Part shown: in pieces, positions 1 to 63,597 of the stretch
Layout of the letters: every line of letters begins with the position of its first letter
How positions within the stretch are numbered: position 1 is the first letter of the stretch
Source of the DNA: Phycisphaerales bacterium
GTDB taxonomy: Bacteria > Planctomycetota > Phycisphaerae > UBA1845
Direction of reading: 5' to 3'
DNA: 63,597 bases
Assembly: GCA_013140575.1 (NCBI GenBank)
Contig: JABFSN010000048.1
Span: forward strand, 1-63,597
Program-made: the position numbers and the translations under genes
The notes under the pieces: generated by a model
Database searches by the model: none
Told to the model about the DNA's origin: nothing
The model's input: only the letters and a program-made list of their open reading frames with translations

Positions 1-83
1 CTTGGCCGACGAACTCATCGCGTCCCTGGTCGAAATGCGGTCCAGCGAACCTCTACTCCGATCGTTCATTCATACAACCAAAC

Positions 84-833
84 TCAAACTGTAGACCGTT
101 CTATTATGAAGGCGAAGATCAATAGTACGGACCCCTGAGGGATCCCGTTCGTCTGACCGTGTCGCATATCCTGCATACAGTCATCAATCACGTTGCCGAT
201 GAGCGACTTGTCGTTGCGTTTAGTCTTCGCCACGTCGCGATCATGGATGGCCCAGGCGATGGAGTGCGTATAAATGGCTGCATAGCAGTCGGTGATGTCG
301 GCGAGCAAGAGGAACTGATAATCCAGAGCCAATTCAATGGAGCCTTGTTCGATGCCTTGCCACCATTGCGTTATCTGTGCCGCCTTGTCTCTTTGCTTTG
401 AAAGTGACCTAGCCGGGATGCTCAGGCACTTGATATTGTCAATTGCCGCAAATTCCGCGAGCCGTTTGCGAATCGTCTTCCAGTTCGCTGCGTTGGTAAT
501 CTGCGAGACAAGCGAGATGTACAGGGCGGGATGAACCAGCTGTAGCGGTCGCCATGCGTACCGGCCATCCTTGTTGTCCAGCATCGCATAGTTCACACCT
601 TCGTGCTTACGCGGGCTGCCCTGTTGTAGGTCCAACAGGCGTTGCCCTTCAAGGGTCTTTGCCACGCGTCGCAGCAGGGTGGCGAATTGAAAATACGTCG
701 GCAATTCGATGCGGCTGTAACTCTCCGGTTTGAGCAGGAATGCCCGTGCTTGCGTACTGGTCATGTCGAGGAGCGATTGCTGCTTGGGTCGCGCGGGTTT
801 CTTAGCCAACAGTGTCCTTATTTCGGCGGCCAT
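84..833 (-). pseudogene. Truncated reverse transcriptase of the defence-associated (non-intron) type
   Basis: The predicted protein has reverse transcriptase motifs: a polymerase aspartate in ADITDCYAAIYTHSIAWAIH and the template/primer block QTNGIPQGSVL. The N-terminal part (ARAFLLKPESYSRIELPTYFQF) is the kind seen in stand-alone RTs of the DRT/UG defence classes, not group II introns, since no intron or maturase region is visible. The protein stops about 13 residues after PQGSVL, before any YxDD catalytic box. None of the three minus-strand frames restores the RT in the 83 bases left at the window edge. The start used is an internal Met (MAAEIRTLL); in-frame sequence upstream runs into a palindromic repeat and looks non-coding. 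A partner gene may lie outside the window. The RT assignment is firm; the defence subclass is uncertain. Confidence 0.7.
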
Positions 834-863
834 CCGTTCTCCACCCTCGCCCGGCGGCGGGTG

Positions 864-895
864 GCATGCTCTCGCGGTACTCAGCGTGAGCATGC
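864..895. repeat. Palindromic repeat, GCATGCTC type, copy 1
   Basis: GCATGCTC and GAGCATGC flank a short spacer and form an 8-bp inverted repeat. A near-identical copy, including the leading GGTG and the spacer TCGCGGTACTC, lies at 1575-1606. The copies flank the DUF1801 gene, like dispersed REP-type elements. Confidence 0.75.
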
Positions 896-957
896 TTTCC
901 ATCCGGCGACGCTCGACCGGCGCCAATGCTCCGGCCGTACGACCAGGCCCGCTCGAT

Positions 958-1470
958 CTACTTCAACCGCTCCAGTTTGCCCTTGCGTTTCACGATGTTC
1001 TTGTAGTCCCATTGGATTTCGATCGACTTGGCCAGCCACCGCTTGAGGTTCTTCGCGGAGATTTGATCTTCGGCCGTGAACCGGGCTTCGGCCGCCTTGA
1101 AGCTGCCCTCGGGCGCGAGGCCGGGCTCGTCGAACGATTGGCCGCTCCAGAACAGCAGGCGGATGCAGTCCTTGAGTTTGCTGTAGCCGACGATGGGGTT
1201 GCCGTCCAGGAACCATACCGGGTGCCGGTGCCAGACCTTGCTCTCAACGCCCGCCTCGCCTCTTCCGGTCAGGTGTCGATTGATGGCACTGGCGAGTGCA
1301 TCGCAGATGCGACTGTCGTCGGCCGATTGAGCCGCGTTGTACGCGAGGATGTCCGCGTGGGTCGGCGTGCGCGATCGTTGCATCGAGGTGCCGCGGCGCG
1401 ATGGCGGTGCGGTTTTTTTCGCAATGCTCGTCGCCCCGACTTTCGCGGACTTCTTCGCGCCCTTGGCCAT
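958..1470 (-). CDS. DUF1801 (YdhG-like) domain protein
   Basis: A 170-residue protein. Residues from about 60 onward (VWHRHPVWFLDGNPIVGYSKLKDCIRLLFWSG, written here in two parts: VWHRHPVWFLDGNPIVGY and SKLKDCIRLLFWSG) match the DUF1801/YdhG fold, in which a conserved pattern of a short basic stretch, a hydrophobic strand and a LxFWSG segment is typical. The N-terminus is Lys/Ala-rich and probably disordered. The start at 1470 is preceded by AGGAGAGG at good ribosome-binding distance, whereas the in-frame extension upstream runs through repeat DNA. Members of this family have no firmly established biochemical role; some are linked to iron-related or stress functions. The gene stands alone between two copies of a palindromic repeat. 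Confidence 0.75.
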   Translation of the reverse strand: MAKGAKKSAKVGATSIAKKTAPPSRRGTSMQRSRTPTHADILAYNAAQSADDSRICDALASAINRHLTGRGEAGVESKVWHRHPVWFLDGNPIVGYSKLKDCIRLLFWSGQSFDEPGLAPEGSFKAAEARFTAEDQISAKNLKRWLAKSIEIQWDYKNIVKRKGKLERLK

Positions 1471-1574
1471 GCGTCCTCTCCTGCAAGCGCCATCATAGAA
1501 CTGTGGAGCGCGTCGCTCCGACGGATGCGGCGTAATATCTCGCGGGCTCGGGGGAATGTCCAGCCAGGCGGGTG

Positions 1575-1606
1575 GCATGCTCTCGCGGTACTCCGCGTGA
1601 GCATGC
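1575..1606. repeat. Palindromic repeat, GCATGCTC type, copy 2
   Basis: Second copy of the inverted repeat at 864-895, differing by about one base in the loop. It lies between the DUF1801 gene and the GNAT gene. Confidence 0.75.
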
Positions 1607-1654
1607 GATCGGTCGCGGTGTGCCGCCACGGGCAAATCGGAGTGGCGCCACGCG

Positions 1655-2176
1655 TCACTCCAGCACAAACTCCGCGATCTCCCTGGCCACGAACCGCTCG
1701 GTTTCCTCTCCCATGCGATAGCCCACGCACCAAAAGCCGCACTTCTCCAGGATGCGATGCGACGGGGCGTTGGTGCGGGCCGCGGTCGCGTGCAGCGGGC
1801 GGCGGCGTTCCTCGCTGAGGAACATCAGCAGAGCGCGCGATGCGATGCCCCTGCCCCAGTGGGCCCGCGCGATCCAGTACCCGACGGCGTCGTGTCCGTC
1901 GGCCGGAAAGCGCGAGATGCTGCCCACGACCTTGAACCCGCCCCCACGCTCGTCGTCAATTTCGATCACTCGCGCGTTGACGCCCGGATCGGCGAGGTTG
2001 CGTTCCCACGCCGCGAAGAACGCCTCACGGGTGCGCGGCTTGGTCCCGGCCATGTGGTTGGATTCAGGGTCGGTCTGGATTTCGAACAGGGCAGGCAATT
2101 CGTCCGGCCCCACGGGGCGGAGGCGGATCGCGTCGGCACGGTCTTCGCGGCGGGTGGGGGGGTCGGTGGGGTGCAT
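1655..2176 (-). CDS. GNAT-family N-acetyltransferase (RimJ/RimL type)
   Basis: A 173-residue protein with a GNAT fold. It starts with a beta-strand IRLRPVGPDELPALFEI, has the central strand VGSISRF, and carries the acetyl-CoA-binding turn in HWGRGIASRALLMFL, a variant of the Q/RxxGxG/A motif A. The C-terminal NAPSHRILEKCGF is the typical motif B stretch. This pattern fits the RimJ/RimL-like group that acetylates N-terminal or small-molecule amines, but the substrate cannot be read from the sequence. The start at 2176 (MHPTDPP) gives a normal family length; a longer reading frame upstream adds low-complexity sequence. The gene is monocistronic on the minus strand. Confidence 0.85.
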   Translation of the reverse strand: MHPTDPPTRREDRADAIRLRPVGPDELPALFEIQTDPESNHMAGTKPRTREAFFAAWERNLADPGVNARVIEIDDERGGGFKVVGSISRFPADGHDAVGYWIARAHWGRGIASRALLMFLSEERRRPLHATAARTNAPSHRILEKCGFWCVGYRMGEETERFVAREIAEFVLE

Positions 2177-2355
2177 CGGGCATCCTAGTGGTCGGAGCAC
2201 GTTCGCCGGACGATCGCGAGGTTGACCCTCTCGACGTACGCCATCGGAGTCGAAGCGCGGGTTTTCGCGTCCGTTCGCAAGATTTGGCAAGACCTCCACG
2301 CGGCCGCCTGTATACTACGCGTGTCCGTGCTGTCAACGGTTAACAGCCTATCCCA

Positions 2356-2402
2356 GAGACCCCCTCACCCTGCCCTCTCCCCCGAGTACGGGGGAGAGGG
2401 GA
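2356..2402. repeat. Palindromic repeat CCCTCTCCCCCG...CGGGGGAGAGGG
   Basis: A long inverted repeat, with CCCTCTCCCCCG and CGGGGGAGAGGG around AGTA, lies in the 288-bp gap between the GNAT and VOC genes. Such elements are common intergenic repeats in environmental bacteria. It could also act as a bidirectional transcription barrier, but no clean U-tract follows. No gene is seen in the rest of this gap. Confidence 0.6.
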
Positions 2403-2464
2403 AAGAGGGGACGACGATTTTGGGATAGGCAGTAAGCACAATGCAGTAGAACCTGGAGAAACCC

Positions 2465-2953
2465 ATGACACGAAGCGTCCCATGCGTAACACTATGTTTT
2501 CTCGGCGGAGCTGCGTCAATGTATGCCGCGAAGGCCGGCGACAATCAAGAAAAAGGAGATGCACAATTGAGGCTCGGTAATTTTTCGGTCAGCCTGACCG
2601 TCAAGGACATCGCCGCATCCCGCGCGTTCTACGAGAAGCTCGGATTCCGGAAGTGCGGCGGGGACGAGGCCAAGAACTGGTTGGTCCTCCAGAACGAGAC
2701 CGCCACCATCGGCCTCTTCCAGGGGATGTTCGACAAGAACTCGTTGACCTTCAACCCGGGGTGGGACCGGACCAAGACCACCTTGCCCGACTTCGACGAC
2801 GTGCGAGAGATCCAGCGCCGACTCAAGGCCCACGGCCTGCCCCTCGCAACCGAGGCCGACGAATCAACCTCCGGGCCCGCGTCGCTGACGCTCTTCGATC
2901 CCGATGGGAATCCGATCCTGATCGATCAGCACGTCCCCAGCCCGCGGAAGTGA
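2465..2953 (+). CDS. VOC-family (glyoxalase/bleomycin-resistance-like) protein
   Basis: A 162-residue protein with one VOC module. The first strand and helix are FSVSLTVKDIAASRAFYEKLGF; the conserved C-terminal block is LTLFDPDGNPILIDQH, where the metal-ligand Glu of glyoxalase I would normally sit near the end. The first 30 residues contain a hydrophobic stretch (VPCVTLCFLGGAASMYAAKAG) that could be a weak signal peptide; a start at a later Met is also possible. The family includes metal-dependent lyases, isomerases and dioxygenases as well as drug-binding proteins, so function is open. It stands alone on the plus strand. Confidence 0.85.
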   Translation: MTRSVPCVTLCFLGGAASMYAAKAGDNQEKGDAQLRLGNFSVSLTVKDIAASRAFYEKLGFRKCGGDEAKNWLVLQNETATIGLFQGMFDKNSLTFNPGWDRTKTTLPDFDDVREIQRRLKAHGLPLATEADESTSGPASLTLFDPDGNPILIDQHVPSPRK

Positions 2954-3269
2954 CGATCAGCATCGCCGCCCCACCGACCTCGCCCGGCCGACCCGCTGTG
3001 GTTTAGGGTTGCGCGGTCGTCCCACGGAGCCCGGCACTTCACTTCCGCAAGGCGACACGCTCGACGAAGCTCCACTCGCCGGTTGGGTGAAGCAAGCCGG
3101 CCGATGGCCCGGCGGAGCTGGGGAATTTATTGCCTGACGACCGTGATGACATTATGCGCATGAGGACGACACGGACGTTCGACGGTTGGGAGGATGGCTG
3201 TGCGGAGCGCAGGAAACCCGGCCGGTCGGAATCGGAACCACGTCGCATGCCCGTGAACGGGCGAGTTTC
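2954..3269. other. Gap without a recognised gene
   Basis: About 316 bp between convergent VOC and methyltransferase genes. I see no convincing reading frame with family features, no tRNA and no clear terminator hairpin with a U-tract. Confidence 0.5.
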
Positions 3270-4070
3270 TCAACCGCATTCGAGCAGATAATCGAGGAAG
3301 AACAGGCGTTCGTCGAGGCCTTCGACGGGGTGGGCGACGTCGGAATAGTCCTCGACCGCGATTCGCCGGGCGGCGGCGTTGAGGGCGGCGCGGAGCTGGT
3401 CGCGGCTGAAGAGTGTCAATTTGTGGCACTCGCTGCCGGTCGGTCCGTCGACGAACTGCCAGGCCGGGGTATGGGGCGCGTATTTGACGACCGGGGTGCG
3501 CAACAGGGCGACGTAGCGCCGGGCGACGCGGACGACTTCGCGCAACGCGCGGGGCCAGTCGGCGACGTAGGAGAGCACGCCGGAACACAACACGACGTCG
3601 AACGCGGCGTCGTTGAAGGGCAGTGATTCGGCGGCGCCGACGTGAAACACCAGGCCGGGGTGGGCCTGGCGGCAGAGGGTCGCCAAATCTCCGGTCAATT
3701 CGAGACCTTCGTATTGCCAGTGACACAGCGGGGGAGCGGCGTCGGCCAACACGCCCGCCCATCGTGCCGCGCCGCAGCCCACGTCCAACAGGTTGGCGCG
3801 GGGCAGCGGGATGCGCCGCAGCAGCGTCAATCCGTCGCGGGTGATGCGATCCTGAAAAAGGGAGTCGCCCTCGGGGGATTGGCGTTCGCGGCGGTAACGA
3901 TCGACGACGGCCGATGCAGCCCAATCGCTTTCGGCCGGGATCGCCGCCGGATCGGTCCGGTGGCCACACGGATGGGGCGGAATGGTGGTGATCCAATTGC
4001 GGACGGCCGACGGTTCGTCGGACCGGATGGAAACGCCGGACGGCCGGGTTGCGGCGGGTGCGAGTGACAA
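3270..4070 (-). CDS. Class I SAM-dependent methyltransferase
   Basis: A protein of about 266 residues with a Methyltransf_11-like core. Motif I is NLLDVGCGAARWAG, the acidic end of strand 2 is GLELTGD, motif II/III covers GAAESLPFNDAAFDVVLCSGVL, and the post-motif loop LREVVRVARRYVALLRTP follows. This architecture fits small-molecule or lipid/quinone methyltransferases; the acceptor is not evident. The C-terminal half (DYSDVAHPVEGLDERLFFLDYLLE) is unassigned. The start used is a TTG at 4070; a shorter start near the first conserved block is possible because the first 60 residues lack family features. No operon partner. Confidence 0.8.
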   Translation of the reverse strand: MSLAPAATRPSGVSIRSDEPSAVRNWITTIPPHPCGHRTDPAAIPAESDWAASAVVDRYRRERQSPEGDSLFQDRITRDGLTLLRRIPLPRANLLDVGCGAARWAGVLADAAPPLCHWQYEGLELTGDLATLCRQAHPGLVFHVGAAESLPFNDAAFDVVLCSGVLSYVADWPRALREVVRVARRYVALLRTPVVKYAPHTPAWQFVDGPTGSECHKLTLFSRDQLRAALNAAARRIAVEDYSDVAHPVEGLDERLFFLDYLLECG

Positions 4071-4289
4071 ACGGTCGTTCCTTTCGACGAATCGTCACGA
4101 GTGGAACCGTGGATTATCGGTCAATCGGGAGACGACGGCTCATCGAAAGCGGTGGTCGGCCGCGGGCGGACGCGGGAAGAAGCTGAACATGCCGGGATGC
4201 GCGGTTGGCGGGTCGAACAGGGGCCGTCGTTCGGCCCCGAGTGGATTCTCATTGCATGTTCTCGTCCCGGAACGCTCCATTGCTGCCGT

Positions 4290-5534
4290 TTACGGGCGCA
4301 CGGAAGTGACGACGCCGCCCGAGCTGCAAGAAAGCGTGGTGGGAGTGGCCGGCGCGGGGAGCGTGTCGAGTTGCCAGCCGGGGCCGCGGATGATGGCACA
4401 GCGCCAGAATGTGTAATTGGTGGCAATGCCGTCAATCGGCGGGTAGCGGCCGATGTCGGGGGTCGGCGCCGTGTGTCCCCTCATGCGAATGGTTGCGGAG
4501 TGGCCGTCGGAGAACGCGGACTGGAAATGCGCGCTGCGACCGTGCCAGCCGTGGACGGGGCTTTCGACGCCGGCGCCCAAGACACCTGAGAGGCTCGTGC
4601 AACCCGTTACCCCGTAGTTGAGGCGCCAAGCGAATAAGCCGGCGTTTTCCATGAATTGGATCGCATTGGCGGGATTGGGAATGCGCGACAGCGGCTTGAG
4701 AAACGGCGAATTGCTGTGCAGGCGACAGGCGCCGCCGGGACGTCCGACCCACATGGCGTTGGCCGCATAGCTGTTGCCGTAGTGATCGAAGGACGAAAGC
4801 CGCGAGTTTTTCCATGCAGCGAGATGGTGTCCGGAGTATCCGGTGTCGGAAGGGCAGCGGAAAACGTCCAAGTTTAGACTGTAATCACGTTTCCAGTTAA
4901 TCTGGTTTGAGCCGTCATGGTCCTGGAAATCGGGGAAGGCACGCCCGTATATGATCGAATTCAACGCCCGGGTCGACGGGCCTCGCCCCGCCCCTGTGCC
5001 CCACTTGGAGTACTCGGGGTCATTGCCGGATTGCGGTTCGCCCTGACCTGATTTGCCGCCCCACTCAAACATCCCCAAAGCTCCGAAGTCCAATCCGAAT
5101 CGGCGGTGAACGGGGACGGCGAATTCGTTGGGATCGGTCGCGGCGTGAATGAACGAAGCCTGGCCGATTCGGGAGAGGTTGTTGAGGCAGCGGAGGGACT
5201 TGCTTTCGCGGCGGGCTTCGCCGGCGGCCGGTGCGAGCAATAGCAGAAGGACACCGACGCAGGCGCAGGTCATGACCAGTTCGATGAGCGTGAATGCGCG
5301 GCGCGGGTGATGGGAAGCGGACGGTGCGCGCCGGATTCGCGGGAAAGGATTCCCGCGAAGATGGGTGCGAGAAGGGATTCTCGCACCAGCGGTTCTCGCA
5401 CAAGCGGAAGACCGCTCCCTTACGGTCGCGGCTTTGAGAGTAGAAGACCGCTTCCTTACGGTCGCGGCTCGGTAGGACGCGTCCGTAGACGTTCCGGCGA
5501 GTGCGATGACGACGGGAGACGATTGAGAGGTCAT
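4290..5534 (-). CDS. Prepilin-type (DUF1559-like) secreted protein
   Basis: The protein contains a type IV prepilin cleavage and methylation signal, RRAFTLIELVMT, followed by a hydrophobic helix CVGVLLLLLAPAAGEARR, then LRCLNNLSRIGQA. That order is typical of the large planctomycete DUF1559/H-X9-DG pilin-like family, and an SDGHSATIRM motif near the C-terminus is the usual DGH element. The start overlaps the stop of the upstream dockerin gene (ATGA), indicating coupled translation. With that start the leader before the cleavage site is about 80 residues, much longer than usual, and is encoded by inserted palindromic repeats. No internal ATG, GTG or TTG in frame could shorten it. Probable role: a pseudopilin or surface component exported with its neighbour. 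Confidence 0.75.
   Translation of the reverse strand: MTSQSSPVVIALAGTSTDASYRAATVRKRSSTLKAATVRERSSACARTAGARIPSRTHLRGNPFPRIRRAPSASHHPRRAFTLIELVMTCACVGVLLLLLAPAAGEARRESKSLRCLNNLSRIGQASFIHAATDPNEFAVPVHRRFGLDFGALGMFEWGGKSGQGEPQSGNDPEYSKWGTGAGRGPSTRALNSIIYGRAFPDFQDHDGSNQINWKRDYSLNLDVFRCPSDTGYSGHHLAAWKNSRLSSFDHYGNSYAANAMWVGRPGGACRLHSNSPFLKPLSRIPNPANAIQFMENAGLFAWRLNYGVTGCTSLSGVLGAGVESPVHGWHGRSAHFQSAFSDGHSATIRMRGHTAPTPDIGRYPPIDGIATNYTFWRCAIIRGPGWQLDTLPAPATPTTLSCSSGGVVTSVRP
5297..5480. repeat. Composite palindromic repeats inside the pilin leader coding region
   Basis: Contains back-to-back elements: GCGGGAA...TTCCCGC, GCGAGAA...TTCTCGC, and two copies of a unit whose core on the plus strand is GACCGCT(C/T)CCTTACGGTCGCGGCT. 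A related GCGAGAACGGATTCTCGC element lies at about 9119-9136. The elements fall between the start codon and the prepilin cleavage motif. Confidence 0.7.
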
Positions 5535-8500
5535 GGTCGGCGGGCCTCCGTGAGTGCGGTCCAGGTGAGCAGGTCGGCCGCGTCGATGTCGGCGTCGGTG
5601 TCGAAATCGAGGGTCGCGCAATCGGAATTGGAAGTGGGTCCGACCGAAGTGCCGTAGCAGGTCTGGAGGCGGGCCCAGTCGAGGAGGTCGAACGGGGCGG
5701 CGGGATCATCGGTCGGGACATCGAGGGACGGATGGCCGGCGAGGTGGGCGATGGACAAATCAACGGGAGCAATGCCTATTTCCGCGCCGGCGACGTCGTA
5801 GCGGTGTAAGTCGTTTTCGTTCCAGTCCGCAGCGACCAGTTCGTTGTTGCCGGTGCCGGTCAGCGCGGTGGCGCGAACGCCGACGCGAGGCAGGTCGGCG
5901 GGGCAGCATTCACCCCTACGGCCGTTCCGCAGACGGAATTGCGCGTCCCGGAGGCAGTTGAAGATCGTGGTGTCGGCGGCGTTGATCAGTTCATCGCAGT
6001 TCAGGTCCGCGGGGCGGCACCCGAACGGCACACCCACGCCGGCGACGGTCTGATTACAGTCAGCCAAAATTGCCGCGTCGGCGTCGTCGATGTCGCCGTC
6101 GCGGTCGAGATCGGCGTCGCAGAGGCAGGCGGTATTCAACGCCATGTCGCCGACGACGCTACCGGTCGCGGCGTCGAAGACGTGCAGCGTGCCGGCGTCG
6201 GTCGCGTCGGGTGCGATCAGCCGGTTGGGCATGACGGTAGCGGCGACCGGTCCATGCAACGCGACCAGGCCGCGAGCGCCGAAATCGAGCCTCGCGACCG
6301 GTCCGGTCAGCGACGTCGGCAGCACGTAGACGGCGCGGCGCAACAAGTCGGAGATGTACAAGCGCTTCCCGACGGCCACGGCGGCGCCGTACGCGCCGGA
6401 GCCGAACCATGTGCGAACGCGTTCCAGCACCTTGCCGGTCTCGGCGCTCACGCGAAGCAGCAATGGATACCGCCCATCGCCATCCAGAACGAACAGATCG
6501 TCGCCGTCGAACGCCAGGCCGCGGCTGCCGAAAACGCGGGCCTCGGGAACGGGCAGCGTGGCGATCACCTCGCCGGAGTCGGCGTCAAGCTCGTGGATTT
6601 CATTGCCGGCCGGGTCAAACGCCGCCGCGAAGACGCGATCCTGGGCTGCTGTTGTGTCCCCGGCGTCATCGGCCAATTCGGGCGGCACCCTGCGCGTCTG
6701 TAGCAAGCAGACGTGCAGTTCGTATTTTATCCGGTCAAATGGCTCGAACACGGTGCCGGCGCCGGAACAGGCGGTCATGGGGTCGTAGGCCGTGTTCTGC
6801 GGGTCGGAGATTCCAAGGTGGTAGATGCCGGGTTGGTCGAGGATCACCCGCAGGACGGAATCACTGAGCGGTTTCACGATCGCGGTGACCGAGGTGACGT
6901 TGGCGACGGCCAGTTGGACTCCGGCGGCGTCGAACAGGCGGACCAGTTTCCCTTCGAAGCTGCCGCAGAGCGTGGAATTGAGCCGTACGTCGAGCGATGC
7001 CGGGGCGGAGTCGACCCGTATGGCGATCAAGTCGACGTCGCTGCCGGCCGACGGGCACGAACCGTCGCCGATGCGACCTTCGACGCACGCGTATTCGCCT
7101 TCATCGACCAGCACAACCGGGGCGTCAGCAGTGGAATCGTCGGGTTCGAGTCCGCAACGCGGCAGTGGATGTTCGGTGACGGCCATTTCGAGGCGGTAAT
7201 CGCCGGTAGACCCGGACCCGCCGTCGGCTTGCGAAAGAACCATGGGCGCGGGGTACTGGCCCGCGGGTGAAGCGGGAACGAAGGGGTCGGCCGGGGGGGC
7301 AGTTCCGGCACCGGTAACGGCGAGATAGTAGGTTTCGGGTGCGGCGGCGGGGGGCGTCAGCGCGTCCGTGCAGGTTCGTTGGAACGTGCCGGCGACATCG
7401 CCGCGCTCATCGGGTTCGAATGATTGCAATCGGCGGCCGAGGCTGTCGTAAAGATGAACGACGGGCAGAAGTGCGTCGGTCGCGGCGTCGGGGACGACAT
7501 GGAAATCGAGTAGTTGGTCGAGTCCGAGGTCGAAGACAAAGAAATCGATGTCGCCGCGGGCGGCGGCGAGCAGACCGTCGCCGACGAAGGCGTGGAATCG
7601 GGCGTGGCCGGGGCCGACGACTCCGCTCGGCGCGGCCTGGAAGACGGAGTCGTTGGGTTCGTACGGGCCGGCGGCGCGGGGCATGGGTTCGACGTCTATG
7701 GACAGGTCGTAATACCCGCTGTAGCCGGTGGTAAGGTAGTAGTTGTGAGGCGGCGAAGAAGGCAAGCCGGCGGGGCTGCAGGGCGAGCCCAACGCCCAGT
7801 CGATGCCCCTGACCCCCACCCCTGCGAAACCGGGCTGGAAGACGGCCAGGCGGATGGACAAGGTTCGTTCATCAGTTCGCAATTCGTTCGTGAGGTGGAA
7901 CCGGCCGCCGCCCGGGCCGACATCGACGAAGACGTCAGGATCGAGCGCGGGCAGGACGGTCGGCGCCGCTTCGACGGTAATGATGCTGGGCCGGGTGAGG
8001 CGGATGAAGTAACCGTCGATGTCCAACAGGGGATCGGGACCATCGCCCAGCAATTGGTTGCGGGCGTGAAACGGGTAGGCGTGGGGGTTGACGGGCAGGT
8101 TGGGGTCGGGGTCGGTGGTGCCTTCGATGCGCGGCGCGGGGGCAAGGTCGATTTCCAGTTCGTAGGGCTGTCCGGTGGCCGCCGCGACGAGGCCGCTGGA
8201 ACCGAAAGGCTCAATATTGGGATCGATGACAATCGAGCCCGAAACCCCTACGTAATATGTCCCGGGTCGAAAAAAGTAGGTGTAAAGCACAGCGTCGGGA
8301 TGGGTGGCGTCGGAGTCGCGGGCGGCCGCGATGTGCATGGCGTACGCGGGGAGATTGGGGCAGCGGGTGAACGCGCGAACCCGTCCATCGAGGTCGGGGT
8401 GCAACGAAGTGAAGCGCGCGGTCAGGAGAATGGGGAACCGAGCGGCATCGGTCAGGACAATCGAAAACAAGTCCGGGTCGCGTCCGCGATCGCGAATCGA

Positions 8501-8782
8501 GGTGCTTCCCGATTCCCGCCAATCGTTGATCAAGCCCGAAATCATGACCGTGCCGTCATTCAGCAGGCCGGTCGCCTGGGCGGAATTGACGACGTTGTTG
8601 GGCTCGACGTCAACGATGGGTGGGGACGCGGGCGAGTGGCGGGGGACGATCAGAATCAGGCAGGTGAGAACGAAGGCGAACGAGCACGTTCGGCCGGCGG
8701 GGCGGTGGTTCTGAACCGGGCGCCGCTCACCCAGCGAAACGCAACCGGTGACCGAGTCGTTGGTGGGATGGACGTCCTGCAC
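5531..8782 (-). CDS. Large secreted protein with pre-peptidase-like domains, propeller segment and dockerin-like repeats
   Basis: A 1083-residue exported protein. An N-terminal hydrophobic segment (CSFAFVLTCLILIVPRHSPA) serves as a signal sequence. It is followed by three repeats of the form VEPNNVVNSAQ, YEPNDSVFQAAPSG and LEPDDSTADAPV, each starting a beta-sandwich like bacterial pre-peptidase C-terminal domains. Residues about 690-880 resemble a beta-propeller (GLAFDGDDLFVLDGDGRYPLLLRV). Two calcium-binding dockerin-like elements follow: DADLDRDGDIDDADAAIL with DLNCDELINAADTTIF, and FDTDADIDAADLLTWTAL at the end. The protein is probably surface-bound or secreted; no catalytic motif is visible. 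It is the first gene of a two-gene operon with the pilin-like gene, overlapping by 4 bp. Confidence 0.8.
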   Translation of the reverse strand: MQDVHPTNDSVTGCVSLGERRPVQNHRPAGRTCSFAFVLTCLILIVPRHSPASPPIVDVEPNNVVNSAQATGLLNDGTVMISGLINDWRESGSTSIRDRGRDPDLFSIVLTDAARFPILLTARFTSLHPDLDGRVRAFTRCPNLPAYAMHIAAARDSDATHPDAVLYTYFFRPGTYYVGVSGSIVIDPNIEPFGSSGLVAAATGQPYELEIDLAPAPRIEGTTDPDPNLPVNPHAYPFHARNQLLGDGPDPLLDIDGYFIRLTRPSIITVEAAPTVLPALDPDVFVDVGPGGGRFHLTNELRTDERTLSIRLAVFQPGFAGVGVRGIDWALGSPCSPAGLPSSPPHNYYLTTGYSGYYDLSIDVEPMPRAAGPYEPNDSVFQAAPSGVVGPGHARFHAFVGDGLLAAARGDIDFFVFDLGLDQLLDFHVVPDAATDALLPVVHLYDSLGRRLQSFEPDERGDVAGTFQRTCTDALTPPAAAPETYYLAVTGAGTAPPADPFVPASPAGQYPAPMVLSQADGGSGSTGDYRLEMAVTEHPLPRCGLEPDDSTADAPVVLVDEGEYACVEGRIGDGSCPSAGSDVDLIAIRVDSAPASLDVRLNSTLCGSFEGKLVRLFDAAGVQLAVANVTSVTAIVKPLSDSVLRVILDQPGIYHLGISDPQNTAYDPMTACSGAGTVFEPFDRIKYELHVCLLQTRRVPPELADDAGDTTAAQDRVFAAAFDPAGNEIHELDADSGEVIATLPVPEARVFGSRGLAFDGDDLFVLDGDGRYPLLLRVSAETGKVLERVRTWFGSGAYGAAVAVGKRLYISDLLRRAVYVLPTSLTGPVARLDFGARGLVALHGPVAATVMPNRLIAPDATDAGTLHVFDAATGSVVGDMALNTACLCDADLDRDGDIDDADAAILADCNQTVAGVGVPFGCRPADLNCDELINAADTTIFNCLRDAQFRLRNGRRGECCPADLPRVGVRATALTGTGNNELVAADWNENDLHRYDVAGAEIGIAPVDLSIAHLAGHPSLDVPTDDPAAPFDLLDWARLQTCYGTSVGPTSNSDCATLDFDTDADIDAADLLTWTALTEARRP

Positions 8783-9364
8783 CGATGGTCCTTTCGGAAA
8801 TCGGATGGAATGGAACTCGTCCTTTCCGCCAAAGTCTATCGCAATGGAAGGTCGCGATCAAGAGAATTGGGCAGCGCGCGACAGAATATTAAACAATTGA
8901 GAATCGACAGGATTTACAAGATTGACACGATTAGCAGAAGAAGGGCCTGTTCGGCCTGCGGAGCCTGTATCCGGGCAATCGTGTGATTCATGGGAATCCT
9001 GGCGATCCAGCGTGATAATGTCCGGATTGTTTATGAGCATTTGCGTAGCGCAGTGAAATCGGGGTGACGGATCGGAATCGACTTCCCCGCCGCCCAAGCG
9101 GTGGTCCATTCGGCCTGGGCGCGAGAACGGATTCTCGCACCAGGAGACACGATCGTGCTGATCGCCATTGGGGATGAAAATAGGCGCAGGATCGGGCCCC
9201 GTGACCAGCGCGTTCCGTCCGCCCTCCGGGCGGCGGTAATAGAGGGGTCGTCCTCCAGGGACTGAAGTCCCTGGCTAAAATCGTGCGCCCTCCGGGCGGA
9301 AAGTGCGTCACCAACGACTGTATTCTCAGAGCAGCGGCCACCGCTGAAGCGCACGGGTTACCGA
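8783..9364. other. Intergenic region with several palindromic repeats
   Basis: Between trpS and the dockerin gene. It holds a text-like repeat GACAGGATTTACAAGATTGACACG near 8908 (a relative occurs near 28690), a GCGAGAACGG...TTCTCGC hairpin near 9119, and a segment at 9215-9310 with two CCGCCCTCCGGGCGG-like palindromes around CAGGGACTGAAGTCCCTGG. No protein of recognisable family is seen on either strand. Confidence 0.6.
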
Positions 9365-10348
9365 CTACTGGGGGGATTGAGCGGAGACGGTGAGGCCGCA
9401 GGCGCGGCGGACGTCGTGCATGACGGACTGGGCGAGGGCGCGGGCGCGGCGGCCGGCGGTGGATAAGACGTCTTCGATGTAGTCGGGGTCGGCCGCCAAT
9501 GTCTGCCGGCGTTCGCGGGCGGATGCCATTGTCTGGTCGAACAATTCGGACAGACGCGTCTTGACCTGGCCGTAGCCCATGCCGCCGGCGCGGTAACGCC
9601 GGGCCCATTCTCGCGTTTCGTCATTAGCGGCGAGGAGGCGCAAGATTGCAAAGACGTTGCACTTGTCGGGGTCTTTCGGATCTTCGACGGGCGTGCTGTC
9701 GGTCTTGATGGCCATGATGCGTTTGCGGGCGGACTTGGGATCGTCGAAGAGATCAATGGTGTTGCCGTAGCTTTTGGACATCTTCTGCCCGTCGAGACCG
9801 GGGACGACGGCGGCGTCGTTGAGCTTGGGTTCGGGACGTACGAGCGCGTCGCAGTGGTAGGTGTTATTGAAATAGCCGGCGATGTCCTGGGTCATTTCGA
9901 TGTGCTGCACCTGGTCGCGGCCGACGGGGACGAGATTGGAACGGTAGATGAGGATGTCGGCGGCCATCAGGAGGGGGTAACAATAGAGACCCATGGTGGG
10001 GGTGATGCCGTGGGCGACTTTGTCTTTGTAGGAATGGGCGCGGTCGAGCAGGCCCTTGCCGGTGACGGTGGCGAGGATCCAGGTCAGTTCGGTCACTTCG
10101 GGGACGTCGGACTGGCGGAAGAGGAGCGCCTTGCCGGGGTCCAGACCGAGGGCGAGGTAGTCGAGGGCGACGTCGCGGGTCAGGTCGGCCAGTCGCTGGG
10201 GATCGTTGACCGTGGTCAGCGAATGGAGATTGGCGATGAAAAAGAGGCACTCGTGGTGGTTCTGCAACTCGATGTGCTGGCGGATGGCGCCCAGGTAGTT
10301 GCCGAGGTGCAGCTTGCCGCTGGGTTGGATGCCGGACAGAATGCGCAT
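9365..10348 (-). CDS. trpS: Tryptophan--tRNA ligase
   Basis: Class Ic aminoacyl-tRNA synthetase of 327 residues, a normal TrpRS length. It charges tRNA-Trp in the cytoplasm. The HIGH-type motif is SGIQPSGKLHLGNYLGA, the KMSKS loop is DGQKMSKSYGNTI, and the tryptophan pocket region includes GLYCYPLLMAADIL and GRDQVQHIEMTQDIA. The start at 10348 (MRILSGIQPSG) matches the family N-terminus; the longer frame upstream is repeat-derived. It is monocistronic, with about 290 bp of repeat-rich DNA on its 5' side. Confidence 0.97.
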   Translation of the reverse strand: MRILSGIQPSGKLHLGNYLGAIRQHIELQNHHECLFFIANLHSLTTVNDPQRLADLTRDVALDYLALGLDPGKALLFRQSDVPEVTELTWILATVTGKGLLDRAHSYKDKVAHGITPTMGLYCYPLLMAADILIYRSNLVPVGRDQVQHIEMTQDIAGYFNNTYHCDALVRPEPKLNDAAVVPGLDGQKMSKSYGNTIDLFDDPKSARKRIMAIKTDSTPVEDPKDPDKCNVFAILRLLAANDETREWARRYRAGGMGYGQVKTRLSELFDQTMASARERRQTLAADPDYIEDVLSTAGRRARALAQSVMHDVRRACGLTVSAQSPQ

Positions 10349-10417
10349 GATCCGAACGACCTCTGCCCAGTACGACAACGCTGCGAGTGCGTCCGCGGTC
10401 AGGGCGTCTTTCGCCCC

Positions 10418-10530
10418 GATGGGGCTAATTCTCACGACGCGGACGATTCCGGGGGTGTCGTCCGCTGTCGCGGGCTGCACGCCCGGCTATTGACTGTCGC
10501 CCCTTCGGGGCTGCGAAGGGGACCGTAGCA
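10418..10530. repeat. Composite repeat with GGCTATTGACTGTCG core, copy 1
   Basis: A 28-bp stretch at 10485-10512 starting GGCTATTGACTGTCGCCCC is identical to 42484-42511, and related in inverse orientation to 35853-35880. The surrounding bases form nested palindromes (CGTCCGCTGTCGCGG; GCCCCTTCGGGGC). Confidence 0.75.
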
Positions 10531-10641
10531 CCACCGTCCAACCAACGCCCGCCGCGCCTGGAATCGTGATGGCGTTGTGGCATGACGACGTTCCGTGATC
10601 GGTGCGGTGTTGTCAAGCGGGTTTCATTACGCACGTGAATG

Positions 10642-11286
10642 TCAGCGGGCGGGTCGTTTGATGAAGATGTCTCGGGGGTTGCCCGGCGGCGTGACGTCGC
10701 GAAAACCCGCTTGTTGGAACAGCGGCGCGACGCCGGTCCAGGCGAACGCGGCGGGTATGTCGCCGTCGCCGCCCGCCGATGGTCGTACGGGGTAGCCGTG
10801 GAGCGAGCGAGCGCCGCCGCGGCGAGCCACGTTGACGGCTTCCTTCAGCAGCGCGCCGGCGACGCCGTGGCGACGCCAGCCCGATCGAATGTAAAAACAG
10901 ACGACCGCCCACGTGGTTTCGTCCCATTCGACGCGAAGCGCCTTGGTGCGTTCCACGCGGGGGAAATCGGCGCGCGGTCCGACGCAGCACCAGCCGACGG
11001 GTTCGTCGGCGGCGAATGCCAGGCAGCCGTGGACGTTGCCGTTGGTCACCAATTTCTTGAACGATCGCTTGTTGGGCGCCCCCTTGCTCTCTTCCCACAG
11101 CTTGCCGCCGCGCGGAAGACGCCAGTACATGCACCAGCAGCCGCCGCAGGCCCCGTTGGGACCGAACAACCGTTCGATCACCGGCCAATCGTCGGACGTC
11201 AGCGGACGGGTGACGATGGGCGGCGTGGGCACGGAGGAACGTGATGTCGAGTCGGGTTTTGACCTTGGTGTTTTCACGGGCGTCAA
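10642..11286 (-). CDS. GNAT-family N-acetyltransferase
   Basis: A protein of about 200-214 residues with an acetyltransferase fold. The segment VVCFYIRSGWRRHGVAGALL contains the strand-4 and acetyl-CoA loop (RxxGxA). The N-terminal part has the pattern PNGACGGCWCMYWRLPRGG, a Cys- and Trp-rich feature of a GNAT subgroup often annotated near YoaP/YitI-like proteins. PLFQQAGFRDV near the end is the typical motif B. Substrate unknown. The start is uncertain: the longest frame opens with TTG at 11286, and a GTG at 11232 just before IVTRPL is an alternative; neither has a strong ribosome-binding site. It stands alone between repeats. Confidence 0.8.
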   Translation of the reverse strand: MTPVKTPRSKPDSTSRSSVPTPPIVTRPLTSDDWPVIERLFGPNGACGGCWCMYWRLPRGGKLWEESKGAPNKRSFKKLVTNGNVHGCLAFAADEPVGWCCVGPRADFPRVERTKALRVEWDETTWAVVCFYIRSGWRRHGVAGALLKEAVNVARRGGARSLHGYPVRPSAGGDGDIPAAFAWTGVAPLFQQAGFRDVTPPGNPRDIFIKRPAR

Positions 11287-11310
11287 TTCACGAGCATACC
11301 ATGGCCAGCG

Positions 11311-11925
11311 TCAGGCCGTGCGGAGGCGGGCCTCGAGCGTGGGCTTAAGCAGCCGAAATTGGGCGGCCATCTCACCGTCGGGGTAATTCACGAGGATGGC
11401 GTCTCCCGCTTGAATGGCGGACGCGTAATCGTGGGCGAAGACGGACTCGCGGAATAAGCGGCGTAGTGAATCGGGGTCGCGGCGGACGGTGGGCGCTCCG
11501 TCGTCGGCCGGGATTGCCGTGGCGTCCATGGCCGGTTCGTCGTGGTGCAGGCGGGGGAACCCCGCGGCGGCGGCGTTGGCGGCGATGATGGGCGAGGCGT
11601 CGTGCTCGGCGCTGGTGGGGATGAAGACCGTATCGGTCAGTTCCTGCAATAGCGATTCAGACGCATCGGCCCGCTGGCGCAGTGAATCAAGTTGTTCCAT
11701 TTGGGCGCCCACGACGCCGGCCAACTGCACGATGACGTGCATGCCCACGCCCATGCCGATGGACCCCAGCGCGATCCCGAAGCCGAGAAGGGCCTGAACG
11801 ATGTCGCCGCGAACGGCCGAATACCAGACGTAGGCCAGGCCCAGAAATGCGTACGCGCCGAAAAAGACATAGGTGGCGATGGCGGCGTGGTGCAGCCACC
11901 GGCGTGAGATGCCGCGTTCGAACAT
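11311..11925 (-). CDS. Membrane protein with two TM helices and a soluble C-terminal domain, function unknown
   Basis: A 204-residue protein. Two hydrophobic helices lie near residues 12-35 (IATYVFFGAYAFLGLAYVWY) and 40-68 (IVQALLGFGIALGSIGMGVG). A short coiled-coil-like stretch follows (MEQLDSLRQRADASESLLQEL). The C-terminal part has a possible TPR-like helix pair, LFRESVFAHDYASAIQAGD and ILVNYPDGEMAAQFRLLKP. I do not recognise a family. The start at 11925 has GGAGGG at suitable distance. The gene lies just 25 bp downstream of the GNAT start region in the opposite sense of transcription order, so it may be read first in a short two-gene unit. Confidence 0.65.
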   Translation of the reverse strand: MFERGISRRWLHHAAIATYVFFGAYAFLGLAYVWYSAVRGDIVQALLGFGIALGSIGMGVGMHVIVQLAGVVGAQMEQLDSLRQRADASESLLQELTDTVFIPTSAEHDASPIIAANAAAAGFPRLHHDEPAMDATAIPADDGAPTVRRDPDSLRRLFRESVFAHDYASAIQAGDAILVNYPDGEMAAQFRLLKPTLEARLRTA

Positions 11926-11962
11926 GGGATGATCCCCTCCGTGTCGTGCGTGTTCAGCACTT

Positions 11963-12095
11963 CTGCCGGCGGCTCCTCCGCCCCTGCCGGGGCGGGAATT
12001 CGTGCGGGACGGAATCCACGGGTTGCGCGATGCGGCGCATCGCTCCACCCGTGGCTACCGTCCGCCGCCCCTACAGGGGCGGAAGAACAGCACGG
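11963..12095. repeat. Composite palindromic repeat, GGGGCGG module
   Basis: Contains CCGCCCCTGCCGGGGCGG and CCGCCCCTACAGGGGCGG at the ends and a central CCACGGGTTGC...CCACCCGTGG. An inverted homologue with the same order lies at 36832-36945 (CGTGGAGCGAGGCGC and AACCCGTGG). It fills the gap between the manA stop and the upstream membrane protein gene. Confidence 0.65.
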
Positions 12096-12139
12096 CGCAA
12101 GCCTTCGCTAAACATCAACTCCGCTCCATTCCCTGCGTT

Positions 12140-13243
12140 TCAGTCACTGCGCGTTCGCCCGGCACTGTCCGGGAGATTGAGCGAAACAAATCCACGATCT
12201 TCCGGCTGGTTGAGTGCCGCCCGATCGGGCCGCTCAAAATGCTTCAAGTCGCTTTCAATCGGGATGGTCACTTCCAGCCATTCGCAGACGGCGTCCGTTT
12301 TCAATCGGGCGTCACCCAGACCGGCCGGAATCAGGACCGTATCGCCCCGTTGGAACACAAGCGATTCACCGCGACCGTACAGGATTTCGGCACGGCCGGA
12401 CAGGGCCATCCAGACCAGCATTTCGCCGGTGGGAATGGTCTGCTCGACGCCCTCGACCATGCGGACGCGTTCGATGACGAACGAATCGCATCGGACCAGG
12501 CTGGTGACGGCGGTCCAGACGCTGCCCACGTGCGACCGGGGCTGCTCGGGCGGTTGGGCCGGTCCGAATTGGATGCACTGGAGCGCGTCGTCGATGTGCA
12601 GCGTGCGACCCTTGCCGGTGGATGGATCGATGCGGTCCCAATCGTACACGCGGTAGGTGATGTCGGACGGCGTCTGGATTTCAGCCACCACGACGCCGGC
12701 GCCCAACGCGTGCACCGTTCCGCTGGGCAGGTAGTAGCATGCGCCCGGTTTGACCGGTACGCGGCGCAAGGTCGACGCGACTGTGCCGGATGCGATGGCG
12801 TCGACGAATCGCGCGCGGGTGACGCCGTCCGCCAGCCCGTGATAGATGACGCCGTCCGGCTCCGTGTGCAACACGTACCAAGCCTCGTTCTTGACGCGAA
12901 CGTCGCCGCCGAGCCTGTCGGCCATGGCTTGATCGGGGTGGACCTGGACGCTTAATGTTTCCTGGGCGTCGAGGAACTTGATCAACAGCGGGAATCGGCC
13001 GCCGAAGAGTTGGGCCGAACCGAGCAGGTCGCGACCCCATTCATGAACCAGGCGGCTGAGCGGCCAGCCCCGCGCGGGGCCGTCGCGGACGGCGGATTGG
13101 TCGTTTTCGAGGTCGGCGAGTTCCCAGGATTCGCCGATGGGCTCGTCGGGCGGCAGGCGTTTGCCGGCGAGCGATTCAAGGCGCCGGCCGCCCCAGATTT
13201 TGGGTTTGTAGATGGGATCGAAAACGAGCGGGCAGACATTCAC
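12140..13243 (-). CDS. manA: Mannose-6-phosphate isomerase, class I (type I PMI cupin)
   Basis: Interconverts fructose-6-phosphate and mannose-6-phosphate, feeding mannosylated glycans. The opening PLVFDPIYKPKIWGGRRL and the zinc-binding cupin elements LSVQVHPDQ, KNEAWYVL and PSGTVHALGAGVVVAEIQ are typical of the shorter bacterial PMI class; DITYRVYDWDR is the conserved active-site segment. A second cupin half near the C-terminus (ILYGRGESLVFQRGDTVLIP) is complete. The start chosen is a GTG at 13243 preceded by GGAG at 8 bases; an ATG at 13291 without a ribosome-binding site would add 16 residues. Monocistronic. Confidence 0.92.
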   Translation of the reverse strand: MNVCPLVFDPIYKPKIWGGRRLESLAGKRLPPDEPIGESWELADLENDQSAVRDGPARGWPLSRLVHEWGRDLLGSAQLFGGRFPLLIKFLDAQETLSVQVHPDQAMADRLGGDVRVKNEAWYVLHTEPDGVIYHGLADGVTRARFVDAIASGTVASTLRRVPVKPGACYYLPSGTVHALGAGVVVAEIQTPSDITYRVYDWDRIDPSTGKGRTLHIDDALQCIQFGPAQPPEQPRSHVGSVWTAVTSLVRCDSFVIERVRMVEGVEQTIPTGEMLVWMALSGRAEILYGRGESLVFQRGDTVLIPAGLGDARLKTDAVCEWLEVTIPIESDLKHFERPDRAALNQPEDRGFVSLNLPDSAGRTRSD

Positions 13244-13551
13244 GGCGTTGACTCCGTTCAGCGCGGCACGATCGTAGACGAGATGCGGCATCGCGGCAAT
13301 GGCGACGGGATCGCCGTGCTTGTGTGATCCGTCATCGGGAAATACATTACCCGCGCGTGTTCGATGAAGTGCAGCGCCGCCGCGCATCAGAACCCCGGAC
13401 GCGAGTCCGGGGGTACACGGGAATGATGATCGCCCGCCCGGAACACGGGTGTCGCGTTCGCGATATGGACGCCGCGGCGGCCCGCCACTGGCGTGGCGGG
13501 TTCTGATCAGAACTGCCGCTGATTGAGCTCAATAGACGGGGATCGATCCAA
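13244..13551. other. Gap with small palindromes, no gene seen
   Basis: 308 bp between divergent manA and the tRNA-binding gene, so promoters for both must lie here. It contains GGACGCGAGTCCGG and CGCCACTGGCGTGGCG palindromes. I cannot point to a convincing promoter hexamer pair. Confidence 0.45.
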
Positions 13552-13905
13552 ATGACCACACCGCCGAATCAGCCCGCGACCATCACGTTTGACGATTTCA
13601 CAAGGGTCCAGCTTCGCGTGGGACGGGTCGTCGAGGCGGGCGACCATCCCAACGCCGACAAGCTGCTGGTGCTGAAGGTGGACCTCGGCGACGAGCAACG
13701 CACCATTTGCGCGGGGATTAAGGGGCACTACACGCCCGATCAACTCGTCGGGCGGAACATCATCGTCGTGGCCAACCTTGCCCCGCGAATGATGCGGGGG
13801 GTTGAAAGCCAGGGGATGCTTCTGGCGGCGAGCAATTCCGATCATTCGCGGGTGATCGTACTGACAACGGCCGAGTCCATTGAACCTGGCAGCCGGGTGT
13901 CGTAG
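13552..13905 (+). CDS. tRNA-binding (EMAP/CsaA-like, MetRS C-terminal) domain protein
   Basis: A 117-residue single OB-fold protein of the tRNA-binding domain family. The hallmark is RVGRVVEAGDHPNADKLLVLKVDLG, quoted in pieces as RVGRVVEAGDHPNADKLL and KVDLG, followed by the central ICAGIKGHYTPDQLVGRNIIVVANL, of which AGIKGHY and NLAPRMMRGVESQGMLLAA are diagnostic. This domain occurs at the C-terminus of bacterial methionyl-tRNA synthetases and as free CsaA/Trbp111 proteins that bind tRNA or act as export chaperones. Here it is free-standing. It may supply the tRNA-binding domain to a MetRS that lacks it, which cannot be checked within this window. Confidence 0.9.
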   Translation: MTTPPNQPATITFDDFTRVQLRVGRVVEAGDHPNADKLLVLKVDLGDEQRTICAGIKGHYTPDQLVGRNIIVVANLAPRMMRGVESQGMLLAASNSDHSRVIVLTTAESIEPGSRVS

Positions 13906-13930
13906 GCACGGGAAACGACAGGGACGGGGC

Positions 13931-13958
13931 CACGGGCAAGCGGGTACGCTTGCCCGTG
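13931..13958. repeat. Perfectly palindromic repeat CACGGGCAAGCG...CGCTTGCCCGTG, copy 1
   Basis: CACGGGCAAGCG and CGCTTGCCCGTG arms with a 4-base centre. Copy 2 at 42311-42338 differs by one base. Sits between the tRNA-binding gene and the rhomboid gene, where it could also form a terminator-like hairpin. Confidence 0.75.
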
Positions 13959-14007
13959 CCACCCGAAACCAAGGCGCGTGGGACCACAAATGCGCGCGCG
14001 GGATTAT

Positions 14008-14916
14008 TCACAAAAAATCGGGATCGTCGGCGCGCTGGCGGGCGGTGGCGTCGGCGAGGGCGCGGCGTTCGGCGTCGGACAGCGAATGAATGCCGCGGGC
14101 GTGAACCTTGGCGAGTATTCGATCGATGGTCTCCGTGTCGGAGCGGCGCTGAGCCATACGCTCGCGGTGGGCGGGTGAGCGGCGCGGATCGTCGCGGCGG
14201 CCGGGGGCGAACCGGGAAAACAGGCGCGAGGCGCTGTTGGTCCACCAGCGGTCGCCCTTGAGCGCGAACCAGACGCCGAAGACCAGTCCGGCCAGGTGAC
14301 AGGCGTCGCCGCCGGCGTTTTCTCCGCGTTGCCATAGATTCAGTACGTACATCCCGGCGAGAATGGCGGCCAGCGTGCGCAAGCGCATGGGAAACAGCAT
14401 CCAGACGTAGACTTCCGCGTGGGGGAACAGGACGGCCGCGGCGCCCAGAACGCCGAGAATGCATCCGGACGCGCCCACTGCGGGGGCCGAGGCGAGCCAG
14501 CCCTTCATCACGAGGGCCATGAAAAACAGGCTGCCGAGGAAGCCGGCGAGCGTGTAGACGATGAAGAACTTGCGGGGTCCCCAAACGCGCTCCAACGGCG
14601 GGCCGAGAAAATACAAGGCCAACATGTTCATGAACAAATGCGTCGTGCCCCCGTGCAGATACTGGCTGGTGAGCAGCCGCCAGACCTGTCCGTGCAGGAC
14701 GTACTCGACCCACATCGAACCCCATAGCGACAAGGGGCCCCGGAGATAGGCGTGACCGGGGCCGGCGAGAAACGCATCCGCAAGGAACACGGCGACGTTG
14801 ATCCAAATGAGCGTGACGGCCACCGGTCGCGTGCCGCCACTGCCGAACAGGGCTCTGCGCCAGGGGCGCGGCGCGGGCGACGGGCCGCGGGCGTAGTCGC
14901 GGTCGTACCAGGTCAT
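14008..14916 (-). CDS. Rhomboid-family intramembrane serine protease
   Basis: Cleaves transmembrane substrates within the membrane. The catalytic serine is in VGASGCILGVLGA (GxSG), the catalytic histidine in DACHLAGLVFG, and the conserved LHGGTTHLFMNMLAL stretch gives the His/Asn side of the active site. About six hydrophobic helices can be drawn. The last 60 residues (TIDRILAKVHARGIHSLSDAERRAL) form a cytosolic tail often found in planctomycete rhomboids. The start at 14916 (MTWYDRDY) is overlapped by the stop of the upstream NUDIX gene (ATGA), so the two are translationally coupled. Confidence 0.92.
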   Translation of the reverse strand: MTWYDRDYARGPSPAPRPWRRALFGSGGTRPVAVTLIWINVAVFLADAFLAGPGHAYLRGPLSLWGSMWVEYVLHGQVWRLLTSQYLHGGTTHLFMNMLALYFLGPPLERVWGPRKFFIVYTLAGFLGSLFFMALVMKGWLASAPAVGASGCILGVLGAAAVLFPHAEVYVWMLFPMRLRTLAAILAGMYVLNLWQRGENAGGDACHLAGLVFGVWFALKGDRWWTNSASRLFSRFAPGRRDDPRRSPAHRERMAQRRSDTETIDRILAKVHARGIHSLSDAERRALADATARQRADDPDFL

Positions 14917-15467
14917 GGTCGCGCGTCCGAAGTGAGGAACCAAGCGGCGAGCGCGGCGATGGACTTGGCGTCGCGAATCGTGCCATCGACGACGGCGCGG
15001 CGGGCGCGCTCGACGGGCAGGATTTCGACGCGGATTTGTTCGTCGGCTTCGAGACGTTGACGGCGGAGTTCCATGTCGCGGGCGACGAAAATGTGCATCA
15101 GTTCCGTGCAGAAACCGGGCGAGGCGTAAAACTGGATGAACGGTTCGATCGTCGCGGCAACGTAGCCGGTTTCCTCCTCGAGTTCGCGGGCGGCGGCCTG
15201 AATGGGCGGTTCGGGGGGCGCCAAGGTGCCGGCGGGCAGTTCGAGCAGTTCGCCGCCGGCGGCGATGCGGAAATTGTGGACCATGACGATGCCGTCGTCG
15301 ATGACGGGGATAATAACCACGGCGCCGGGATGGACGACGACGTCGCGTTGGATGGTTCGACCGTCGCGGAGCGCGTAGGTGCGGCGTTCAACGTCAAAAA
15401 TCTTCGTGGAGAGAAGCGTTTCGCCGGTTCCGGCGCGTGGAGGCCGGTGTTCGTGTAAATGTGTCAT
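14913..15467 (-). CDS. NUDIX hydrolase, ADP-ribose pyrophosphatase-like
   Basis: A 184-residue protein with an almost canonical Nudix box: GTLAPPEPPIQAAARELEEE TGY, where RELEEETG carries the REXXEE metal-binding residues. The strand just before it, AAGGELLELPAG, and the region FYASPGFCTELMHIFVARDM match ADP-ribose/ADP-sugar pyrophosphatases, in which a short insertion after the box selects the substrate. It is first in a two-gene unit with the rhomboid gene and overlaps it by 4 bp. It diverges from dxr, with about 150 bp between for both promoters. Confidence 0.9.
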   Translation of the reverse strand: MTHLHEHRPPRAGTGETLLSTKIFDVERRTYALRDGRTIQRDVVVHPGAVVIIPVIDDGIVMVHNFRIAAGGELLELPAGTLAPPEPPIQAAARELEEETGYVAATIEPFIQFYASPGFCTELMHIFVARDMELRRQRLEADEQIRVEILPVERARRAVVDGTIRDAKSIAALAAWFLTSDARP

Positions 15468-15620
15468 TGCACCATTCCCGCCCGCACGATTGTAGATGGC
15501 GTGCGGCGCCGTCGCAAACGCACCGCATCCCGGTTCGAGGTTGTCGCCGGGAGTTAATACGCCTACGATAGCCCGACGGTGCGGTACTTGCCGGGCGGTC
15601 CGTTTTAGGCGCGTCTCCCC

Positions 15621-16775
15621 ATGAAACGTCAGCGCGTGGTGATTCTGGGTTCGACCGGGTCCATCGGGCGAAGCGCCCTGGAAGTGCTCGCGCCCATGCG
15701 CGAGGAGTACAACGTTGTCGGGCTGGCCGGCGGATCGCGCTGGGAACGTCTCGCGGCGCAGGCGATGGAATACCATCCGGAAGTGCTGGCCATGACCGAT
15801 GCGACGGCCGGGAAACGCCTGGCCACGGAAATGGGCCGGCGGTTCCGAGTGCTGACCGGTCACGACGCGATGTACCAACTTGTCGATTTGTGCGATTTCG
15901 ATTGCGTGATCGTCGGAGTGGTGGGGAGCATCGTGCTGCCGGCCACGGTGCGGGCGGTGGAACGCGGAAAGCGCCTGGCGATTGCCAACAAGGAATGCAT
16001 GGTGGTGGCCGGTTCGATTCTGGCGCCGCTGGCCACGGAAACCGGCGCCGAGATCATTCCGGTGGACAGCGAGCATTCGGCCGTTTTCCAAGCCATGCAC
16101 GCGGGGCGGACGTGCGACGTGCGGCGGGTGATTCTGACGGCATCGGGCGGGCCGTTTCGGACGTGGAGCAGGGAACAGATGTCGGCGGCGACGCTGGAGG
16201 ACGCACTGCGGCATCCGACGTGGCAGATGGGTCCGAAAATCACGATCGACTCGGCCACGATGATGAACAAGGCCTTGGAAATCGTCGAGGCGCGGTGGTT
16301 GTTCGGTCTGGCGCACGATCAGATTGACGTGGTGGTGCATCCGGAGTCGATCGTCCATTCGATGGTCGAGTTTTACGATGGTTCGGTGATGGCGCAGTTG
16401 GGGACGCCGGACATGCGAACGCCGATTCAATATGCGTTGACCTATCCGGCGCGATTGAAATGCCCGTCGGCGCGGCTGGATTTGACGGCCGCGCGGACGT
16501 TGCATTTCGAGGCGCCCGATGCGGAACGATTTCCGGCGCTGCGGCTGGGGCATCTGGTCGCGGAGCGCGGCGGGACGGCCGGGGCGGTGGTGAACGCGGC
16601 CAACGAATCGGCGGTTCAGTTGTTCCGCGATGGATTGATTCGGTTTTCGGAGATCGTGCCGTCGGTGGAGGGCGTGCTGGAGCGGCATGAATTCGTGGGT
16701 GAGCCCGGTTTGGAGGATTTGATGCGCGCGGACGCGTGGGCCCGGGAGGAGGTGTTGCGATGCACGGCTTGTTAG
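15621..16775 (+). CDS. dxr: 1-deoxy-D-xylulose 5-phosphate reductoisomerase
   Basis: Second enzyme of the MEP isoprenoid pathway, converting DXP to MEP with NADPH. The N-terminal nucleotide-binding motif is VVILGSTGSIGRSALEVL. Catalytic and metal residues lie in IANKECMVVAG, IIPVDSEHSAVFQ and ILTASGGPFR; the stretch TIDSATMMNKALEIVEA and the substrate loop VVHPESIVHSMVEFYDGS are diagnostic. The 384-residue length is normal. The 3' end overlaps the following protease gene by 16 bp, a common dxr-rseP order in bacteria, which suggests joint expression of isoprenoid and envelope functions. Confidence 0.97.
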   Translation: MKRQRVVILGSTGSIGRSALEVLAPMREEYNVVGLAGGSRWERLAAQAMEYHPEVLAMTDATAGKRLATEMGRRFRVLTGHDAMYQLVDLCDFDCVIVGVVGSIVLPATVRAVERGKRLAIANKECMVVAGSILAPLATETGAEIIPVDSEHSAVFQAMHAGRTCDVRRVILTASGGPFRTWSREQMSAATLEDALRHPTWQMGPKITIDSATMMNKALEIVEARWLFGLAHDQIDVVVHPESIVHSMVEFYDGSVMAQLGTPDMRTPIQYALTYPARLKCPSARLDLTAARTLHFEAPDAERFPALRLGHLVAERGGTAGAVVNAANESAVQLFRDGLIRFSEIVPSVEGVLERHEFVGEPGLEDLMRADAWAREEVLRCTAC

Positions 16776-19063
16776 GGGGGACCATGGCGTTTCCGGCGGC
16801 GATCAGCGTGGCGGCGGTGTGGGACGCGATCTGGCCGTACCTGCTGATTTTTGTGGGATTCAGCGCGGTGATCTTCGTTCACGAGCTGGGCCATTTTATG
16901 GCGGCGAAATGGGCGGGGGTGCGCGTGGAGCGGTTCGCGATCGGTTTCTTCCGGGAGGTGTTCGGGTTCACGTGGGGGGAAACGCGTTATTCGTTCAACA
17001 TTCTGCCGCTGGGCGGCTACGTGAAAATGCTGGGGCAGGAGGATTTCGACGACAAGGGCGAGGAGCTGGTGGTCCGGGACGATCCGCGCGCGTTCACCAA
17101 CAAGCCGGTGGGCAAGCGGATGATCATCGTGTCGGCCGGTGTGGTCATGAACATACTGTTCGCGGGGCTGATGTTCGTCATCGTGTTCATGCACGGCGTG
17201 GACGACGAGGTGACGACCATCGGCTACGTGGTACCGGAGTCGCCGGCGGCGCGGGCCGGTCTGCAGCCGGGAGACACGGTCAAGAAAATCAACGGGCGGG
17301 AGATTCGGGAATACGACGAGATCCGGTTCGCGATCATTCTATCCGAGCCGCACGACCCCATCGACATGGAGGTGGACCGCGGCGGGAAAACCATGAACAT
17401 CGCCGTGCAGCCGGAGCCCAATCAGCAGAGCAATCTGCTGCACGTGGGCATCGCACCCGCATCGACGCGGGAGGTGATGGCCGTTTTCGACGGCGACGCG
17501 GCGCAGAATGACCCGTCGAACGTCCGGCCCGGGGATGTGCTGGTCGAAATCGACGGGAAACCAGTTACCGACGAGACCGCCCGCCGGGGAATTGAACCGA
17601 TTCTACGGTCGCCGACGGGCGCGCCGTTGACGGGGTTCGTGGAACGCCGAAACGCGGCGAAGCCCGATGCTCCTGCGGAACGCGTGGCCGTCAAGATACC
17701 CAACGAGATGGTGATCGAGCCGAGCGAGCCGCTGAGCGACCAGTACACGCGAAACGTGCTGGGGTTGATACCGCTGGTCCGCGTGTCGCAGCTCGACGAG
17801 CGCGGGCGGGCGGCGTTGGCCGGTCTGGAAGAGGGGGACGTGATCACGCGGTTCGGGCCATACCATTATCCGACGCAGGCGGAGATCATCGAGGCGATCC
17901 GGGCGAGCGCGGCCCCGCCGGAGCCGGATGCAATGGCGTCGTGGCGGGACCGATTGTATCAGGCGGTCGCGGGATACGAGGAACGAAGCATCGCCGTTCG
18001 CGTGGAACGGAAGGGGCGCCGCGAGCCGATCTGGGTGGAACTGACGCCGAAATCGCAGGGGCCGAATCGCGACCCGTTGCCGGGGTTCATGCCCAATTTC
18101 ATCGCGGATGAGAATCTGCGGATCGCGGGCGTGGTGGAGACGATCCACGGCGTGGAGACGCCGGCCAAACGGGCGGGCATTCCCAAGGGGGCGGTCATCC
18201 GCGAGGTGAACGGGACGGCGGTGGGGCGATGGTACGAAGTGGCGGAGCAGTTCCGGCAGTCGGCGGGCAAAACCGTCTCGCTGGCGTATGAATCCGCGGC
18301 CGGTGAACGCGCGACGGTGGATGTTGAGGTGCCGCATTGTCTGCGGACCATGCTCGGTCTGACGACGGTGGCGAACATCATCGCGATCGACAATGAAAAG
18401 CTGGTTACGGTGCAGGGTCGCGAGCGGCGGGTGAAGCTGTCGGCCAACTATGCCTATGGTCTGTATCATCTGCTGAAAGACCGTTTGGACGAGAACGGCG
18501 GCAAGCCGACGACGGTGACCGTGCGCTATCAGGAGAGGCCGGGCGCGGACGAGTTGGAGCGCGACGTCACGGTATCGGCCGACATGGTCGATCCGTGGCT
18601 GGGGCGCATTCAGTACAAGCCGATCGTATTCATGCGGCCGCAGGTGCATTTGTTCAAGGCCGACGGTCCGATCGACGCGCTGGCCATCGGGGCGAAGAAG
18701 ACGGTCTATTTCGTGGTGCAGGTCTACACCATGATGCAGCGGATGATCTTTTCGCGAAGCCTGGGTCTGGAGCACATGTCCGGTCCGCTGGGGATCGTCA
18801 AGACGGGCGGCGACGTGGCGAGGGTGGGGTTTGTGCGTCTGTTGTTCTTCCTGGCAATCATCTCGGCCAACCTGGCGGTGATCAATTTCCTGCCGTTGCC
18901 GATCGTCGACGGCGGGCTGATGGTGTTTTTGATCATCGAGAAGATCAAGGGCTCGCCGGTCAGCCTGAAGATCCAGGTGGCCACGCAGATGATCGGCCTG
19001 TGCCTGCTGGGCGCGGCGTTTTTGTTTGTGACGTTCAACGACGTGGTTCGGCTGTGGGGATAG
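16760..19063 (+). CDS. rseP: Site-2 protease (RseP family) with four PDZ-like domains
   Basis: Membrane zinc metalloprotease that performs intramembrane cleavage, normally of an anti-sigma factor. The zinc-binding HELGH is at about residues 41-45 in the first TM helix, and the second conserved motif is NFLPLPIVDGGLMV near the C-terminus. At 767 residues it is far longer than the usual 420-450. The extra length is periplasmic and contains four PDZ-like repeats, recognised by ESPAARAGLQPGDTVKKING, NVRPGDVLVEIDGKPV, GRAALAGLEEGDVITRFG and TPAKRAGIPKGAVIREVNG. The start at 16760 has GGAGG upstream and overlaps the end of dxr. Planctomycete relatives with extended PDZ sections exist, so this may be a group feature. 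Confidence 0.93.
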   Translation: MHGLLGGTMAFPAAISVAAVWDAIWPYLLIFVGFSAVIFVHELGHFMAAKWAGVRVERFAIGFFREVFGFTWGETRYSFNILPLGGYVKMLGQEDFDDKGEELVVRDDPRAFTNKPVGKRMIIVSAGVVMNILFAGLMFVIVFMHGVDDEVTTIGYVVPESPAARAGLQPGDTVKKINGREIREYDEIRFAIILSEPHDPIDMEVDRGGKTMNIAVQPEPNQQSNLLHVGIAPASTREVMAVFDGDAAQNDPSNVRPGDVLVEIDGKPVTDETARRGIEPILRSPTGAPLTGFVERRNAAKPDAPAERVAVKIPNEMVIEPSEPLSDQYTRNVLGLIPLVRVSQLDERGRAALAGLEEGDVITRFGPYHYPTQAEIIEAIRASAAPPEPDAMASWRDRLYQAVAGYEERSIAVRVERKGRREPIWVELTPKSQGPNRDPLPGFMPNFIADENLRIAGVVETIHGVETPAKRAGIPKGAVIREVNGTAVGRWYEVAEQFRQSAGKTVSLAYESAAGERATVDVEVPHCLRTMLGLTTVANIIAIDNEKLVTVQGRERRVKLSANYAYGLYHLLKDRLDENGGKPTTVTVRYQERPGADELERDVTVSADMVDPWLGRIQYKPIVFMRPQVHLFKADGPIDALAIGAKKTVYFVVQVYTMMQRMIFSRSLGLEHMSGPLGIVKTGGDVARVGFVRLLFFLAIISANLAVINFLPLPIVDGGLMVFLIIEKIKGSPVSLKIQVATQMIGLCLLGAAFLFVTFNDVVRLWG

Positions 19064-19088
19064 CCGATAGTCCGGGATGTCGGCCGAA

Positions 19089-19466
19089 TCAAGGCTCGTC
19101 ATCGACAAGCGGCGGTCGTCGAACGCGCAGGCGGCCCGGTTCGGCAACGGCGACACATCCGGTCAGGGATGCCAGGTCGGTCTCGCGCACGAATCGTTCG
19201 ACCATCGAATTGACCGACATCGGTCCGAAACTGCGCGGACGAAAGAGCACGATTCCGGGATGGCGGCCGGGCGCGTATTTCCGCAGATCGGCAAATTCAA
19301 GGTCCAGGGTCAACAGCACACGGCGCTCGGAGGCGGCGGCTGCGGCTACTACGTGATCGGGTTGGGACAACAAGCCCTCGTCTTCCACTGTGATCGCGTC
19401 GTGTCCGAGCGCTGCGAGGAGCGTCTTCAGATGCCGCGAGAGGTTCTCGTCCAGCTTGAAGTTCAT
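19089..19466 (-). CDS. DUF5615 PIN-like toxin
   Basis: A 125-residue protein with a PIN-like fold: FKLDENLSRHLKTLLAALGHDA at the start, then ERRVLLTLDLEFADLRKY with the acidic residues expected for the Mg-dependent RNase site, and GIVLFRPRS. DUF5615 proteins are predicted to be ribonuclease toxins related to VapC/Mut7-C. It overlaps the upstream DUF433 gene by 4 bp (ATGA), the usual antitoxin-toxin order. The far C-terminus is Arg/Pro-rich. Good candidate for a type II toxin-antitoxin module. Confidence 0.85.
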   Translation of the reverse strand: MNFKLDENLSRHLKTLLAALGHDAITVEDEGLLSQPDHVVAAAAASERRVLLTLDLEFADLRKYAPGRHPGIVLFRPRSFGPMSVNSMVERFVRETDLASLTGCVAVAEPGRLRVRRPPLVDDEP

Positions 19467-19705
19467 CGCGAGGGCGACAACTTCCAGATGTTTTCGCGGG
19501 CCATTTCCGCGGCATAGGCGGCCGCGGCATGAACGTCGTCAAGCGTCAAAGACGGGTAATGGTCGATGATGTCGGCGGTGGACAGTCCCTCGGCCAATGC
19601 GTCCAGAATGATGGCGATATAAATCCGCGTCCCCCGTATGCACGGCTTCCCGGCGCAGATTTCGGGATCGACCACGACGCGATCCAGCAAGTCCTGGTGG
19701 TTCAT
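19463..19705 (-). CDS. DUF433 antitoxin-like protein
   Basis: An 80-residue protein of the DUF433 family. The signature RVVVDPEICAGKPCIRGTRIYI followed by EGLSTADIIDHYPSLTLDDVHAAAAYA marks a winged-helix DNA-binding domain. The partner DUF5615 toxin starts on its stop codon. In known pairs this protein is the antitoxin and probably represses its own promoter; autoregulation is an inference here. The ATG is at 19705. No operator-like palindrome was identified upstream. Confidence 0.88.
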   Translation of the reverse strand: MNHQDLLDRVVVDPEICAGKPCIRGTRIYIAIILDALAEGLSTADIIDHYPSLTLDDVHAAAAYAAEMARENIWKLSPSR

Positions 19706-19875
19706 TCAGCCGGCCCTCAAATCGGATGACCATCGTTCATCACGCAATTCATCGCCCGATCCATCGTTCATAGTAACAAAATCAGGTCGTGACGGCAATC
19801 GAATCCGCGGCGTCCAGACCCTCTAAAAACCACGGCGTCATCCCGTCCGCCGACCGGATAAACGAAGACGCTGGG

Positions 19876-20919
19876 CTACCAAATCAGATAACCGATCAGC
19901 CAGACGAAGGTCAACGGCGTTCCAATTCCCATGATGGCCAGCGAGACGATGGCCGCCGTTCGATGGTAAAACAACGCGCGCCCCCGATCGCTACAGACGA
20001 CGCGAATCGGTCCAATCGCGGACGCCATTGCCCACCAGCCAACCGTGACAACGATGGCAGACATGACAAACCACGGGAGCACGATTTCTTCCGGAATCGG
20101 AACGATCGCGGTTTGAGCAGCCGCGAGAATCCATACGGCCCCAAACCAAGCCCACGACGCCAGACCCAACGGTACGGCGGTAAGCGTCCACGCCGTTCGC
20201 ACTGAACGGCGGAAATCGGGAAGCTCCGGCTGCCAAGCCGGGCGTCGGGCAGCAACCTGCGCCGTCCGTTTTGTCGGAAGGTATCCCAATAGGGTGACCA
20301 ATATCGGCATGCATCCACAGAAGAACGTAAAAGGGCTGAAGAATTCGGGCACGCCAAGTCCCATCGTCAGACGTTCGCGTTCGACGTCCCATTTCCACGT
20401 CGCGGGTGGTCCGACGAAAAACCCGTGTCGAAACAGGTGGAGATTATGGTCAAACACGTGATCCGTCTCCTTGTTCGTTTGAACGCGGAGCACTTTTCGT
20501 GACGGATCGGTTCGCTCGTAAAACCGGGTAGTCGTAACATAGTCGACGGTAACGAAACAACCGAGAGCCACTGAAAGGAACGACAACAGCGCCGGCAAAT
20601 AGAGCCAGCGCCATTCGCGGCGGCGGGCGATGCGGGTCGAGGCATCATCCGAAAGACAGTAGAGCAACCCGGCGGGCGCCTTGCGTGGTCGAACGAAGAA
20701 TTGCCACGCGGCCACCCGGGTGGCGAACCAGCTCCGTACATCGGTCTCGTCAATGCCGGGTTGACGCAATCGGCCGCATTCGGGACAGGGTCGTGGAAGC
20801 GTCAGCCCGGACAGGTCGTATCCGCAGGCGAAACAGAACGGTCGCCCCCGCGAGACGGATTCGGCGGAAGGCGGCACGTGGGAATCGGCAGTGATCGGCA
20901 CGACTAGCACGATAGGCAT
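19876..20919 (-). CDS. Membrane protein with N-terminal zinc ribbon, function unknown
   Basis: A 347-residue protein. Residues 28-52 contain CFACGYDLSGL and RPCPECG, a zinc ribbon that is common at the start of membrane proteins in Planctomycetes. Five or so hydrophobic segments follow, including YLPALLSFLSVALGCFVTV, FFCGCMPILVTLLGYL, WTLTAVPLGLASWAW, LPWFVMSAIVVTVGWW and IVSLAIMGIGTPLTFVWLI. No enzyme motif is seen. It lies alone between the toxin-antitoxin pair and a divergent polytopic protein; its role is unknown. Confidence 0.75.
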   Translation of the reverse strand: MPIVLVVPITADSHVPPSAESVSRGRPFCFACGYDLSGLTLPRPCPECGRLRQPGIDETDVRSWFATRVAAWQFFVRPRKAPAGLLYCLSDDASTRIARRREWRWLYLPALLSFLSVALGCFVTVDYVTTTRFYERTDPSRKVLRVQTNKETDHVFDHNLHLFRHGFFVGPPATWKWDVERERLTMGLGVPEFFSPFTFFCGCMPILVTLLGYLPTKRTAQVAARRPAWQPELPDFRRSVRTAWTLTAVPLGLASWAWFGAVWILAAAQTAIVPIPEEIVLPWFVMSAIVVTVGWWAMASAIGPIRVVCSDRGRALFYHRTAAIVSLAIMGIGTPLTFVWLIGYLIW

Positions 20920-21125
20920 TATGCACGGGAATGACCGCCCGACGCCACACGCGTTAAATCGGCGGCGGCACCGTTGCTGAAAACCAATCCGGAGGTTTGA
21001 ATGGTTCCGGGCTGGCTGATCGGACGAGTGGCATTCGAATCGGTTGGCGAATGGACTAAAGCGGCCAGCCGCGTCGTCGAGGCGTCGGCGACGATTCAGC
21101 AGGCGTGCGACGGCATGGCGCCCCC

Positions 21126-22904
21126 ATGATCAGCAGGTGCGACGACGAGGCGGGCGCAGATGAAACCGAGCGCGGCGGCGCACGGTACCGGGCGATTCTG
21201 GCGCCGATCGCCGTGACGCTGGTCGCGGCCGCGTGGTGGGTGGCGTGGCACCCCACGGAGTTCGGGCAGCAGGATCAGGCCATTTTTCTGCCGCATGTCT
21301 ACCGGGCGATGGACCCGGGCTACCTTCCGCACGACGAGTTCCTAAACGAAGGCCCGCAGCACATTGCCTTCACCCATGTGGCGGCGTTTCTCGCGCGATT
21401 CATGTCCATTGAGCGGGCGATGTACGTTCTCCGCATCGTGCAGGTGCTGGGGGTGTTCACCGTCCTGATGGCCGGTTGCCACATCTTGTTCCGCCGGCCG
21501 TTGCGCACGTTCATCATCGCCACGATTCTTTTCAATCACCGCCTGTTTCAATCAGTCGAGGGCTATTACTTCTTCACGCCCTTCGCGGGACCGGTCCCGT
21601 TGGCGTGGGCGGCGGCGATCGGCGCGTTCCTGGCTGCGATGCGAGGCCGCGTCGTCTGGTCCGCGGGACTGTTGGCCGTCGGGACGTTGTTTCATCCGCT
21701 GATCGGCGGACAGACGCTGGTGGGCATCGCCGCCGCCCAGCTTTTGACGCGGGGTTCGCGGCCCGCGGGACGAACCGTGTCGGCATTGATCGTGCTCTCC
21801 GTGGCGTTCGTCGGCGGCGCCCTGCCGTTGATTCTGCGGGATCTGCGCCTTTCGTCGAGTGGCATGACCGGCGAGCAGTTTGTCCACGTGCTATGCCATA
21901 TTCGGCACCCCCAACACACCATCATTACTTCGTTCGGCACGATGCGCCTGATCCGCCTGGCGATGACCCTCTCGACCGCGATCGTGTGGCTGCTGTGGCT
22001 GCGGCGGCGCGACGATGTCGCATCGCGCGGCGCCGTCGCCCATCTCGCAGGCTTGTACCTCGGGCTGATCGTCACCGCCGTCGCCGGGTTCGTACTCATT
22101 GAATGGCTGCCGACGGTCATCGGGGCCAAGCTCTATCCGTACCGATGCCTCGTGTATTTCGAGATCTTCGGCGCCCTTTGCGCCGCGTCGGTGCTCGGGG
22201 ACGGCGCCGGCAATATCCAGGCGGCGCGGGAACGCGGGCCGGCGGGCTGGTTGGGACTGGCATCGGTCGCGGCCGCAGCGCTGGCGTTGGCGTTCGCCTG
22301 GGTGATAAGGCCCGCGGTCGGCACGATCACGTTTCAGTTGACGGCCGCTCCGATTCTGCTCGCGGTTTGGGGGCTGACGTCATTCGTCCGGGGGCGTCCG
22401 CTGTTCGTAAGCGGGCTCGTGACGACGCTCGCCGTGGGCGTTCTTTTGACCGACCGTGCGGCGATCGGCGGCCGGCTCGGGCAACGACTATGGACGGCCC
22501 ATTGGAATCAGATTCCGGCTGCCGTCATGGAGGCCTACCTGTTTATTCGAGACCATTGCCCACCGGACGCCACGTACATGATCGGGCCGAACATCGACGA
22601 ATTCCGTGCGTTCGCCCGCCGCCGGCCCTATTTCGATTTCAAATGCTTCCCATTCAGCGAATGGGGTGCCGAACAGTGGTATCGAAGCTATCTCGAAATG
22701 CCCGGCGCGGACCGGCCCCTGACCGAGCTGTTCGACCTCGGCGCGCGCAAGCATGTCGACTATCTGATGCTCCGATTCGACTCGCCCCGGCAGCGCGAGG
22801 AATTCATTCGCGACGTGCAGCCGTACGCGGAGCGGCTCGGCGCCAGGAGCATATTCTTCAACGGAGAATGCGCGGTCTTCCAATTCAACCGACCACCGGG
22901 ATAA
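21126..22904 (+). CDS. Polytopic membrane protein, glycosyltransferase-C-like, function unknown
   Basis: A 592-residue protein with about 10-12 hydrophobic helices after a short charged N-terminus. The first extracytoplasmic loop is WHPTEFGQQDQAIFLPHVYR, whose acidic/aromatic pattern is reminiscent of the first loop of GT-C enzymes, but a convincing DxD or DDE motif is absent. The C-terminal 180 residues are soluble (HCPPDATYMIGPNIDEFRAF; RRPYFDFKCFPFSEWGAEQW). I do not recognise a characterised family. It is followed closely by convergent lpxA. The start at 21126 (MISRCDDEAG) and an ATG 21 bases earlier are both possible. Confidence 0.7.
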   Translation: MISRCDDEAGADETERGGARYRAILAPIAVTLVAAAWWVAWHPTEFGQQDQAIFLPHVYRAMDPGYLPHDEFLNEGPQHIAFTHVAAFLARFMSIERAMYVLRIVQVLGVFTVLMAGCHILFRRPLRTFIIATILFNHRLFQSVEGYYFFTPFAGPVPLAWAAAIGAFLAAMRGRVVWSAGLLAVGTLFHPLIGGQTLVGIAAAQLLTRGSRPAGRTVSALIVLSVAFVGGALPLILRDLRLSSSGMTGEQFVHVLCHIRHPQHTIITSFGTMRLIRLAMTLSTAIVWLLWLRRRDDVASRGAVAHLAGLYLGLIVTAVAGFVLIEWLPTVIGAKLYPYRCLVYFEIFGALCAASVLGDGAGNIQAARERGPAGWLGLASVAAAALALAFAWVIRPAVGTITFQLTAAPILLAVWGLTSFVRGRPLFVSGLVTTLAVGVLLTDRAAIGGRLGQRLWTAHWNQIPAAVMEAYLFIRDHCPPDATYMIGPNIDEFRAFARRRPYFDFKCFPFSEWGAEQWYRSYLEMPGADRPLTELFDLGARKHVDYLMLRFDSPRQREEFIRDVQPYAERLGARSIFFNGECAVFQFNRPPG

Positions 22905-22955
22905 CCGATTGGCGGCCGACGCGGCACGAGCGCGGAGCATCAGGTGGTCGCCCGT

Positions 22956-23774
22956 TCACTCGCCGGCGGCGACGCCGGAGGCATCGGCGTCGAGCGTGCG
23001 CCGGCGTCCGCCGGCGATTCCGCGTTTGGACGGTTGACGGAGGAACTCGACGATGCGCCGCCCGGCGGGCGTGGTGACGGCGTCGGCCAAGGCGTCGGCC
23101 GCCGCGCGAAACATCATCCCGGAGCGGTACAAGATGCGGAAGGCGTTCTTAACGTCGCGTCGTTCGTCGGCGGTCATGCCGGCGCGGCGCATTCCGACGA
23201 CGTTCACGCCGACGCAATTTCCGGAGTCGTCGGTCATGAAGAACGGAGGCACGTCCATGCGCACCCGCGACCCGCCGGCGATCATAACCAGCTCTCCGAT
23301 TCGCGCGAACTGATGCACGCCCGCGATGCCGCCAATGAAGGCGTTCGCGCCCATCTCGACGTAGCCGGCCAGCAACGCCCCGTTGACCATCTTGACGCCG
23401 TCGCCGACCCGGCAGTTGTGACCGATGTGGGCGTTGGCCATCATCATGCAGTTGCGGCCGACGGTTGTTTCCGTGCCCGGCTTCGTTCCGCGGTGAATGC
23501 TGGCGCCTTCGCGGATGATGCACCCGTCGCCAATTCGGCAAAAGGTTTCGGACCCGTCGTAGGACACGTCCTGCGGCAGGTGACCGATGACCGCGCCAGG
23601 ATGCACCTGGCAATCGGCGCCGATCGTCGTCCAGCCGGTCAGATAGGCATGGGGGTAGATGACGGTTCGCGGTCCGATTCGCACGCGGCCGGCGATGACG
23701 GCGTAGGGGCCGATCTCGGCCGACGGGTCGATTTCGGCGTTGGGGTCGATGATGGCCGTGGGGTGGATGGGCAT
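22956..23774 (-). CDS. lpxA: Acyl-[ACP]--UDP-N-acetylglucosamine O-acyltransferase
   Basis: First enzyme of lipid A synthesis, acylating UDP-GlcNAc in the cytoplasm. The left-handed beta-helix hexapeptide repeats begin at residue 2 (IHPTAIIDPNAEIDPSAEIG) and continue to about 190. The catalytic His is expected in the NAHIGHNCRVGDGV region, and the segment IGGIAGVHQFARIGELVMIA is the LpxA-type HQF signature. The C-terminal domain (LYRSGMMFRAAADAL) is helical as in the family; 272 residues is slightly longer than usual. No other lpx genes are adjacent, so lipid A genes are dispersed. Presence implies an LPS-type outer membrane. Confidence 0.93.
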   Translation of the reverse strand: MPIHPTAIIDPNAEIDPSAEIGPYAVIAGRVRIGPRTVIYPHAYLTGWTTIGADCQVHPGAVIGHLPQDVSYDGSETFCRIGDGCIIREGASIHRGTKPGTETTVGRNCMMMANAHIGHNCRVGDGVKMVNGALLAGYVEMGANAFIGGIAGVHQFARIGELVMIAGGSRVRMDVPPFFMTDDSGNCVGVNVVGMRRAGMTADERRDVKNAFRILYRSGMMFRAAADALADAVTTPAGRRIVEFLRQPSKRGIAGGRRRTLDADASGVAAGE

Positions 23775-24047
23775 GGTGCGACGGTGTGGGCCAAACGCCT
23801 CGCCGATCGCGCCGGACGGCGTCCGCCGCAGTCCATCTGGTGTTCGGCGCGCCCGACTATTGCCGGCAAGCGGCGATTACGAGCGTAGGCTCTCGGGCGG
23901 TTATGGTCAATCGTCGCCGGTCCGTTGACCCGCCGCGTCGGCGTTGGTCGGGCGAGGAGAAATTCCGGCTGACTAACCCGGCGTCGGGTCGGGTGTCTGA
24001 TCGGTACCATCCGTGGGTTGCGGATCGTGAATTGAAAGGAACCGGGA

Positions 24048-24296
24048 ATGAACGGGACACGGCGGGCGGTTTTAGGGGTTGTGGCAGGCGCGTGGTGCGC
24101 GGCCGCATCGGGGTGCATCGGGGTTTGGGCCACCGAGAACCGGTTTGGCGCCAACTCCGATGTGGTGGCGGTGGACGGACAGGTGTACATCGTCGATAAG
24201 TCGACGGGGCGGATCGGCCTGGTGGATGTTTCCCAGGCGGAGCCTTGGAAGCCGCATGATCCGAAACATCATGATGACGAGCACGACGACGAATAG
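24048..24296 (+). CDS. Small predicted lipoprotein
   Basis: An 82-residue protein. The N-terminus has RR, then a hydrophobic stretch VLGVVAGAWC and a lipobox ending AASGC, so cleavage and lipidation at that Cys is predicted. The mature part is short: ANSDVVAVDGQVYIVDKSTG, a beta-hairpin-like segment, then a His/Asp-rich tail DPKHHDDEHDDE that might bind metal. No known family. An AAAGGAA sequence precedes the ATG. It is monocistronic, with a palindromic repeat just downstream. Confidence 0.65.
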   Translation: MNGTRRAVLGVVAGAWCAAASGCIGVWATENRFGANSDVVAVDGQVYIVDKSTGRIGLVDVSQAEPWKPHDPKHHDDEHDDE

Positions 24297-24317
24297 TATT
24301 TGTGTTTGACGTATGCC

Positions 24318-24440
24318 GCTCGTTTCAGGGAACCAGGCGCAAGCCCGGTGATGGAAGACCGAAGGCGCCCTGCGTCTTGAGCCTCCGCGGGCTTGCGCCC
24401 GCGGCTCTGATTCGGAGTGCCCCAAGCTCAACACGTACCG
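24318..24440. repeat. Palindromic repeat of GGGCTTGCGCCCG type
   Basis: CCGCGGGCTTGCGCCCGCGG near 24390 and a partner GGCGCAAGCCCGG near 24333. Similar 'GCAAGCCC' palindromes recur at about 36713-36745 and 44892-44950, next to GCGCCCGGTGCTCTG. Confidence 0.6.
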
Positions 24441-24453
24441 GGCAGTTTATTCG

Positions 24454-25173
24454 TCAATCGTCGGAGTGAACCGGCGCGGCGAATCCACGGGCTTCGTGAA
24501 TAAGGCGGATCGATTGCCGGACGCCGTCGAAACGCGGATGGATGCGGAGCGCCCGCCGGAGGCTGGCCAATGCCTCGCCATAGCGACCGGAATCGGCGTA
24601 GGACCGCCCCATCCCGGCGTGGGCGGCAAAATGGCAGGGGTTCAATTCGGACGCCTTCTGGAAATCGTCAATCGCGCCCCGGCCGTCCCCCATCAGATGG
24701 CGGGCCAATCCCCGCTGATGGTAGGCCTCGGGAAAGCGGGGATGCTGTTCAATGACCCCGTCGAGCGTGGCGACGGCCGCGTCATAGCGTTCCTCGGCCA
24801 TTAGTTCCACCGCGTCGGTCACGTGCCGGCGGGCCCCGGCCCCGGCGGCGTTGAACCAGCTCCGCCATAACGCGTCTTCCGCGGCCGCGGCGACGCCGGG
24901 ATCGTCGTGCGATAACGCCCCCGTCAAGGTCAGCACGCCGGCCTCGCCGCCCACCACGCCGAGGCAGTACGCCGCGGTACGCGCGGATTCGACCTCGTCG
25001 CCGTGAATGAGCCGGGTGAGCGAGGACAGATTCCAATTGAGTTGCAGGTATCTGCGAAGGCCGATTTCGTCAGCGTCGGCGACGAACGATTTCACCGCGG
25101 CCACGAATGAATGGCAGGACTGGTTGGCCGGGAAGGGGAGCAATCGGTCGGCTTCGGCACGATGACCGGGCAT
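24454..25173 (-). CDS. HEAT/TPR repeat protein
   Basis: A 239-residue soluble protein of two helical repeat types. Residues about 50-110 look like HEAT repeats (ARTAAYCLGVVGGEAGVLTL; DDPGVAAAAEDALWRSW). Residues about 125-230 are three TPRs: YDAAVATLDGVIEQHPRFPEA, GRGAIDDFQKASELNPCHFAA and YGEALASLRRALRIHPRF. No signal peptide is visible. It is probably a scaffold; the partner is not evident from the neighbourhood, where a small membrane protein gene diverges. Confidence 0.8.
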   Translation of the reverse strand: MPGHRAEADRLLPFPANQSCHSFVAAVKSFVADADEIGLRRYLQLNWNLSSLTRLIHGDEVESARTAAYCLGVVGGEAGVLTLTGALSHDDPGVAAAAEDALWRSWFNAAGAGARRHVTDAVELMAEERYDAAVATLDGVIEQHPRFPEAYHQRGLARHLMGDGRGAIDDFQKASELNPCHFAAHAGMGRSYADSGRYGEALASLRRALRIHPRFDGVRQSIRLIHEARGFAAPVHSDD

Positions 25174-25429
25174 AACAAGAACACCCTTCGAGTTTGGCGA
25201 TCGTTGCAGCCTGTTGGATCCTTCCCTTGCAATCTTATGCCGCCGTCAGCGTGGAAGTCAAACCTGGGAACGCCGACGCCGGCCGGTCGCCCTTGCACTC
25301 AAACCCTTGTCGCACCACGATATCGGCTCGTTTCAAGCGGCCCTTGGCTCGGGGCGGCGGAATTTCCGACAATTCCGGGTGAAGCGGTCGGCAGTCATCG
25401 CCGGCCATCCGCAGAAAGCGCAGCCCGCC

Positions 25430-26038
25430 ATGCCGAATCGCGTGTTACGAGCAACCGAACACCTGGCCACGCTTCCGGTGTCGCGGGGGCGGGCGCTGGA
25501 GCGGGCGGCGTTGCGCATGGCGCCCGGAGCGGCGCTCGTTTTCATGGGGCTGAACGGAATCAGCGAGCTTAACTTCGCATCGTCGCCGACGACCAATCGA
25601 ATCACCGAGTATGCGTTTTTCGCGATTCTGGCGCCGATGACCGGCGTCGGATTGACGCTGACATTGACCGGCACTCGCTGGGCGTTGTTGGCGTTGTGGC
25701 CGGGGCCGTTGGGAATCTTCGGGGATCGGGGTGGACTGACGTTTCGATTGGGGCCGATGGGGCGTCGCCGGTTTGACATCGGCGGACTGGACGTGACCTA
25801 TCCGTTCGAGCGGTCGCTCGACACCGACGATCCCGAAGCGGTCTACGAATCGCTCATCGATCCACAAATCCAGATGGCGGAGATGCTGCCGCGCATCGGT
25901 CACCCCGACGCCGACGAACCGTTGGAGCGGCGCATTCTGCGGTTCGTACGCATGAACGAACGCCGGACGGCCAACGCCCTACGCCCGTTCATCGAATTCG
26001 TCCGGCGCGATCGTCCCGCGCCAAGTTCCGATGAATGA
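25430..26038 (+). CDS. Membrane-anchored protein of unknown function
   Basis: A 202-residue protein with two hydrophobic helices, MAPGAALVFMGLNGISEL and YAFFAILAPMTGVGLTLTL, then a second stretch ALLALWPGPLGIFGD. The C-terminal half is soluble and acidic (DTDDPEAVYESLIDPQIQMAEMLP split: DTDDPEAVYESLI, DPQIQMAEMLP). I do not recognise a family. The start at 25430 is chosen because the in-frame sequence upstream has no ribosome-binding site. The gene converges with the M14 carboxypeptidase gene. Confidence 0.6.
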   Translation: MPNRVLRATEHLATLPVSRGRALERAALRMAPGAALVFMGLNGISELNFASSPTTNRITEYAFFAILAPMTGVGLTLTLTGTRWALLALWPGPLGIFGDRGGLTFRLGPMGRRRFDIGGLDVTYPFERSLDTDDPEAVYESLIDPQIQMAEMLPRIGHPDADEPLERRILRFVRMNERRTANALRPFIEFVRRDRPAPSSDE

Positions 26039-26090
26039 CGGACGGGCGGCGATTCTCGAACTTCGCGGCGTGTCGGCGACGGCGGTCGGT

Positions 26091-28427
26091 TCAGGGGCAG
26101 ACATCGTCTCCCGAGAAGGCATCCAGCACGGCCAGTATGTCGAAGATGTCGACCGCGGCGTCGCCGTCGGGGCAGGGCACCAGATCAACGTCTTCCGGCG
26201 CGCATGTCACGAAAACGCCGGCGAAACCGTCCAGAACGCATAGGATATCAAATATATCCACCGTGCCGTCGTGGTTGACGTCGCCCTCGAGGTTGCCGCA
26301 GTAAGCCGACAGGATTTCAACGTCGTCGATGTTCCAGCCCGGATAGGTCAAACCGCCGTCGGTCGGGCCCATGCCCCAGCGAAGATAGACGGTCGGTTGA
26401 TTGTCCGCGACCGACGAAATGTCCAGTTCGTGCAACGTCCAGGCACTGTCGCTGACTGCGTCACCGGTGTCGGACGCGCTCCAGACCGGCGTCCAGTTGA
26501 CGCCGTTGCTGCTGACCTCGATGGTGGCCTGGTCGAAATTGGAATTGGACTCGACGCCCAGCCACCGTTGATAGCGCAGGGTGACCCCGAATCGGGCGGT
26601 GCAATCGAACGGCGTGCTGGTCAAATATCGGGCCGGCAGGTTATTGGGATAATTGCCGGCCAGGTTATAGCCGTACACCTGGCTGCCGGTGGCGCCGACG
26701 GTGGGGTCGTGGTTCTGCGTGCCCGCGCCGGTGGGGATCCCCCACGCCCATTGCCCTTCGGTCGTCCATCCCGGGTCCGACGACATCGGCTCGGCAACAA
26801 CCACGTTCATTCCCAGCAGAACCATCGCCGTATAGGGTTCGGCCGCGCCCCCGCGTGGGTTGGAATACAACTCGAGGTCCGTCGTCTCGGCCGTGAAGTA
26901 GAATTCCGGCGAGCTGCCGCAGGACGTCGCCGGAATGGTCGCGAGGTACAGATCGCCCGCGACGGGCGTCAGCGGAGCGATCGAATACAGACCGCCGTCG
27001 AACCGGTAATGAACCGCCGCGGTTCCGGGCTCCAACGTGCCGGTCTGATTGACGATACGCACGTCAATCTCTGTGGGGTCACCCACCATCATGCGATTCG
27101 GAACGCCGTCCGGGTATTCCATGCGGATGGGCGCGCGCACCCAATCCGAATCACTCAAGTGCAGCACGGCCGGCAACAATTCCTCGTTGTTGGGAATAAT
27201 CTGATCGGCGGGCAGTTCAAAACCGAATTCGCCGGTATCGCGGCATTCGTAGGAATAGGACAGGACGCCGCGCTGCACGTAGGTCCAGTCCACCGATCCG
27301 CCTGCGGCCGGGTAGATGGTGGTGTAAATCGGTCCGGCCGTGTACGTCAGGCCGTGTACGCCCGCAATCAGCGATTTCATGGCCTTGCCGACCTGATCGT
27401 AATACGTCTGGTCGGGCGGCAGAAGGGGCGTGGAGGCGTAGGGCCACAGGATCAACTGCGTGAAGCTGTGTATGTCGAGCTGGGCGCGGAGGTTGGGATG
27501 GGCGATGAAGAAGTCGCGCAGGCGTTGCGTTTCGATTTCGGAAAACGGCCCCGTTCCCCGATAGGTCAGACTGGAGGTGACCCCGCTCGATCCCTCGCCG
27601 CCCCAGCCCTCGCCCCAATTGCGGTTGATGTCCACGCCGAACGTGCCGTCGCCGTTATCGCGGCGGTTTTTGCGCCACAGGCGTTCGTCCGTCCAGGTGT
27701 ATTCGTACCCCTCGACGTTGAAGACCGGGATCAGGAAAAACTCCACGTTATCGACAAGGTCCTGGATTTCCGGATCGATCGCATACTGCGACAGAAGGTG
27801 GTGCGCGAAATACGCCGGAATCGTGGTCCCGATCCACTCCCGCGCGTGTTCGGCGCCGAAATAAACGACCGCCGGTTTGTCGGTGACCACGCTGCTCGTC
27901 ACACGCACGCCGCGAATAGGCCGGCCCGCCGGCGTGTTCCCAATGGTGAACGTCGAGGCCAGCGTCGGATAGCGCACGGCCAGTTCGTTCAAATACCACG
28001 TGATCGAACCCGTGCCGCCGTCGTAGGGGTGGTAATCGAGAAAAAAATCGTCGAACGGATCGCCGCCGGCCGCCCGCGGCGTGCGCTGCGCGTCGATCAA
28101 CGCCTGCAAGTCGGGCTGATTCACGACGACGTCCAGCCCGCGGCCCCGCAAGAACTCGATCTGGGCATCGGTCGCGGCCACGCGCATCCGGCCAATTCCG
28201 GCGTGGCAGTTCAGAACCGTCGCCCCGGACGATTCCAACGCCCGGCGTTGCTCGTCCGTCTTCACCACGACGCGCGCCAGGCGTTGGCCGGCGTATCGGT
28301 TTTGATAGGCGTGCGCGGCGGGCGTTCGACGTTCGGCCGTCTCGGCGCCGGATTGTGCCGCGGTCGCCAGGCTTCCGACGAGCAAGAATGCCCCTGTCCC
28401 GATAAAAACGATCCGACTTCTCTTCAT
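26091..28427 (-). CDS. Secreted M14 zinc carboxypeptidase with dockerin-like C-terminus
   Basis: A 778-residue exported enzyme. A signal peptide lies at residues 1-24 (IVFIGTGAFLLVGSLATAAQ). The M14 catalytic domain follows an N-terminal pro-like region: the zinc pair HxxE is in FGAEHAREWIG, substrate Arg/Asn residues in DINRNWGEGWGGEG, the third zinc His in LDIHSFTQLILWPY and the catalytic Glu near YECRDTGEFGFELP. Beta-sandwich domains follow. The C-terminus has two dockerin-like calcium loops, GDVNHDGTVDIFDILCVLDG and DGDAAVDIFDILAVLDAF, which suggests attachment to a surface structure or to a cohesin-like partner. It is the only gene of its transcription unit. Confidence 0.92.
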   Translation of the reverse strand: MKRSRIVFIGTGAFLLVGSLATAAQSGAETAERRTPAAHAYQNRYAGQRLARVVVKTDEQRRALESSGATVLNCHAGIGRMRVAATDAQIEFLRGRGLDVVVNQPDLQALIDAQRTPRAAGGDPFDDFFLDYHPYDGGTGSITWYLNELAVRYPTLASTFTIGNTPAGRPIRGVRVTSSVVTDKPAVVYFGAEHAREWIGTTIPAYFAHHLLSQYAIDPEIQDLVDNVEFFLIPVFNVEGYEYTWTDERLWRKNRRDNGDGTFGVDINRNWGEGWGGEGSSGVTSSLTYRGTGPFSEIETQRLRDFFIAHPNLRAQLDIHSFTQLILWPYASTPLLPPDQTYYDQVGKAMKSLIAGVHGLTYTAGPIYTTIYPAAGGSVDWTYVQRGVLSYSYECRDTGEFGFELPADQIIPNNEELLPAVLHLSDSDWVRAPIRMEYPDGVPNRMMVGDPTEIDVRIVNQTGTLEPGTAAVHYRFDGGLYSIAPLTPVAGDLYLATIPATSCGSSPEFYFTAETTDLELYSNPRGGAAEPYTAMVLLGMNVVVAEPMSSDPGWTTEGQWAWGIPTGAGTQNHDPTVGATGSQVYGYNLAGNYPNNLPARYLTSTPFDCTARFGVTLRYQRWLGVESNSNFDQATIEVSSNGVNWTPVWSASDTGDAVSDSAWTLHELDISSVADNQPTVYLRWGMGPTDGGLTYPGWNIDDVEILSAYCGNLEGDVNHDGTVDIFDILCVLDGFAGVFVTCAPEDVDLVPCPDGDAAVDIFDILAVLDAFSGDDVCP

Positions 28428-28445
28428 GGTACGCCGCTCCCCCAT

Positions 28446-28934
28446 GCCGACGATGCCTGCGATGGCCGGCGGGGGCTTATCGTACCAATTTCAGATGCGG
28501 CGTGCCAGTCGCAAGGGCGGACGGCTCCACCTGGATCCCGCGGCCCATGGTCGGCAGACGCCGGCAAGACGAGGCGGCCATCAGCCCCGTGGCGCACATC
28601 CATGGGGCGAGCGCAGTCGCGCGCGAATCGATTTGTTGACGGACACGGTTGCGGGCGCGGTCAAAAACAAATTGGACGAGAAACCCAAGAATGGACAGGA
28701 TTCACGAGATTGACAGGACAACGCCGGCGCGGTCGCGCCGCTCGCGTCCTGTTCCTAACACCGCTTTACAATGGACACCGCCAACGATGATCCATCCTCA
28801 AATGTTCGGTTGCCGCTCAAGGATGCGCTTGGTACGAGGCCATCGTTGAAACACGACACCGGCAAAACCGGCCATCTTGTCAATCTTGTAAATCATGTCC
28901 ATTCCGGTTCATGCCCCGTGGTCCCGGCGTTTCA
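28446..28934. other. Intergenic region with text-like repeats
   Basis: About 490 bp between the M14 gene and the NHL lipoprotein gene. It has GACAGGATTCACGAGATTGACAGGAC near 28697 (the repeat class also seen near 8908) and a related inverted segment CTTGTCAATCTTGTAAATCATGTCC near 28875. No supported gene is seen. Confidence 0.55.
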
Positions 28935-30806
28935 TTACGGATTCACCACCCGAATGCGGTTGTTGTTGGTGTCCGCGATGAACACACGCCCGTCGGGATG
29001 GATGGCCACGCCGTTGGGCAGGTTCAACTGGGTTTCCAACGCCGGACGGTTGTCGCCGTTGAATCCCGCCTGACCGGTTCCGGCGATGGTGGTCACCTCC
29101 AGCGTGTCGGCATCGATCCGCCGCACCACGTGGTTGCGCGCGTCGGCCACGTACATGTCGCCGTCGGTGTGGACCTTGACGTTGGTCGGGAAATTGAACA
29201 GCGCCGTCGCGCCCGGTCCGTCCTGCAAACCGGCCATGCCCGGAACGCCGGCCACCAGTTCGATGGTCGGCGGCTCGACCGTCATGTCGATCCGGCGGAT
29301 GCAGTTGTTTTTGGTGTCCGCGACGACGAGGTAATTCGGCTGATTTTCAGGCGTGAACGAGATGCCGAAATTGGGATTCAGCGGTGAATTGTCGATGTTG
29401 AAGAGCGCCTCGGACACCGGACCCGTTCCGGAGACCGGGGCATAACTGTTCATGCCCGCGGCGCCCGCAAATGTCTCGATCATGCTGTCGGCCCACAGGT
29501 TCACCGGCGTGATGCACTGTGCCGGTTGCTGGCGGTCTGGCCCGGTACCGAGCGTCAGGATGCGGATGCGACTGCAACCGCCCTCCGCGAAGAAAATTCG
29601 CCCGTCCGGGTGAATGGCCACCGACGTGGGCAGCGACAGGAACGTCTCGTCGACTCGCGTCGCTCCGCCGCTGTCATCGCCGCAACTCAAGTCGCACAAA
29701 CCGGCCAACTGGTCGCGATCGCCGCCGTTCACCAGACCGCGGGCGTATCGGTACATGTTCTGGTTGTGCCAGTTGGCCATCACCAGCGCGCCGGTGCCGT
29801 CGAACGCCAGGTCGGTCGCGTGGTTGAGGGCGTCATCGCCGGTGACCTTGCCCGTCCCCGCGATACTGATGATGCGATTTACGACCCCCTCCGTCTCGAC
29901 GTCGAGATAAACCAGACGTATGCGGTGGTTGTTCCAATCAACGATGCCCAGATCGGGCACGCCATCGACGTTCCAGTCGGTCAATTCCAGTTCCAGCGGC
30001 GAATACAACAATGAAGCGGTGGCCGTGATATCGTCCAGCGTGTATCCGCTCACCCCGTTGCCGGCGACCGTGCACACCTCGCCGGGCACGTTCTCGCATT
30101 CCTCGACGAATCCGCCCGACGGCGGCGGCGAGATGAACGCCAGGAAATACGCCAGGAAGATGCGCTCCGTGTCGCTGTCCGGCGGCGCGGTATCGGTCAA
30201 ATCCTGCACCGTCGCGTTGGTCGCTATCGGAAGCGTACACGCCTCCGACGCCTGGTCGGGAACGGTTCGCTGCCGGGGATGACACTCGACGCCCGTCAAT
30301 GCGTAATAAATGTTGTCCGGATCGGTGCCGGCGATCGCCTGTCCCAGCCCGCCCTCGGCCGCTCCCTGCGCGCTCGACAGGTGGCATTGAATGCACTCGG
30401 CCCGGACGTACAGGTTGTACCCCTTGGTGATCTGGCTTTCGCCTTCCAGGTCCACCGAGCCTGAAAGCGTGCCGAGGAACAACGCGAGATTCTCGATCTC
30501 CTCGTCGGACGCGTCCACCTTCAGCGGGTGCGCCTCCGCTCCCGCGGTCTGCATCGCCCGCAGGTTTTCGTCCAACTCGACCTCGGTCGCGTCCTGAATG
30601 TTGGCCGCGTTCAGATTGCACGCCCCCTGCCCGTTGTTGCAATGGCAGGCCGCGCAACCGTGCTCGGCGTAGTACTCCAGTCCCGCGATGACCTTCATGG
30701 TGGTCGCATCGCCGCCCCCGCCGGTTCCGCCCTCGTTCGGGCAACCCGCGCTGCCCATCAGGCTCGCCGCCGCCACCACGATCCCCAGCAACTTCCAGCT
30801 ATTCAT
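28935..30806 (-). CDS. Lipoprotein with c-type haem motifs and NHL beta-propeller (copy A)
   Basis: A 623-residue exported lipoprotein. The signal region ends in a lipobox LMGSAGC. Two haem-binding CxxCH motifs occur near the N-terminus (CAACHC and CIQCHL, about residues 50 and 140), with no further haem motif seen. The rest is built of NHL repeats, e.g. DLGIVDWNNHRIRLVYLD, FPTNVKVHTDGDMYVADARN and LPNGVAIHPDGRVFIADTNN, forming a propeller. The start at 30806 has GGGAG eight bases upstream; an ATG five codons earlier has none. It follows copy B by about 20 bp and is probably co-transcribed; a role in periplasmic electron transfer or substrate binding is inference. Confidence 0.85.
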   Translation of the reverse strand: MNSWKLLGIVVAAASLMGSAGCPNEGGTGGGGDATTMKVIAGLEYYAEHGCAACHCNNGQGACNLNAANIQDATEVELDENLRAMQTAGAEAHPLKVDASDEEIENLALFLGTLSGSVDLEGESQITKGYNLYVRAECIQCHLSSAQGAAEGGLGQAIAGTDPDNIYYALTGVECHPRQRTVPDQASEACTLPIATNATVQDLTDTAPPDSDTERIFLAYFLAFISPPPSGGFVEECENVPGEVCTVAGNGVSGYTLDDITATASLLYSPLELELTDWNVDGVPDLGIVDWNNHRIRLVYLDVETEGVVNRIISIAGTGKVTGDDALNHATDLAFDGTGALVMANWHNQNMYRYARGLVNGGDRDQLAGLCDLSCGDDSGGATRVDETFLSLPTSVAIHPDGRIFFAEGGCSRIRILTLGTGPDRQQPAQCITPVNLWADSMIETFAGAAGMNSYAPVSGTGPVSEALFNIDNSPLNPNFGISFTPENQPNYLVVADTKNNCIRRIDMTVEPPTIELVAGVPGMAGLQDGPGATALFNFPTNVKVHTDGDMYVADARNHVVRRIDADTLEVTTIAGTGQAGFNGDNRPALETQLNLPNGVAIHPDGRVFIADTNNNRIRVVNP

Positions 30807-30827
30807 CGAATCAACTCCCATGGTTGG

Positions 30828-32507
30828 TTACGGATTCACCTTGCGGACGCGATGGTTCAGCGTGTCGGCCACATACACCGTCCCGTCGGCCGCGATGTAC
30901 GCGCCGCCCGGTTCATTCAACTGCGCCGCGGTGGCCGCACCCCCGTCGCCCGCGTAGCCGTAGGACTCGTCTCCGCAAGTCCCCGCGACCGTACGCACCG
31001 TTCCTCCGGTCACACGGGTGATTCCGTCTTCGTCGTCCGCGAATTCCAGGTCCACGAAACGGACGCAATGGTTGAACGTGTCGGTGATTAACAGATCGCC
31101 GGAGCCGTCGGTGGCCACATCCACGTCGGCCGGCTGACGGAGCGAAACATCAGTCGCCGCGATGCCCGTGCCGCTCACGTCCGATCCGCCGCCGACCACC
31201 GTGTCGATTGTCGGCGGAATGTCCTCCAGATAAATGACGCGAATGCGGTGGTTCTCGGAATCGGCCACGTACAGCAACTCCCGCTCCCGGTCGATCGCCA
31301 GCCGGAACTGCGGGATGGCGTCGAAACCGGCCTGCACGTTGAACGTGCAGTCGGCCACCGGACCGCCGTCGCCACTGTCGGAATAGTCCGACAACGTTCG
31401 CCGGAAGGCGCCGGCCGAATCACGCAGCCCGCCCCCGAAACCGGTGACGATGTTGTTGCCCCGCGATTGAACGAACGCCGCGGCCGAGCTGTTGTCGTCG
31501 TCGCCGTCCGCCGGAATCTGACGGATGCGAAGGTTGCCCTGGTCGGAAACGTAGAAATTCCCGTCGTTGTCATAGACGCACGAACTCGGAAGATTGAACC
31601 GCGTCGGACCACCCATGCCGTCGAAATTCCAACCGGCGGGAAGGTCGTCCGCCGTCGCCCCGCGGGCGTTGCCGAACAGGCAGTACATTTCACCCGTGGA
31701 CCCGTCTTCGTTGACCGGAATGTACTTGATCTTCCACTGGTGCCAGCCCCACAAAATGATATTGCTTTGTCCCGGCACGAAATCGTCGAACAACACCCCG
31801 ACCGGGTGGTTCATGGTCGCATTCGCCGCCATGACCGGGCTGGCCGACGACGAACAACTGTCGCCCAGCGCCCCCGTCCCGATGATCTTGACGATCGGAC
31901 AATCCATCCCCATGTTGCCGGCCTCGTCGGTTATCTCCTCGCACCCTTCATTCTCGATCCGCCGGATCGTGTAGTTGTTCCAGTCGGTGATGACCACGCG
32001 CCCCTGCGGGTCCAGCGTCACGTTCTGCGGCCAGAACAGGAACTGAGCCCGGGCCAGAATGTTCGTGCCCGCGCGGCTGCCGGACACGCCGTTGCCCGCG
32101 ATGGTGCAAATGGTGCCGGATTCATCGGTGCACACCGGACCGGGATCCTGCGGAAGGCTCTCCGCCAGCGACAACAGGTACGCGGCCAAGTCGCTCAACT
32201 GCTTACCGGTCAGGTCCTGCATCTTGACCGGGTGGCAATCGGTGGCCACGTCGGGGTTCTCGCAATCGACGATCAATTGCGTACGCAGGTCCCCGGCCGT
32301 CCGACCGACGATCACCGGCGCCCCCGGGAACAGCGGATTCCCCGTCCCGTCGCCGCCGTGGCAGTTGATGCACCGCCTGCCCTGGTACAGAACTCGCCCG
32401 TTTTCAATCGGGTCGTCAGTCCCGTCGCCCCCGTTCGGGCAACCCATCGGCAGAATCGGCGTCGCACACAACGCCGCCCCCAAAAGCGCATTGCGGAGCT
32501 TTCGCAT
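30828..32507 (-). CDS. Lipoprotein with c-type haem motif and NHL beta-propeller (copy B)
   Basis: A 559-residue paralogue of the downstream protein and the first gene of the pair. The N-terminus has a hydrophobic signal and lipobox-like ILPMGC. One CxxCH (CINCHG, about residue 50) forms the haem part, followed by DCHP, which may give the distal ligand. The remaining 450 residues are NHL repeats such as VVITDWNNYTIRRI, LYVADSENHRIRVIYL and LLITDTFNHCVRFVD. Cytochrome plus NHL fusions are common in planctomycete genomes next to surface proteins, but the substrate is unknown. Confidence 0.85.
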   Translation of the reverse strand: MRKLRNALLGAALCATPILPMGCPNGGDGTDDPIENGRVLYQGRRCINCHGGDGTGNPLFPGAPVIVGRTAGDLRTQLIVDCENPDVATDCHPVKMQDLTGKQLSDLAAYLLSLAESLPQDPGPVCTDESGTICTIAGNGVSGSRAGTNILARAQFLFWPQNVTLDPQGRVVITDWNNYTIRRIENEGCEEITDEAGNMGMDCPIVKIIGTGALGDSCSSSASPVMAANATMNHPVGVLFDDFVPGQSNIILWGWHQWKIKYIPVNEDGSTGEMYCLFGNARGATADDLPAGWNFDGMGGPTRFNLPSSCVYDNDGNFYVSDQGNLRIRQIPADGDDDNSSAAAFVQSRGNNIVTGFGGGLRDSAGAFRRTLSDYSDSGDGGPVADCTFNVQAGFDAIPQFRLAIDRERELLYVADSENHRIRVIYLEDIPPTIDTVVGGGSDVSGTGIAATDVSLRQPADVDVATDGSGDLLITDTFNHCVRFVDLEFADDEDGITRVTGGTVRTVAGTCGDESYGYAGDGGAATAAQLNEPGGAYIAADGTVYVADTLNHRVRKVNP

Positions 32508-32752
32508 GGCTACCTCGCTTGTTTTCTATGAAACCGTAAATGGAAATCGGCTCTTTTTGATCGGCGATCGCAACGCCATGTATCACCCGCGCCTCGGCGT
32601 CGCAATCCCCGTCACTCACCCATTGCTCTAGCATCGCAAAACAAGTTCGTCAAGCCCCATGTTGATTCTTCCCCGCCGGCACTGACAGCCAGCGGCCGAC
32701 GGCATACACTCTCACGCGGGGTCCGGTGAACGGCCGCGGAAACGGGAAAACC
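32508..32752. other. Short gap upstream of the membrane-TPR gene
   Basis: 245 bp of divergent upstream DNA, expected to hold promoters for the haem/NHL pair on one side and the TPR gene on the other. I do not see a convincing hexamer pair or a gene. Confidence 0.4.
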
Positions 32753-35698
32753 ATGATAACCGTCGCCCAGCCGCGTCGAATGCCAACGACCGCGTGGGCG
32801 GTCATCGTTTTCACGACTGGCTGCGTTGTCGGCCTGCCGTCGTTGCGCGGCGGATTCCTCAGCGGCGATGACTACCACCTGCTACTGAACCACGTCCTGG
32901 TGAACCACCCGTCCATTTCCCACGCCCTCGAACTGTTCACCATCGTCCATCGCGATTTGTACCAACCCATCCCCATGCTCAGTTTTTCGATCGACTTCGC
33001 CATCGTGAACGCGCTCGGGCTGAACCCCACCGCCACCGGCACAAGCGCCGGTGCATGGGTATTCCATCTGACCAACATTCTGATTCACGCCCTCAACGCC
33101 ACGCTCGTCTTCTTCGTCCTCCGCCGGCTCGTGAAATTCACCGCGCGGGCCACTGCTTCGTACGGGTCCAGCGTCCCGCAGGGACGCGGTGAATGTAGCC
33201 CAGCACTTCAGTGCTGGGATAATGCCCCGCTTTCGATTCCTAGTCCCGAAGGGACGGCTGAAGTCGAACGCGCGGCGTTTCAGCCGTCCCTGCGGGACTC
33301 GGCGCCTTCCGCGCCGGCGTACCCCGTATTGAAACACGGGGCGACATTCACGCCTACTCGCGGCGGGCAAACCGCGGAGACGCCAAACACGTTCACTGCG
33401 GCGGCGGGGGAATCAACTCCCCGCCCACACAACGCCACCACCCCACTCATCGACTCGGCCATCTTGCCGGCCATCGCCGCCGTCATCTTCGCCCTCCATC
33501 CCCTGACCGCCGAACCCATCGCCTGGCTCAACGGCCGCATGATGCTGCTCAGCGCCTGCTTCACGCTCGCCGCCCTGCTCGCGTTCGATCGCTGGAACGA
33601 CCGCCCGTCGGCATCCCGTGCAATTGCGACACTCCTGTTCACCCTGCTGGCCCATGCCAGCAAGGTCAGCGCCGCCCTGCCCATTCTGATCGCGGTCTTC
33701 GCATTGTACCGCCGCCGCAAACCGACCCGTCGCTGGTGGGCGATGTGGGGCGCCGTCACCGTGGTGACGGCCGTGTTCGCGGGCTTCGCCGCCGTCTCCA
33801 GCCAGGGCATGATCGACGACGCCCGCGCGGAAATGTCCGCCCCGCCGGCCATCTATTGCCTGCTCGCCCTCGGCCAGTACTTCCGCCAGTTCCTCGCCCC
33901 CATCGGGCTGTCGCCGTGGTATCCGCCCCCTCAACAAATAGGCTGGACCGACCCCCGCGTGCTGACCGCCGCCGCGGTTATCGCGGCCGTCATCATCACC
34001 GTGATCGTGTCCGGGCGCTACACCCGCGTCGGCATTTTGGGAATGACCTGGTTCCTGTTCGCCGTCGCCCCGACGCTGCCGTTCGTACCCGCCCGGCGCT
34101 CGATCGGCGCCGACCGCTACGTCTACCTGCCCAACGTTGGTCTCGCTTGGATCGCCGCCACCGCCATCGTCGCCCTTTATGTGTGGTTCAACCGTCGCGC
34201 CGTATCTCCTCGCGCGGGTGCCCCACCCCGTCCTGGGGTGGGGGACCGACGCATGGCGCGGGCTAGCGCATTGCTCGCCGGCACCATCGCCGTCTTCGCA
34301 TTGATCTTCACCAACTGGTCCGCCCAGTCGCACTTCGCGACCAACATCGCCCAGGCCCATCGCATCATCCAACTGAACCCCGATTACCCCGGTGTCTACG
34401 AATCCGCCGCCTGGGCCTATTTCCGCGAAGCGCGTTTCGAAGAAGCCATCGACATCGCGCACGAAGACCTCAACCGCCATCCCGCAACCATGGCCTGCGA
34501 GGTCTACCAGGTCATCGGCATGGCCCAATTGCGCTTGAACCGATTCGAGGAGGCCGTCGAGACGCTGAAAAAGGCCGTCGCCGCCAATCCCGAATATGGG
34601 AAAGCCTATTCACGGCTGGCCAAAGCGCAGGAAGAGACCGGTCGGATTGAAGAAGCCATCGTCAATTACGAACGCGCCGCCGAAATCATGCCCCAGTACA
34701 ACCCCGGCCTGCTGGAATTGGCCGCCGCCTACCGCTCGGTCGGCAGAACCGACGATGCCGTCCGCCTGTACCAACGCGTGTTAAACATTAACGCCTTCGA
34801 CGTGACCGCCCAATTGGCGCTCGCGGAAATCGATCTCGATCAACAACAATTCGCCGCCGCCGCCGCGCGTCTGACCCAACTGCTCGACTGGATGCCCGAA
34901 AACGCCGTCGCCCGCACCAACCTCGGCGTCGCCCATGAAGGCCTGAATCGCTTCGACGATGCCATCGTCGCCTATCGCGAAGCGCTCGATCGCGACGAGC
35001 ACGCGGTTGTGGCCCTTGTAAACCTCGGCAACCTATACCTGCGCGCGAACCGCGCCGATCACGCCCGGAGCCTGTTTCTTCATTTTGTGCCGTCAAACCC
35101 AACCGACCAACGGTTGCTCTCCGCCTTCCACGATTTCGCCGTGCGTATCAACGAGCCGAAGCTGGCGGCCGACCTGCTCCGGCGAATGTCCGGGATGTTC
35201 TTGGACGACGATTGGCCTCGCCTCTACGCGGCATACGCCTGCGCGCAGTCCGGCGACACGGATCACGCGGACCAACTGCTCTCGTACTATCGTTCGTTCA
35301 CCGGTTTTCCGGCTCCGGCCGCCCGCCCCGAACCGTGCCAATTCGGAGGTTGCGCGCTGACCGAACTGACCCAGATCCTGATCTCGCTCTACCGTGGCCA
35401 CCCCGACGATGCCGCACGCCGGGCGGAGTTCGTGCTGACGCTCAAGAGCCCATTCCCGCCCGACGCCCGCGACCGCCTGGTCGCCGACATGCAACGCTTC
35501 GCCGAATCGCACCCGTCCGACCCCTGGCCTTATTACATCACCGCGCTGGTCCTGATCGCCCAGCATCAGCCCGATTTCGCGCGACTGGCCATCGACGAAT
35601 TCCTGACCCGCTGCCCCGACGACGCCTGCCGCGCCCGTGCCGACGGCTTGCGCTCGCGGATCGACGCAGGATCGCCGGACCCGGCCCGAACGGAGTGA
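32753..35698 (+). CDS. Membrane-TPR protein (TMTC/GT-C-like N-terminus)
   Basis: A 981-residue protein. The N-terminal half has about eight TM helices. The first loop, LRGGFLSGDDYHLLLNHVLVN, contains a GDD element typical of the GT39/TMTC-like O-mannosyltransferase-type fold; HLTNILIHALNATLVFF and HPLTAEPIAWLNGRMMLLS are further family features. The C-terminal half is TPRs (YESAAWAYFREARFEEAIDI; YGKAYSRLAKAQEETGRIEE; ARTNLGVAHEGLNRFDDAIV). Residues about 140-213 are an in-frame insertion encoded by a palindromic repeat cluster, absent from the fold. A glycosylation role is plausible but unproven. The start at 32753 (MITVAQPRR) was chosen over earlier frames without a ribosome-binding site. 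Confidence 0.8.
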   Translation: MITVAQPRRMPTTAWAVIVFTTGCVVGLPSLRGGFLSGDDYHLLLNHVLVNHPSISHALELFTIVHRDLYQPIPMLSFSIDFAIVNALGLNPTATGTSAGAWVFHLTNILIHALNATLVFFVLRRLVKFTARATASYGSSVPQGRGECSPALQCWDNAPLSIPSPEGTAEVERAAFQPSLRDSAPSAPAYPVLKHGATFTPTRGGQTAETPNTFTAAAGESTPRPHNATTPLIDSAILPAIAAVIFALHPLTAEPIAWLNGRMMLLSACFTLAALLAFDRWNDRPSASRAIATLLFTLLAHASKVSAALPILIAVFALYRRRKPTRRWWAMWGAVTVVTAVFAGFAAVSSQGMIDDARAEMSAPPAIYCLLALGQYFRQFLAPIGLSPWYPPPQQIGWTDPRVLTAAAVIAAVIITVIVSGRYTRVGILGMTWFLFAVAPTLPFVPARRSIGADRYVYLPNVGLAWIAATAIVALYVWFNRRAVSPRAGAPPRPGVGDRRMARASALLAGTIAVFALIFTNWSAQSHFATNIAQAHRIIQLNPDYPGVYESAAWAYFREARFEEAIDIAHEDLNRHPATMACEVYQVIGMAQLRLNRFEEAVETLKKAVAANPEYGKAYSRLAKAQEETGRIEEAIVNYERAAEIMPQYNPGLLELAAAYRSVGRTDDAVRLYQRVLNINAFDVTAQLALAEIDLDQQQFAAAAARLTQLLDWMPENAVARTNLGVAHEGLNRFDDAIVAYREALDRDEHAVVALVNLGNLYLRANRADHARSLFLHFVPSNPTDQRLLSAFHDFAVRINEPKLAADLLRRMSGMFLDDDWPRLYAAYACAQSGDTDHADQLLSYYRSFTGFPAPAARPEPCQFGGCALTELTQILISLYRGHPDDAARRAEFVLTLKSPFPPDARDRLVADMQRFAESHPSDPWPYYITALVLIAQHQPDFARLAIDEFLTRCPDDACRARADGLRSRIDAGSPDPARTE
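33171..33390. repeat. Composite palindromic repeat inside the membrane-TPR gene
   Basis: GCGTCCCGCAGGGACGC, CCCAGCACTTCAGTGCTGGG and GGCGTACCCCGTATTGAAACACGGGG occur in the same order as in the intergenic copy at 39513-39688 (cores TGAATGTAGCCCAGCACTTC and GACGCCAAACAC are shared). Here the whole cassette is read through in frame. Confidence 0.8.
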
Positions 35699-35839
35699 CG
35701 CGCCGTGGACCCGCGGCCGTCGGCGTGGAGTTGCGTACGACCGCTGCGTTCGTTGTCACCCAATGGTAAACCACTACAACGCGAGGACGTTTCCGGCGTG
35801 ACCGCCCAACTGGCCGCATTCGCGCTGGGAACGCCGCTC

Positions 35840-35985
35840 TTTGCCCCGAAGGGGCTACAGTCAGTAGCCGGGGGTCTAGTCCGCGACAGCGGACGTAACC
35901 CCCGGAACCGGTGACCATCCACAAAACCAGCCCCAGCGGGGCGAAAGAAGGGCTGGCGCGTGTCGTGTTCATAGCGTTGTATTAT
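35840..35985. repeat. Composite repeat with inverse GGCTATTGACTG core, copy 2
   Basis: GCCCCGAAGGGGCTACAGTC near 35850, then GTCCGCGACAGCGGAC and a GCCCCAGCGGGGC hairpin. It is the inverse complement class of the elements at 10418-10530 and 42418-42535. It fills the gap between the TPR gene and trpF. Confidence 0.65.
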
Positions 35986-35987
35986 TA

Positions 35988-36698
35988 ATGCCAACGATCC
36001 GAATCAAAATCTGCGGCGTGACCACGGTGGACGACGCCCGCGCCGTCGCCGATCTCGGCGCAGACCTCATCGGATTGAATCTCTACGACGGTCCCCGAAA
36101 AATCGACGTCCCCCGCGCGTCCGAAATCCTGAATCAACTGCCCGCGTCCATCACCCCCGTCGTCCTTCTCGATGCCGCCGCCGGCCGCATCCCCCGTGAA
36201 CTGATCGAACGACACCGCATCACCCATCTCCAGCTGTACGGCCCCGTCGCACCCGATCTGATTCGCGCGCTGAGCGCCGACGGTTTGCGTCCCATCTACG
36301 TTGCCGCCGCCGTGACCGCCGCGTTCGTCTCCGACGTGCAACGGTTCCTCGACGCCTGCGGCGATCGCCCGCCCGCTGCGATCTTGCTAGACGCCGTTGC
36401 ACCCGACCGCGCCGGCGGCACCGGTCGCCGCGCCGATTGGGACGCCATTCGCCACGCCCGCGAGATTGGACGAACCAACGGCTGGCCGCCCATCTGGCTC
36501 GCTGGCGGCCTGCGGCCCGACAACGTCACGGACGCCATCCGCATGGTCCAGCCGGACGTGGTCGACGTGTCCAGCGGCGTCGAGTCGTCCCCCGGCCGAA
36601 AAGACCCGTCGGCCGTCGACGCCTTCGTGCGTGCCGTTCGCGAGGCGCAACCGGCGCCCCGCGACACCGACGGCTCGGCGGCGAATGTACGTGATTAG
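35988..36698 (+). CDS. trpF: Phosphoribosylanthranilate isomerase
   Basis: Tryptophan pathway enzyme that isomerises N-(5'-phosphoribosyl)anthranilate. A TIM barrel starting IRIKICGVTTVDDARAVADL carries the family's catalytic Cys. VVLLDAAAGRIPRELIERH, ITHLQLYG and the phosphate-binding loop PIWLAGGLRPDNVTDAIRM are present; DVVDVSSGVESSPGRKDP is the conserved C-terminal block with the second phosphate site. No other trp genes are adjacent, so it is a stand-alone locus. The stop codon lies inside a repeated motif (GTACGTGATTAGCG), which has replaced or created the last few codons. Confidence 0.95.
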   Translation: MPTIRIKICGVTTVDDARAVADLGADLIGLNLYDGPRKIDVPRASEILNQLPASITPVVLLDAAAGRIPRELIERHRITHLQLYGPVAPDLIRALSADGLRPIYVAAAVTAAFVSDVQRFLDACGDRPPAAILLDAVAPDRAGGTGRRADWDAIRHAREIGRTNGWPPIWLAGGLRPDNVTDAIRMVQPDVVDVSSGVESSPGRKDPSAVDAFVRAVREAQPAPRDTDGSAANVRD

Positions 36699-37221
36699 CG
36701 TGCGAGACCCGGCATCAGAGCCGTGGGTGCAAGCCCACGGGGGACATCGTGAGGCAAGACCCCCCGCCAAGTCGTCGACCGGCTGGCGCCCGGTACGTGA
36801 TTAGCGCCCTGCCGGCGTCAACGTGCATTCCGCCCCGATAGGGGGGCAGGCATGTAGCCACGCGTGGAGCGAGGCGCAGCCTCGCGGAACCCGTGGAGGA
36901 CATCCGCGTCATTCCCCCGCCCCGGGAGGGGCGGAGGAACCGACCGGCGCGACGCTGATCATGTGCGGCGCCCGGTGCTTTGATCGCCGAAGTCCCACGC
37001 TAATCACGCACTGCGCCCGGTGCTCTGATTTAGGAATGCAGATGCTGATCACGTCCCGGCGAATCGACGATAACCATTTGTAAATACAGCAGTTGCGCTG
37101 CACTCGATAAGTTCCGACGGGCGGGTTTCGAAGAATGTCCGGGAATTCCACATATTTTCCTTGTGTCCATCGCCCGGATTTGCTAACTTAACGGCTGGTA
37201 CCGGGGGCTGACCGTCGCGGT
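36699..37221. repeat. Repeat-rich region downstream of trpF
   Basis: Holds five copies of the GTACGTGATTAGCG motif in both orientations (36687-36700, 36793-36806, and diverged inverse copies near 36953, 36998 and 37043). Between them are the GGGGCGG module at 36832-36945 and GCGCCCGGTGCT(C/T)TG elements. No gene is supported here. The region ends shortly before the first surface-protein cassette. Confidence 0.65.
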
Positions 37222-37389
37222 TTGATCCCGGGCGCTGTTTCGAGACCGTTGACTTCGTACCGGCGTGCCGGTACGGTGGTGTTCGACGGTTGGGTTGGAC
37301 TGGTTGGGGAAACGGCTCATTTCGGTCGGCGGTTGGATGAATCGCCGGATATTGAAATTCGCGCCGGTTGGACTCCGCAGGGTTGGTTC

Positions 37390-38082
37390 ATGCGGAAGGC
37401 GATTAAACACAAGCAAGCTGCTCAGTCACGCATTGGCGCTCGCGGGGCGATTCTGCTCGTCGCGTCGCTGATGGTCAGCGCCTTCCTGCTGTCCGTCAGC
37501 ATCGGCTCGCCCAGTCACGGCTGGCTCGGCTGGTTGACGCTTCCACCGCTGTTTCTGGCCATTCGTTACGTCGCCCCGGCCGGTGCCGCCGTTTGCGGCG
37601 GCGTGTGGGGCGCATCCCTTTTCGTCTTTTCGTCGACCATCATCGACACGCCGATCAACGCATCGGTCGGATCGCTTGCACTGCTTCTCTTGGTGCCGGC
37701 GGCCTACGCGGGCCTTGGTTCGTGGCTCACCCGTACGCGGATCGGTTTCAGCCCGTTGATTCTCGCGGCGGCGTGGATCGGCGTGGAGTACGCCCTAGCC
37801 CCGCTGTCCATGCGCTTCGGACTTCTGGCCGGCGTTCAGGCCCGCGGCAGCTTTTTGCACGCCGCCTCCGGCCTGTTGGGCTATGCGTTCGTCGCGTTCG
37901 TGATCGCTTATCTGAACGGTCTGTTTCTCGCGGCCGTCACCGGCCTGCGATTCCAGATTCCGCAGTTCACTCGCTCGCAATCGAAGGTCGCGCCCCGTGG
38001 GCGCGTCGTCGATCACTACGTTCCTCTCCCGGTGCGGGTCGCGTCTGACACGCGTCAAGCCCGGGCACCTCCGCTCCAATAG
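37390..38082 (+). CDS. Lnt-N-like membrane protein, cassette 1
   Basis: A 230-residue membrane protein with about six helices. The arrangement GWLTLPPLFLAIRYVAPAGA, AVCGGVWGASLFVFSSTII, AGLGSWLTRTRIGFSPLILA and AAWIGVEYALAPLSMRFG matches the N-terminal transmembrane region of apolipoprotein N-acyltransferase (Lnt), but the catalytic nitrilase-like domain is missing. The C-terminal 40 residues are basic. The homologue at 40164 sits before the second IPTL-CTERM gene in the same order. It may help lipid or protein trafficking to the surface; no activity can be assigned. The start at 37390 (MRKAIKHK) is preceded by an AGGG-like site; a longer start upstream is less likely. Confidence 0.7.
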   Translation: MRKAIKHKQAAQSRIGARGAILLVASLMVSAFLLSVSIGSPSHGWLGWLTLPPLFLAIRYVAPAGAAVCGGVWGASLFVFSSTIIDTPINASVGSLALLLLVPAAYAGLGSWLTRTRIGFSPLILAAAWIGVEYALAPLSMRFGLLAGVQARGSFLHAASGLLGYAFVAFVIAYLNGLFLAAVTGLRFQIPQFTRSQSKVAPRGRVVDHYVPLPVRVASDTRQARAPPLQ

Positions 38083-38161
38083 AACGCAAGCGGGCTCCGT
38101 CGCCTCGTGGGTGTCGGGGTTCGGGGTGTGGTTGAGGGGCGACCCGACCCACACGCGTTCG

Positions 38162-38231
38162 CCGTGATTCGGTTTCACGGGTTCACAGCTTCGTCTGCGT
38201 CTCATACCAAGTGCGATGTGGCTGTTTGAAC
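38162..38231 (+). promoter_or_regulatory. Two-hairpin leader before IPTL-CTERM gene 1
   Basis: Hairpin 1: CCGTGA (38162-38167) pairs with TCACGG (38175-38180). Hairpin 2: GTTCACAGC (38181-38189) pairs with GCTG plus TGAAC (38221-38231), with a two-base bulge. The segment CAGCTTCGTCTGCGTC between the arms is shared with the leader of gene 2. The start codon is 36 bases downstream behind CGGAGG. Confidence 0.55.
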
Positions 38232-38266
38232 GAAGGATGGTTTCCTTTAACGGAGGTATTTGAGTA

Positions 38267-39376
38267 ATGAGTAAGTTTTGGATGAAGAGTCTGGCCGTCC
38301 TCGCCGTCGCGTCGTTGACGACGTCGACGCTGGCGGCCCGGAACGCGTTGCTGCTGACCCCGGAAGTGATTCCGGCGGGCACCGTGAACATCGGGATCAT
38401 TCACCCGAATGGACCCGGTTCCAGCGGCGGCACGCAGGTCATTTACGATTCGTTTAATGAGTACAGCGGGTTCTTCAGCCGTCCCGTGTCGGGCCGGTAT
38501 TTCTTCGACGATGTCGAGACGACGTTGGACAACGTCAACGGCGGGATCATCGACTCGTACGACGTCATCGCCCGCAGTTCGATCACCTTTACGTCCGCAG
38601 GTCCGCCGGTCGTGAATTGCCCGGCTGAAGCGGCGACTGCCTTCGACGCGATCACGACGATCTGGCGCGACTTCAATTCGCCGCCGGACGTGCACATCAC
38701 CGGCGAGCCGCTGTCGCCGATCGCGGGGACGACCTGCAATTTCATCGGCATCCCCAAGGCCGTCATCGCCCAGTTGAGCTGCCCGGTGGGCGTTCCCGCC
38801 AACGGTCAGTTCTGGGTGGGCACGAGCTACTCGTCGGACTGCGCCGGCTGGGCGATCGCCGGTCTGGCCCCGCCGAGCATCGGCTTCTCGGACGACTTCT
38901 TCGCCCGCAGCTTCGATGCCACGGGAAGCGGCCCGTACAACTTCTTCTTCTTCGGCGGCTGCCCGCCGGTGGGTGGGAACTGCGCTTCGTTCCTGGCCCA
39001 GGTTCTGGGTCACGAAGCCGGTCCGGACGCCTGCTGCGATACGGTGACCGACCTGTGCTCGAACGAGAACCCCGGCGATTGCCAGGGCGCCGATCAGGTC
39101 TACACCGAAGGCGTGCTGTGCAACGATCTGCCCGACCTGTGCTCGGACGCCGGCGCTTGCTGCGACACCCTCACCGGTGATTGCAGCGCGTCCTTCGCGT
39201 CGCTCTGCTCGGGCATCTTCGAAGAGTTCACGGCCGGTGCGTTGTGCGCCGACGTGACCTGCGTGGGCGGCGATAACGTTCCGACGGTTTCGCAGTGGGG
39301 CATGATCGCATTGACGGTCATCCTGCTGTCGGGCCTGACGATCAAGTTCGGCCGCCGTCGCGCCGTGACGGCCTAA
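38267..39376 (+). CDS. IPTL-CTERM surface protein, cassette 1
   Basis: A 369-residue exported protein. A signal peptide spans about residues 1-23 (SLAVLAVASLTTSTLAARN). A beta-rich N-terminal domain (GGTQVIYDSFNEYSGFFSR) is followed by a Cys-rich middle, with motifs GACCD, TGDC and LCSD repeated (DACCDTVTDLC, DAGACCDTLTGDC). The C-terminus is a sorting tag: VPTVSQWG, a TM helix (MIALTVILLSGLTIKFG) and RRR. This is the IPTL-CTERM signal recognised by exosortase H, which lies 3.3 kb downstream. The start has CGGAGG nine bases upstream and a leader shared with gene 2. A strong terminator follows. Confidence 0.9.
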   Translation: MSKFWMKSLAVLAVASLTTSTLAARNALLLTPEVIPAGTVNIGIIHPNGPGSSGGTQVIYDSFNEYSGFFSRPVSGRYFFDDVETTLDNVNGGIIDSYDVIARSSITFTSAGPPVVNCPAEAATAFDAITTIWRDFNSPPDVHITGEPLSPIAGTTCNFIGIPKAVIAQLSCPVGVPANGQFWVGTSYSSDCAGWAIAGLAPPSIGFSDDFFARSFDATGSGPYNFFFFGGCPPVGGNCASFLAQVLGHEAGPDACCDTVTDLCSNENPGDCQGADQVYTEGVLCNDLPDLCSDAGACCDTLTGDCSASFASLCSGIFEEFTAGALCADVTCVGGDNVPTVSQWGMIALTVILLSGLTIKFGRRRAVTA

Positions 39377-39416
39377 TACCGTCGCGGTTCGCGGTTTTTT
39401 GTTAGCTGTTCTCAAG

Positions 39417-39450
39417 CCCCGGCGGGTTAAATGCCCGCCGGGGTTTTTTT
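39417..39450 (+). terminator. Rho-independent terminator of IPTL-CTERM gene 1
   Basis: Perfect 10-bp stem CCCCGGCGGG/CCCGCCGGGG with a 7-base loop, then seven T. A nearly identical terminator follows gene 2 at 42137-42175. Confidence 0.9.
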
Positions 39451-39512
39451 GTTTTCGCGCTGCACGCGTATAGCGTCCCAAGTATGTGTATGGCGTCCTC
39501 AATACGCGTTCG

Positions 39513-39780
39513 GCGTCCCGCAGGGACGCGCTGAATGTAGCCCAGCACTTCAGTGCTGGGATGACGGCGCCGCTAGGAACCCATAGTCCCGTCGGGACTC
39601 GGCCGCATGGCGTTTCCGGCGTACCCCGCGTTGAAACGCGGGGCTACATTCAGGCCTGCGGCAGGCAACCCACCGGGACGCCAAACACATACGAAACACC
39701 GGGCTACATTCATGCCTGCCTGTCTGCGGGAGGCAAGCCGTTGAATCGGAAAATGCGCAGGAGACTCGCCGGGAGTTAAG
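39513..39780. repeat. Composite palindromic repeat, intergenic copy of the element in the TPR gene
   Basis: Same order as at 33171-33390: GCGTCCCGCAGGGACGC, CCCAGCACTTCAGTGCTGGG, CGTACCCCGCGTTGAAACGCGGGG, GACGCCAAACAC. A further partial unit follows to about 39745 (GGGCTACATTCATGCCTGCC). No gene here. Confidence 0.8.
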
Positions 39781-40163
39781 TCTCTTTTCGAATCCCCGCT
39801 GGCTCCGAGACTTGCCGTAACTACTAGGAAAATCAACCGTTTACGGCGTCGGCGGCGCCTGCGTCGTGCATCCCCACGAATATCCGCCGGCGAATTACCG
39901 CGGAATCTTGTTGCAATCCCCGATGTCCGCCGTTAGTATCCACGCTGTTGGGGGAGGTTGGCGCCCGACAACGCCGTCATCGGCGATTGTGCAGGACGCT
40001 GGGGAATAGACGGTTTTCACGTCCTTTCGCCCGCATCCGAACAGGAAAGACCACGCTTTTTCTTGGTTGGAGAACGCGGGGATGAATGCGCGCTTCGAAA
40101 CAACTCGACGGCACGCCGCGTAGCTCGTGGCATGAGCGCCCCACCCGTAATTCGACGGGTCGG

Positions 40164-40904
40164 ATGCGCGGGCCGGGGCGTCTCCGACCCCGATCGCCCG
40201 CTCCGCTCCTGGTTGCGGCACTGGTTGTCAGCGCCCTGCTGATGGCGGTGGCCGTCGCTCGGCCGGGACTACCCTGGCTGGGATGGTTGACGCTGCCGCC
40301 GATTTTTCTCGCGGTGCGTTATCTACCGCCGCTGCGCGCCGCCGGCGCCGGGCTGGTGTGGGGCGCGTCGCTGTTCCTGTTCTCCATGCTGTTCCGCTCG
40401 ACGCCGATCGACCCGTCCTTCGGAGCGCTGGCGCTGTTGGCCGTTGTACCGTCGGCGTACACCGGTCTGGGTTCGTGGCTCACGCGGACGCGGGCCGGGT
40501 TCAGCCCCCTGCTGCTGGCCACCGCGTGGATCGGCGTCGAATACGCGCTGCGTCCGCTGTCGCTGCGCTACGGACTTCTGATCGGCGATCAGACGCAAGG
40601 CCGATTCCTTCACGCCGTGTCCGGCCTGCTGGGGTACGGATTCGTCTCCTTCGTCATCGCCTACGTTAACGGGTTGCTGCTGACCGCGGTGACCGAACTG
40701 CGCTGGCAACCGCCGCGCTTCACCAGCATCGTCCGTCCGGACGGCCTCGTCGGGCCGTCGGGCGATCGCATCATTCCATGTCCGGCGGTGTCCGCGTCGC
40801 GTTCGTCGCGACCGCGGGCCCCTCCGGTTGTTTGGTCCATCGTTCGCGCCGCCTCGTGGGTTGGCGCGGGCGCCGGTGCCGTTGGGTTGGCAGCGCCACC
40901 GTGA
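40164..40904 (+). CDS. Lnt-N-like membrane protein, cassette 2
   Basis: A membrane protein of about 246 residues, clearly homologous to the protein at 37390: PWLGWLTLPPIFLAVRYLPP, GLVWGASLFLFSMLFRSTPI, GLGSWLTRTRAGFSPLLLAT and AWIGVEYALRPLSLRYG line up along its length. It again lacks the nitrilase domain of a full Lnt. It precedes the second IPTL-CTERM gene by about 100 bp including the conserved leader. The start at 40164 matches the length of copy 1; a start 26 codons upstream gives an N-terminal tail not found in copy 1. Confidence 0.7.
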   Translation: MRGPGRLRPRSPAPLLVAALVVSALLMAVAVARPGLPWLGWLTLPPIFLAVRYLPPLRAAGAGLVWGASLFLFSMLFRSTPIDPSFGALALLAVVPSAYTGLGSWLTRTRAGFSPLLLATAWIGVEYALRPLSLRYGLLIGDQTQGRFLHAVSGLLGYGFVSFVIAYVNGLLLTAVTELRWQPPRFTSIVRPDGLVGPSGDRIIPCPAVSASRSSRPRAPPVVWSIVRAASWVGAGAGAVGLAAPP

Positions 40905-40908
40905 CACG

Positions 40909-40967
40909 CCGTGAACGATTTCACGGAGAACAGCTTCGTCTGCGTCCATACCCAACGTGAAGCTGTT
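40909..40967 (+). promoter_or_regulatory. Two-hairpin leader before IPTL-CTERM gene 2
   Basis: Hairpin 1: CCGTGAA (40909-40915) and TTCACGG (40920-40926) with tetraloop CGAT. Hairpin 2: AACAGCTTC (40929-40937) and GAAGCTGTT (40959-40967), a perfect 9-bp stem. The stretch CAGCTTCGTCTGCGTC is identical to the leader of gene 1. The start codon lies 40 bases downstream. Confidence 0.6.
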
Positions 40968-41006
40968 TGGACTGAAACGATTTTTTTGTACGGAGGATTG
41001 AACGTA

Positions 41007-42098
41007 ATGAACAAGACTACGATTCGGACGCTGAGCGTCCTGGCAGTGGTTTCGGTCACTTCGGTGACCCTCGCGGCGCGGAACGCGCTGCAAATGACCG
41101 GGGAGCTGTTGCCCGCGGGCACGCCCAATCTCGGCGTGTTTGGTGAAAACGGCCCGGGCGCGGGCGGCGGCGTGGAAATCATTTACGATTCCAACAATGG
41201 TTTCAACGGCTTCTTTTCGCGTCCGCTGATCGGTTCGATTTTCGCGGACGACATCATCACCACCTTCGACAACGTGCAGGGCGGGATCATCGACTCCTAC
41301 AATCTCGCGGTAATCGGTTCGTTGACCAGCACGGCCGCGCCGGCCAATTGCCCGGCCGAAGCGGCGATTCCGTTCGACGTCACCACGGGCATCTGGGCGG
41401 ACAGCGAGTCGCCGCCCGACCCGCAGGGCGCCGGTCAGCCGTTGGCGCCGATTGCGGGGGCGACCTGCAACTTCATCGGCGTGCCCAAGGGCGCCGTCTT
41501 CACGCTGAATTGCAATGTCGGCGTTCCGGCCAACGGCCAATTCTGGGTGACCACCCAGTTCTCGTCGCACTGCGGCGGTTGGATGGGCGCGGGTGCGGCG
41601 GCGCCCGCCGTCGGCGACTCGGCCGACTTCTTCGGACGCAGCCTGACCGGCGGCGCGACGTGGAGCTTCTTCTTCTTCGGCGGATGCGCGAGCACGTTCG
41701 GCTGCGCCAGCTTCAACGCCCAGATTCTGGGCCACGAAGCCGGTCCGGACGCCTGCTGCGACTCGGCGACCGACCTGTGCTCGAACGAGTTCCCCGGCGA
41801 TTGCCAGGGCGCCGACCAGGTCTACACCGAAGGCGTGCTGTGCAACGATCTGTCCGATCTGTGCTCGGACGCCGGCGCTTGCTGCGACACCCTCACCGGT
41901 GACTGCAGCGCGTCCTTCGCGTCGCTGTGCTCGGGCATCTTCGAGGAGTTCACGGCCGGTGCGTTGTGCGCCGACGTGACCTGCGTGGGCGGCGATGACG
42001 TTCCGACGGTTTCGCAGTGGGGCATGATCGCGTTGACGGTCATCCTGCTGTCGGGCCTGACGATCAAGTTCGGCCGCCGCCGTGCCGTGACGGCGTAA
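41007..42098 (+). CDS. IPTL-CTERM surface protein, cassette 2
   Basis: A 363-residue paralogue of the protein at 38267. Signal peptide (SVLAVVSVTSVTLAARN), then the N-terminal domain (GGVEIIYDSNNGFNGFFSR), the Cys-rich middle (DACCDSATDLC; DAGACCDTLTGDC) and the tag VPTVSQWG-TM helix-RRR. The last 110 residues are nearly identical to copy 1, while the N-terminal domain has diverged, which points to gene conversion or constraint on the Cys-rich and sorting region. It has GGAGG upstream and the same leader. The two genes probably express related surface layers or sheaths. Confidence 0.9.
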   Translation: MNKTTIRTLSVLAVVSVTSVTLAARNALQMTGELLPAGTPNLGVFGENGPGAGGGVEIIYDSNNGFNGFFSRPLIGSIFADDIITTFDNVQGGIIDSYNLAVIGSLTSTAAPANCPAEAAIPFDVTTGIWADSESPPDPQGAGQPLAPIAGATCNFIGVPKGAVFTLNCNVGVPANGQFWVTTQFSSHCGGWMGAGAAAPAVGDSADFFGRSLTGGATWSFFFFGGCASTFGCASFNAQILGHEAGPDACCDSATDLCSNEFPGDCQGADQVYTEGVLCNDLSDLCSDAGACCDTLTGDCSASFASLCSGIFEEFTAGALCADVTCVGGDDVPTVSQWGMIALTVILLSGLTIKFGRRRAVTA

Positions 42099-42136
42099 TT
42101 CCGTCGCGGTTCGCGGTTTTTGTCAGTTGTTTTCAA

Positions 42137-42175
42137 GCCCCGGCGGGCGAAAATCCCGCCGGGGCTTCGTTGTTT
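42137..42175 (+). terminator. Terminator of IPTL-CTERM gene 2
   Basis: Stem GCCCCGGCGGG/CCCGCCGGGGC with a 7-base loop, followed by TTCGTTGTTTT. The U-tract is weaker than in copy 1. Confidence 0.8.
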
Positions 42176-42310
42176 TCCAGTCGGTGGATTTGTGCTAGTG
42201 TTCTGACGCAGCCTAGGATTCGGGTCGGGTGGCACGGACAACGGTACTCCGTTGTGCGTGTGCGACCGGCTGGCGCGTTGAAATTGCAGTCGAGGCCGAA
42301 ACTCGGAGAT

Positions 42311-42338
42311 CACGGGCAAGCGAGTACGCTTGCCCGTG
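42311..42338. repeat. Palindromic repeat CACGGGCAAGCG...CGCTTGCCCGTG, copy 2
   Basis: One base different from 13931-13958. It lies between the IPTL-CTERM terminator and the exosortase gene. Confidence 0.75.
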
Positions 42339-42417
42339 CCAACCCGAAAAACTGGGTGCGATGGAGCGCTAGTAGTGCGTCACGCTTTGGTTTTCGGGTG
42401 ATGGGACGCAACGCAGC

Positions 42418-42535
42418 ATGCGGGTCTGCCGCCCCTCCGGGGCTTTTTCGTGGGGGATGACGGGTCCGGGGGCTAACGCCCCCGGCTATTGACTGTCGCC
42501 CCTTCGGGGCTATCCGAAAACGGAGGGACGGCGCA
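42418..42535. repeat. Composite repeat with GGCTATTGACTGTCG core, copy 3
   Basis: The 28-bp core at 42484-42511 is identical to 10485-10512. It is preceded by GCCCCTCCGGGGC and CCGGGGGCTAACGCCCCCGG hairpins. Confidence 0.75.
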
Positions 42536-42548
42536 CGCCGAAGACGAG

Positions 42549-42670
42549 GGGTGCATCGGACGACGGGTGCATCGGACGACGGGTTCACCGGACGACGGGT
42601 TCATCGGACGAGGGGTTCGCCGGACGAGGGGTTCATCGGAAGAGGGCTTCATCGGACAAGGTGGTCATCG
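42549..42670. repeat. Tandem repeat, 16-bp unit, seven full copies upstream of exosortase H
   Basis: Unit consensus GGGTTCATCGGACGAC; copies at 42549, 42565, 42581, 42597, 42613, 42629 and 42645, with a partial eighth at 42661. Sixteen is not a multiple of three, so translated frames cycle, arguing against a coding role. It ends 3 bases before the exosortase start codon. Confidence 0.9.
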
Positions 42671-42673
42671 ATT

Positions 42674-43294
42674 ATGGCTCGACGGAAATCCAAGGACGAC
42701 GACGCCGGATCACGCGCGTCCGGGGGCGATTCCGGTCCGACCGCCGGCGGGCGACGTCCGGTGTTGCGGGCGGTGCTGGCGTTCGTCGCCATCATGGGGG
42801 CGTATTACATTCTGGAGTACGCGTTCCTGATCACCAGCACCGGGGAAACCAAACTGCTGGCGTCCTATCTGTCGTTCATCGCATCCTCGACGGCCGACCT
42901 GCTGGGGCTGATTGGTCAGGAGGGCGTGGCCTACGGGGCACGCGTGGGGGCGCGGATCGGGTCGAAGACGTTCAACGTGGAGATCGTCCACGGCTGCGAC
43001 GCGATGGAACCGATGGCGGCGTTCGCGGCTGCAGTGCTGGCGTCGCCGGTGGCGTTGCGGGCGAAGTCAATCGGGCTGGTGATCGGTCTGCCCGTGTTGT
43101 TCGCGGTCAATTATGTTCGATTGGTGACGTTGTTCCTGATTGGGATCTACATGTCGAAGGGCGTGTTCGACGTCGCCCATCACGAGGTCTGGCAGGCGGC
43201 GTTCATCGCCATCGCCATAGTTTTCTGGGCCGTGTGGGTGCAATGGGCGACGCGGAAGAAACCCGAACCGGAGCCGGTCCATGATTCGGGTTAA
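42674..43294 (+). CDS. xrtH: Exosortase H-like transpeptidase
   Basis: A 206-residue membrane protein with about five helices. The exosortase/archaeosortase core is NVEIVHGCDAMEPMAAFAAAV (catalytic Cys in GCDAME), then SPVALRAKSIGLVIG and LPVLFAVNYVRLVTLFLIG (the essential Arg in NxxR) and the C-terminal His segment VFDVAHHEVWQAAF. Exosortase H recognises IPTL-CTERM tags, and two such proteins are just upstream, so the sorting target is clear by context. The start at 42674 (MARRKSKDDD) is used; frames upstream run through the tandem repeat. The stop overlaps the next gene by 14 bp. Confidence 0.88.
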   Translation: MARRKSKDDDAGSRASGGDSGPTAGGRRPVLRAVLAFVAIMGAYYILEYAFLITSTGETKLLASYLSFIASSTADLLGLIGQEGVAYGARVGARIGSKTFNVEIVHGCDAMEPMAAFAAAVLASPVALRAKSIGLVIGLPVLFAVNYVRLVTLFLIGIYMSKGVFDVAHHEVWQAAFIAIAIVFWAVWVQWATRKKPEPEPVHDSG

Positions 43295-43928
43295 GCCGCT
43301 CCTGGCATTCCTGGCGAAGTTTCTCGCCGTGCTCGTGGTATTGGTGTTGCCGTGGCCGGGTTTCGCGCGGGTGTATCCGGCCGTTTATCACGAGGCGTGC
43401 AATTTCGTGTACGGATCGTTCGGGCCGGGTCGAGTGACGTTTGGACCGTTTAGTGATCCAAAACTGCCCGGTGACGACACCAAGGTGACGATTGCCAACC
43501 TGCGAACCGGCAGCGGCGCGGCGTTTACGCGGAACAGCCGCGTGCAGGGCTACATGCCCACCGTGTTCGTCGTGGCGCTGGCGCTCGCGACGCCGTTCGC
43601 CTGGCGGCGGCGGCTGATCACGCTGGGCGTGGGATTCGTCGGGGTGACGGGCTACGTTGTGTTCCGACAGTTTTTCTTCCTGATGTTCTACGCCCGACAG
43701 GGGCCGTCCAAGCTGTTCGATCCCGGTCCGACGTTGATCAAGGTTCTGGAATTCGGGCGCTGGGTGTTCGTCGATTCGTTCACCGGCTTGTTCGTGGTGC
43801 CGGCAGTGATTTGGGTGGCGGTTTCGTTCCGACGGCGTGACTGGGAACGCTTCATGGGAGGGTCGCCCCCGATTGCGAACTCGCCGCCACGTCGCCCGTC
43901 TCGCGAATCGACCGGGTCACGGAATTGA
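43281..43928 (+). CDS. Probable exosortase H-associated membrane protein
   Basis: A 215-residue membrane protein overlapping the exosortase gene by 14 bp, so translation is coupled. An N-terminal helix (FLAKFLAVLVVLVLPWPGFA) is followed by an extracytoplasmic segment (VYPAVYHEACNFVYGSFGPG), then helices VVALALATPFAWRRR, LITLGVGFVGVTGYVVF and LFVVPAVIWVAVSFR. This matches a protein often found directly after exosortase H genes. No catalytic motif; probably a partner or assembly factor for sorting. Confidence 0.75.
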   Translation: MIRVKPLLAFLAKFLAVLVVLVLPWPGFARVYPAVYHEACNFVYGSFGPGRVTFGPFSDPKLPGDDTKVTIANLRTGSGAAFTRNSRVQGYMPTVFVVALALATPFAWRRRLITLGVGFVGVTGYVVFRQFFFLMFYARQGPSKLFDPGPTLIKVLEFGRWVFVDSFTGLFVVPAVIWVAVSFRRRDWERFMGGSPPIANSPPRRPSRESTGSRN

Positions 43929-43934
43929 CCTGCC

Positions 43935-44885
43935 GTGGCCGTGAAACGACGATCGGGGCTGGTCGCCTATCTGGCCTATCTGGCCGTGCGGATCGGTGCG
44001 TTTATTCTGCAGATGTTTCCGCTGGAGGCGAATCTGCGGACGATGCGGTTTTTCGGCGGCTGGTGCTGCCGGCTGGACCGCCGACGGCGGACGATCGCTC
44101 GCGAAAACCTGCATCGCAGCCTGCCTGAGCTGTCAAACGAACGACTCGACGCCGTGACGCTGCGGTGCTTCCAGCACTTCGCGATGCTGTTCGGCGTCGA
44201 GTTGTTGTGCGGATTCCGGGCCATTGACGAGTGGACCTGGCCGCGGCACGTGCGTCTGGTGAACCTGCAGGAGACGGTGAAGTTGCTGCTCCGCCGCCGC
44301 GGCGCGATCCTTTTGACCGGGCACTACGGCAACTTCGAACTGACCGCGTACATGTTGGCGGCACTCGGTTTCGACGCCGTCGCGGTGATGCGCCCGCTGG
44401 ACAACGTGTACCTGAACCGGTTTCTGGTCGCGACGCGCGGGGCCCGGGGTCTGAAGCTGCTGGACAAATTCGGCGCCACGACGGAGGCGGAAGACGTGCT
44501 CCGCCGCGGGGGGGCGCTGGGGTTCGTGGCCGATCAGGACGCGGGACGCAAGGGTGTGTTCGTGGATTTTTTCGGGCGGCCGGCATCGACCTACAAATCG
44601 ATCGCGCTGCTGGCGATGACCTGCGACGTGCCCATTGTGGTGGGCTACGCACGGCGCATCGGGGATGGGTTTCATTACGATTTGGGCGTCGAGCGGATCA
44701 TCCAACCCGAGGAATGGCGCGGCCGCGACGATCCGCTGACGTGGATCACCCAGGAATACACGCGGGCCATTGAATCGTTCGTCCGCGCCGCGCCTGAACA
44801 GTATTTGTGGCTGCATCGGCGATGGAAGACGCGCCCCCGAAACGAACGCCCCGCCGCGGGAGGCGCGACAGTTCCGGCAGGATGA
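43935..44885 (+). CDS. LpxL/HtrB-like lysophospholipid or lipid A acyltransferase
   Basis: A 316-residue membrane-associated acyltransferase. An N-terminal helix (SGLVAYLAYLAVRIGAFIL) is followed by the HX4E active-site motif in LLTGHYGNFELTAYML, then GFVADQDAGRKGVFVDFFGRPAS with the conserved DQ and G[VI]FVxFFG block. C-terminal PEQYLWLHRRWKTRP is the typical LpxL/M ending. Transfers acyl chains to lipid A precursors or lysophospholipids. It is placed 6 bp behind the exosortase-linked gene, so anchor lipid remodelling may be part of the unit; this is inference. The start is a GTG at 43935 or 43941. Confidence 0.85.
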   Translation: MAVKRRSGLVAYLAYLAVRIGAFILQMFPLEANLRTMRFFGGWCCRLDRRRRTIARENLHRSLPELSNERLDAVTLRCFQHFAMLFGVELLCGFRAIDEWTWPRHVRLVNLQETVKLLLRRRGAILLTGHYGNFELTAYMLAALGFDAVAVMRPLDNVYLNRFLVATRGARGLKLLDKFGATTEAEDVLRRGGALGFVADQDAGRKGVFVDFFGRPASTYKSIALLAMTCDVPIVVGYARRIGDGFHYDLGVERIIQPEEWRGRDDPLTWITQEYTRAIESFVRAAPEQYLWLHRRWKTRPRNERPAAGGATVPAG

Positions 44886-45174
44886 CCCCGCGCCTGTCAG
44901 CGCCGGGCGCAAGCCCGCGGATAACCCGCGGGCGTCGGTCACCGGGCTGGCGCCCGGTGCTCTGCCATTAGCTGCCCGCACATTCTGTCACGCACCCCCG
45001 CTCGGCGGCGTTCGGTCCGCAAGTTGACGACGCGGTTCGCCCGGCTTAAACTGATTCCCGATGGAAAAAACTTGCCTCGGCGGCATCCGCAGGCCGATCG
45101 GATGGTAGTGCGGTGCCGTCCGGACCGCGGGTCCGGGCGGCAAAGGGTGTCGATCGGCGAAAGAAGGAGCGATC
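44886..45174. repeat. Gap with GCAAGCCC/GCGCCCGG palindromes
   Basis: 289 bp. It contains GGGCGCAAGCCCGCGG, CCCGCGGGCGTCGG and GGGCTGGCGCCCGGTGCTCTG. No gene; it must hold the promoter of the thioredoxin gene. Confidence 0.55.
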
Positions 45175-45513
45175 ATGGCCGGCGCGAATACACTCGTGTT
45201 TACCGATGCGACGTTTGAGGAAGAAGTCCTCGGATCGGACGTTCCCGTGCTGGTGGATTTCTGGGCCGAATGGTGCGGTCCGTGCAAGGCGTTAGGCCCC
45301 ATCATCGACGATCTGGCGACGACGTACCAGGGTCGCGTCAAGGTGGGCAAGCTGGACACCGACGCGAACCGTCAGGTATCCACGCAGTATTCGATCACGG
45401 CCATTCCGACGGTCATCCTGTTCCAGGGCGGTCAGATCAAGGAAAAATTCGTCGGGCTGCGCAGCAAGAAGGACCTGTCGCGCTCGCTGGACGGCGTCGC
45501 CGCACCGGCGTAA
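45175..45513 (+). CDS. trxA: Thioredoxin
   Basis: A 112-residue thioredoxin with the redox motif WCGPCK in FWAEWCGPCKALGPIIDDLA, followed by the cis-Pro region SITAIPTVILFQGGQIKEKF. Reduces protein disulfides, for example for ribonucleotide reductase. AAGGAG lies seven bases before the ATG. It stands alone upstream of the PSP1 gene. Confidence 0.95.
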   Translation: MAGANTLVFTDATFEEEVLGSDVPVLVDFWAEWCGPCKALGPIIDDLATTYQGRVKVGKLDTDANRQVSTQYSITAIPTVILFQGGQIKEKFVGLRSKKDLSRSLDGVAAPA

Positions 45514-45598
45514 CGTGACGTCTTGACCACGCGATTGGATTTCGGGGGCGTTTGACCGGCGACGCTGACCGACGCGAGGGTCGCGGGAAGTTTCGCCG

Positions 45599-46879
45599 AT
45601 GATTGCGTTGACCCAATTCCATGACGCCCCGGAAGAGCACGGCGGAGGGTGCGGATCGTGCGAGGCGCAGGGCGGCGACGCACCACGCTGCGGCAACGGC
45701 CTCGAGAAAGTGTATCGTACGACCGCGGTCCGCTACGGCTACATGCGCCACGTCGGCGAGTTTGATTACGCCGAGGGCATGAAGTTCACCTGCGGCGCCA
45801 AGGTGGTCGTCCAGACCGGCCGGGGGGTCGAGATCGGGGAGCTGGCCTCGGTCAGTTGCACCGGCTGCGACAAGCATCTATCGCGGGAACAAATCAAGAC
45901 CTACATCGCCAACAGCGGGCCGGAAAGCTACCAGCTTGAGAACGGCCGCGTGTTGCGCGAGGCGACCGCCGACGACTTGGCCGAGGATGTCCATTTGAAG
46001 GAACGCACGTTCGCCATGCGCCGATTCGCGCAGCAGCGGGCCGACGATCAGCAACTGTCCATCAAGATCGTCGACTGCGAGTACCTTCTTGGCGGCGACC
46101 GCGTGATTATCTACTTTTCGTCCGAGGGACGGGTCGATTTCCGGGGTCTGGTGAAAGACTGCGCCGGCGAGTTTCAGACGCGGGTCAAGATGCACCAGGT
46201 GGGGGCCCGCGACGAAGCCCGGCTGGTGGCCGATTTCGAAACCTGCGGTCGGGAAGTGTGCTGCAAGGTGTTCCTGAAAACGCTGCGTCCGATCACCATG
46301 CGGATGGCCAAGCTGCAACGATCGACGCTGGACCCGTCGAAGGTGTCGGGCCGATGCGGGCGGCTGAAGTGCTGCCTGCGGTACGAGCATGAGGCATACG
46401 AAGATTTGGACACGCGTTTGGCGCGGATGGGCGAGCGGATCCGTACCAGCCATGGCTACGGAACGGTGGTCAACCGGCAGATTTTGACGCAGTTGGTGCA
46501 GTTCGCGCCGGCGTACGGCGGGGAGCCGATCACCTGTGTGACCGAAGACGTGCTGGAGCGGGGGATCAAGGAGTTTCCGCCCGAGGCGCTGGAGGCGCCC
46601 AAGCCCAAGCGGGAGCCTGTCGAGCCGCCGCCGCCCGTTCGCGACGAGCGTCCCCAGCGTTCCGCCGACCAGACCGGGGATCGCCGACAGAGCCGCCATC
46701 GTCGTCGGCCCCCGTCCGGACCGACATCGCCCCCGCCCCAACGACCCGACGCCGGTCGCCCGCCGGGCCGACCCGAACCCCCGCAGCGTGACCCCGCGGG
46801 TCAGGCGAAGCGGCGGCGGCGGAGACGACGTCGGCCGGGTGAAGGACCGGCCCCGGGTGGTCAAACGGCACCGGGATAG
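45599..46879 (+). CDS. PSP1/RicT-like protein
   Basis: A 426-residue protein. The conserved PSP1 C-terminal domain runs from about residue 130 to 290, with RFAQQRADDQQLSIKIVDCE, RVIIYFSSEGRVDFRGLVKD and the Cys cluster CGREVCC / SGRCGRLKCCLRYEHEAYED that can bind iron-sulfur clusters in RicT/YaaT. The N-terminus (HGGGCGSCEAQGG) is also Cys-rich. The tail is Pro/Arg-rich and disordered, ending in RRRRRRPGEG-like runs. RicT relatives act in RNA processing and competence or biofilm control in other bacteria; the role here is unknown. It is followed by the Minf_1886 gene. Confidence 0.85.
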   Translation: MIALTQFHDAPEEHGGGCGSCEAQGGDAPRCGNGLEKVYRTTAVRYGYMRHVGEFDYAEGMKFTCGAKVVVQTGRGVEIGELASVSCTGCDKHLSREQIKTYIANSGPESYQLENGRVLREATADDLAEDVHLKERTFAMRRFAQQRADDQQLSIKIVDCEYLLGGDRVIIYFSSEGRVDFRGLVKDCAGEFQTRVKMHQVGARDEARLVADFETCGREVCCKVFLKTLRPITMRMAKLQRSTLDPSKVSGRCGRLKCCLRYEHEAYEDLDTRLARMGERIRTSHGYGTVVNRQILTQLVQFAPAYGGEPITCVTEDVLERGIKEFPPEALEAPKPKREPVEPPPPVRDERPQRSADQTGDRRQSRHRRRPPSGPTSPPPQRPDAGRPPGRPEPPQRDPAGQAKRRRRRRRRPGEGPAPGGQTAPG

Positions 46880-46942
46880 GGTATGATCCGGTCAGTGGAC
46901 GGCGGGACGAGCCGTCGCGTTGAAGCGCACCGGGCAACAGTC

Positions 46943-47479
46943 GTGAACACCAAGCCGATTGAGGAAGCGATGACCATCGGGGACGTCGCCCGTACCGACG
47001 GACGATACGCGGCGGAAGCCTATTATTTCATGCGCGAGGGTCTCGATTTTGCGGCCCGATCCCTGCACGGCCCGATGACGCCCGCCCAATTCGTCGTCGC
47101 CCAGTACATGGCCGCCGAGAAGATCGACCTGCAGGAGGTGTTCGCTCGTCACGCCCGCGGGGTGTTGGACCCGACGGTGGCGGCCGCGGTCGATCAGGCC
47201 GACGGCCCGACCGAATTGAATCGCAACATATCGGGAGTCAATTTGTGCTGGGCGTTGCGCGATTTCGCACATCAGCGCTGGGGGCTGCTGGCCGGACTGG
47301 TTTTGAAACAATGGGGGATTTTCCGCACGGACGATTTCGGCGCCATCGTGTTTGCGCTGGTGACGCACGGGTTCATGTACAAGGAAGCGCACGATTCGAT
47401 CGACGATTTCCGGAGCGTGTTCGATTTCCGCGACGCGTTCGACCGATCGTACAAGGTTCTCGAACGGATGACCGATTGA
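46943..47479 (+). CDS. Minf_1886 (planctomycete/verrucomicrobial) family protein
   Basis: A 178-residue protein of a family widespread in Planctomycetes and Verrucomicrobia. Diagnostic stretches are DGRYAAEAYYFMREGLDFAA, MTPAQFVVAQYMAAEKID, SGVNLCWALRDFAHQRWGLL and VLKQWGIFRTDDFGAIVFAL. Its function is unknown. The start is taken at a GTG (VNTKPIEE) because family members begin close to such an N-terminal sequence; an ATG nine codons later is an alternative. Confidence 0.85.
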   Translation: MNTKPIEEAMTIGDVARTDGRYAAEAYYFMREGLDFAARSLHGPMTPAQFVVAQYMAAEKIDLQEVFARHARGVLDPTVAAAVDQADGPTELNRNISGVNLCWALRDFAHQRWGLLAGLVLKQWGIFRTDDFGAIVFALVTHGFMYKEAHDSIDDFRSVFDFRDAFDRSYKVLERMTD

Positions 47480-47714
47480 GCCCGGCCGGTCCTGCCGCGA
47501 CCGCCGCGTAGGGGGCGCGGATCGTTCAGCCGCCGACGATGCGTCAGGATGTCCGCTCCCAACCGTTTCCAGCAATCCCGCCCGCCGGGGTTTGCGCCGA
47601 TCGCCGTCCGCCTGGGGCATCGTCCCTCCGCGACTGGACGAACGCGAGGGGCCGCCTGTATTATCCGCTCGACGGGGCCGACCGGGTTCGTTTCCGTGCC
47701 GCCGCCGTCGCAGC
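47480..47714. other. Gap upstream of tRNA-Arg
   Basis: 235 bp with no supported gene. It must carry the promoter of the tRNA, but I see no clear signal pair. Confidence 0.4.
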
Positions 47715-49160
<1,446 letters not shown>

Positions 49161-49167
49161 GTTCCAC

Positions 49168-49625
49168 CTACGCTTTCGATCGGGCGTTCCGCCCGCGATT
49201 AAATTCGACGGTCAACTCCATCGCCCCGGCCAGTTTGCGTTGCCCGCTCAACACCACCGCGATGCCCGTCTCGTCGCGCAGCCGCCGGATGCAGGTCAAC
49301 AAATCCAGATTGGCCAGGTCGGCCTCATCGACGATCAGCGTCCGACCCGTCCCATTCAGCCGATGCACCGCCGCCCGCCACAACGCGTCCAACGCGTGCA
49401 CCCGCTCCAACCCCACCAGCCCGCACAATTCCCGCAGAAACGTCACGTCGCGCTTGTTCCCCGGCGTGATGCTCATATAGATCGCCCCGGCCGCCGTTCA
49501 CTTCCTCCATCGCCAGGCCGACGCACTTGTCCCCCGCGAACCCATCGAAGCGGAACCGCAGTTCACGGTTGATTCCGCCCAATAGCTCGCGAGCCTTGCC
49601 TTTACAGCGTCCATCACACATAATT
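49168..49625 (-). pseudogene. Broken MuB/TniB-like AAA+ ATPase
   Basis: One frame at 49168-49476 has DVTFLRELCGLVGLERVHAL and a Walker B in GTGRTLIVDEADLANLDLLT, then ETGIAVVLSGQRKLAGAM, typical of AAA ATPases of transposition-related MuB/TniB type. A second frame supplies the preceding residues (GKARELLGGINRELRF; FAGDKCVGLAMEEV), joined at about 49495 if one base is removed. No Walker A is present, so the gene is truncated and frameshifted. Such ATPases often lie near integrases and transposition genes in mobile islands. Confidence 0.6.
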
Positions 49626-49791
49626 CCCGACCGGCGCATTGGACTTTTAGGCGGGACGGTTCGTGATTCGGCGGAGCACGGGAAAAGGCGATTCGAATCG
49701 TCCGGCAACGCGGCTGTTCACTGACTCATTCGGAAAGAGCACCTCCGGACGGCGTCTCGGTCGCAATGGTGCAAAGGCGGTTAGCAAGCAA

Positions 49792-50979
49792 ATGGCATTG
49801 ACCTTCGCCAGCTTGTACTGCGGTTGTGGCGGATTTGATCTTGGATTCACCGAAGCGGGTTACCGTTGTACGGGCGCGTTTGATATCGACCCATTGGCCA
49901 TCAAGGTTCACCGTGACAACCTGAAGTCTCCGACGACTCTATGCGATCTGACGTCGACTAACCCTAGCCTTGGCGGGCTTCGCGCCGACGTCCTGCTGGC
50001 GGGTTCACCTTGTCAAGGCTTCTCGACGGTCGGCAAGCGTGATCCCCATGATCCTCGAAATTCGCTGCTGGTGCTTGGCGGCCGAATCGCAGTGGCGACC
50101 CGCCCGCGTGTATTCATAGCCGAAAATGTTTCCGGCGTCGTCGCAGGCGAGCAGAGGCGATTCTGGGATGCCCTTGCAAACACCTTGCGAACGGCCGGAT
50201 TCCGAACGACCGACTTCCTGTGCGATGCCCAGCGAATGGGCGTGCCCCAGCGGCGCCGCAGAATGGTAATGGTCGCGTGGCGACGCAATAGAGACTTCCG
50301 ATTTGATATACCGCCCGTGACGGGCGGCGGACTGAAAAGTGCACTTGAATTCCTCGATGGCGTATCCAACCACGAACCGTCGACGCTATTGCCGAATTCC
50401 CGATCAGCAATGATCGCCAATCACATTGGCCAAGGTCAAAAACTTAGCAACGTGCGCAGTGGACCGCGTTCGATTCATACTTGGAACATTCCCGAAGTCT
50501 ACGGCCGCACCTCGCGTCGGGAACGGCACGTTTTGGAAACACTGATCCGATTGCGCCGTCAAAACCGCCTTCGCTCCGTCGGAGATGCCGACCCCGTGAC
50601 GGCTAGAGCAATGTCGCTGAGCCTCGGACACAACGTGCGCGACACCCTTAAATCCCTGGTTCGGAAACGCTATGTACGTTACAGGAACGGCGCGTTCGAC
50701 CTGACGCACACTTTCAACGGCAAGTACCGCCGGCTGGCTTCGGATGCCCCTTCGCCGACCGTGGACACCCGCTTCGGTGATCCGAGATACTTCCTGCACC
50801 CGACGCAACATCGCGGATTGACCGTCCGCGAAGCCGCACGAATCCAAGGATTTCCCGATTCCTTCGTTTTCGACGGCCCAGCGCGCACTCAATACCGCCT
50901 TGTTGGCAACGCGGTTCCGCCGCCGATGGCCCGGCAGATTGCCTCTTGCATTCGGGACGCGATCTTGGAGACGCCGTAA
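49792..50979 (+). CDS. DNA (cytosine-5)-methyltransferase
   Basis: A 395-residue C5-methyltransferase. Motif I is FASLYCGCGGFDLGFTEAGY, motif IV with the catalytic Cys74 is LLAGSPCQGFSTVGKRDP, motif VI is VFIAENVSGVV, motif VIII is QRMGVPQRRRRMVMVAW, and motifs IX-X are in the C-terminus (ARIQGFPDSFVF; LVGNAVPPPMARQIA). It is first in a four-gene operon: the stop is followed two bases later by the PRTase gene. In a restriction context one expects a nuclease here, but none is in the operon, so methylation may mark self DNA for the ATPase-linked system. The start at 49792 (MALTFASLYCG) is the family N-terminus; longer frames are unlikely. Confidence 0.92.
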   Translation: MALTFASLYCGCGGFDLGFTEAGYRCTGAFDIDPLAIKVHRDNLKSPTTLCDLTSTNPSLGGLRADVLLAGSPCQGFSTVGKRDPHDPRNSLLVLGGRIAVATRPRVFIAENVSGVVAGEQRRFWDALANTLRTAGFRTTDFLCDAQRMGVPQRRRRMVMVAWRRNRDFRFDIPPVTGGGLKSALEFLDGVSNHEPSTLLPNSRSAMIANHIGQGQKLSNVRSGPRSIHTWNIPEVYGRTSRRERHVLETLIRLRRQNRLRSVGDADPVTARAMSLSLGHNVRDTLKSLVRKRYVRYRNGAFDLTHTFNGKYRRLASDAPSPTVDTRFGDPRYFLHPTQHRGLTVREAARIQGFPDSFVFDGPARTQYRLVGNAVPPPMARQIASCIRDAILETP

Positions 50980-50981
50980 CA

Positions 50982-52013
50982 ATGCCCGAGACTCTTGCCG
51001 AGAGAGTGGGTCGGTGGGATTTGTCGGGGGCCGTCAGTGTAGGCGGCGATCTCTTCAATCAAATTCACGAGCGCATCGTTTTTCTTCAGCACGTTCATTA
51101 CGACCAATATCTGCCAACCCAGAGTCCGCGCCATCAAACTGACTTTGAGCAGCGCCTCGAAAGTTGGCTCGACAATCTGTCGAGGGAAGCAGACAGGCAA
51201 ATCCTACTGGAACTCGTTCCGCAGACCATTTTCTTCGGCCGCGACGAGTTCTCCAGCCTGTATCAGGCCGCGATTCGTGGCCCCGTTACTCGATGGATCA
51301 TCGAGCTCAATCAACTGGACTTCATGGCAGAGGATTTCAACACACGGTTAACGACGGAGGTATCCACTCACACTTGGTACTGCGCCATTTCGGACAGCAT
51401 GCCGATGAGCGATTTCTGTCACGTCAACAATCTTGGGGGAATACAGTATCGTCCCGACTTCCGAGCACTTTCTGAGTTGGGTGATCCGACGAAGATCCTC
51501 AACTTCATGAAACAACGCAGCGTGCCTCTAAAACGGTTGGTCTTGCTGGAGGACTTCATTGGCTCTGGTAGTCAACTTGAGGATGCCAAGCCCGTCGCTG
51601 ATCATCTTCTTGCAAACAACGTGCCTATTCTCCTAGTCCCGCTTATAATATGCCCGGATGGAGTCACCGCCGCGCGCAATCTGTTTGGCTCTAGCCAGCA
51701 TTTCCGGTTCGACCCAGTGCTCCCACTTCAGGACGACATCTTCATCAATGCGCTGTCAACTACGTCCCCGGATTCTTTGGCTGATAGAGTCAAAGAATTG
51801 GCCCGACGGTGCCATTCGCAGGTCGTCGGAGATAATGCCGGCGCGCCCTGTTATGGACCATTCGGCTTTCCGTCTCCGAATGGCACCGGTGCAACCGTCG
51901 TACTCTACTCCAACACGCCCGACAATACACTTCCTCTCATTCACCATCGTTCAGACACATGGCGTCCCCTTTTTCAGCGGTCCTCACGAGAAATGAACCT
52001 GGATCATGGCTAG
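50982..52013 (+). CDS. Phosphoribosyltransferase-like conflict-system protein (PRTase-CE type)
   Basis: A 343-residue protein. The PRPP-binding-like signature is at residues 187-198, LVLLEDFIGSGSQL, a variant of the VxVxDDxxxTGxT loop; LLVPLIICPDGVTAARNLFG follows. The N-terminal half (PQTIFFGRDEFSSLYQAAIR; TRWIIELNQLDFMAEDF) is helical and unique to this family. PRTase-like proteins paired with ORC/CDC6 AAA+ ATPases have been predicted as components of prokaryotic conflict systems; I recall this from domain surveys and cannot verify it here. It starts 2 bases after the methyltransferase stop and overlaps the ATPase start by 8 bp. Confidence 0.75.
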   Translation: MPETLAERVGRWDLSGAVSVGGDLFNQIHERIVFLQHVHYDQYLPTQSPRHQTDFEQRLESWLDNLSREADRQILLELVPQTIFFGRDEFSSLYQAAIRGPVTRWIIELNQLDFMAEDFNTRLTTEVSTHTWYCAISDSMPMSDFCHVNNLGGIQYRPDFRALSELGDPTKILNFMKQRSVPLKRLVLLEDFIGSGSQLEDAKPVADHLLANNVPILLVPLIICPDGVTAARNLFGSSQHFRFDPVLPLQDDIFINALSTTSPDSLADRVKELARRCHSQVVGDNAGAPCYGPFGFPSPNGTGATVVLYSNTPDNTLPLIHHRSDTWRPLFQRSSREMNLDHG

Positions 52014-54045
52014 CTACGAGACCAATCCATTTCAAGAGCTTTACGTTACGGACCACCCCGACCCGAACACGTTTGTCGCGTTGTTCAGTGAGTTTCCTGT
52101 TCAGCACGCACTTGCGCTTTTTCGACCAGGACACGTGGTGCTCAAAGGCACGCAGGGATCGGGCAAGAGCATGCTGCTCAATCTATTCCGCACTCAAATT
52201 CGACTCGCATACCACCGCGTCGGGGCGACTTTCCCCGTCCCGCAAGATCTGCGCGGATTCATCGGAGCTGGAATCAACTTGACGAGAAGCGGCGTGCTTG
52301 ACATCGGCAACCGTCCTCTGAGTGCCGATGCAGGACACGATGACGCATTGTTTCCATTGTACTTCGCAGACTTCGTAAACTACTACGTAGTCCGCGACAT
52401 CCTCGACTCGGTAAACACAATGCGAGATAATAGCGCGGCGTTCGATGACATCGTGGCCGGCGAGAGGTTGGATCACTTTGCGCGCGCCCTGGCGGATGAC
52501 GATTGCTGGTTTGGCGCGCTGCAGGGCTGTGATTCGATTTCGACGATTTGCGATCGCATCGACGAAAGGGTCAATGCCTATCGGTCTTTTCACCTGTACA
52601 ACCTCCGCGAATTGCCAGCAGCGATCGATCGTACTAAAACCACCATCGGTGAGCCAATTGCCCGGGCGGCCGAACTGTTGCGAGAGCTGGAAGTCGTGCC
52701 GGACGGCACACCTGTGTTCGTTCGCATCGATCAGGTGGAGCGCTTATATCGAAGCGATGCGGTCAGGCCGGAAGTAGGCGGACATTATCGCCGCATCGTA
52801 AACAAGGCTATTGGATTGCGCGATTCCCGGGTGTGGTATCGCGTGGGTACTCGCCAATATGCCTGGGATGGCGATTTGCGAATGTTTGGAACGAATGACA
52901 AACTTGAACACTTGCGCGACTTTCGGTTCATCGATCTCGATGACATGTTGCGCCGAAAGGAGGCTATCAAGACTTGGATATTTCCGAAGTTTGTCGAGGA
53001 CGCTTTTTGTCGCCGGTTGAAACAGGCGGAGTACAGGGGCGCGGAGGCCCATGGCCTTGTTCGGCTTGTCTTTGGCGCAACTGAGGATCCCTCCTCGGCA
53101 GCAACGGACTATGCTCGCAACAGTACAGCGCAACGAGTACTGAAACTCACTGGGTTCTCTCCGGCGTGGCACACCTTTCTCACCGAATTGTGCTCCGTTG
53201 ACCCTCTATCTGCAGTTCTTGCTGCTGCCTGGGCGAGACAGCGCGGAACAGCGGGCAAACAGGGAGATCGCCTCAAAAAGCCTCCCCCTATTGCATCTGA
53301 ACCCTGGAAGCGTCCATACTGGCGCAAAGAACGTATTCGGCAGGCGTTGCTGCAGATCGCAGCCCGCTCGGCGCAGCGCCTGAAATGGTCAGGGCAAGAG
53401 CATATACTCGCGCTGAGCGCAGGAAATATCAGCATTTTTCTCTCCATTTGCCACGAAGTCTGGGATGCCTTCCTTCGTGCGGAACGGCGAAAGCCGTCAG
53501 AGAGGCGACGCGACCCTATCGCTAAAGGAATGGACCCTGACGTGCAAGCCGTTGGAATCCAAACTGCAAGCGCCTACTGGTACGACAAAATCACCGAGCA
53601 ACCGAAGGGCGACGACCGTCAGCGATTTTTGGACGAAATTGCACGGGAGTTCAGGTCCTGGCTCGTGGATGACGATTCGATGTCCTATCCCGGGCACAAC
53701 GGGTTTTCCGTGGCGATTGACGAACTCGACCGACAACCGGCCATTGCGTCATTTCTTGGAGATTCGTCTGACTACGGCGACTTGTACGAGGTACCCCATA
53801 CCACGAAGGACAAGAACAGGAAGCAGCGCAAGAAGTGGTATCTTAGTCCGATTCTGTCTGTATACTATCAAGTCCCCGAATCACACGTGAAGGAGCCATT
53901 TTACGCGACGGGGGCGAAGGTCGCCGAATGGATCGACAGGGCCGGCATCGTGCTCGAGGGTCGAGTGGATCAATCCCTGACATCGGAATCGCACAAGCTG
54001 ACGAGGCCCCGGGATGACTCACCCACGCTGTTCGATGGTGTTTAG
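52006..54045 (+). CDS. ORC/CDC6-like AAA+ ATPase of a conflict system
   Basis: A 679-residue protein. The Walker A is at residues 48-56 (KGTQGSGKSMLL) and the Walker B-like strand is VFVRIDQVERLYRS (about 236-250). A sensor-like strand VWYRVGTRQYAWDGDLRMFG follows. The family name comes from the resemblance of this AAA+ core to origin-recognition ATPases; the C-terminal 350 residues are a helical region of unknown fold, with conserved LSAGNISIFLSICHEVWDAF. It overlaps the PRTase gene by 8 bp and precedes the last gene of the operon. It is the probable sensor or switch of the system; whether it senses DNA or phage replication is unknown. Confidence 0.75.
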   Translation: MASYETNPFQELYVTDHPDPNTFVALFSEFPVQHALALFRPGHVVLKGTQGSGKSMLLNLFRTQIRLAYHRVGATFPVPQDLRGFIGAGINLTRSGVLDIGNRPLSADAGHDDALFPLYFADFVNYYVVRDILDSVNTMRDNSAAFDDIVAGERLDHFARALADDDCWFGALQGCDSISTICDRIDERVNAYRSFHLYNLRELPAAIDRTKTTIGEPIARAAELLRELEVVPDGTPVFVRIDQVERLYRSDAVRPEVGGHYRRIVNKAIGLRDSRVWYRVGTRQYAWDGDLRMFGTNDKLEHLRDFRFIDLDDMLRRKEAIKTWIFPKFVEDAFCRRLKQAEYRGAEAHGLVRLVFGATEDPSSAATDYARNSTAQRVLKLTGFSPAWHTFLTELCSVDPLSAVLAAAWARQRGTAGKQGDRLKKPPPIASEPWKRPYWRKERIRQALLQIAARSAQRLKWSGQEHILALSAGNISIFLSICHEVWDAFLRAERRKPSERRRDPIAKGMDPDVQAVGIQTASAYWYDKITEQPKGDDRQRFLDEIAREFRSWLVDDDSMSYPGHNGFSVAIDELDRQPAIASFLGDSSDYGDLYEVPHTTKDKNRKQRKKWYLSPILSVYYQVPESHVKEPFYATGAKVAEWIDRAGIVLEGRVDQSLTSESHKLTRPRDDSPTLFDGV

Positions 54046-54068
54046 TGGAGTTCCCAAGAGCTGGACGC

Positions 54069-55067
54069 ATGGCACACTATCGCCCCTGGGGATTGCTGGA
54101 TTGGGTGCTGCCGCGATGTCCCGTTGCCGGACGCTGGACTTTGCTGGGCTGTCTGTCTACTGGCGAGCGTAGCTTGGCGGTCTGGCGAGTTCTGAGAAAC
54201 CTGAACTGCCTGGGGTCATTGAAGCTGCTTCGGATTGCGAACAAGCCCTCGCGCCACGATGCCGCCGTTCGGCGGAATGAGGAAGACAGGTTGAGGGAAT
54301 TCAGGCAGGCTGGAGGCAGCGAAGGCGATATCGAGGGCCATAATCTGCTAGAGCCGGTTTCTAGAATCGTGGAGGTGATCGATGCATTCTTGCCATCAGC
54401 CGGTTCAAACTTAGTTCTGGATGTGACCGCGCTTCCAAAGCGATTCTTTTTCCCGCTCTTGAGACTGCTCATAAAGCGCACAAGCGAGGTCGAAAACTTG
54501 ATCGTCACGTACACATCGCCCGCGAGACGTACGGCGGAGAAGCTCGCCGAGAACCCCGACCAGTGGGCTCACCTTCCACTGTTCAGCGGCCGCCCTCGGG
54601 AGAAGCCGGATATGATGGTGATTAGCGTTGGGTTCGAAGCGCTGGGGCTGCAGGATCACATCCACGGTGAGGCTGGCCTGCCAATAAAGCTGCTGCTGCC
54701 ATTTCCGGCACCGCCCGAGGCGTATCGCCGAAGCTTGGAGCTTGCGCGTCGCCTACAACGGAATCGCGCAGACGTATTCACGACCTACTGGACGGACGCC
54801 AAAGAAGTTGGCGATGCCTTTGACCGCATCGTATCCCTCACAACGACAACAGGCGGGCGGAAACGGGTGATCCTAGCGCCGTTTGGCCCCAAGCCCATTT
54901 CAGTTGCCATGTGCATTTTTGCGACACTCACGGAATCCCAGGTATTCTATACACAACCGTCAGTGTATCATCCCGAGTATTCACGCGGCGTAGGCCAGGT
55001 TGGAGACCTGCCTGCGGTTTGGGCGTACTGCTTACGTTTGAGCGGTAGAGAATATTACCACCTTTAA
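54069..55067 (+). CDS. Unrecognised protein of the PRTase/ORC operon (possible Rossmann-like effector or sensor)
   Basis: A 332-residue protein without a family I can name. Two conserved-looking blocks stand out. One is NLVLDVTALPKRFFFPLLRL (residues 115-134), with an Asp-Ser/Thr-x-x-Pro-Lys pattern in a strand-loop context. The other is APFGPKPISVAMCIFATL with VFYTQPSVYHPEYSRGVG near the C-terminus. The alternation of strands and helices suggests a Rossmann-like fold, possibly ligand-binding, but this is inference. An ATG at 54069 lies 23 bases past the ATPase stop; a GTG at 54045 overlapping that stop is the alternative start. Its constant place at the end of the operon suggests a joint role. 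Confidence 0.6.
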   Translation: MAHYRPWGLLDWVLPRCPVAGRWTLLGCLSTGERSLAVWRVLRNLNCLGSLKLLRIANKPSRHDAAVRRNEEDRLREFRQAGGSEGDIEGHNLLEPVSRIVEVIDAFLPSAGSNLVLDVTALPKRFFFPLLRLLIKRTSEVENLIVTYTSPARRTAEKLAENPDQWAHLPLFSGRPREKPDMMVISVGFEALGLQDHIHGEAGLPIKLLLPFPAPPEAYRRSLELARRLQRNRADVFTTYWTDAKEVGDAFDRIVSLTTTTGGRKRVILAPFGPKPISVAMCIFATLTESQVFYTQPSVYHPEYSRGVGQVGDLPAVWAYCLRLSGREYYHL

Positions 55068-55867
55068 TCAGCGAGGGGGCGCCCATTCATCCGGTGGCGT
55101 TCGGCCGGGTGGCCCACTCATCGCGCGGCGATGGGTGGGAATGCGATGCTTGAATCGCGCGTAACCTCCGTTCGCGCATGCGCTCACCCGAATCCCAATT
55201 CGCGGTTTCCGTCCTTTTCCGCCTCGCCCTTCTCAATCCCTTCGCGCTCACCCGTTCCAGGTTTTGGCGTTTGGTCGTTTCTGTGTTTCAGCGTTTCCCT
55301 CTGTGTTCTCCGTGCCCTTTGTGGCCCCACTCCTCTCCCTCCGCGCCTTGGCGCCTTTGCGTGATCCTCCCTCCCCATCTGCGTCAATCTGCGCAATCGG
55401 CGGATCCTCTCCTGTTTTCGCCTTTCGCCGTTTCGCCGTTCCACGGTCCGTTCGCACCCGTCACCGTTTTCTCTCCGCGATCTCCGCGCCTCTGCGGTGA
55501 ACTCCTCCCTTCGTGCCTCCGTGCCTCCGTGCCTTCCCCCTTTCGCCTTTCCACGCTCCGTCCTATAATCTCCGCTCCTGCGCCCGCGCCCACCGCTGAT
55601 CGACGAATCCGAAAAATCTTTAGCGCGCTGCCGGAGTTATTTATGTGAAGGCCAGGGTGTCCGGTGTCGTTCGTCGAGCCGCCGTGGCCCGGAGTCAACA
55701 GGAGCAACGCATGCAGCATCGCGCCGCGCCGTAGCGTCGGTTTCCGCCCCGAGGGCTGATCCCCGTGCACGGAGCGTATCCCCAAGGGTGAGGCCGCCAT
55801 CGGCCACTCGACGTCCGACCATCAACGCCGCGCGAACAACCCGTCCGGACAACTGAATACGGAACAC
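55068..55867. repeat. Non-coding region with text-like tandem repeats (CTCTGTG/CTCCGTG class)
   Basis: From about 55200 to 55580 runs of CTCCGTGCC, CTCTGTGTTCTCCGTGCC, GCGTCAATCTGCGCAATCGGC and TTTCGCCGTTTCGCC occur. Such runs are common in environmental genomes and yield false proteins rich in RRHEG or AKTRR strings. No gene is supported in this gap. The composition shows strand bias toward C and T. Confidence 0.7.
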
Positions 55868-56095
55868 TCACGCGATGAACTCGTCCCGCTTCGCGAGCTC
55901 CATCGCCGCCGTCGCGTCGTTAAGCGTCGCGTCGAATTCGGGCTGCTTCCCGGTGGGGTGAACGTGCCACGCCCGCCCGCTCGCCCCCGTCCGCGTCCGG
56001 CGGAATTCCGTCGGAAACGCCCGTTGCGCCACGGCCAGTCGGGCGAACTCTTCGGCGATTCGTTCCAGGCGTACGACGTCGGGCATGGCCCCCAA
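55868..56095 (-). CDS. Small ORF, function unknown
   Basis: A 75-residue frame with strong third-position G/C preference and a plausible helix (VVRLERIAEEFARLAVAQRAF) followed by a strand-rich part ending AAMELAKRDEFIA. It matches no family I recognise. It is the only coding-like frame in a long gap between two defence operons. Confidence is moderate because the surrounding DNA is repeat-rich. Confidence 0.4.
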   Translation of the reverse strand: MGAMPDVVRLERIAEEFARLAVAQRAFPTEFRRTRTGASGRAWHVHPTGKQPEFDATLNDATAAMELAKRDEFIA

Positions 56096-56681
56096 TGGAC
56101 CTCAAAAAACACGAAAACTCGCGTAAACAAAACGCCGGCGGGCGAACGGTCTACACGCGCCACCTGTGGGGATTTCGCCCTCCCCCCTGCCCGGCTCCGC
56201 ACCGGCGACCGCCCGGCCGCGGCGTCATGTTCCGGCCGGAACACGGCCCACGCGACGCGCATCATAACGCCCCGCGATGCAACGTGGTGTATTTTCGGGA
56301 TTTGTACGGAATTGCCAAGCGGGTCGTCGGCCGCGGTCCTTTCGATTTGCGCAGATTTGCGCTGCAACACACCCTTCGGCGCCTTGGCCGTCCGCGCGGA
56401 AGGATCACGCTCCAGCCTGTGAAATCCCGGCCGACGGTTCGCATCACACCCGCGGCCGCCGGTGCCGGATGTTCGGTTCCCTTCGGTTCGGGCGTGCGCG
56501 GCTCCGCGTCGCCGTGCATTTCGGTGCGTCGTCGTGCTGGACGCACGCCGTCAACTTCGACAGAATGCGTAACGGTCCAAGCGTGGGGACGAGCCGAAGA
56601 GCATCACCGGAAACAGTTGTTGATTGTTGGCGCGTTGATCGCGTGGTTGGTCATGGGCGACGAACGGCTGAATTGAGAACA
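56096..56681. other. Gap upstream of the restriction-modification operon
   Basis: 586 bp with no supported gene. In-frame sequence upstream of the methylase start (to 56277) lacks conserved residues. It should hold the operon promoter, but no clear signal pair was found. Confidence 0.5.
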
Positions 56682-58640
56682 ATGAAGCGGCAACAAGAAA
56701 CCATACCTACAGTCGAAGAAATTCTGCACGGGACGGCGTACGCGCTGACGATTTTCGAGACCTCCGACATCCAAGCATTAAGGGTCTTCGACAAGGGCGG
56801 CAAGCCCTACCTAAAGTGTTTCGCCACCGATAAGGATCGTCCCGCCAAGCCCGAAGAAATCGTGCGGCAGTTGTTTATCAGGAAACTGATCGATCACTAC
56901 GGTTATCCGAAGGACCGCCTTCGAATCGAAAAGGAAGTCTATTTCGGCTCGACGGTCCATGAGAAAAAGGCCGACATCGTCGTAATCGAGAAAGACACAC
57001 CGGACACGCCGTTCATCATCGTTGAATGCAAGAAACCCAAACGCAAGGACGGTCTGGAACAACTTAAATCGTATTGCAACGCCGAGGGCGCTCCGATTGG
57101 CCTTTGGACCAATGGCTCATCCACCATCGGACTCCACCGCGAAGAGCCCAACCTCTTCCGCGAACTGCCCGACATCCCGACGTCGCGACAGACGTTGGCA
57201 GACCTGCTCACCAAGCCGTGGACGATCGACGACCTTGATCGCGAGAACATCCTCGTCAGGGAGCGCACCAGCCTCAAGGACGTAATTCTGAACATGGAGG
57301 ACTTGGTCCTTGCCAATGCAGGCGTCGATGCGTTTGAGGAGGTCTTCAAGCTCATTTACGCCAAGCTTTATGACGAATGGGCAGCCGAAAACATAGCCCG
57401 CCGCAAGCGCAAGCTGGACTTCCGCGTCGGAGGAGCGACGGCGAAGGAATTCACGGAACGTATCGACACCCTGTTCAAAGCCGCGATGGCCCAATGGGGC
57501 GGCGTCTTCGTTGAGGGCGAACGCATGAACCTTGAACCGGACCACCTAAAAGTCTGCGGCTCAGCGCTGGAGCGCGTCAAGCTCTTCAATTCGAACCTCT
57601 CGGTCATCGACGAAGCATTCGAGTACCTGTCGATCAAGGCGGCCAAGGGCGAGAAGGGGCAATACTTCACACCCCGCCACATCATCGACATGTGCGTCTC
57701 GATGCTCCGACCCACCGATGAGGAGTACGTGGTAGACACCGCCGCCGGGTCGTGCGGGTTTACGGTTCACGCCATATTCCACGTCTGGAAGCACTTCTTC
57801 ACCGCCAAGCGACCAACTGAACCAGAGAAGGAGTACGCGCGCACAAAGGTTTATGGCATCGACTTCGACCCGCGATCAGTCAAAATTGCCCGCGCACTAA
57901 ACCTCATCGCGGGGGACGGAAAGAGCAATGTTTACCGCGCCAACACGCTCGATCCCAAGATGTGGGCCGAAGACACGCGGGCCGGACTTCGGCCCCGGCT
58001 TCGCCGCTTCAAAGATGCTGACGAACACCGCCGAAACCAGGAGCAGTTCCGCTACTTCGATTTCGATGTACTCCTGACCAATCCACCGTTTGCTGGTGAC
58101 ATCAAGGACAATCGGATATTGGCGCAGTACGACTTGGCGAAGAAGGGAAAGAACGGCGTCGAGAAGGCCGTCGGGCGCGACATCCTGTTCATCGAACGAA
58201 ACTTTCAGTTCCTGCGTCCCGGCGGTCGTGCCGCGATCGTCCTGCCGCAGGGGCGCTTCAACAACTCGGGGGATGAGGCAATCAGGAAGTGGATCGCCGA
58301 GCGTGCCCGGATTCTGGCGGTGGTGGGCCTTCACGGCAACACCTTCAAGCCCCACACGGGCACGAAAACCAGCGTGCTGTTCATCCAGACGTGGAACGAC
58401 GACAAGAAGGCCGGGCCGCTGAACCCCAAGCAGGACGATTACCCGGTGTTCTTGGCGACAAGCGAGAAGCCAGGGAAGGACAACAGCGGCGACTACGTCT
58501 ACGTGTACGACGAGAAGAACGCGCCCAAGCTCGACTCCCACAACCACATGATCGTGGACCACGATCTGGACGAGATCGCTGCGGCGTTCGTGAAGTGGGG
58601 CAAGGAAAAGGGCTTGGCCTTCTGCGAAGGGGGCGCGTAA
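56682..58640 (+). CDS. Restriction-modification protein: PD-(D/E)XK nuclease domain fused to N6-adenine methylase (BcgI-like/HsdM type)
   Basis: A 652-residue protein. Residues 60-120 form a nuclease domain of the HSDR_N type: E85, D98 in KKADIVVIE, and E115-C-K117 in FIIVECKKPK give the D...ExK pattern. A helical linker follows, then the HsdM-type methylase: GQYFTPRHIIDMCVSML, motif I YVVDTAAGSCGFTVHAIF (351-368), and motif IV FDVLLTNPPFAGDIKDN (NPPF, 467-470). A separate specificity protein follows immediately. The fusion with a separate S subunit resembles Type IIB/IIG enzymes such as BcgI. No separate HsdR with helicase is present in the window. The start at 56682 (MKRQQETIPT) is the first with a coding N-terminus. 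Confidence 0.88.
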   Translation: MKRQQETIPTVEEILHGTAYALTIFETSDIQALRVFDKGGKPYLKCFATDKDRPAKPEEIVRQLFIRKLIDHYGYPKDRLRIEKEVYFGSTVHEKKADIVVIEKDTPDTPFIIVECKKPKRKDGLEQLKSYCNAEGAPIGLWTNGSSTIGLHREEPNLFRELPDIPTSRQTLADLLTKPWTIDDLDRENILVRERTSLKDVILNMEDLVLANAGVDAFEEVFKLIYAKLYDEWAAENIARRKRKLDFRVGGATAKEFTERIDTLFKAAMAQWGGVFVEGERMNLEPDHLKVCGSALERVKLFNSNLSVIDEAFEYLSIKAAKGEKGQYFTPRHIIDMCVSMLRPTDEEYVVDTAAGSCGFTVHAIFHVWKHFFTAKRPTEPEKEYARTKVYGIDFDPRSVKIARALNLIAGDGKSNVYRANTLDPKMWAEDTRAGLRPRLRRFKDADEHRRNQEQFRYFDFDVLLTNPPFAGDIKDNRILAQYDLAKKGKNGVEKAVGRDILFIERNFQFLRPGGRAAIVLPQGRFNNSGDEAIRKWIAERARILAVVGLHGNTFKPHTGTKTSVLFIQTWNDDKKAGPLNPKQDDYPVFLATSEKPGKDNSGDYVYVYDEKNAPKLDSHNHMIVDHDLDEIAAAFVKWGKEKGLAFCEGGA

Positions 58641-60053
58641 ATGGCGGTGTGGAGCGTCGTCAAGCTTTCGCAGATGCCGCCGGACCTTCGGATAGACGCG
58701 GAGTATTACCGGCCCGAGGTATTGCGGCTCCGTCGATCCGTCGAGGGCGGACGGTGGCCGGTCGAGACTGTCGAACAACTTAGCGACTCGGTCATCAACT
58801 TCGGCGCGTACAGCCTGTGCAATGACATCGCGTTTCAGGAGTTCGAGGAAAAGGATGCAGACGCCGTTGAGTTCATCACGGCGCAGGACATTCAAGACGG
58901 CTTTATTGACCATGCAAATGCGCGATGGATTCCCGCGAGCCAGCACTCGGGGCTACTGTGGAAAAGTCAAGTCGGAACTAGCCAAGTGTTGGTAGCAATG
59001 GCTGCGAGGCTGGGCCACGCAGCCGTGTATGACGGCACGTCCCCGCTGAATTCCAGCCAAGATATTGCGAAGATCACTGTCCGCGATCCCGAGGCGTTCG
59101 ATCCTCACTATTTGGCCATCTACATCAACTCCGGGCTCGGGCGCGGGCTGCTCCTTGCTTCACAGACGGGATCGGTTCAGCAACACACGAACCTTGGGCG
59201 CATCAAAGCCATTCCAGTCGTAATGCTCCATCGCAGAGATCAGCTACGCGCGGCCGCGTTGTACCGCAGCGCAGTAGGGAAGCGTAAAGAGTCGGCTGCG
59301 ATCATTGCCGCCAGCGAGGCGCGGCTGATGAAAGCGCTCGGACTGGACCGCCTCGACCTCTCGCCCCAGAAGTGCTACACCCGCCGCTTCCGCGACCTTG
59401 AGGCCGAAGCCCGCTTCGATGCCGAGTACTTCAACCCCAAGTACCAGCGAATCATCAAGAAACTCCGCGCCGGGGGCCGTGCGCTCGCCGATGTTGCCCC
59501 GCTGGCCCAGCGCGCCTTCGACCCCGCGCTGCGCCCCAAGGGTAGCACCTTCCGCTACATCGAGATCGGCTCGCTCACCGGCGACGGCGAAGCCGAGGCC
59601 GAAACCCTTGACGTGGCCGACGCCCCCAGCCGCGCCGCGTGGATCGTCAAGCCCGGCGACGTGATGACCAGCACCGTCCGCCCCATCCGCCGACTCTCCG
59701 CCCTCGTGCGCGACGATCAAGACGGCTGCGTCTGCTCCTCCGGCTTCGCCGTCCTGAGTCCCGCGTCAGGCGCCGACGGCATTGAGCCGGAAGTGCTCCT
59801 GACGTACCTGCGCCTGCCGATCATCTGCGAAATCCTCGACCTCCACTGCACCGCGAGCATGTACCCGGCGATCCCCGAAAACCGCCTTATGCGCATCCCC
59901 ATCATCGTGCCCGACACCAAGACGCGCAAGGCCGTGGTCGCGAACGTGCGAGAGGCTATGACCGCCCGCAGCGAGGCCGCGCGGCTGCTGGAACAGGCCA
60001 AGAAGACCGTCGAAGACCTAATCACAAGGGGCAAGCCCGGTGGAGGAGAATAG
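58641..60053 (+). CDS. Type I-like specificity subunit (two TRDs)
   Basis: A 470-residue HsdS-like protein, starting directly after the methylase stop. Two target-recognition domains are visible: the first around residues 15-215 (FITAQDIQDGFIDHANARWI; TGSVQQHTNLGRIKAIPV), the second around 260-450 (FRYIEIGSLTGDGEAEAETL; ASMYPAIPENRLMRIPIIVP). Each is followed by a helical conserved region (KRKESAAIIAASEARLMKAL and AARLLEQAKKTVEDLITRG). It selects the bipartite DNA site for its methylase/nuclease partner. Confidence 0.88.
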   Translation: MAVWSVVKLSQMPPDLRIDAEYYRPEVLRLRRSVEGGRWPVETVEQLSDSVINFGAYSLCNDIAFQEFEEKDADAVEFITAQDIQDGFIDHANARWIPASQHSGLLWKSQVGTSQVLVAMAARLGHAAVYDGTSPLNSSQDIAKITVRDPEAFDPHYLAIYINSGLGRGLLLASQTGSVQQHTNLGRIKAIPVVMLHRRDQLRAAALYRSAVGKRKESAAIIAASEARLMKALGLDRLDLSPQKCYTRRFRDLEAEARFDAEYFNPKYQRIIKKLRAGGRALADVAPLAQRAFDPALRPKGSTFRYIEIGSLTGDGEAEAETLDVADAPSRAAWIVKPGDVMTSTVRPIRRLSALVRDDQDGCVCSSGFAVLSPASGADGIEPEVLLTYLRLPIICEILDLHCTASMYPAIPENRLMRIPIIVPDTKTRKAVVANVREAMTARSEAARLLEQAKKTVEDLITRGKPGGGE

Positions 60054-60059
60054 CTTCAC

Positions 60060-60674
60060 ATGGCCGCCCCGCGTGATATCGTGGATGCCTTGGAGTGCGT
60101 GCTGAGCGTTTACTTTTCCGGCGTGCGCCATAACCTTCGAGCGGCATTTATCTTGTGCGACGGTTTGGTAGAACTGACCTGCAAAGTGAAGGCCGAGGCT
60201 GGGGGTTGGCGGCCCTTCCAAATCAATTTTGTGCCGCTGTTGAAACTCGGCCCGGTCTCCCTTGATCCGGCAAGCAGCGGGCTGGGCAGAAAGTGTGAAG
60301 ACACCCACAAAGTGCGCAACAAGATGCACCACGTCAATGCCGTGGCCACGGTGGATGCGCAGTATTGCGCCGATTCAATCCTCGATGCCGTGGACTGCAT
60401 CGAGCACTGCTTCCCCGGAGCCAAGGCCGCCTTCGAGGACAAGATCAAGGTCGCGTTGCGCGTGGTCCGGGTTTATTCGGTCCAAGGCAGCGGGGCGCAA
60501 CGCACGGCATTTCAGGACAGCATGAGCCGCTACAAGTGGCGAGCGCGCAAGAATCCGCCGCGGGTCAACGAAATTGTCGTGTCGCCCGGATTGCGGCCCC
60601 ACTGGGGCATGGTCATCATGGACACCGTCGCTGATATTGAGACGATTCTGAATCGAATCGGCGCGCCGCAGTGA
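60060..60674 (+). CDS. HEPN-like domain protein in the restriction operon
   Basis: A 204-residue protein starting 6 bp after the specificity gene. The helical first half (NLRAAFILCDGLVELTCKVK) and the motif KVRNKMHHVNAV give R86-N87-x3-H91, the R-polar-x3-H pattern of HEPN RNases and nucleotidyl-transferase partners. The C-terminal half (NEIVVSPGLRPHWGMVIMD) is unassigned. HEPN proteins in restriction loci often act as RNase backups that trigger dormancy when restriction fails; the role here is inference. The stop overlaps the next small frame (GTGA). Confidence 0.6.
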   Translation: MAAPRDIVDALECVLSVYFSGVRHNLRAAFILCDGLVELTCKVKAEAGGWRPFQINFVPLLKLGPVSLDPASSGLGRKCEDTHKVRNKMHHVNAVATVDAQYCADSILDAVDCIEHCFPGAKAAFEDKIKVALRVVRVYSVQGSGAQRTAFQDSMSRYKWRARKNPPRVNEIVVSPGLRPHWGMVIMDTVADIETILNRIGAPQ

Positions 60675-60838
60675 CGGAAACCAACGATTCAGGAGTCGCC
60701 AACGTTGTCGGCGACTTGTGGGCCGAGCGCAGCGCCGGGCGGTGTTTGTTCGTAATGCCCCACGGGCCGGACTGGAACGCGATTCGCGCCGTCATTGAGC
60801 GGGATCATCCACCGCCCGCGAAGGGAAACGCTCCATGA
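60671..60838 (+). CDS. Small overlapping ORF in the restriction operon
   Basis: A 55-residue frame opened by a GTG that overlaps the stop of the HEPN-like gene (GTGA) and closed by TGA that overlaps the RhuM gene start (ATGA). The product VTETNDSGVANVVGDLWAER, then GRCLFVMPHGPDWNAIRAVIER, has no family I know. The double overlap suggests real coupled translation rather than chance. Function unknown. Confidence 0.5.
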   Translation: MTETNDSGVANVVGDLWAERSAGRCLFVMPHGPDWNAIRAVIERDHPPPAKGNAP

Positions 60839-61917
60839 CCGACGCCTCGGGACCGCTCGAACCCGGCGGGCAGCTTCTCATCTACCGCGACGGGGCGTTG
60901 AACCTTCAGGTCCGCCTCGACGGCCGGACGGTGTGGCTGACGCAGCGCCAACTCGCCGAGCTTTAGCAAACCACCGTTCCGAACATAAGTCAGCACGTCG
61001 CCCAGATTTACGACGACGGCGAACTCGATCGCGGGGCAACTCTTAAGGAATACTTAATAGTTCAGACGGAAGGCAGCCGACAGGTCCGGCGTTCCATCGA
61101 GCATTTCAATCTGGACGTCATTCTCGCCGTCGGCTACCGCGTTCGCGCGCCCCGCGGCACGCTTTTCCGCCAATGGGCGACGGCCCAGCTTCGCGAGTTG
61201 CTGGTCAAGGGGTTCGTCCTCGACGACGAACGCATCAAGGCCGGCCGAACCATCGGGCAGGACTACTTCGACGAACTGCTCGCGCGCATCCGCGACATCC
61301 GCGCGTCGGAACGGCTGTTCTATCAGAAGATCACCGACATCTACGCCACGAGCATCGACTACGACCCCACCGCCCAGCTTTCGCAGGAATTCTTCGCCAC
61401 CGTGCAGAACAGGCTGCATGGGGCCGTTCACGGTCAGACGGCCGCCGAGGTCATCCGCGAACGGGCGGACGCGACCCGCCCCAACATGGGGCTGACGACG
61501 TGGAAGAACGCCCCCCACGGTCCGATTCGCAAGGCCGATGTCGCCGTCGCCAAGAACTATCTCGACGAATCGGAAATCGCCGAATTGAATCGCGTCGTTT
61601 CCATGTACCTCGATTACGCGGATGACCAGGCCCGTCGCAAGCAGCCCATGCACATGGCCGATTGGGTTGTGAAGCTGGACGGTTTCCTTCAGTTCAACGA
61701 ACGCCAAATCCTTCGAGGCCCCGGCCGCGTTTCGCACCAACTGGCCGAACAGCACGCCCACGCGGAATTCGCCCGGTTCGAGGAGCAACGGCGCCAATTG
61801 GAGGCGACTCGGCCGACAAGCGATTTCGACAAGGCCGTGGAACGGGTCAAACGTCTTGAAGGCGAGCCCGCGCCCAAAAAGCGGACGCCGCCGAAGGGCA
61901 GGAAAAAACGGACGTGA
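60835..61917 (+). pseudogene. RhuM-family protein interrupted by an in-frame stop
   Basis: The frame starts with LIYRDGALNLQVRLDGRTVW and LTQRQLAEL, the opening of RhuM/virulence-associated proteins, and is cut by TAG at 60964-60966 exactly where the family usually has a Phe codon (LAELFQTTVPNIS). After the stop the frame continues intact: TTVPNISQHVAQIYDDGELD, SIEHFNLDVILAVGYRVRAP, TNDIYATSIDYDP-like and a long helical C-terminus (ELNRVVSMYLDYADDQARRK). Alternative starts at 61198 (TTG) could make only the C-terminal part. Read as a decayed gene; a sequencing error or suppressor reading is possible. Confidence 0.7.
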
Positions 61918-61970
61918 ATGGTCGTTGGTCAAAATGGCCCGCGGCACGGGCGACGGTCCGGCGCTACCGC

Positions 61971-62564
61971 CTACGTGAACTTCGGCTCCTTCCCACGGTT
62001 CAGGCTGTCCAAAATGTGTTCCATCGCGTTCCGCTCCGCGCTCCGTTGAAACTCCACGTCCAGGAAGTTTCCGAACACCTTGCGGATGGTCGTGGCCACC
62101 AGGACGATGTCCCGCGTTCGCTCGCCCCGTTCGGCCATCCCCAGCGCCTTGCTCAACAGCGGCAGCAAGCGGTCCATCATCGCCCACAACCGCAGCTTGT
62201 ACGTCTCGTAGGAGTCGGCCACCATGACTTCGACGCACGCCCGAATCTGCGGCCGGCGCTCCCCCTTGCGGATCATCCACGCCATTTCCCGCGACATTCC
62301 GTACCGGCGGGCGATCCGCCCCGACGACATCCCCCGGAAAATGTCCTGCCCAATGTTCATATCCCGTTCGGTCAGTCGGTCGAGCCTGTTCTCCTGCCGC
62401 GTGATCGACACCTGATACCGGGGTGGCGGTCCGATCGGCGGGCACCGGTTCAAGTCCATTCGTGCCGCGGGCGTCGCCTGTCCGTTGGTGCGACGGCCAT
62501 TCGACCCGGCACCCCCGTCCGCCGCGTGCGTCGTCAGCGGATTGGCAACGGCCACTTCACCCAT
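61971..62564 (-). CDS. Helix-turn-helix protein of the island edge
   Basis: A protein of up to 197 residues. A helix-turn-helix lies in GMSSGRIARRYGMSREMAWMIRKGE, quoted as SSGRIARRYGMSREMAWMI. The helical C-terminus (SYETYKLRLWAMMDRLLPLL; IVLVATTIRKVFGNFLDVEF) resembles small DNA-binding proteins near phage or conjugative element cargo. The start is uncertain: the longest frame begins at 62564, an inner Met at 62459. No named family. Confidence 0.55.
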   Translation of the reverse strand: MGEVAVANPLTTHAADGGAGSNGRRTNGQATPAARMDLNRCPPIGPPPRYQVSITRQENRLDRLTERDMNIGQDIFRGMSSGRIARRYGMSREMAWMIRKGERRPQIRACVEVMVADSYETYKLRLWAMMDRLLPLLSKALGMAERGERTRDIVLVATTIRKVFGNFLDVEFQRSAERNAMEHILDSLNRGKEPKFT

Positions 62565-62842
62565 GCCCCGATTCTCCCCCGCGCCTTATTCGCGTCCGTC
62601 CGATTGGAATGGCGGTCAGCGCGACCGCAAGATTCTCCCCCACACCCGCCGCCGATCAAGTCAAATCGCCCTTCATTCCCATACCCGCCGCGAAATGTAA
62701 ACGGATGTTAACGCGCCCCGCTGCACCCCCGCGCACGTTCGCGCCCGCACCCGTTCCCGCCGTCGGAAGCTTGCTTGTGAAATCCGCTTCGTGCATCGTC
62801 CCGATTTCCCACTCCACGTTCGTTGTGCATTCCGCCAGCGCA
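62565..62842. other. Gap without a recognised gene
   Basis: About 280 bp, high in C; no supported gene or RNA seen. Confidence 0.4.
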
Positions 62843-63551
62843 TCATTCCCGACTCGCCCGCACCCAATCCTGCCACCGCGGCACACGCTCATTGACCATG
62901 CGAATGAGGTCGTCCCGCGTCGCGTATCCATTCCTGCCGCACCGTTCGAGCCGTTCAACCCGCCGCGGAATGGTCCCGGCCGACCCGCCGTCGGCTTCCG
63001 ATCGCTCGAGCGCCGCTCGCTCCAGTTCGCCGATGCGCCGTTCCAGGTCCGCGGCCTCGCGCAGCTTGGTTCCCAGTTCCAGAATCGACCGCGCCGCCCC
63101 CAAGCCGCACCGATTCCTTGTTCGCCGATAGCAGCCCGCGGAGCGTGTCGGCCGCGTCGGTCATCGACCCCACCAGTCGCCCCAACGTGAATTCGACCAT
63201 GTCGGCCCGGACGGTGTTGACCAGCACCCGGAACCGGGCGTCCCGAAGCCGACGGAATGCCGTCCGTTCGCTGATCCCCGCATCCCGCGCAGCGCGTACC
63301 ACCGGCACCCCCATCGCCAATCCCGCCGCCAGCAGTTCGCTCGCGTTCAACCGCGGCCCATCCGCAACCGCCTGGCCGCTGCCCCCCGGCATTCCGTCGC
63401 ACGATCGGCCGTCACCCGACCCCGCGTCCAAACGATCCGACGGCGCTATCAACCCATTCCCACCCGGCGCCCCGATGTCGTCATCCGCCCCATGCCCACC
63501 CTTCACACCTTCGACACCTTCGTACCCGCCGCCCACCGCCGCGGCCCACAA
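62843..63551 (-). pseudogene. Frameshifted helix-turn-helix protein (phage/terminase-small-like)
   Basis: Reading from 63551, the frame has AARDAGISERTAFRRLRDAR and TVRADMVEFTLGRLVGSMTD, then ADTLRGLLSANKESVRLG. In the next frame it continues AARSILELGTKLREAADLER and RIGELERAALERSEADGG, ending at 62843. The two parts join naturally if one base is removed from a run of five C at 63097-63101 (five G on the coding strand), so a homopolymer frameshift is likely. The combination of Ser/Arg-type HTH and ELGTKLREA helix is typical of mobile-element DNA-binding proteins. Confidence 0.6.
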
Positions 63552-63597
63552 ATTGCCCGCGCCACGTTCGGCGTCGAAATCTCCGCCGTCATCGTCC

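Follow-up and report, generated by a model that had tools for sequence, protein, structure and literature searches.

The host gene and its loop

The window, meaning the whole stretch of 63,597 nucleotides analyzed here, contains a forward-strand reading frame of 990 codons with no internal stops. It encodes a polytopic membrane protein with several TPR repeats within its C-terminal half; its membrane half may resemble the eukaryotic TMTC proteins. Within this gene lies a 235-nt mobile element, read in frame in the loop between two predicted membrane helices. The gene and the parts of the element are as follows.

32726-35698, + strand: host gene, 990 aa, encoding a polytopic membrane protein whose C-terminal half carries the TPR repeats
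33152-33159, + strand: left 8-bp target duplication ACTGCTTC, 6/8 identical to the right one
33160-33394, + strand: in-frame MITE copy, 235 nt, defined by genome matches, terminal repeats and duplication, and absent in orthologues
33160-33173, + strand: left terminal inverted repeat GTACGGGTCCAGCG, 3 mismatches against GTACGTGWTTAGCG
33172-33218, - strand: end module matching Acido-Lenti-1 (RF01687, 40.4 bits), a hairpin with the GTAG-CCCAGCACTTCAGTGCTGGG REP signature
33239-33302, + strand: central palindrome AGTCCCGAAGGGACGGCTGAA..TTCAGCCGTCCCTGCGGGACT, arms 92% complementary
33322-33341, + strand: second REP-like hairpin CCCCGTATTGAAACACGGGG, with an inverse CTAC tail in other copies
33381-33394, - strand: right terminal inverted repeat GAACGTGTTTGGCG, 2 mismatches
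33395-33402, + strand: right target duplication ACTGCGGC, decayed

A preliminary description had reported a palindromic repeat captured in frame at residues ~140-213 of this protein. The in-frame reading holds, with slightly shifted borders: the inserted residues are 145-226, including the right duplication. Two features of this copy weigh against the insertion model proposed below: its duplication is identical at 6/8 positions (at least 6 are identical in 2.5% of mispaired flanks) and its ends carry 5 mismatches.

We assembled 38 orthologue rows from 29 relatives' loci and 9 named loci (35 distinct after accounting for 3 duplicates), all from genomes outside the host genus. The loop, bounded by helices at residues ~112-136 and 248-272, has 111 residues in the host protein versus 4-70 in all 38 rows, and exactly 5 in 20 of them. 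Removal of the element and one duplication leaves a loop of 30 residues, inside the relatives' range. The segment is missing from every row, distant orthologues included, so that the host gene alone among its relatives is interrupted by the element. Together with the variable length of the loop, this supports the earlier suggestion that insertion into a loop can be tolerated; distant orthologues with the segment, named in the preliminary description as its refutation, did not turn up. The same comparison speaks against an assembly artefact. A repeat-induced misjoin might be suspected in a metagenome bin of 268 contigs with many repeat copies, but it would fuse unrelated genes, whereas both flanks here belong to one gene with frame and order as in the orthologues. 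We give this explanation almost no credence.

An AlphaFold2 model, built from an alignment of 9 sequences, assigns residues 149-241 a pLDDT below 50 and no secondary structure; this low-confidence segment is flanked by helices at 110-147 and 246-257. The best 50 matches of a structure search with the model are TPR and similar helical-repeat proteins. As a separate observation, one orthologue of the TPR protein (L051, from genome G021) has a 70-residue loop with internal repeats at the same place. This may be another captured repeat; G021 also has 18 sites of the element end described below.

A MITE family in the genome

The repeat is present in many copies. The host genome comprises 5.05 Mb in 268 contigs, and a DNA search of it with the segment gave at least 81 matches (the best 40 of 113 candidates were scored). 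The first 40 are at separate places, with lengths of 160-240 nt and 79-88% identity excluding the query; later ones are mostly cross-matches between palindromes. Alignment of 31 copies revealed a near-symmetric layout, in which GTACGTGTTTAGCGTCCC and its reverse complement form the two ends and enclose two GTAG-tagged hairpins in inverted order plus a central palindrome. The 14-nt end GTACGTG(A/T)TTAGCG occurs at 149 sites with at most 1 mismatch (75 forward, 74 reverse), versus 3 for a reversed-pattern control. Paired ends enclose mostly 141-142, 153-157, 174-175, 185 or 234-239 nt. Outside this genome, the end sequence was found at 120 sites in a second genus (G006) and at 10-18 sites in each of G021, G037, G002, G035 and G027; elsewhere counts are near control.

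The flanks of 47 complete elements show identity at a length of 8 only, with a mean of 0.75 versus 0.28 for mispaired flanks. The 8-bp duplication is exact in 18/47, compared with 0.4% of mispaired flanks, and at least 7/8 identical in 30/47; one window row in this set (36793-37011) is mispaired, its true partner being at 36966, and was kept in the 47-element count and, as a non-hairpin, in the target-site counts given below. The identity at 8 bp marks target-site duplications, and the elements are therefore MITEs. Their other traits agree with this: they measure 96-370 nt, occur in dozens of copies and have no transposase gene inside. Quite different bodies carry the common terminal repeats and 8-bp duplications.

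Further copies and related modules are present in the window itself.

11946-12119, + strand: element of the 174-nt class, duplication 5/8
36687-37056, + strand: element with the same ends, hosting a nested one, perfect duplication CGGCGAAT
36793-36966, + strand: the nested element, 174-nt class, perfect duplication GGCGCCCG
39502-39692, + strand: second copy, internally deleted, 191 nt, intergenic, found by sequence match
39514-39560: Acido-Lenti-1 module of the second copy, Rfam match
42466-42511, + strand: free-standing Acido-Lenti-1 double hairpin, REP-like, 54.1 bits

The intergenic homologue, previously placed at 39513-39688, is thus present with slightly wider borders. It is aligned with the in-frame copy over 60 nt at 93% identity (33161-33220 versus 39503-39562) and over further blocks at 84-88%; it is without the central palindrome, and its flanks are identical at 2/8 positions, hence no duplication. 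Adjoining this truncated copy, at 39462-39515, a 20-nt unit similar to the element end is repeated three times in tandem (starting at 39462, 39482 and 39502). The nested pair at 36687-37056 and 36793-36966 is bounded by two different perfect 8-bp duplications. Together with the terminal inverted repeats and the duplications across the genome, this nested insertion supports the proposal that such elements move. Around the hairpin at 42466-42511, no element end was found within 2 kb at up to 3 mismatches.

Two secreted proteins encoded nearby (38267-39376 and 40911-42098) are similar to each other and both end in a PTVSQWGM..TIKFGRRR motif, which we take to be an IPTL-CTERM-like sorting tail. 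Each of their reading frames is preceded by one for a related membrane protein (37222-38082 and 40086-40904), forming a tandem duplicated pair.

Reading frame, age and constraint

The size of the in-frame copy is compatible with the host frame: 235 nt plus one 8-bp duplication make 243 nt, or 81 codons, and cause no frameshift. The commonest sizes among the 47 complete elements, 236 nt (13 copies) and 237 nt (8 copies), would each shift the frame when combined with an 8-bp duplication. The reading frame used by the in-frame copy is open in just 1 of 25 other complete copies, likewise of 235 nt. Some frame through the element is open in most of 70 elements; these open frames were not counted as evidence of genes, and proof from orthologues exists for the TPR copy alone. 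A copy at positions 1535-1735 of locus L102 stands in an open frame immediately upstream of a pilin-like reading frame, where the frame through the element may be a spurious 5' extension.

The in-frame copy diverges from the consensus by 15.6%, ranking 23 of 26, and is therefore not a recent arrival. A further question is whether its 81 residues serve the protein, as the preliminary description allowed in calling such insertions possibly domesticated. The frame has stayed intact despite 34 differences over 218 sites. However, it also stays open in 28% of random-substitution trials, which is not rare, and the 34 differences fall 8/13/13 at codon positions 1, 2 and 3 (of 71, 73 and 74 sites). 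There is no third-position excess, which argues for tolerance and not domestication. As the segment is moreover predicted to be disordered and is absent in every orthologue, we regard a function for the insert as very unlikely. The simplest reading is that the captured segment is a tolerated, neutral loop extension.

Insertion at hairpin axes

Empty target sites were rebuilt for the 30 elements with duplication identity of at least 7/8, and hairpin axes were called by fixed scoring (stem of at least 5, loop of 0-6). A hairpin was present at 26 of the 30 rebuilt sites, and in 25 of those 26 its axis lies 3.0 or 3.5 nt from the duplication centre; the sites are not wholly independent, since L009, L086, L095, L015, L022 and L092 are among those sharing one repeat family. 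Among 2635 control positions from the same loci, 21% have a hairpin nearby and 60 (2.3%) show the 3.0/3.5 offset. The axis stands at one end of the duplication, which therefore begins at the hairpin tip and extends along a single arm. No strong common letters are shared by the 26 hairpin sites, every position holding at most 0.6 bit. The targets are hairpins of varied sequence, cut at their axis.

The pattern extends to G006, where 27 of 41 elements have a duplication. Hairpins underlie 21 of these 27, all with offsets of 2-4, and the 3.0/3.5 offset is found in 14/27 versus 2.6% of controls.

A hairpin repeat, CCACCGCTTCAGCGGTGGGGGAGTCG, has 22 genome matches versus 0 for the control. The flanks of the in-frame copy, CCACTGCTTC and ACTGC-GGCGGCGGGGGAATC, resemble it in a by-eye alignment with transitions and a 3-nt gap. 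The copy's own site falls outside the 22 pattern matches, and the hairpin there is no longer intact. At L024, an element occupies the same kind of target as the in-frame copy in the same register.

RAYT genes and Acido-Lenti-1

The genome has 8 Y1_Tnp loci, and several connections to the elements were observed. In 11 of 30 cases a target site matched sequence lying no more than 1.5 kb from one of the 8 Y1_Tnp genes, compared with 3 of 300 random 24-mers (matching over 24 nt with at most 4 mismatches). Acido-Lenti-1, which the end module of the 235-nt element matches above the gathering cut-off, has at least 147 matches in the genome at E<=0.001 (the best 150 of 1573 candidates were scored), some of them under the gathering score. 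At one of the genome's own loci (L080), copies at 1293-1338 and 1915-1960 bracket a Y1_Tnp gene and are oppositely oriented. Among the relatives, where 20 of 30 loci were scanned, similar inverted pairs enclose Y1_Tnp genes in two other genera (L215 and L218), and L217 has a copy on one side of the gene. A MITE-like module sequence is present in 3 of 38 Y1_Tnp loci (flanks of L215, L218 and L220) versus 0 of 59 controls at E<=1e-4. On account of these inverted pairs and the MITE-like module beside Y1_Tnp genes, Acido-Lenti-1 in these genomes resembles a REP associated with RAYTs.

This differs from its present listing. Acido-Lenti-1 (RF01687) is catalogued as an sRNA in the accessible part of its source (PMC2864571), and a 2026 paper, as far as its available text goes, describes its function as still little known (PMC13298647). 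The end module agrees with the family in scoring above its cut-off; the context differs, being that of a REP beside RAYT genes and of a MITE part. In the literature surveyed, in which few subscription papers were reachable, a description of Acido-Lenti-1 as a REP was not found.

These connections raise the possibility that a RAYT (Y1 HUH) transposase directly spreads the element, which would then be a REP doublet (BIME/REPIN) and not a MITE with terminal repeats and target duplications. The body does contain GTAG-tagged hairpins in inverted order, and the genome has eight Y1_Tnp matches. The end module matches Acido-Lenti-1, a neighbour of RAYT genes, and is similar to sequence beside RAYT genes in three other genomes. 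To our knowledge, neither target duplications nor shared terminal repeats are expected of REPs spread by RAYTs, yet 8-bp duplications and common terminal repeats surround quite different bodies. Furthermore, the terminal repeat is never paired around any of the 8 Y1_Tnp loci, nor does the whole element flank them. Direct spread by RAYT is consequently improbable. Nor was a GTAG hairpin of the element's type found around these loci, and spread by RAYT stands only as a rival reading.

Candidate movers and proposed mechanism

An autonomous transposase with the same ends was not found among IS66, 30 DDE_Tnp_1 loci, 40 single-end places and the 8 Y1_Tnp loci. IS66 elements have 8-bp duplications and GTAA ends; the family is absent from the host genome. 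Of the 30 DDE_Tnp_1 loci, just L140 is bracketed by end-like sites; their flanks agree at 2/8 positions, hence no duplication, and we judged the pairing to be chance. Inspection inward of the 40 single ends (up to ~7 kb, mostly ~3.6 kb) recovered short elements only. Longer end pairings of 3242, 2173 and 1498 nt carry 6-7 mismatches and were likewise judged to be chance.

On balance, we are confident that the segment is one member of a MITE family in a Phycisphaerae-like genome, with hairpin-axis targets, a putative transposase acting in trans, survival through a compatible frame and subsequent neutral drift. In the proposed sequence of events, a putative DDE-type transposase would act in trans and cut the two strands 8 bp apart, nicking one of them at the tip of a hairpin repeat that pre-existed in the loop DNA. 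The in-frame copy would have survived because element plus duplication is divisible by three and the forward frame lacks a stop. It probably now contributes ~81 disordered residues that drift without detectable amino-acid constraint.

A broader model is plausible but tentative. The hypothetical transposase may read the shape of folded DNA (a cruciform or single-strand hairpin) and not its sequence, placing one cut at the hairpin tip and the other 8 nt along an arm. REPs spread by RAYTs, including Acido-Lenti-1, might then be both landing pads and cargo, such that each of the two transposition systems feeds the other. Acido-Lenti-1 itself might be a mobile REP and not a dedicated sRNA.

Comparison with known systems

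Several components of this picture have precedents: in-frame MITEs, IS insertion at REP axes and REP dimers in genes are known, according to the accessible parts of the literature. Rickettsia palindromic elements (RPE; Ogata et al. 2000, 2002) are ~150 bp long with nearly half inside genes, and in-frame MITE fusions are termed 'not unusual', in the available text of a review (PMC10969869). Like the elements described here, RPEs are palindromic mobile repeats found in frame in unrelated genes; as far as that text goes, they differ in that the present family has one proven gene case, size classes with common terminal repeats, 8-bp duplications and hairpin-axis targets. QMITE2 of Coxiella burnetii is close in anatomy: this MITE measures 150-190 bp, has 7-11 nt direct repeats, includes a GTAG REP and at times lies within ORFs in frame (PMC5896051). 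Its host and size classes differ, and the hairpin-axis target rule was not seen in the accessible part of its description.

Insertion at a palindrome axis is shared with ISPsy8 and ISRm22, which insert at the symmetry axis of palindromic REPs. According to the accessible text, each REP-targeting IS is tied to one REP family and the repeats it generates are shorter, 6 bp in the case of ISRm22 (PMC1525189), whereas the elements described here use hairpins of many sequences, contain no transposase and have an 8-bp duplication that extends from the axis along one arm. GTAG REP dimers and clusters inside ORFs encode 20-82 amino acids, and some dimers lie within palindromes, as do those reported here; they are attributed to RAYTs, and target duplication is not described in the main text of that source (PMC3733652), in contrast to the 8-bp duplications of the present family. 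The literature surveyed, again with few subscription papers reachable, yielded no MITE family with 8-bp duplications at the axis of many-sequence hairpins. The MITE family and its hairpin-axis targeting look like a new form of an otherwise known kind of element.

The in-frame capture provides a clean example of a selfish repeat turning into protein sequence without detectable selection. The target rule is testable, as it states that transposon sites share a hairpin axis and not letters. The results also suggest a mobile identity for Acido-Lenti-1, an 'sRNA' of Rfam. If confirmed, the target rule would link REP biology with DNA cruciforms and transposition and account for the nested mosaics of palindromic repeats in these genomes.
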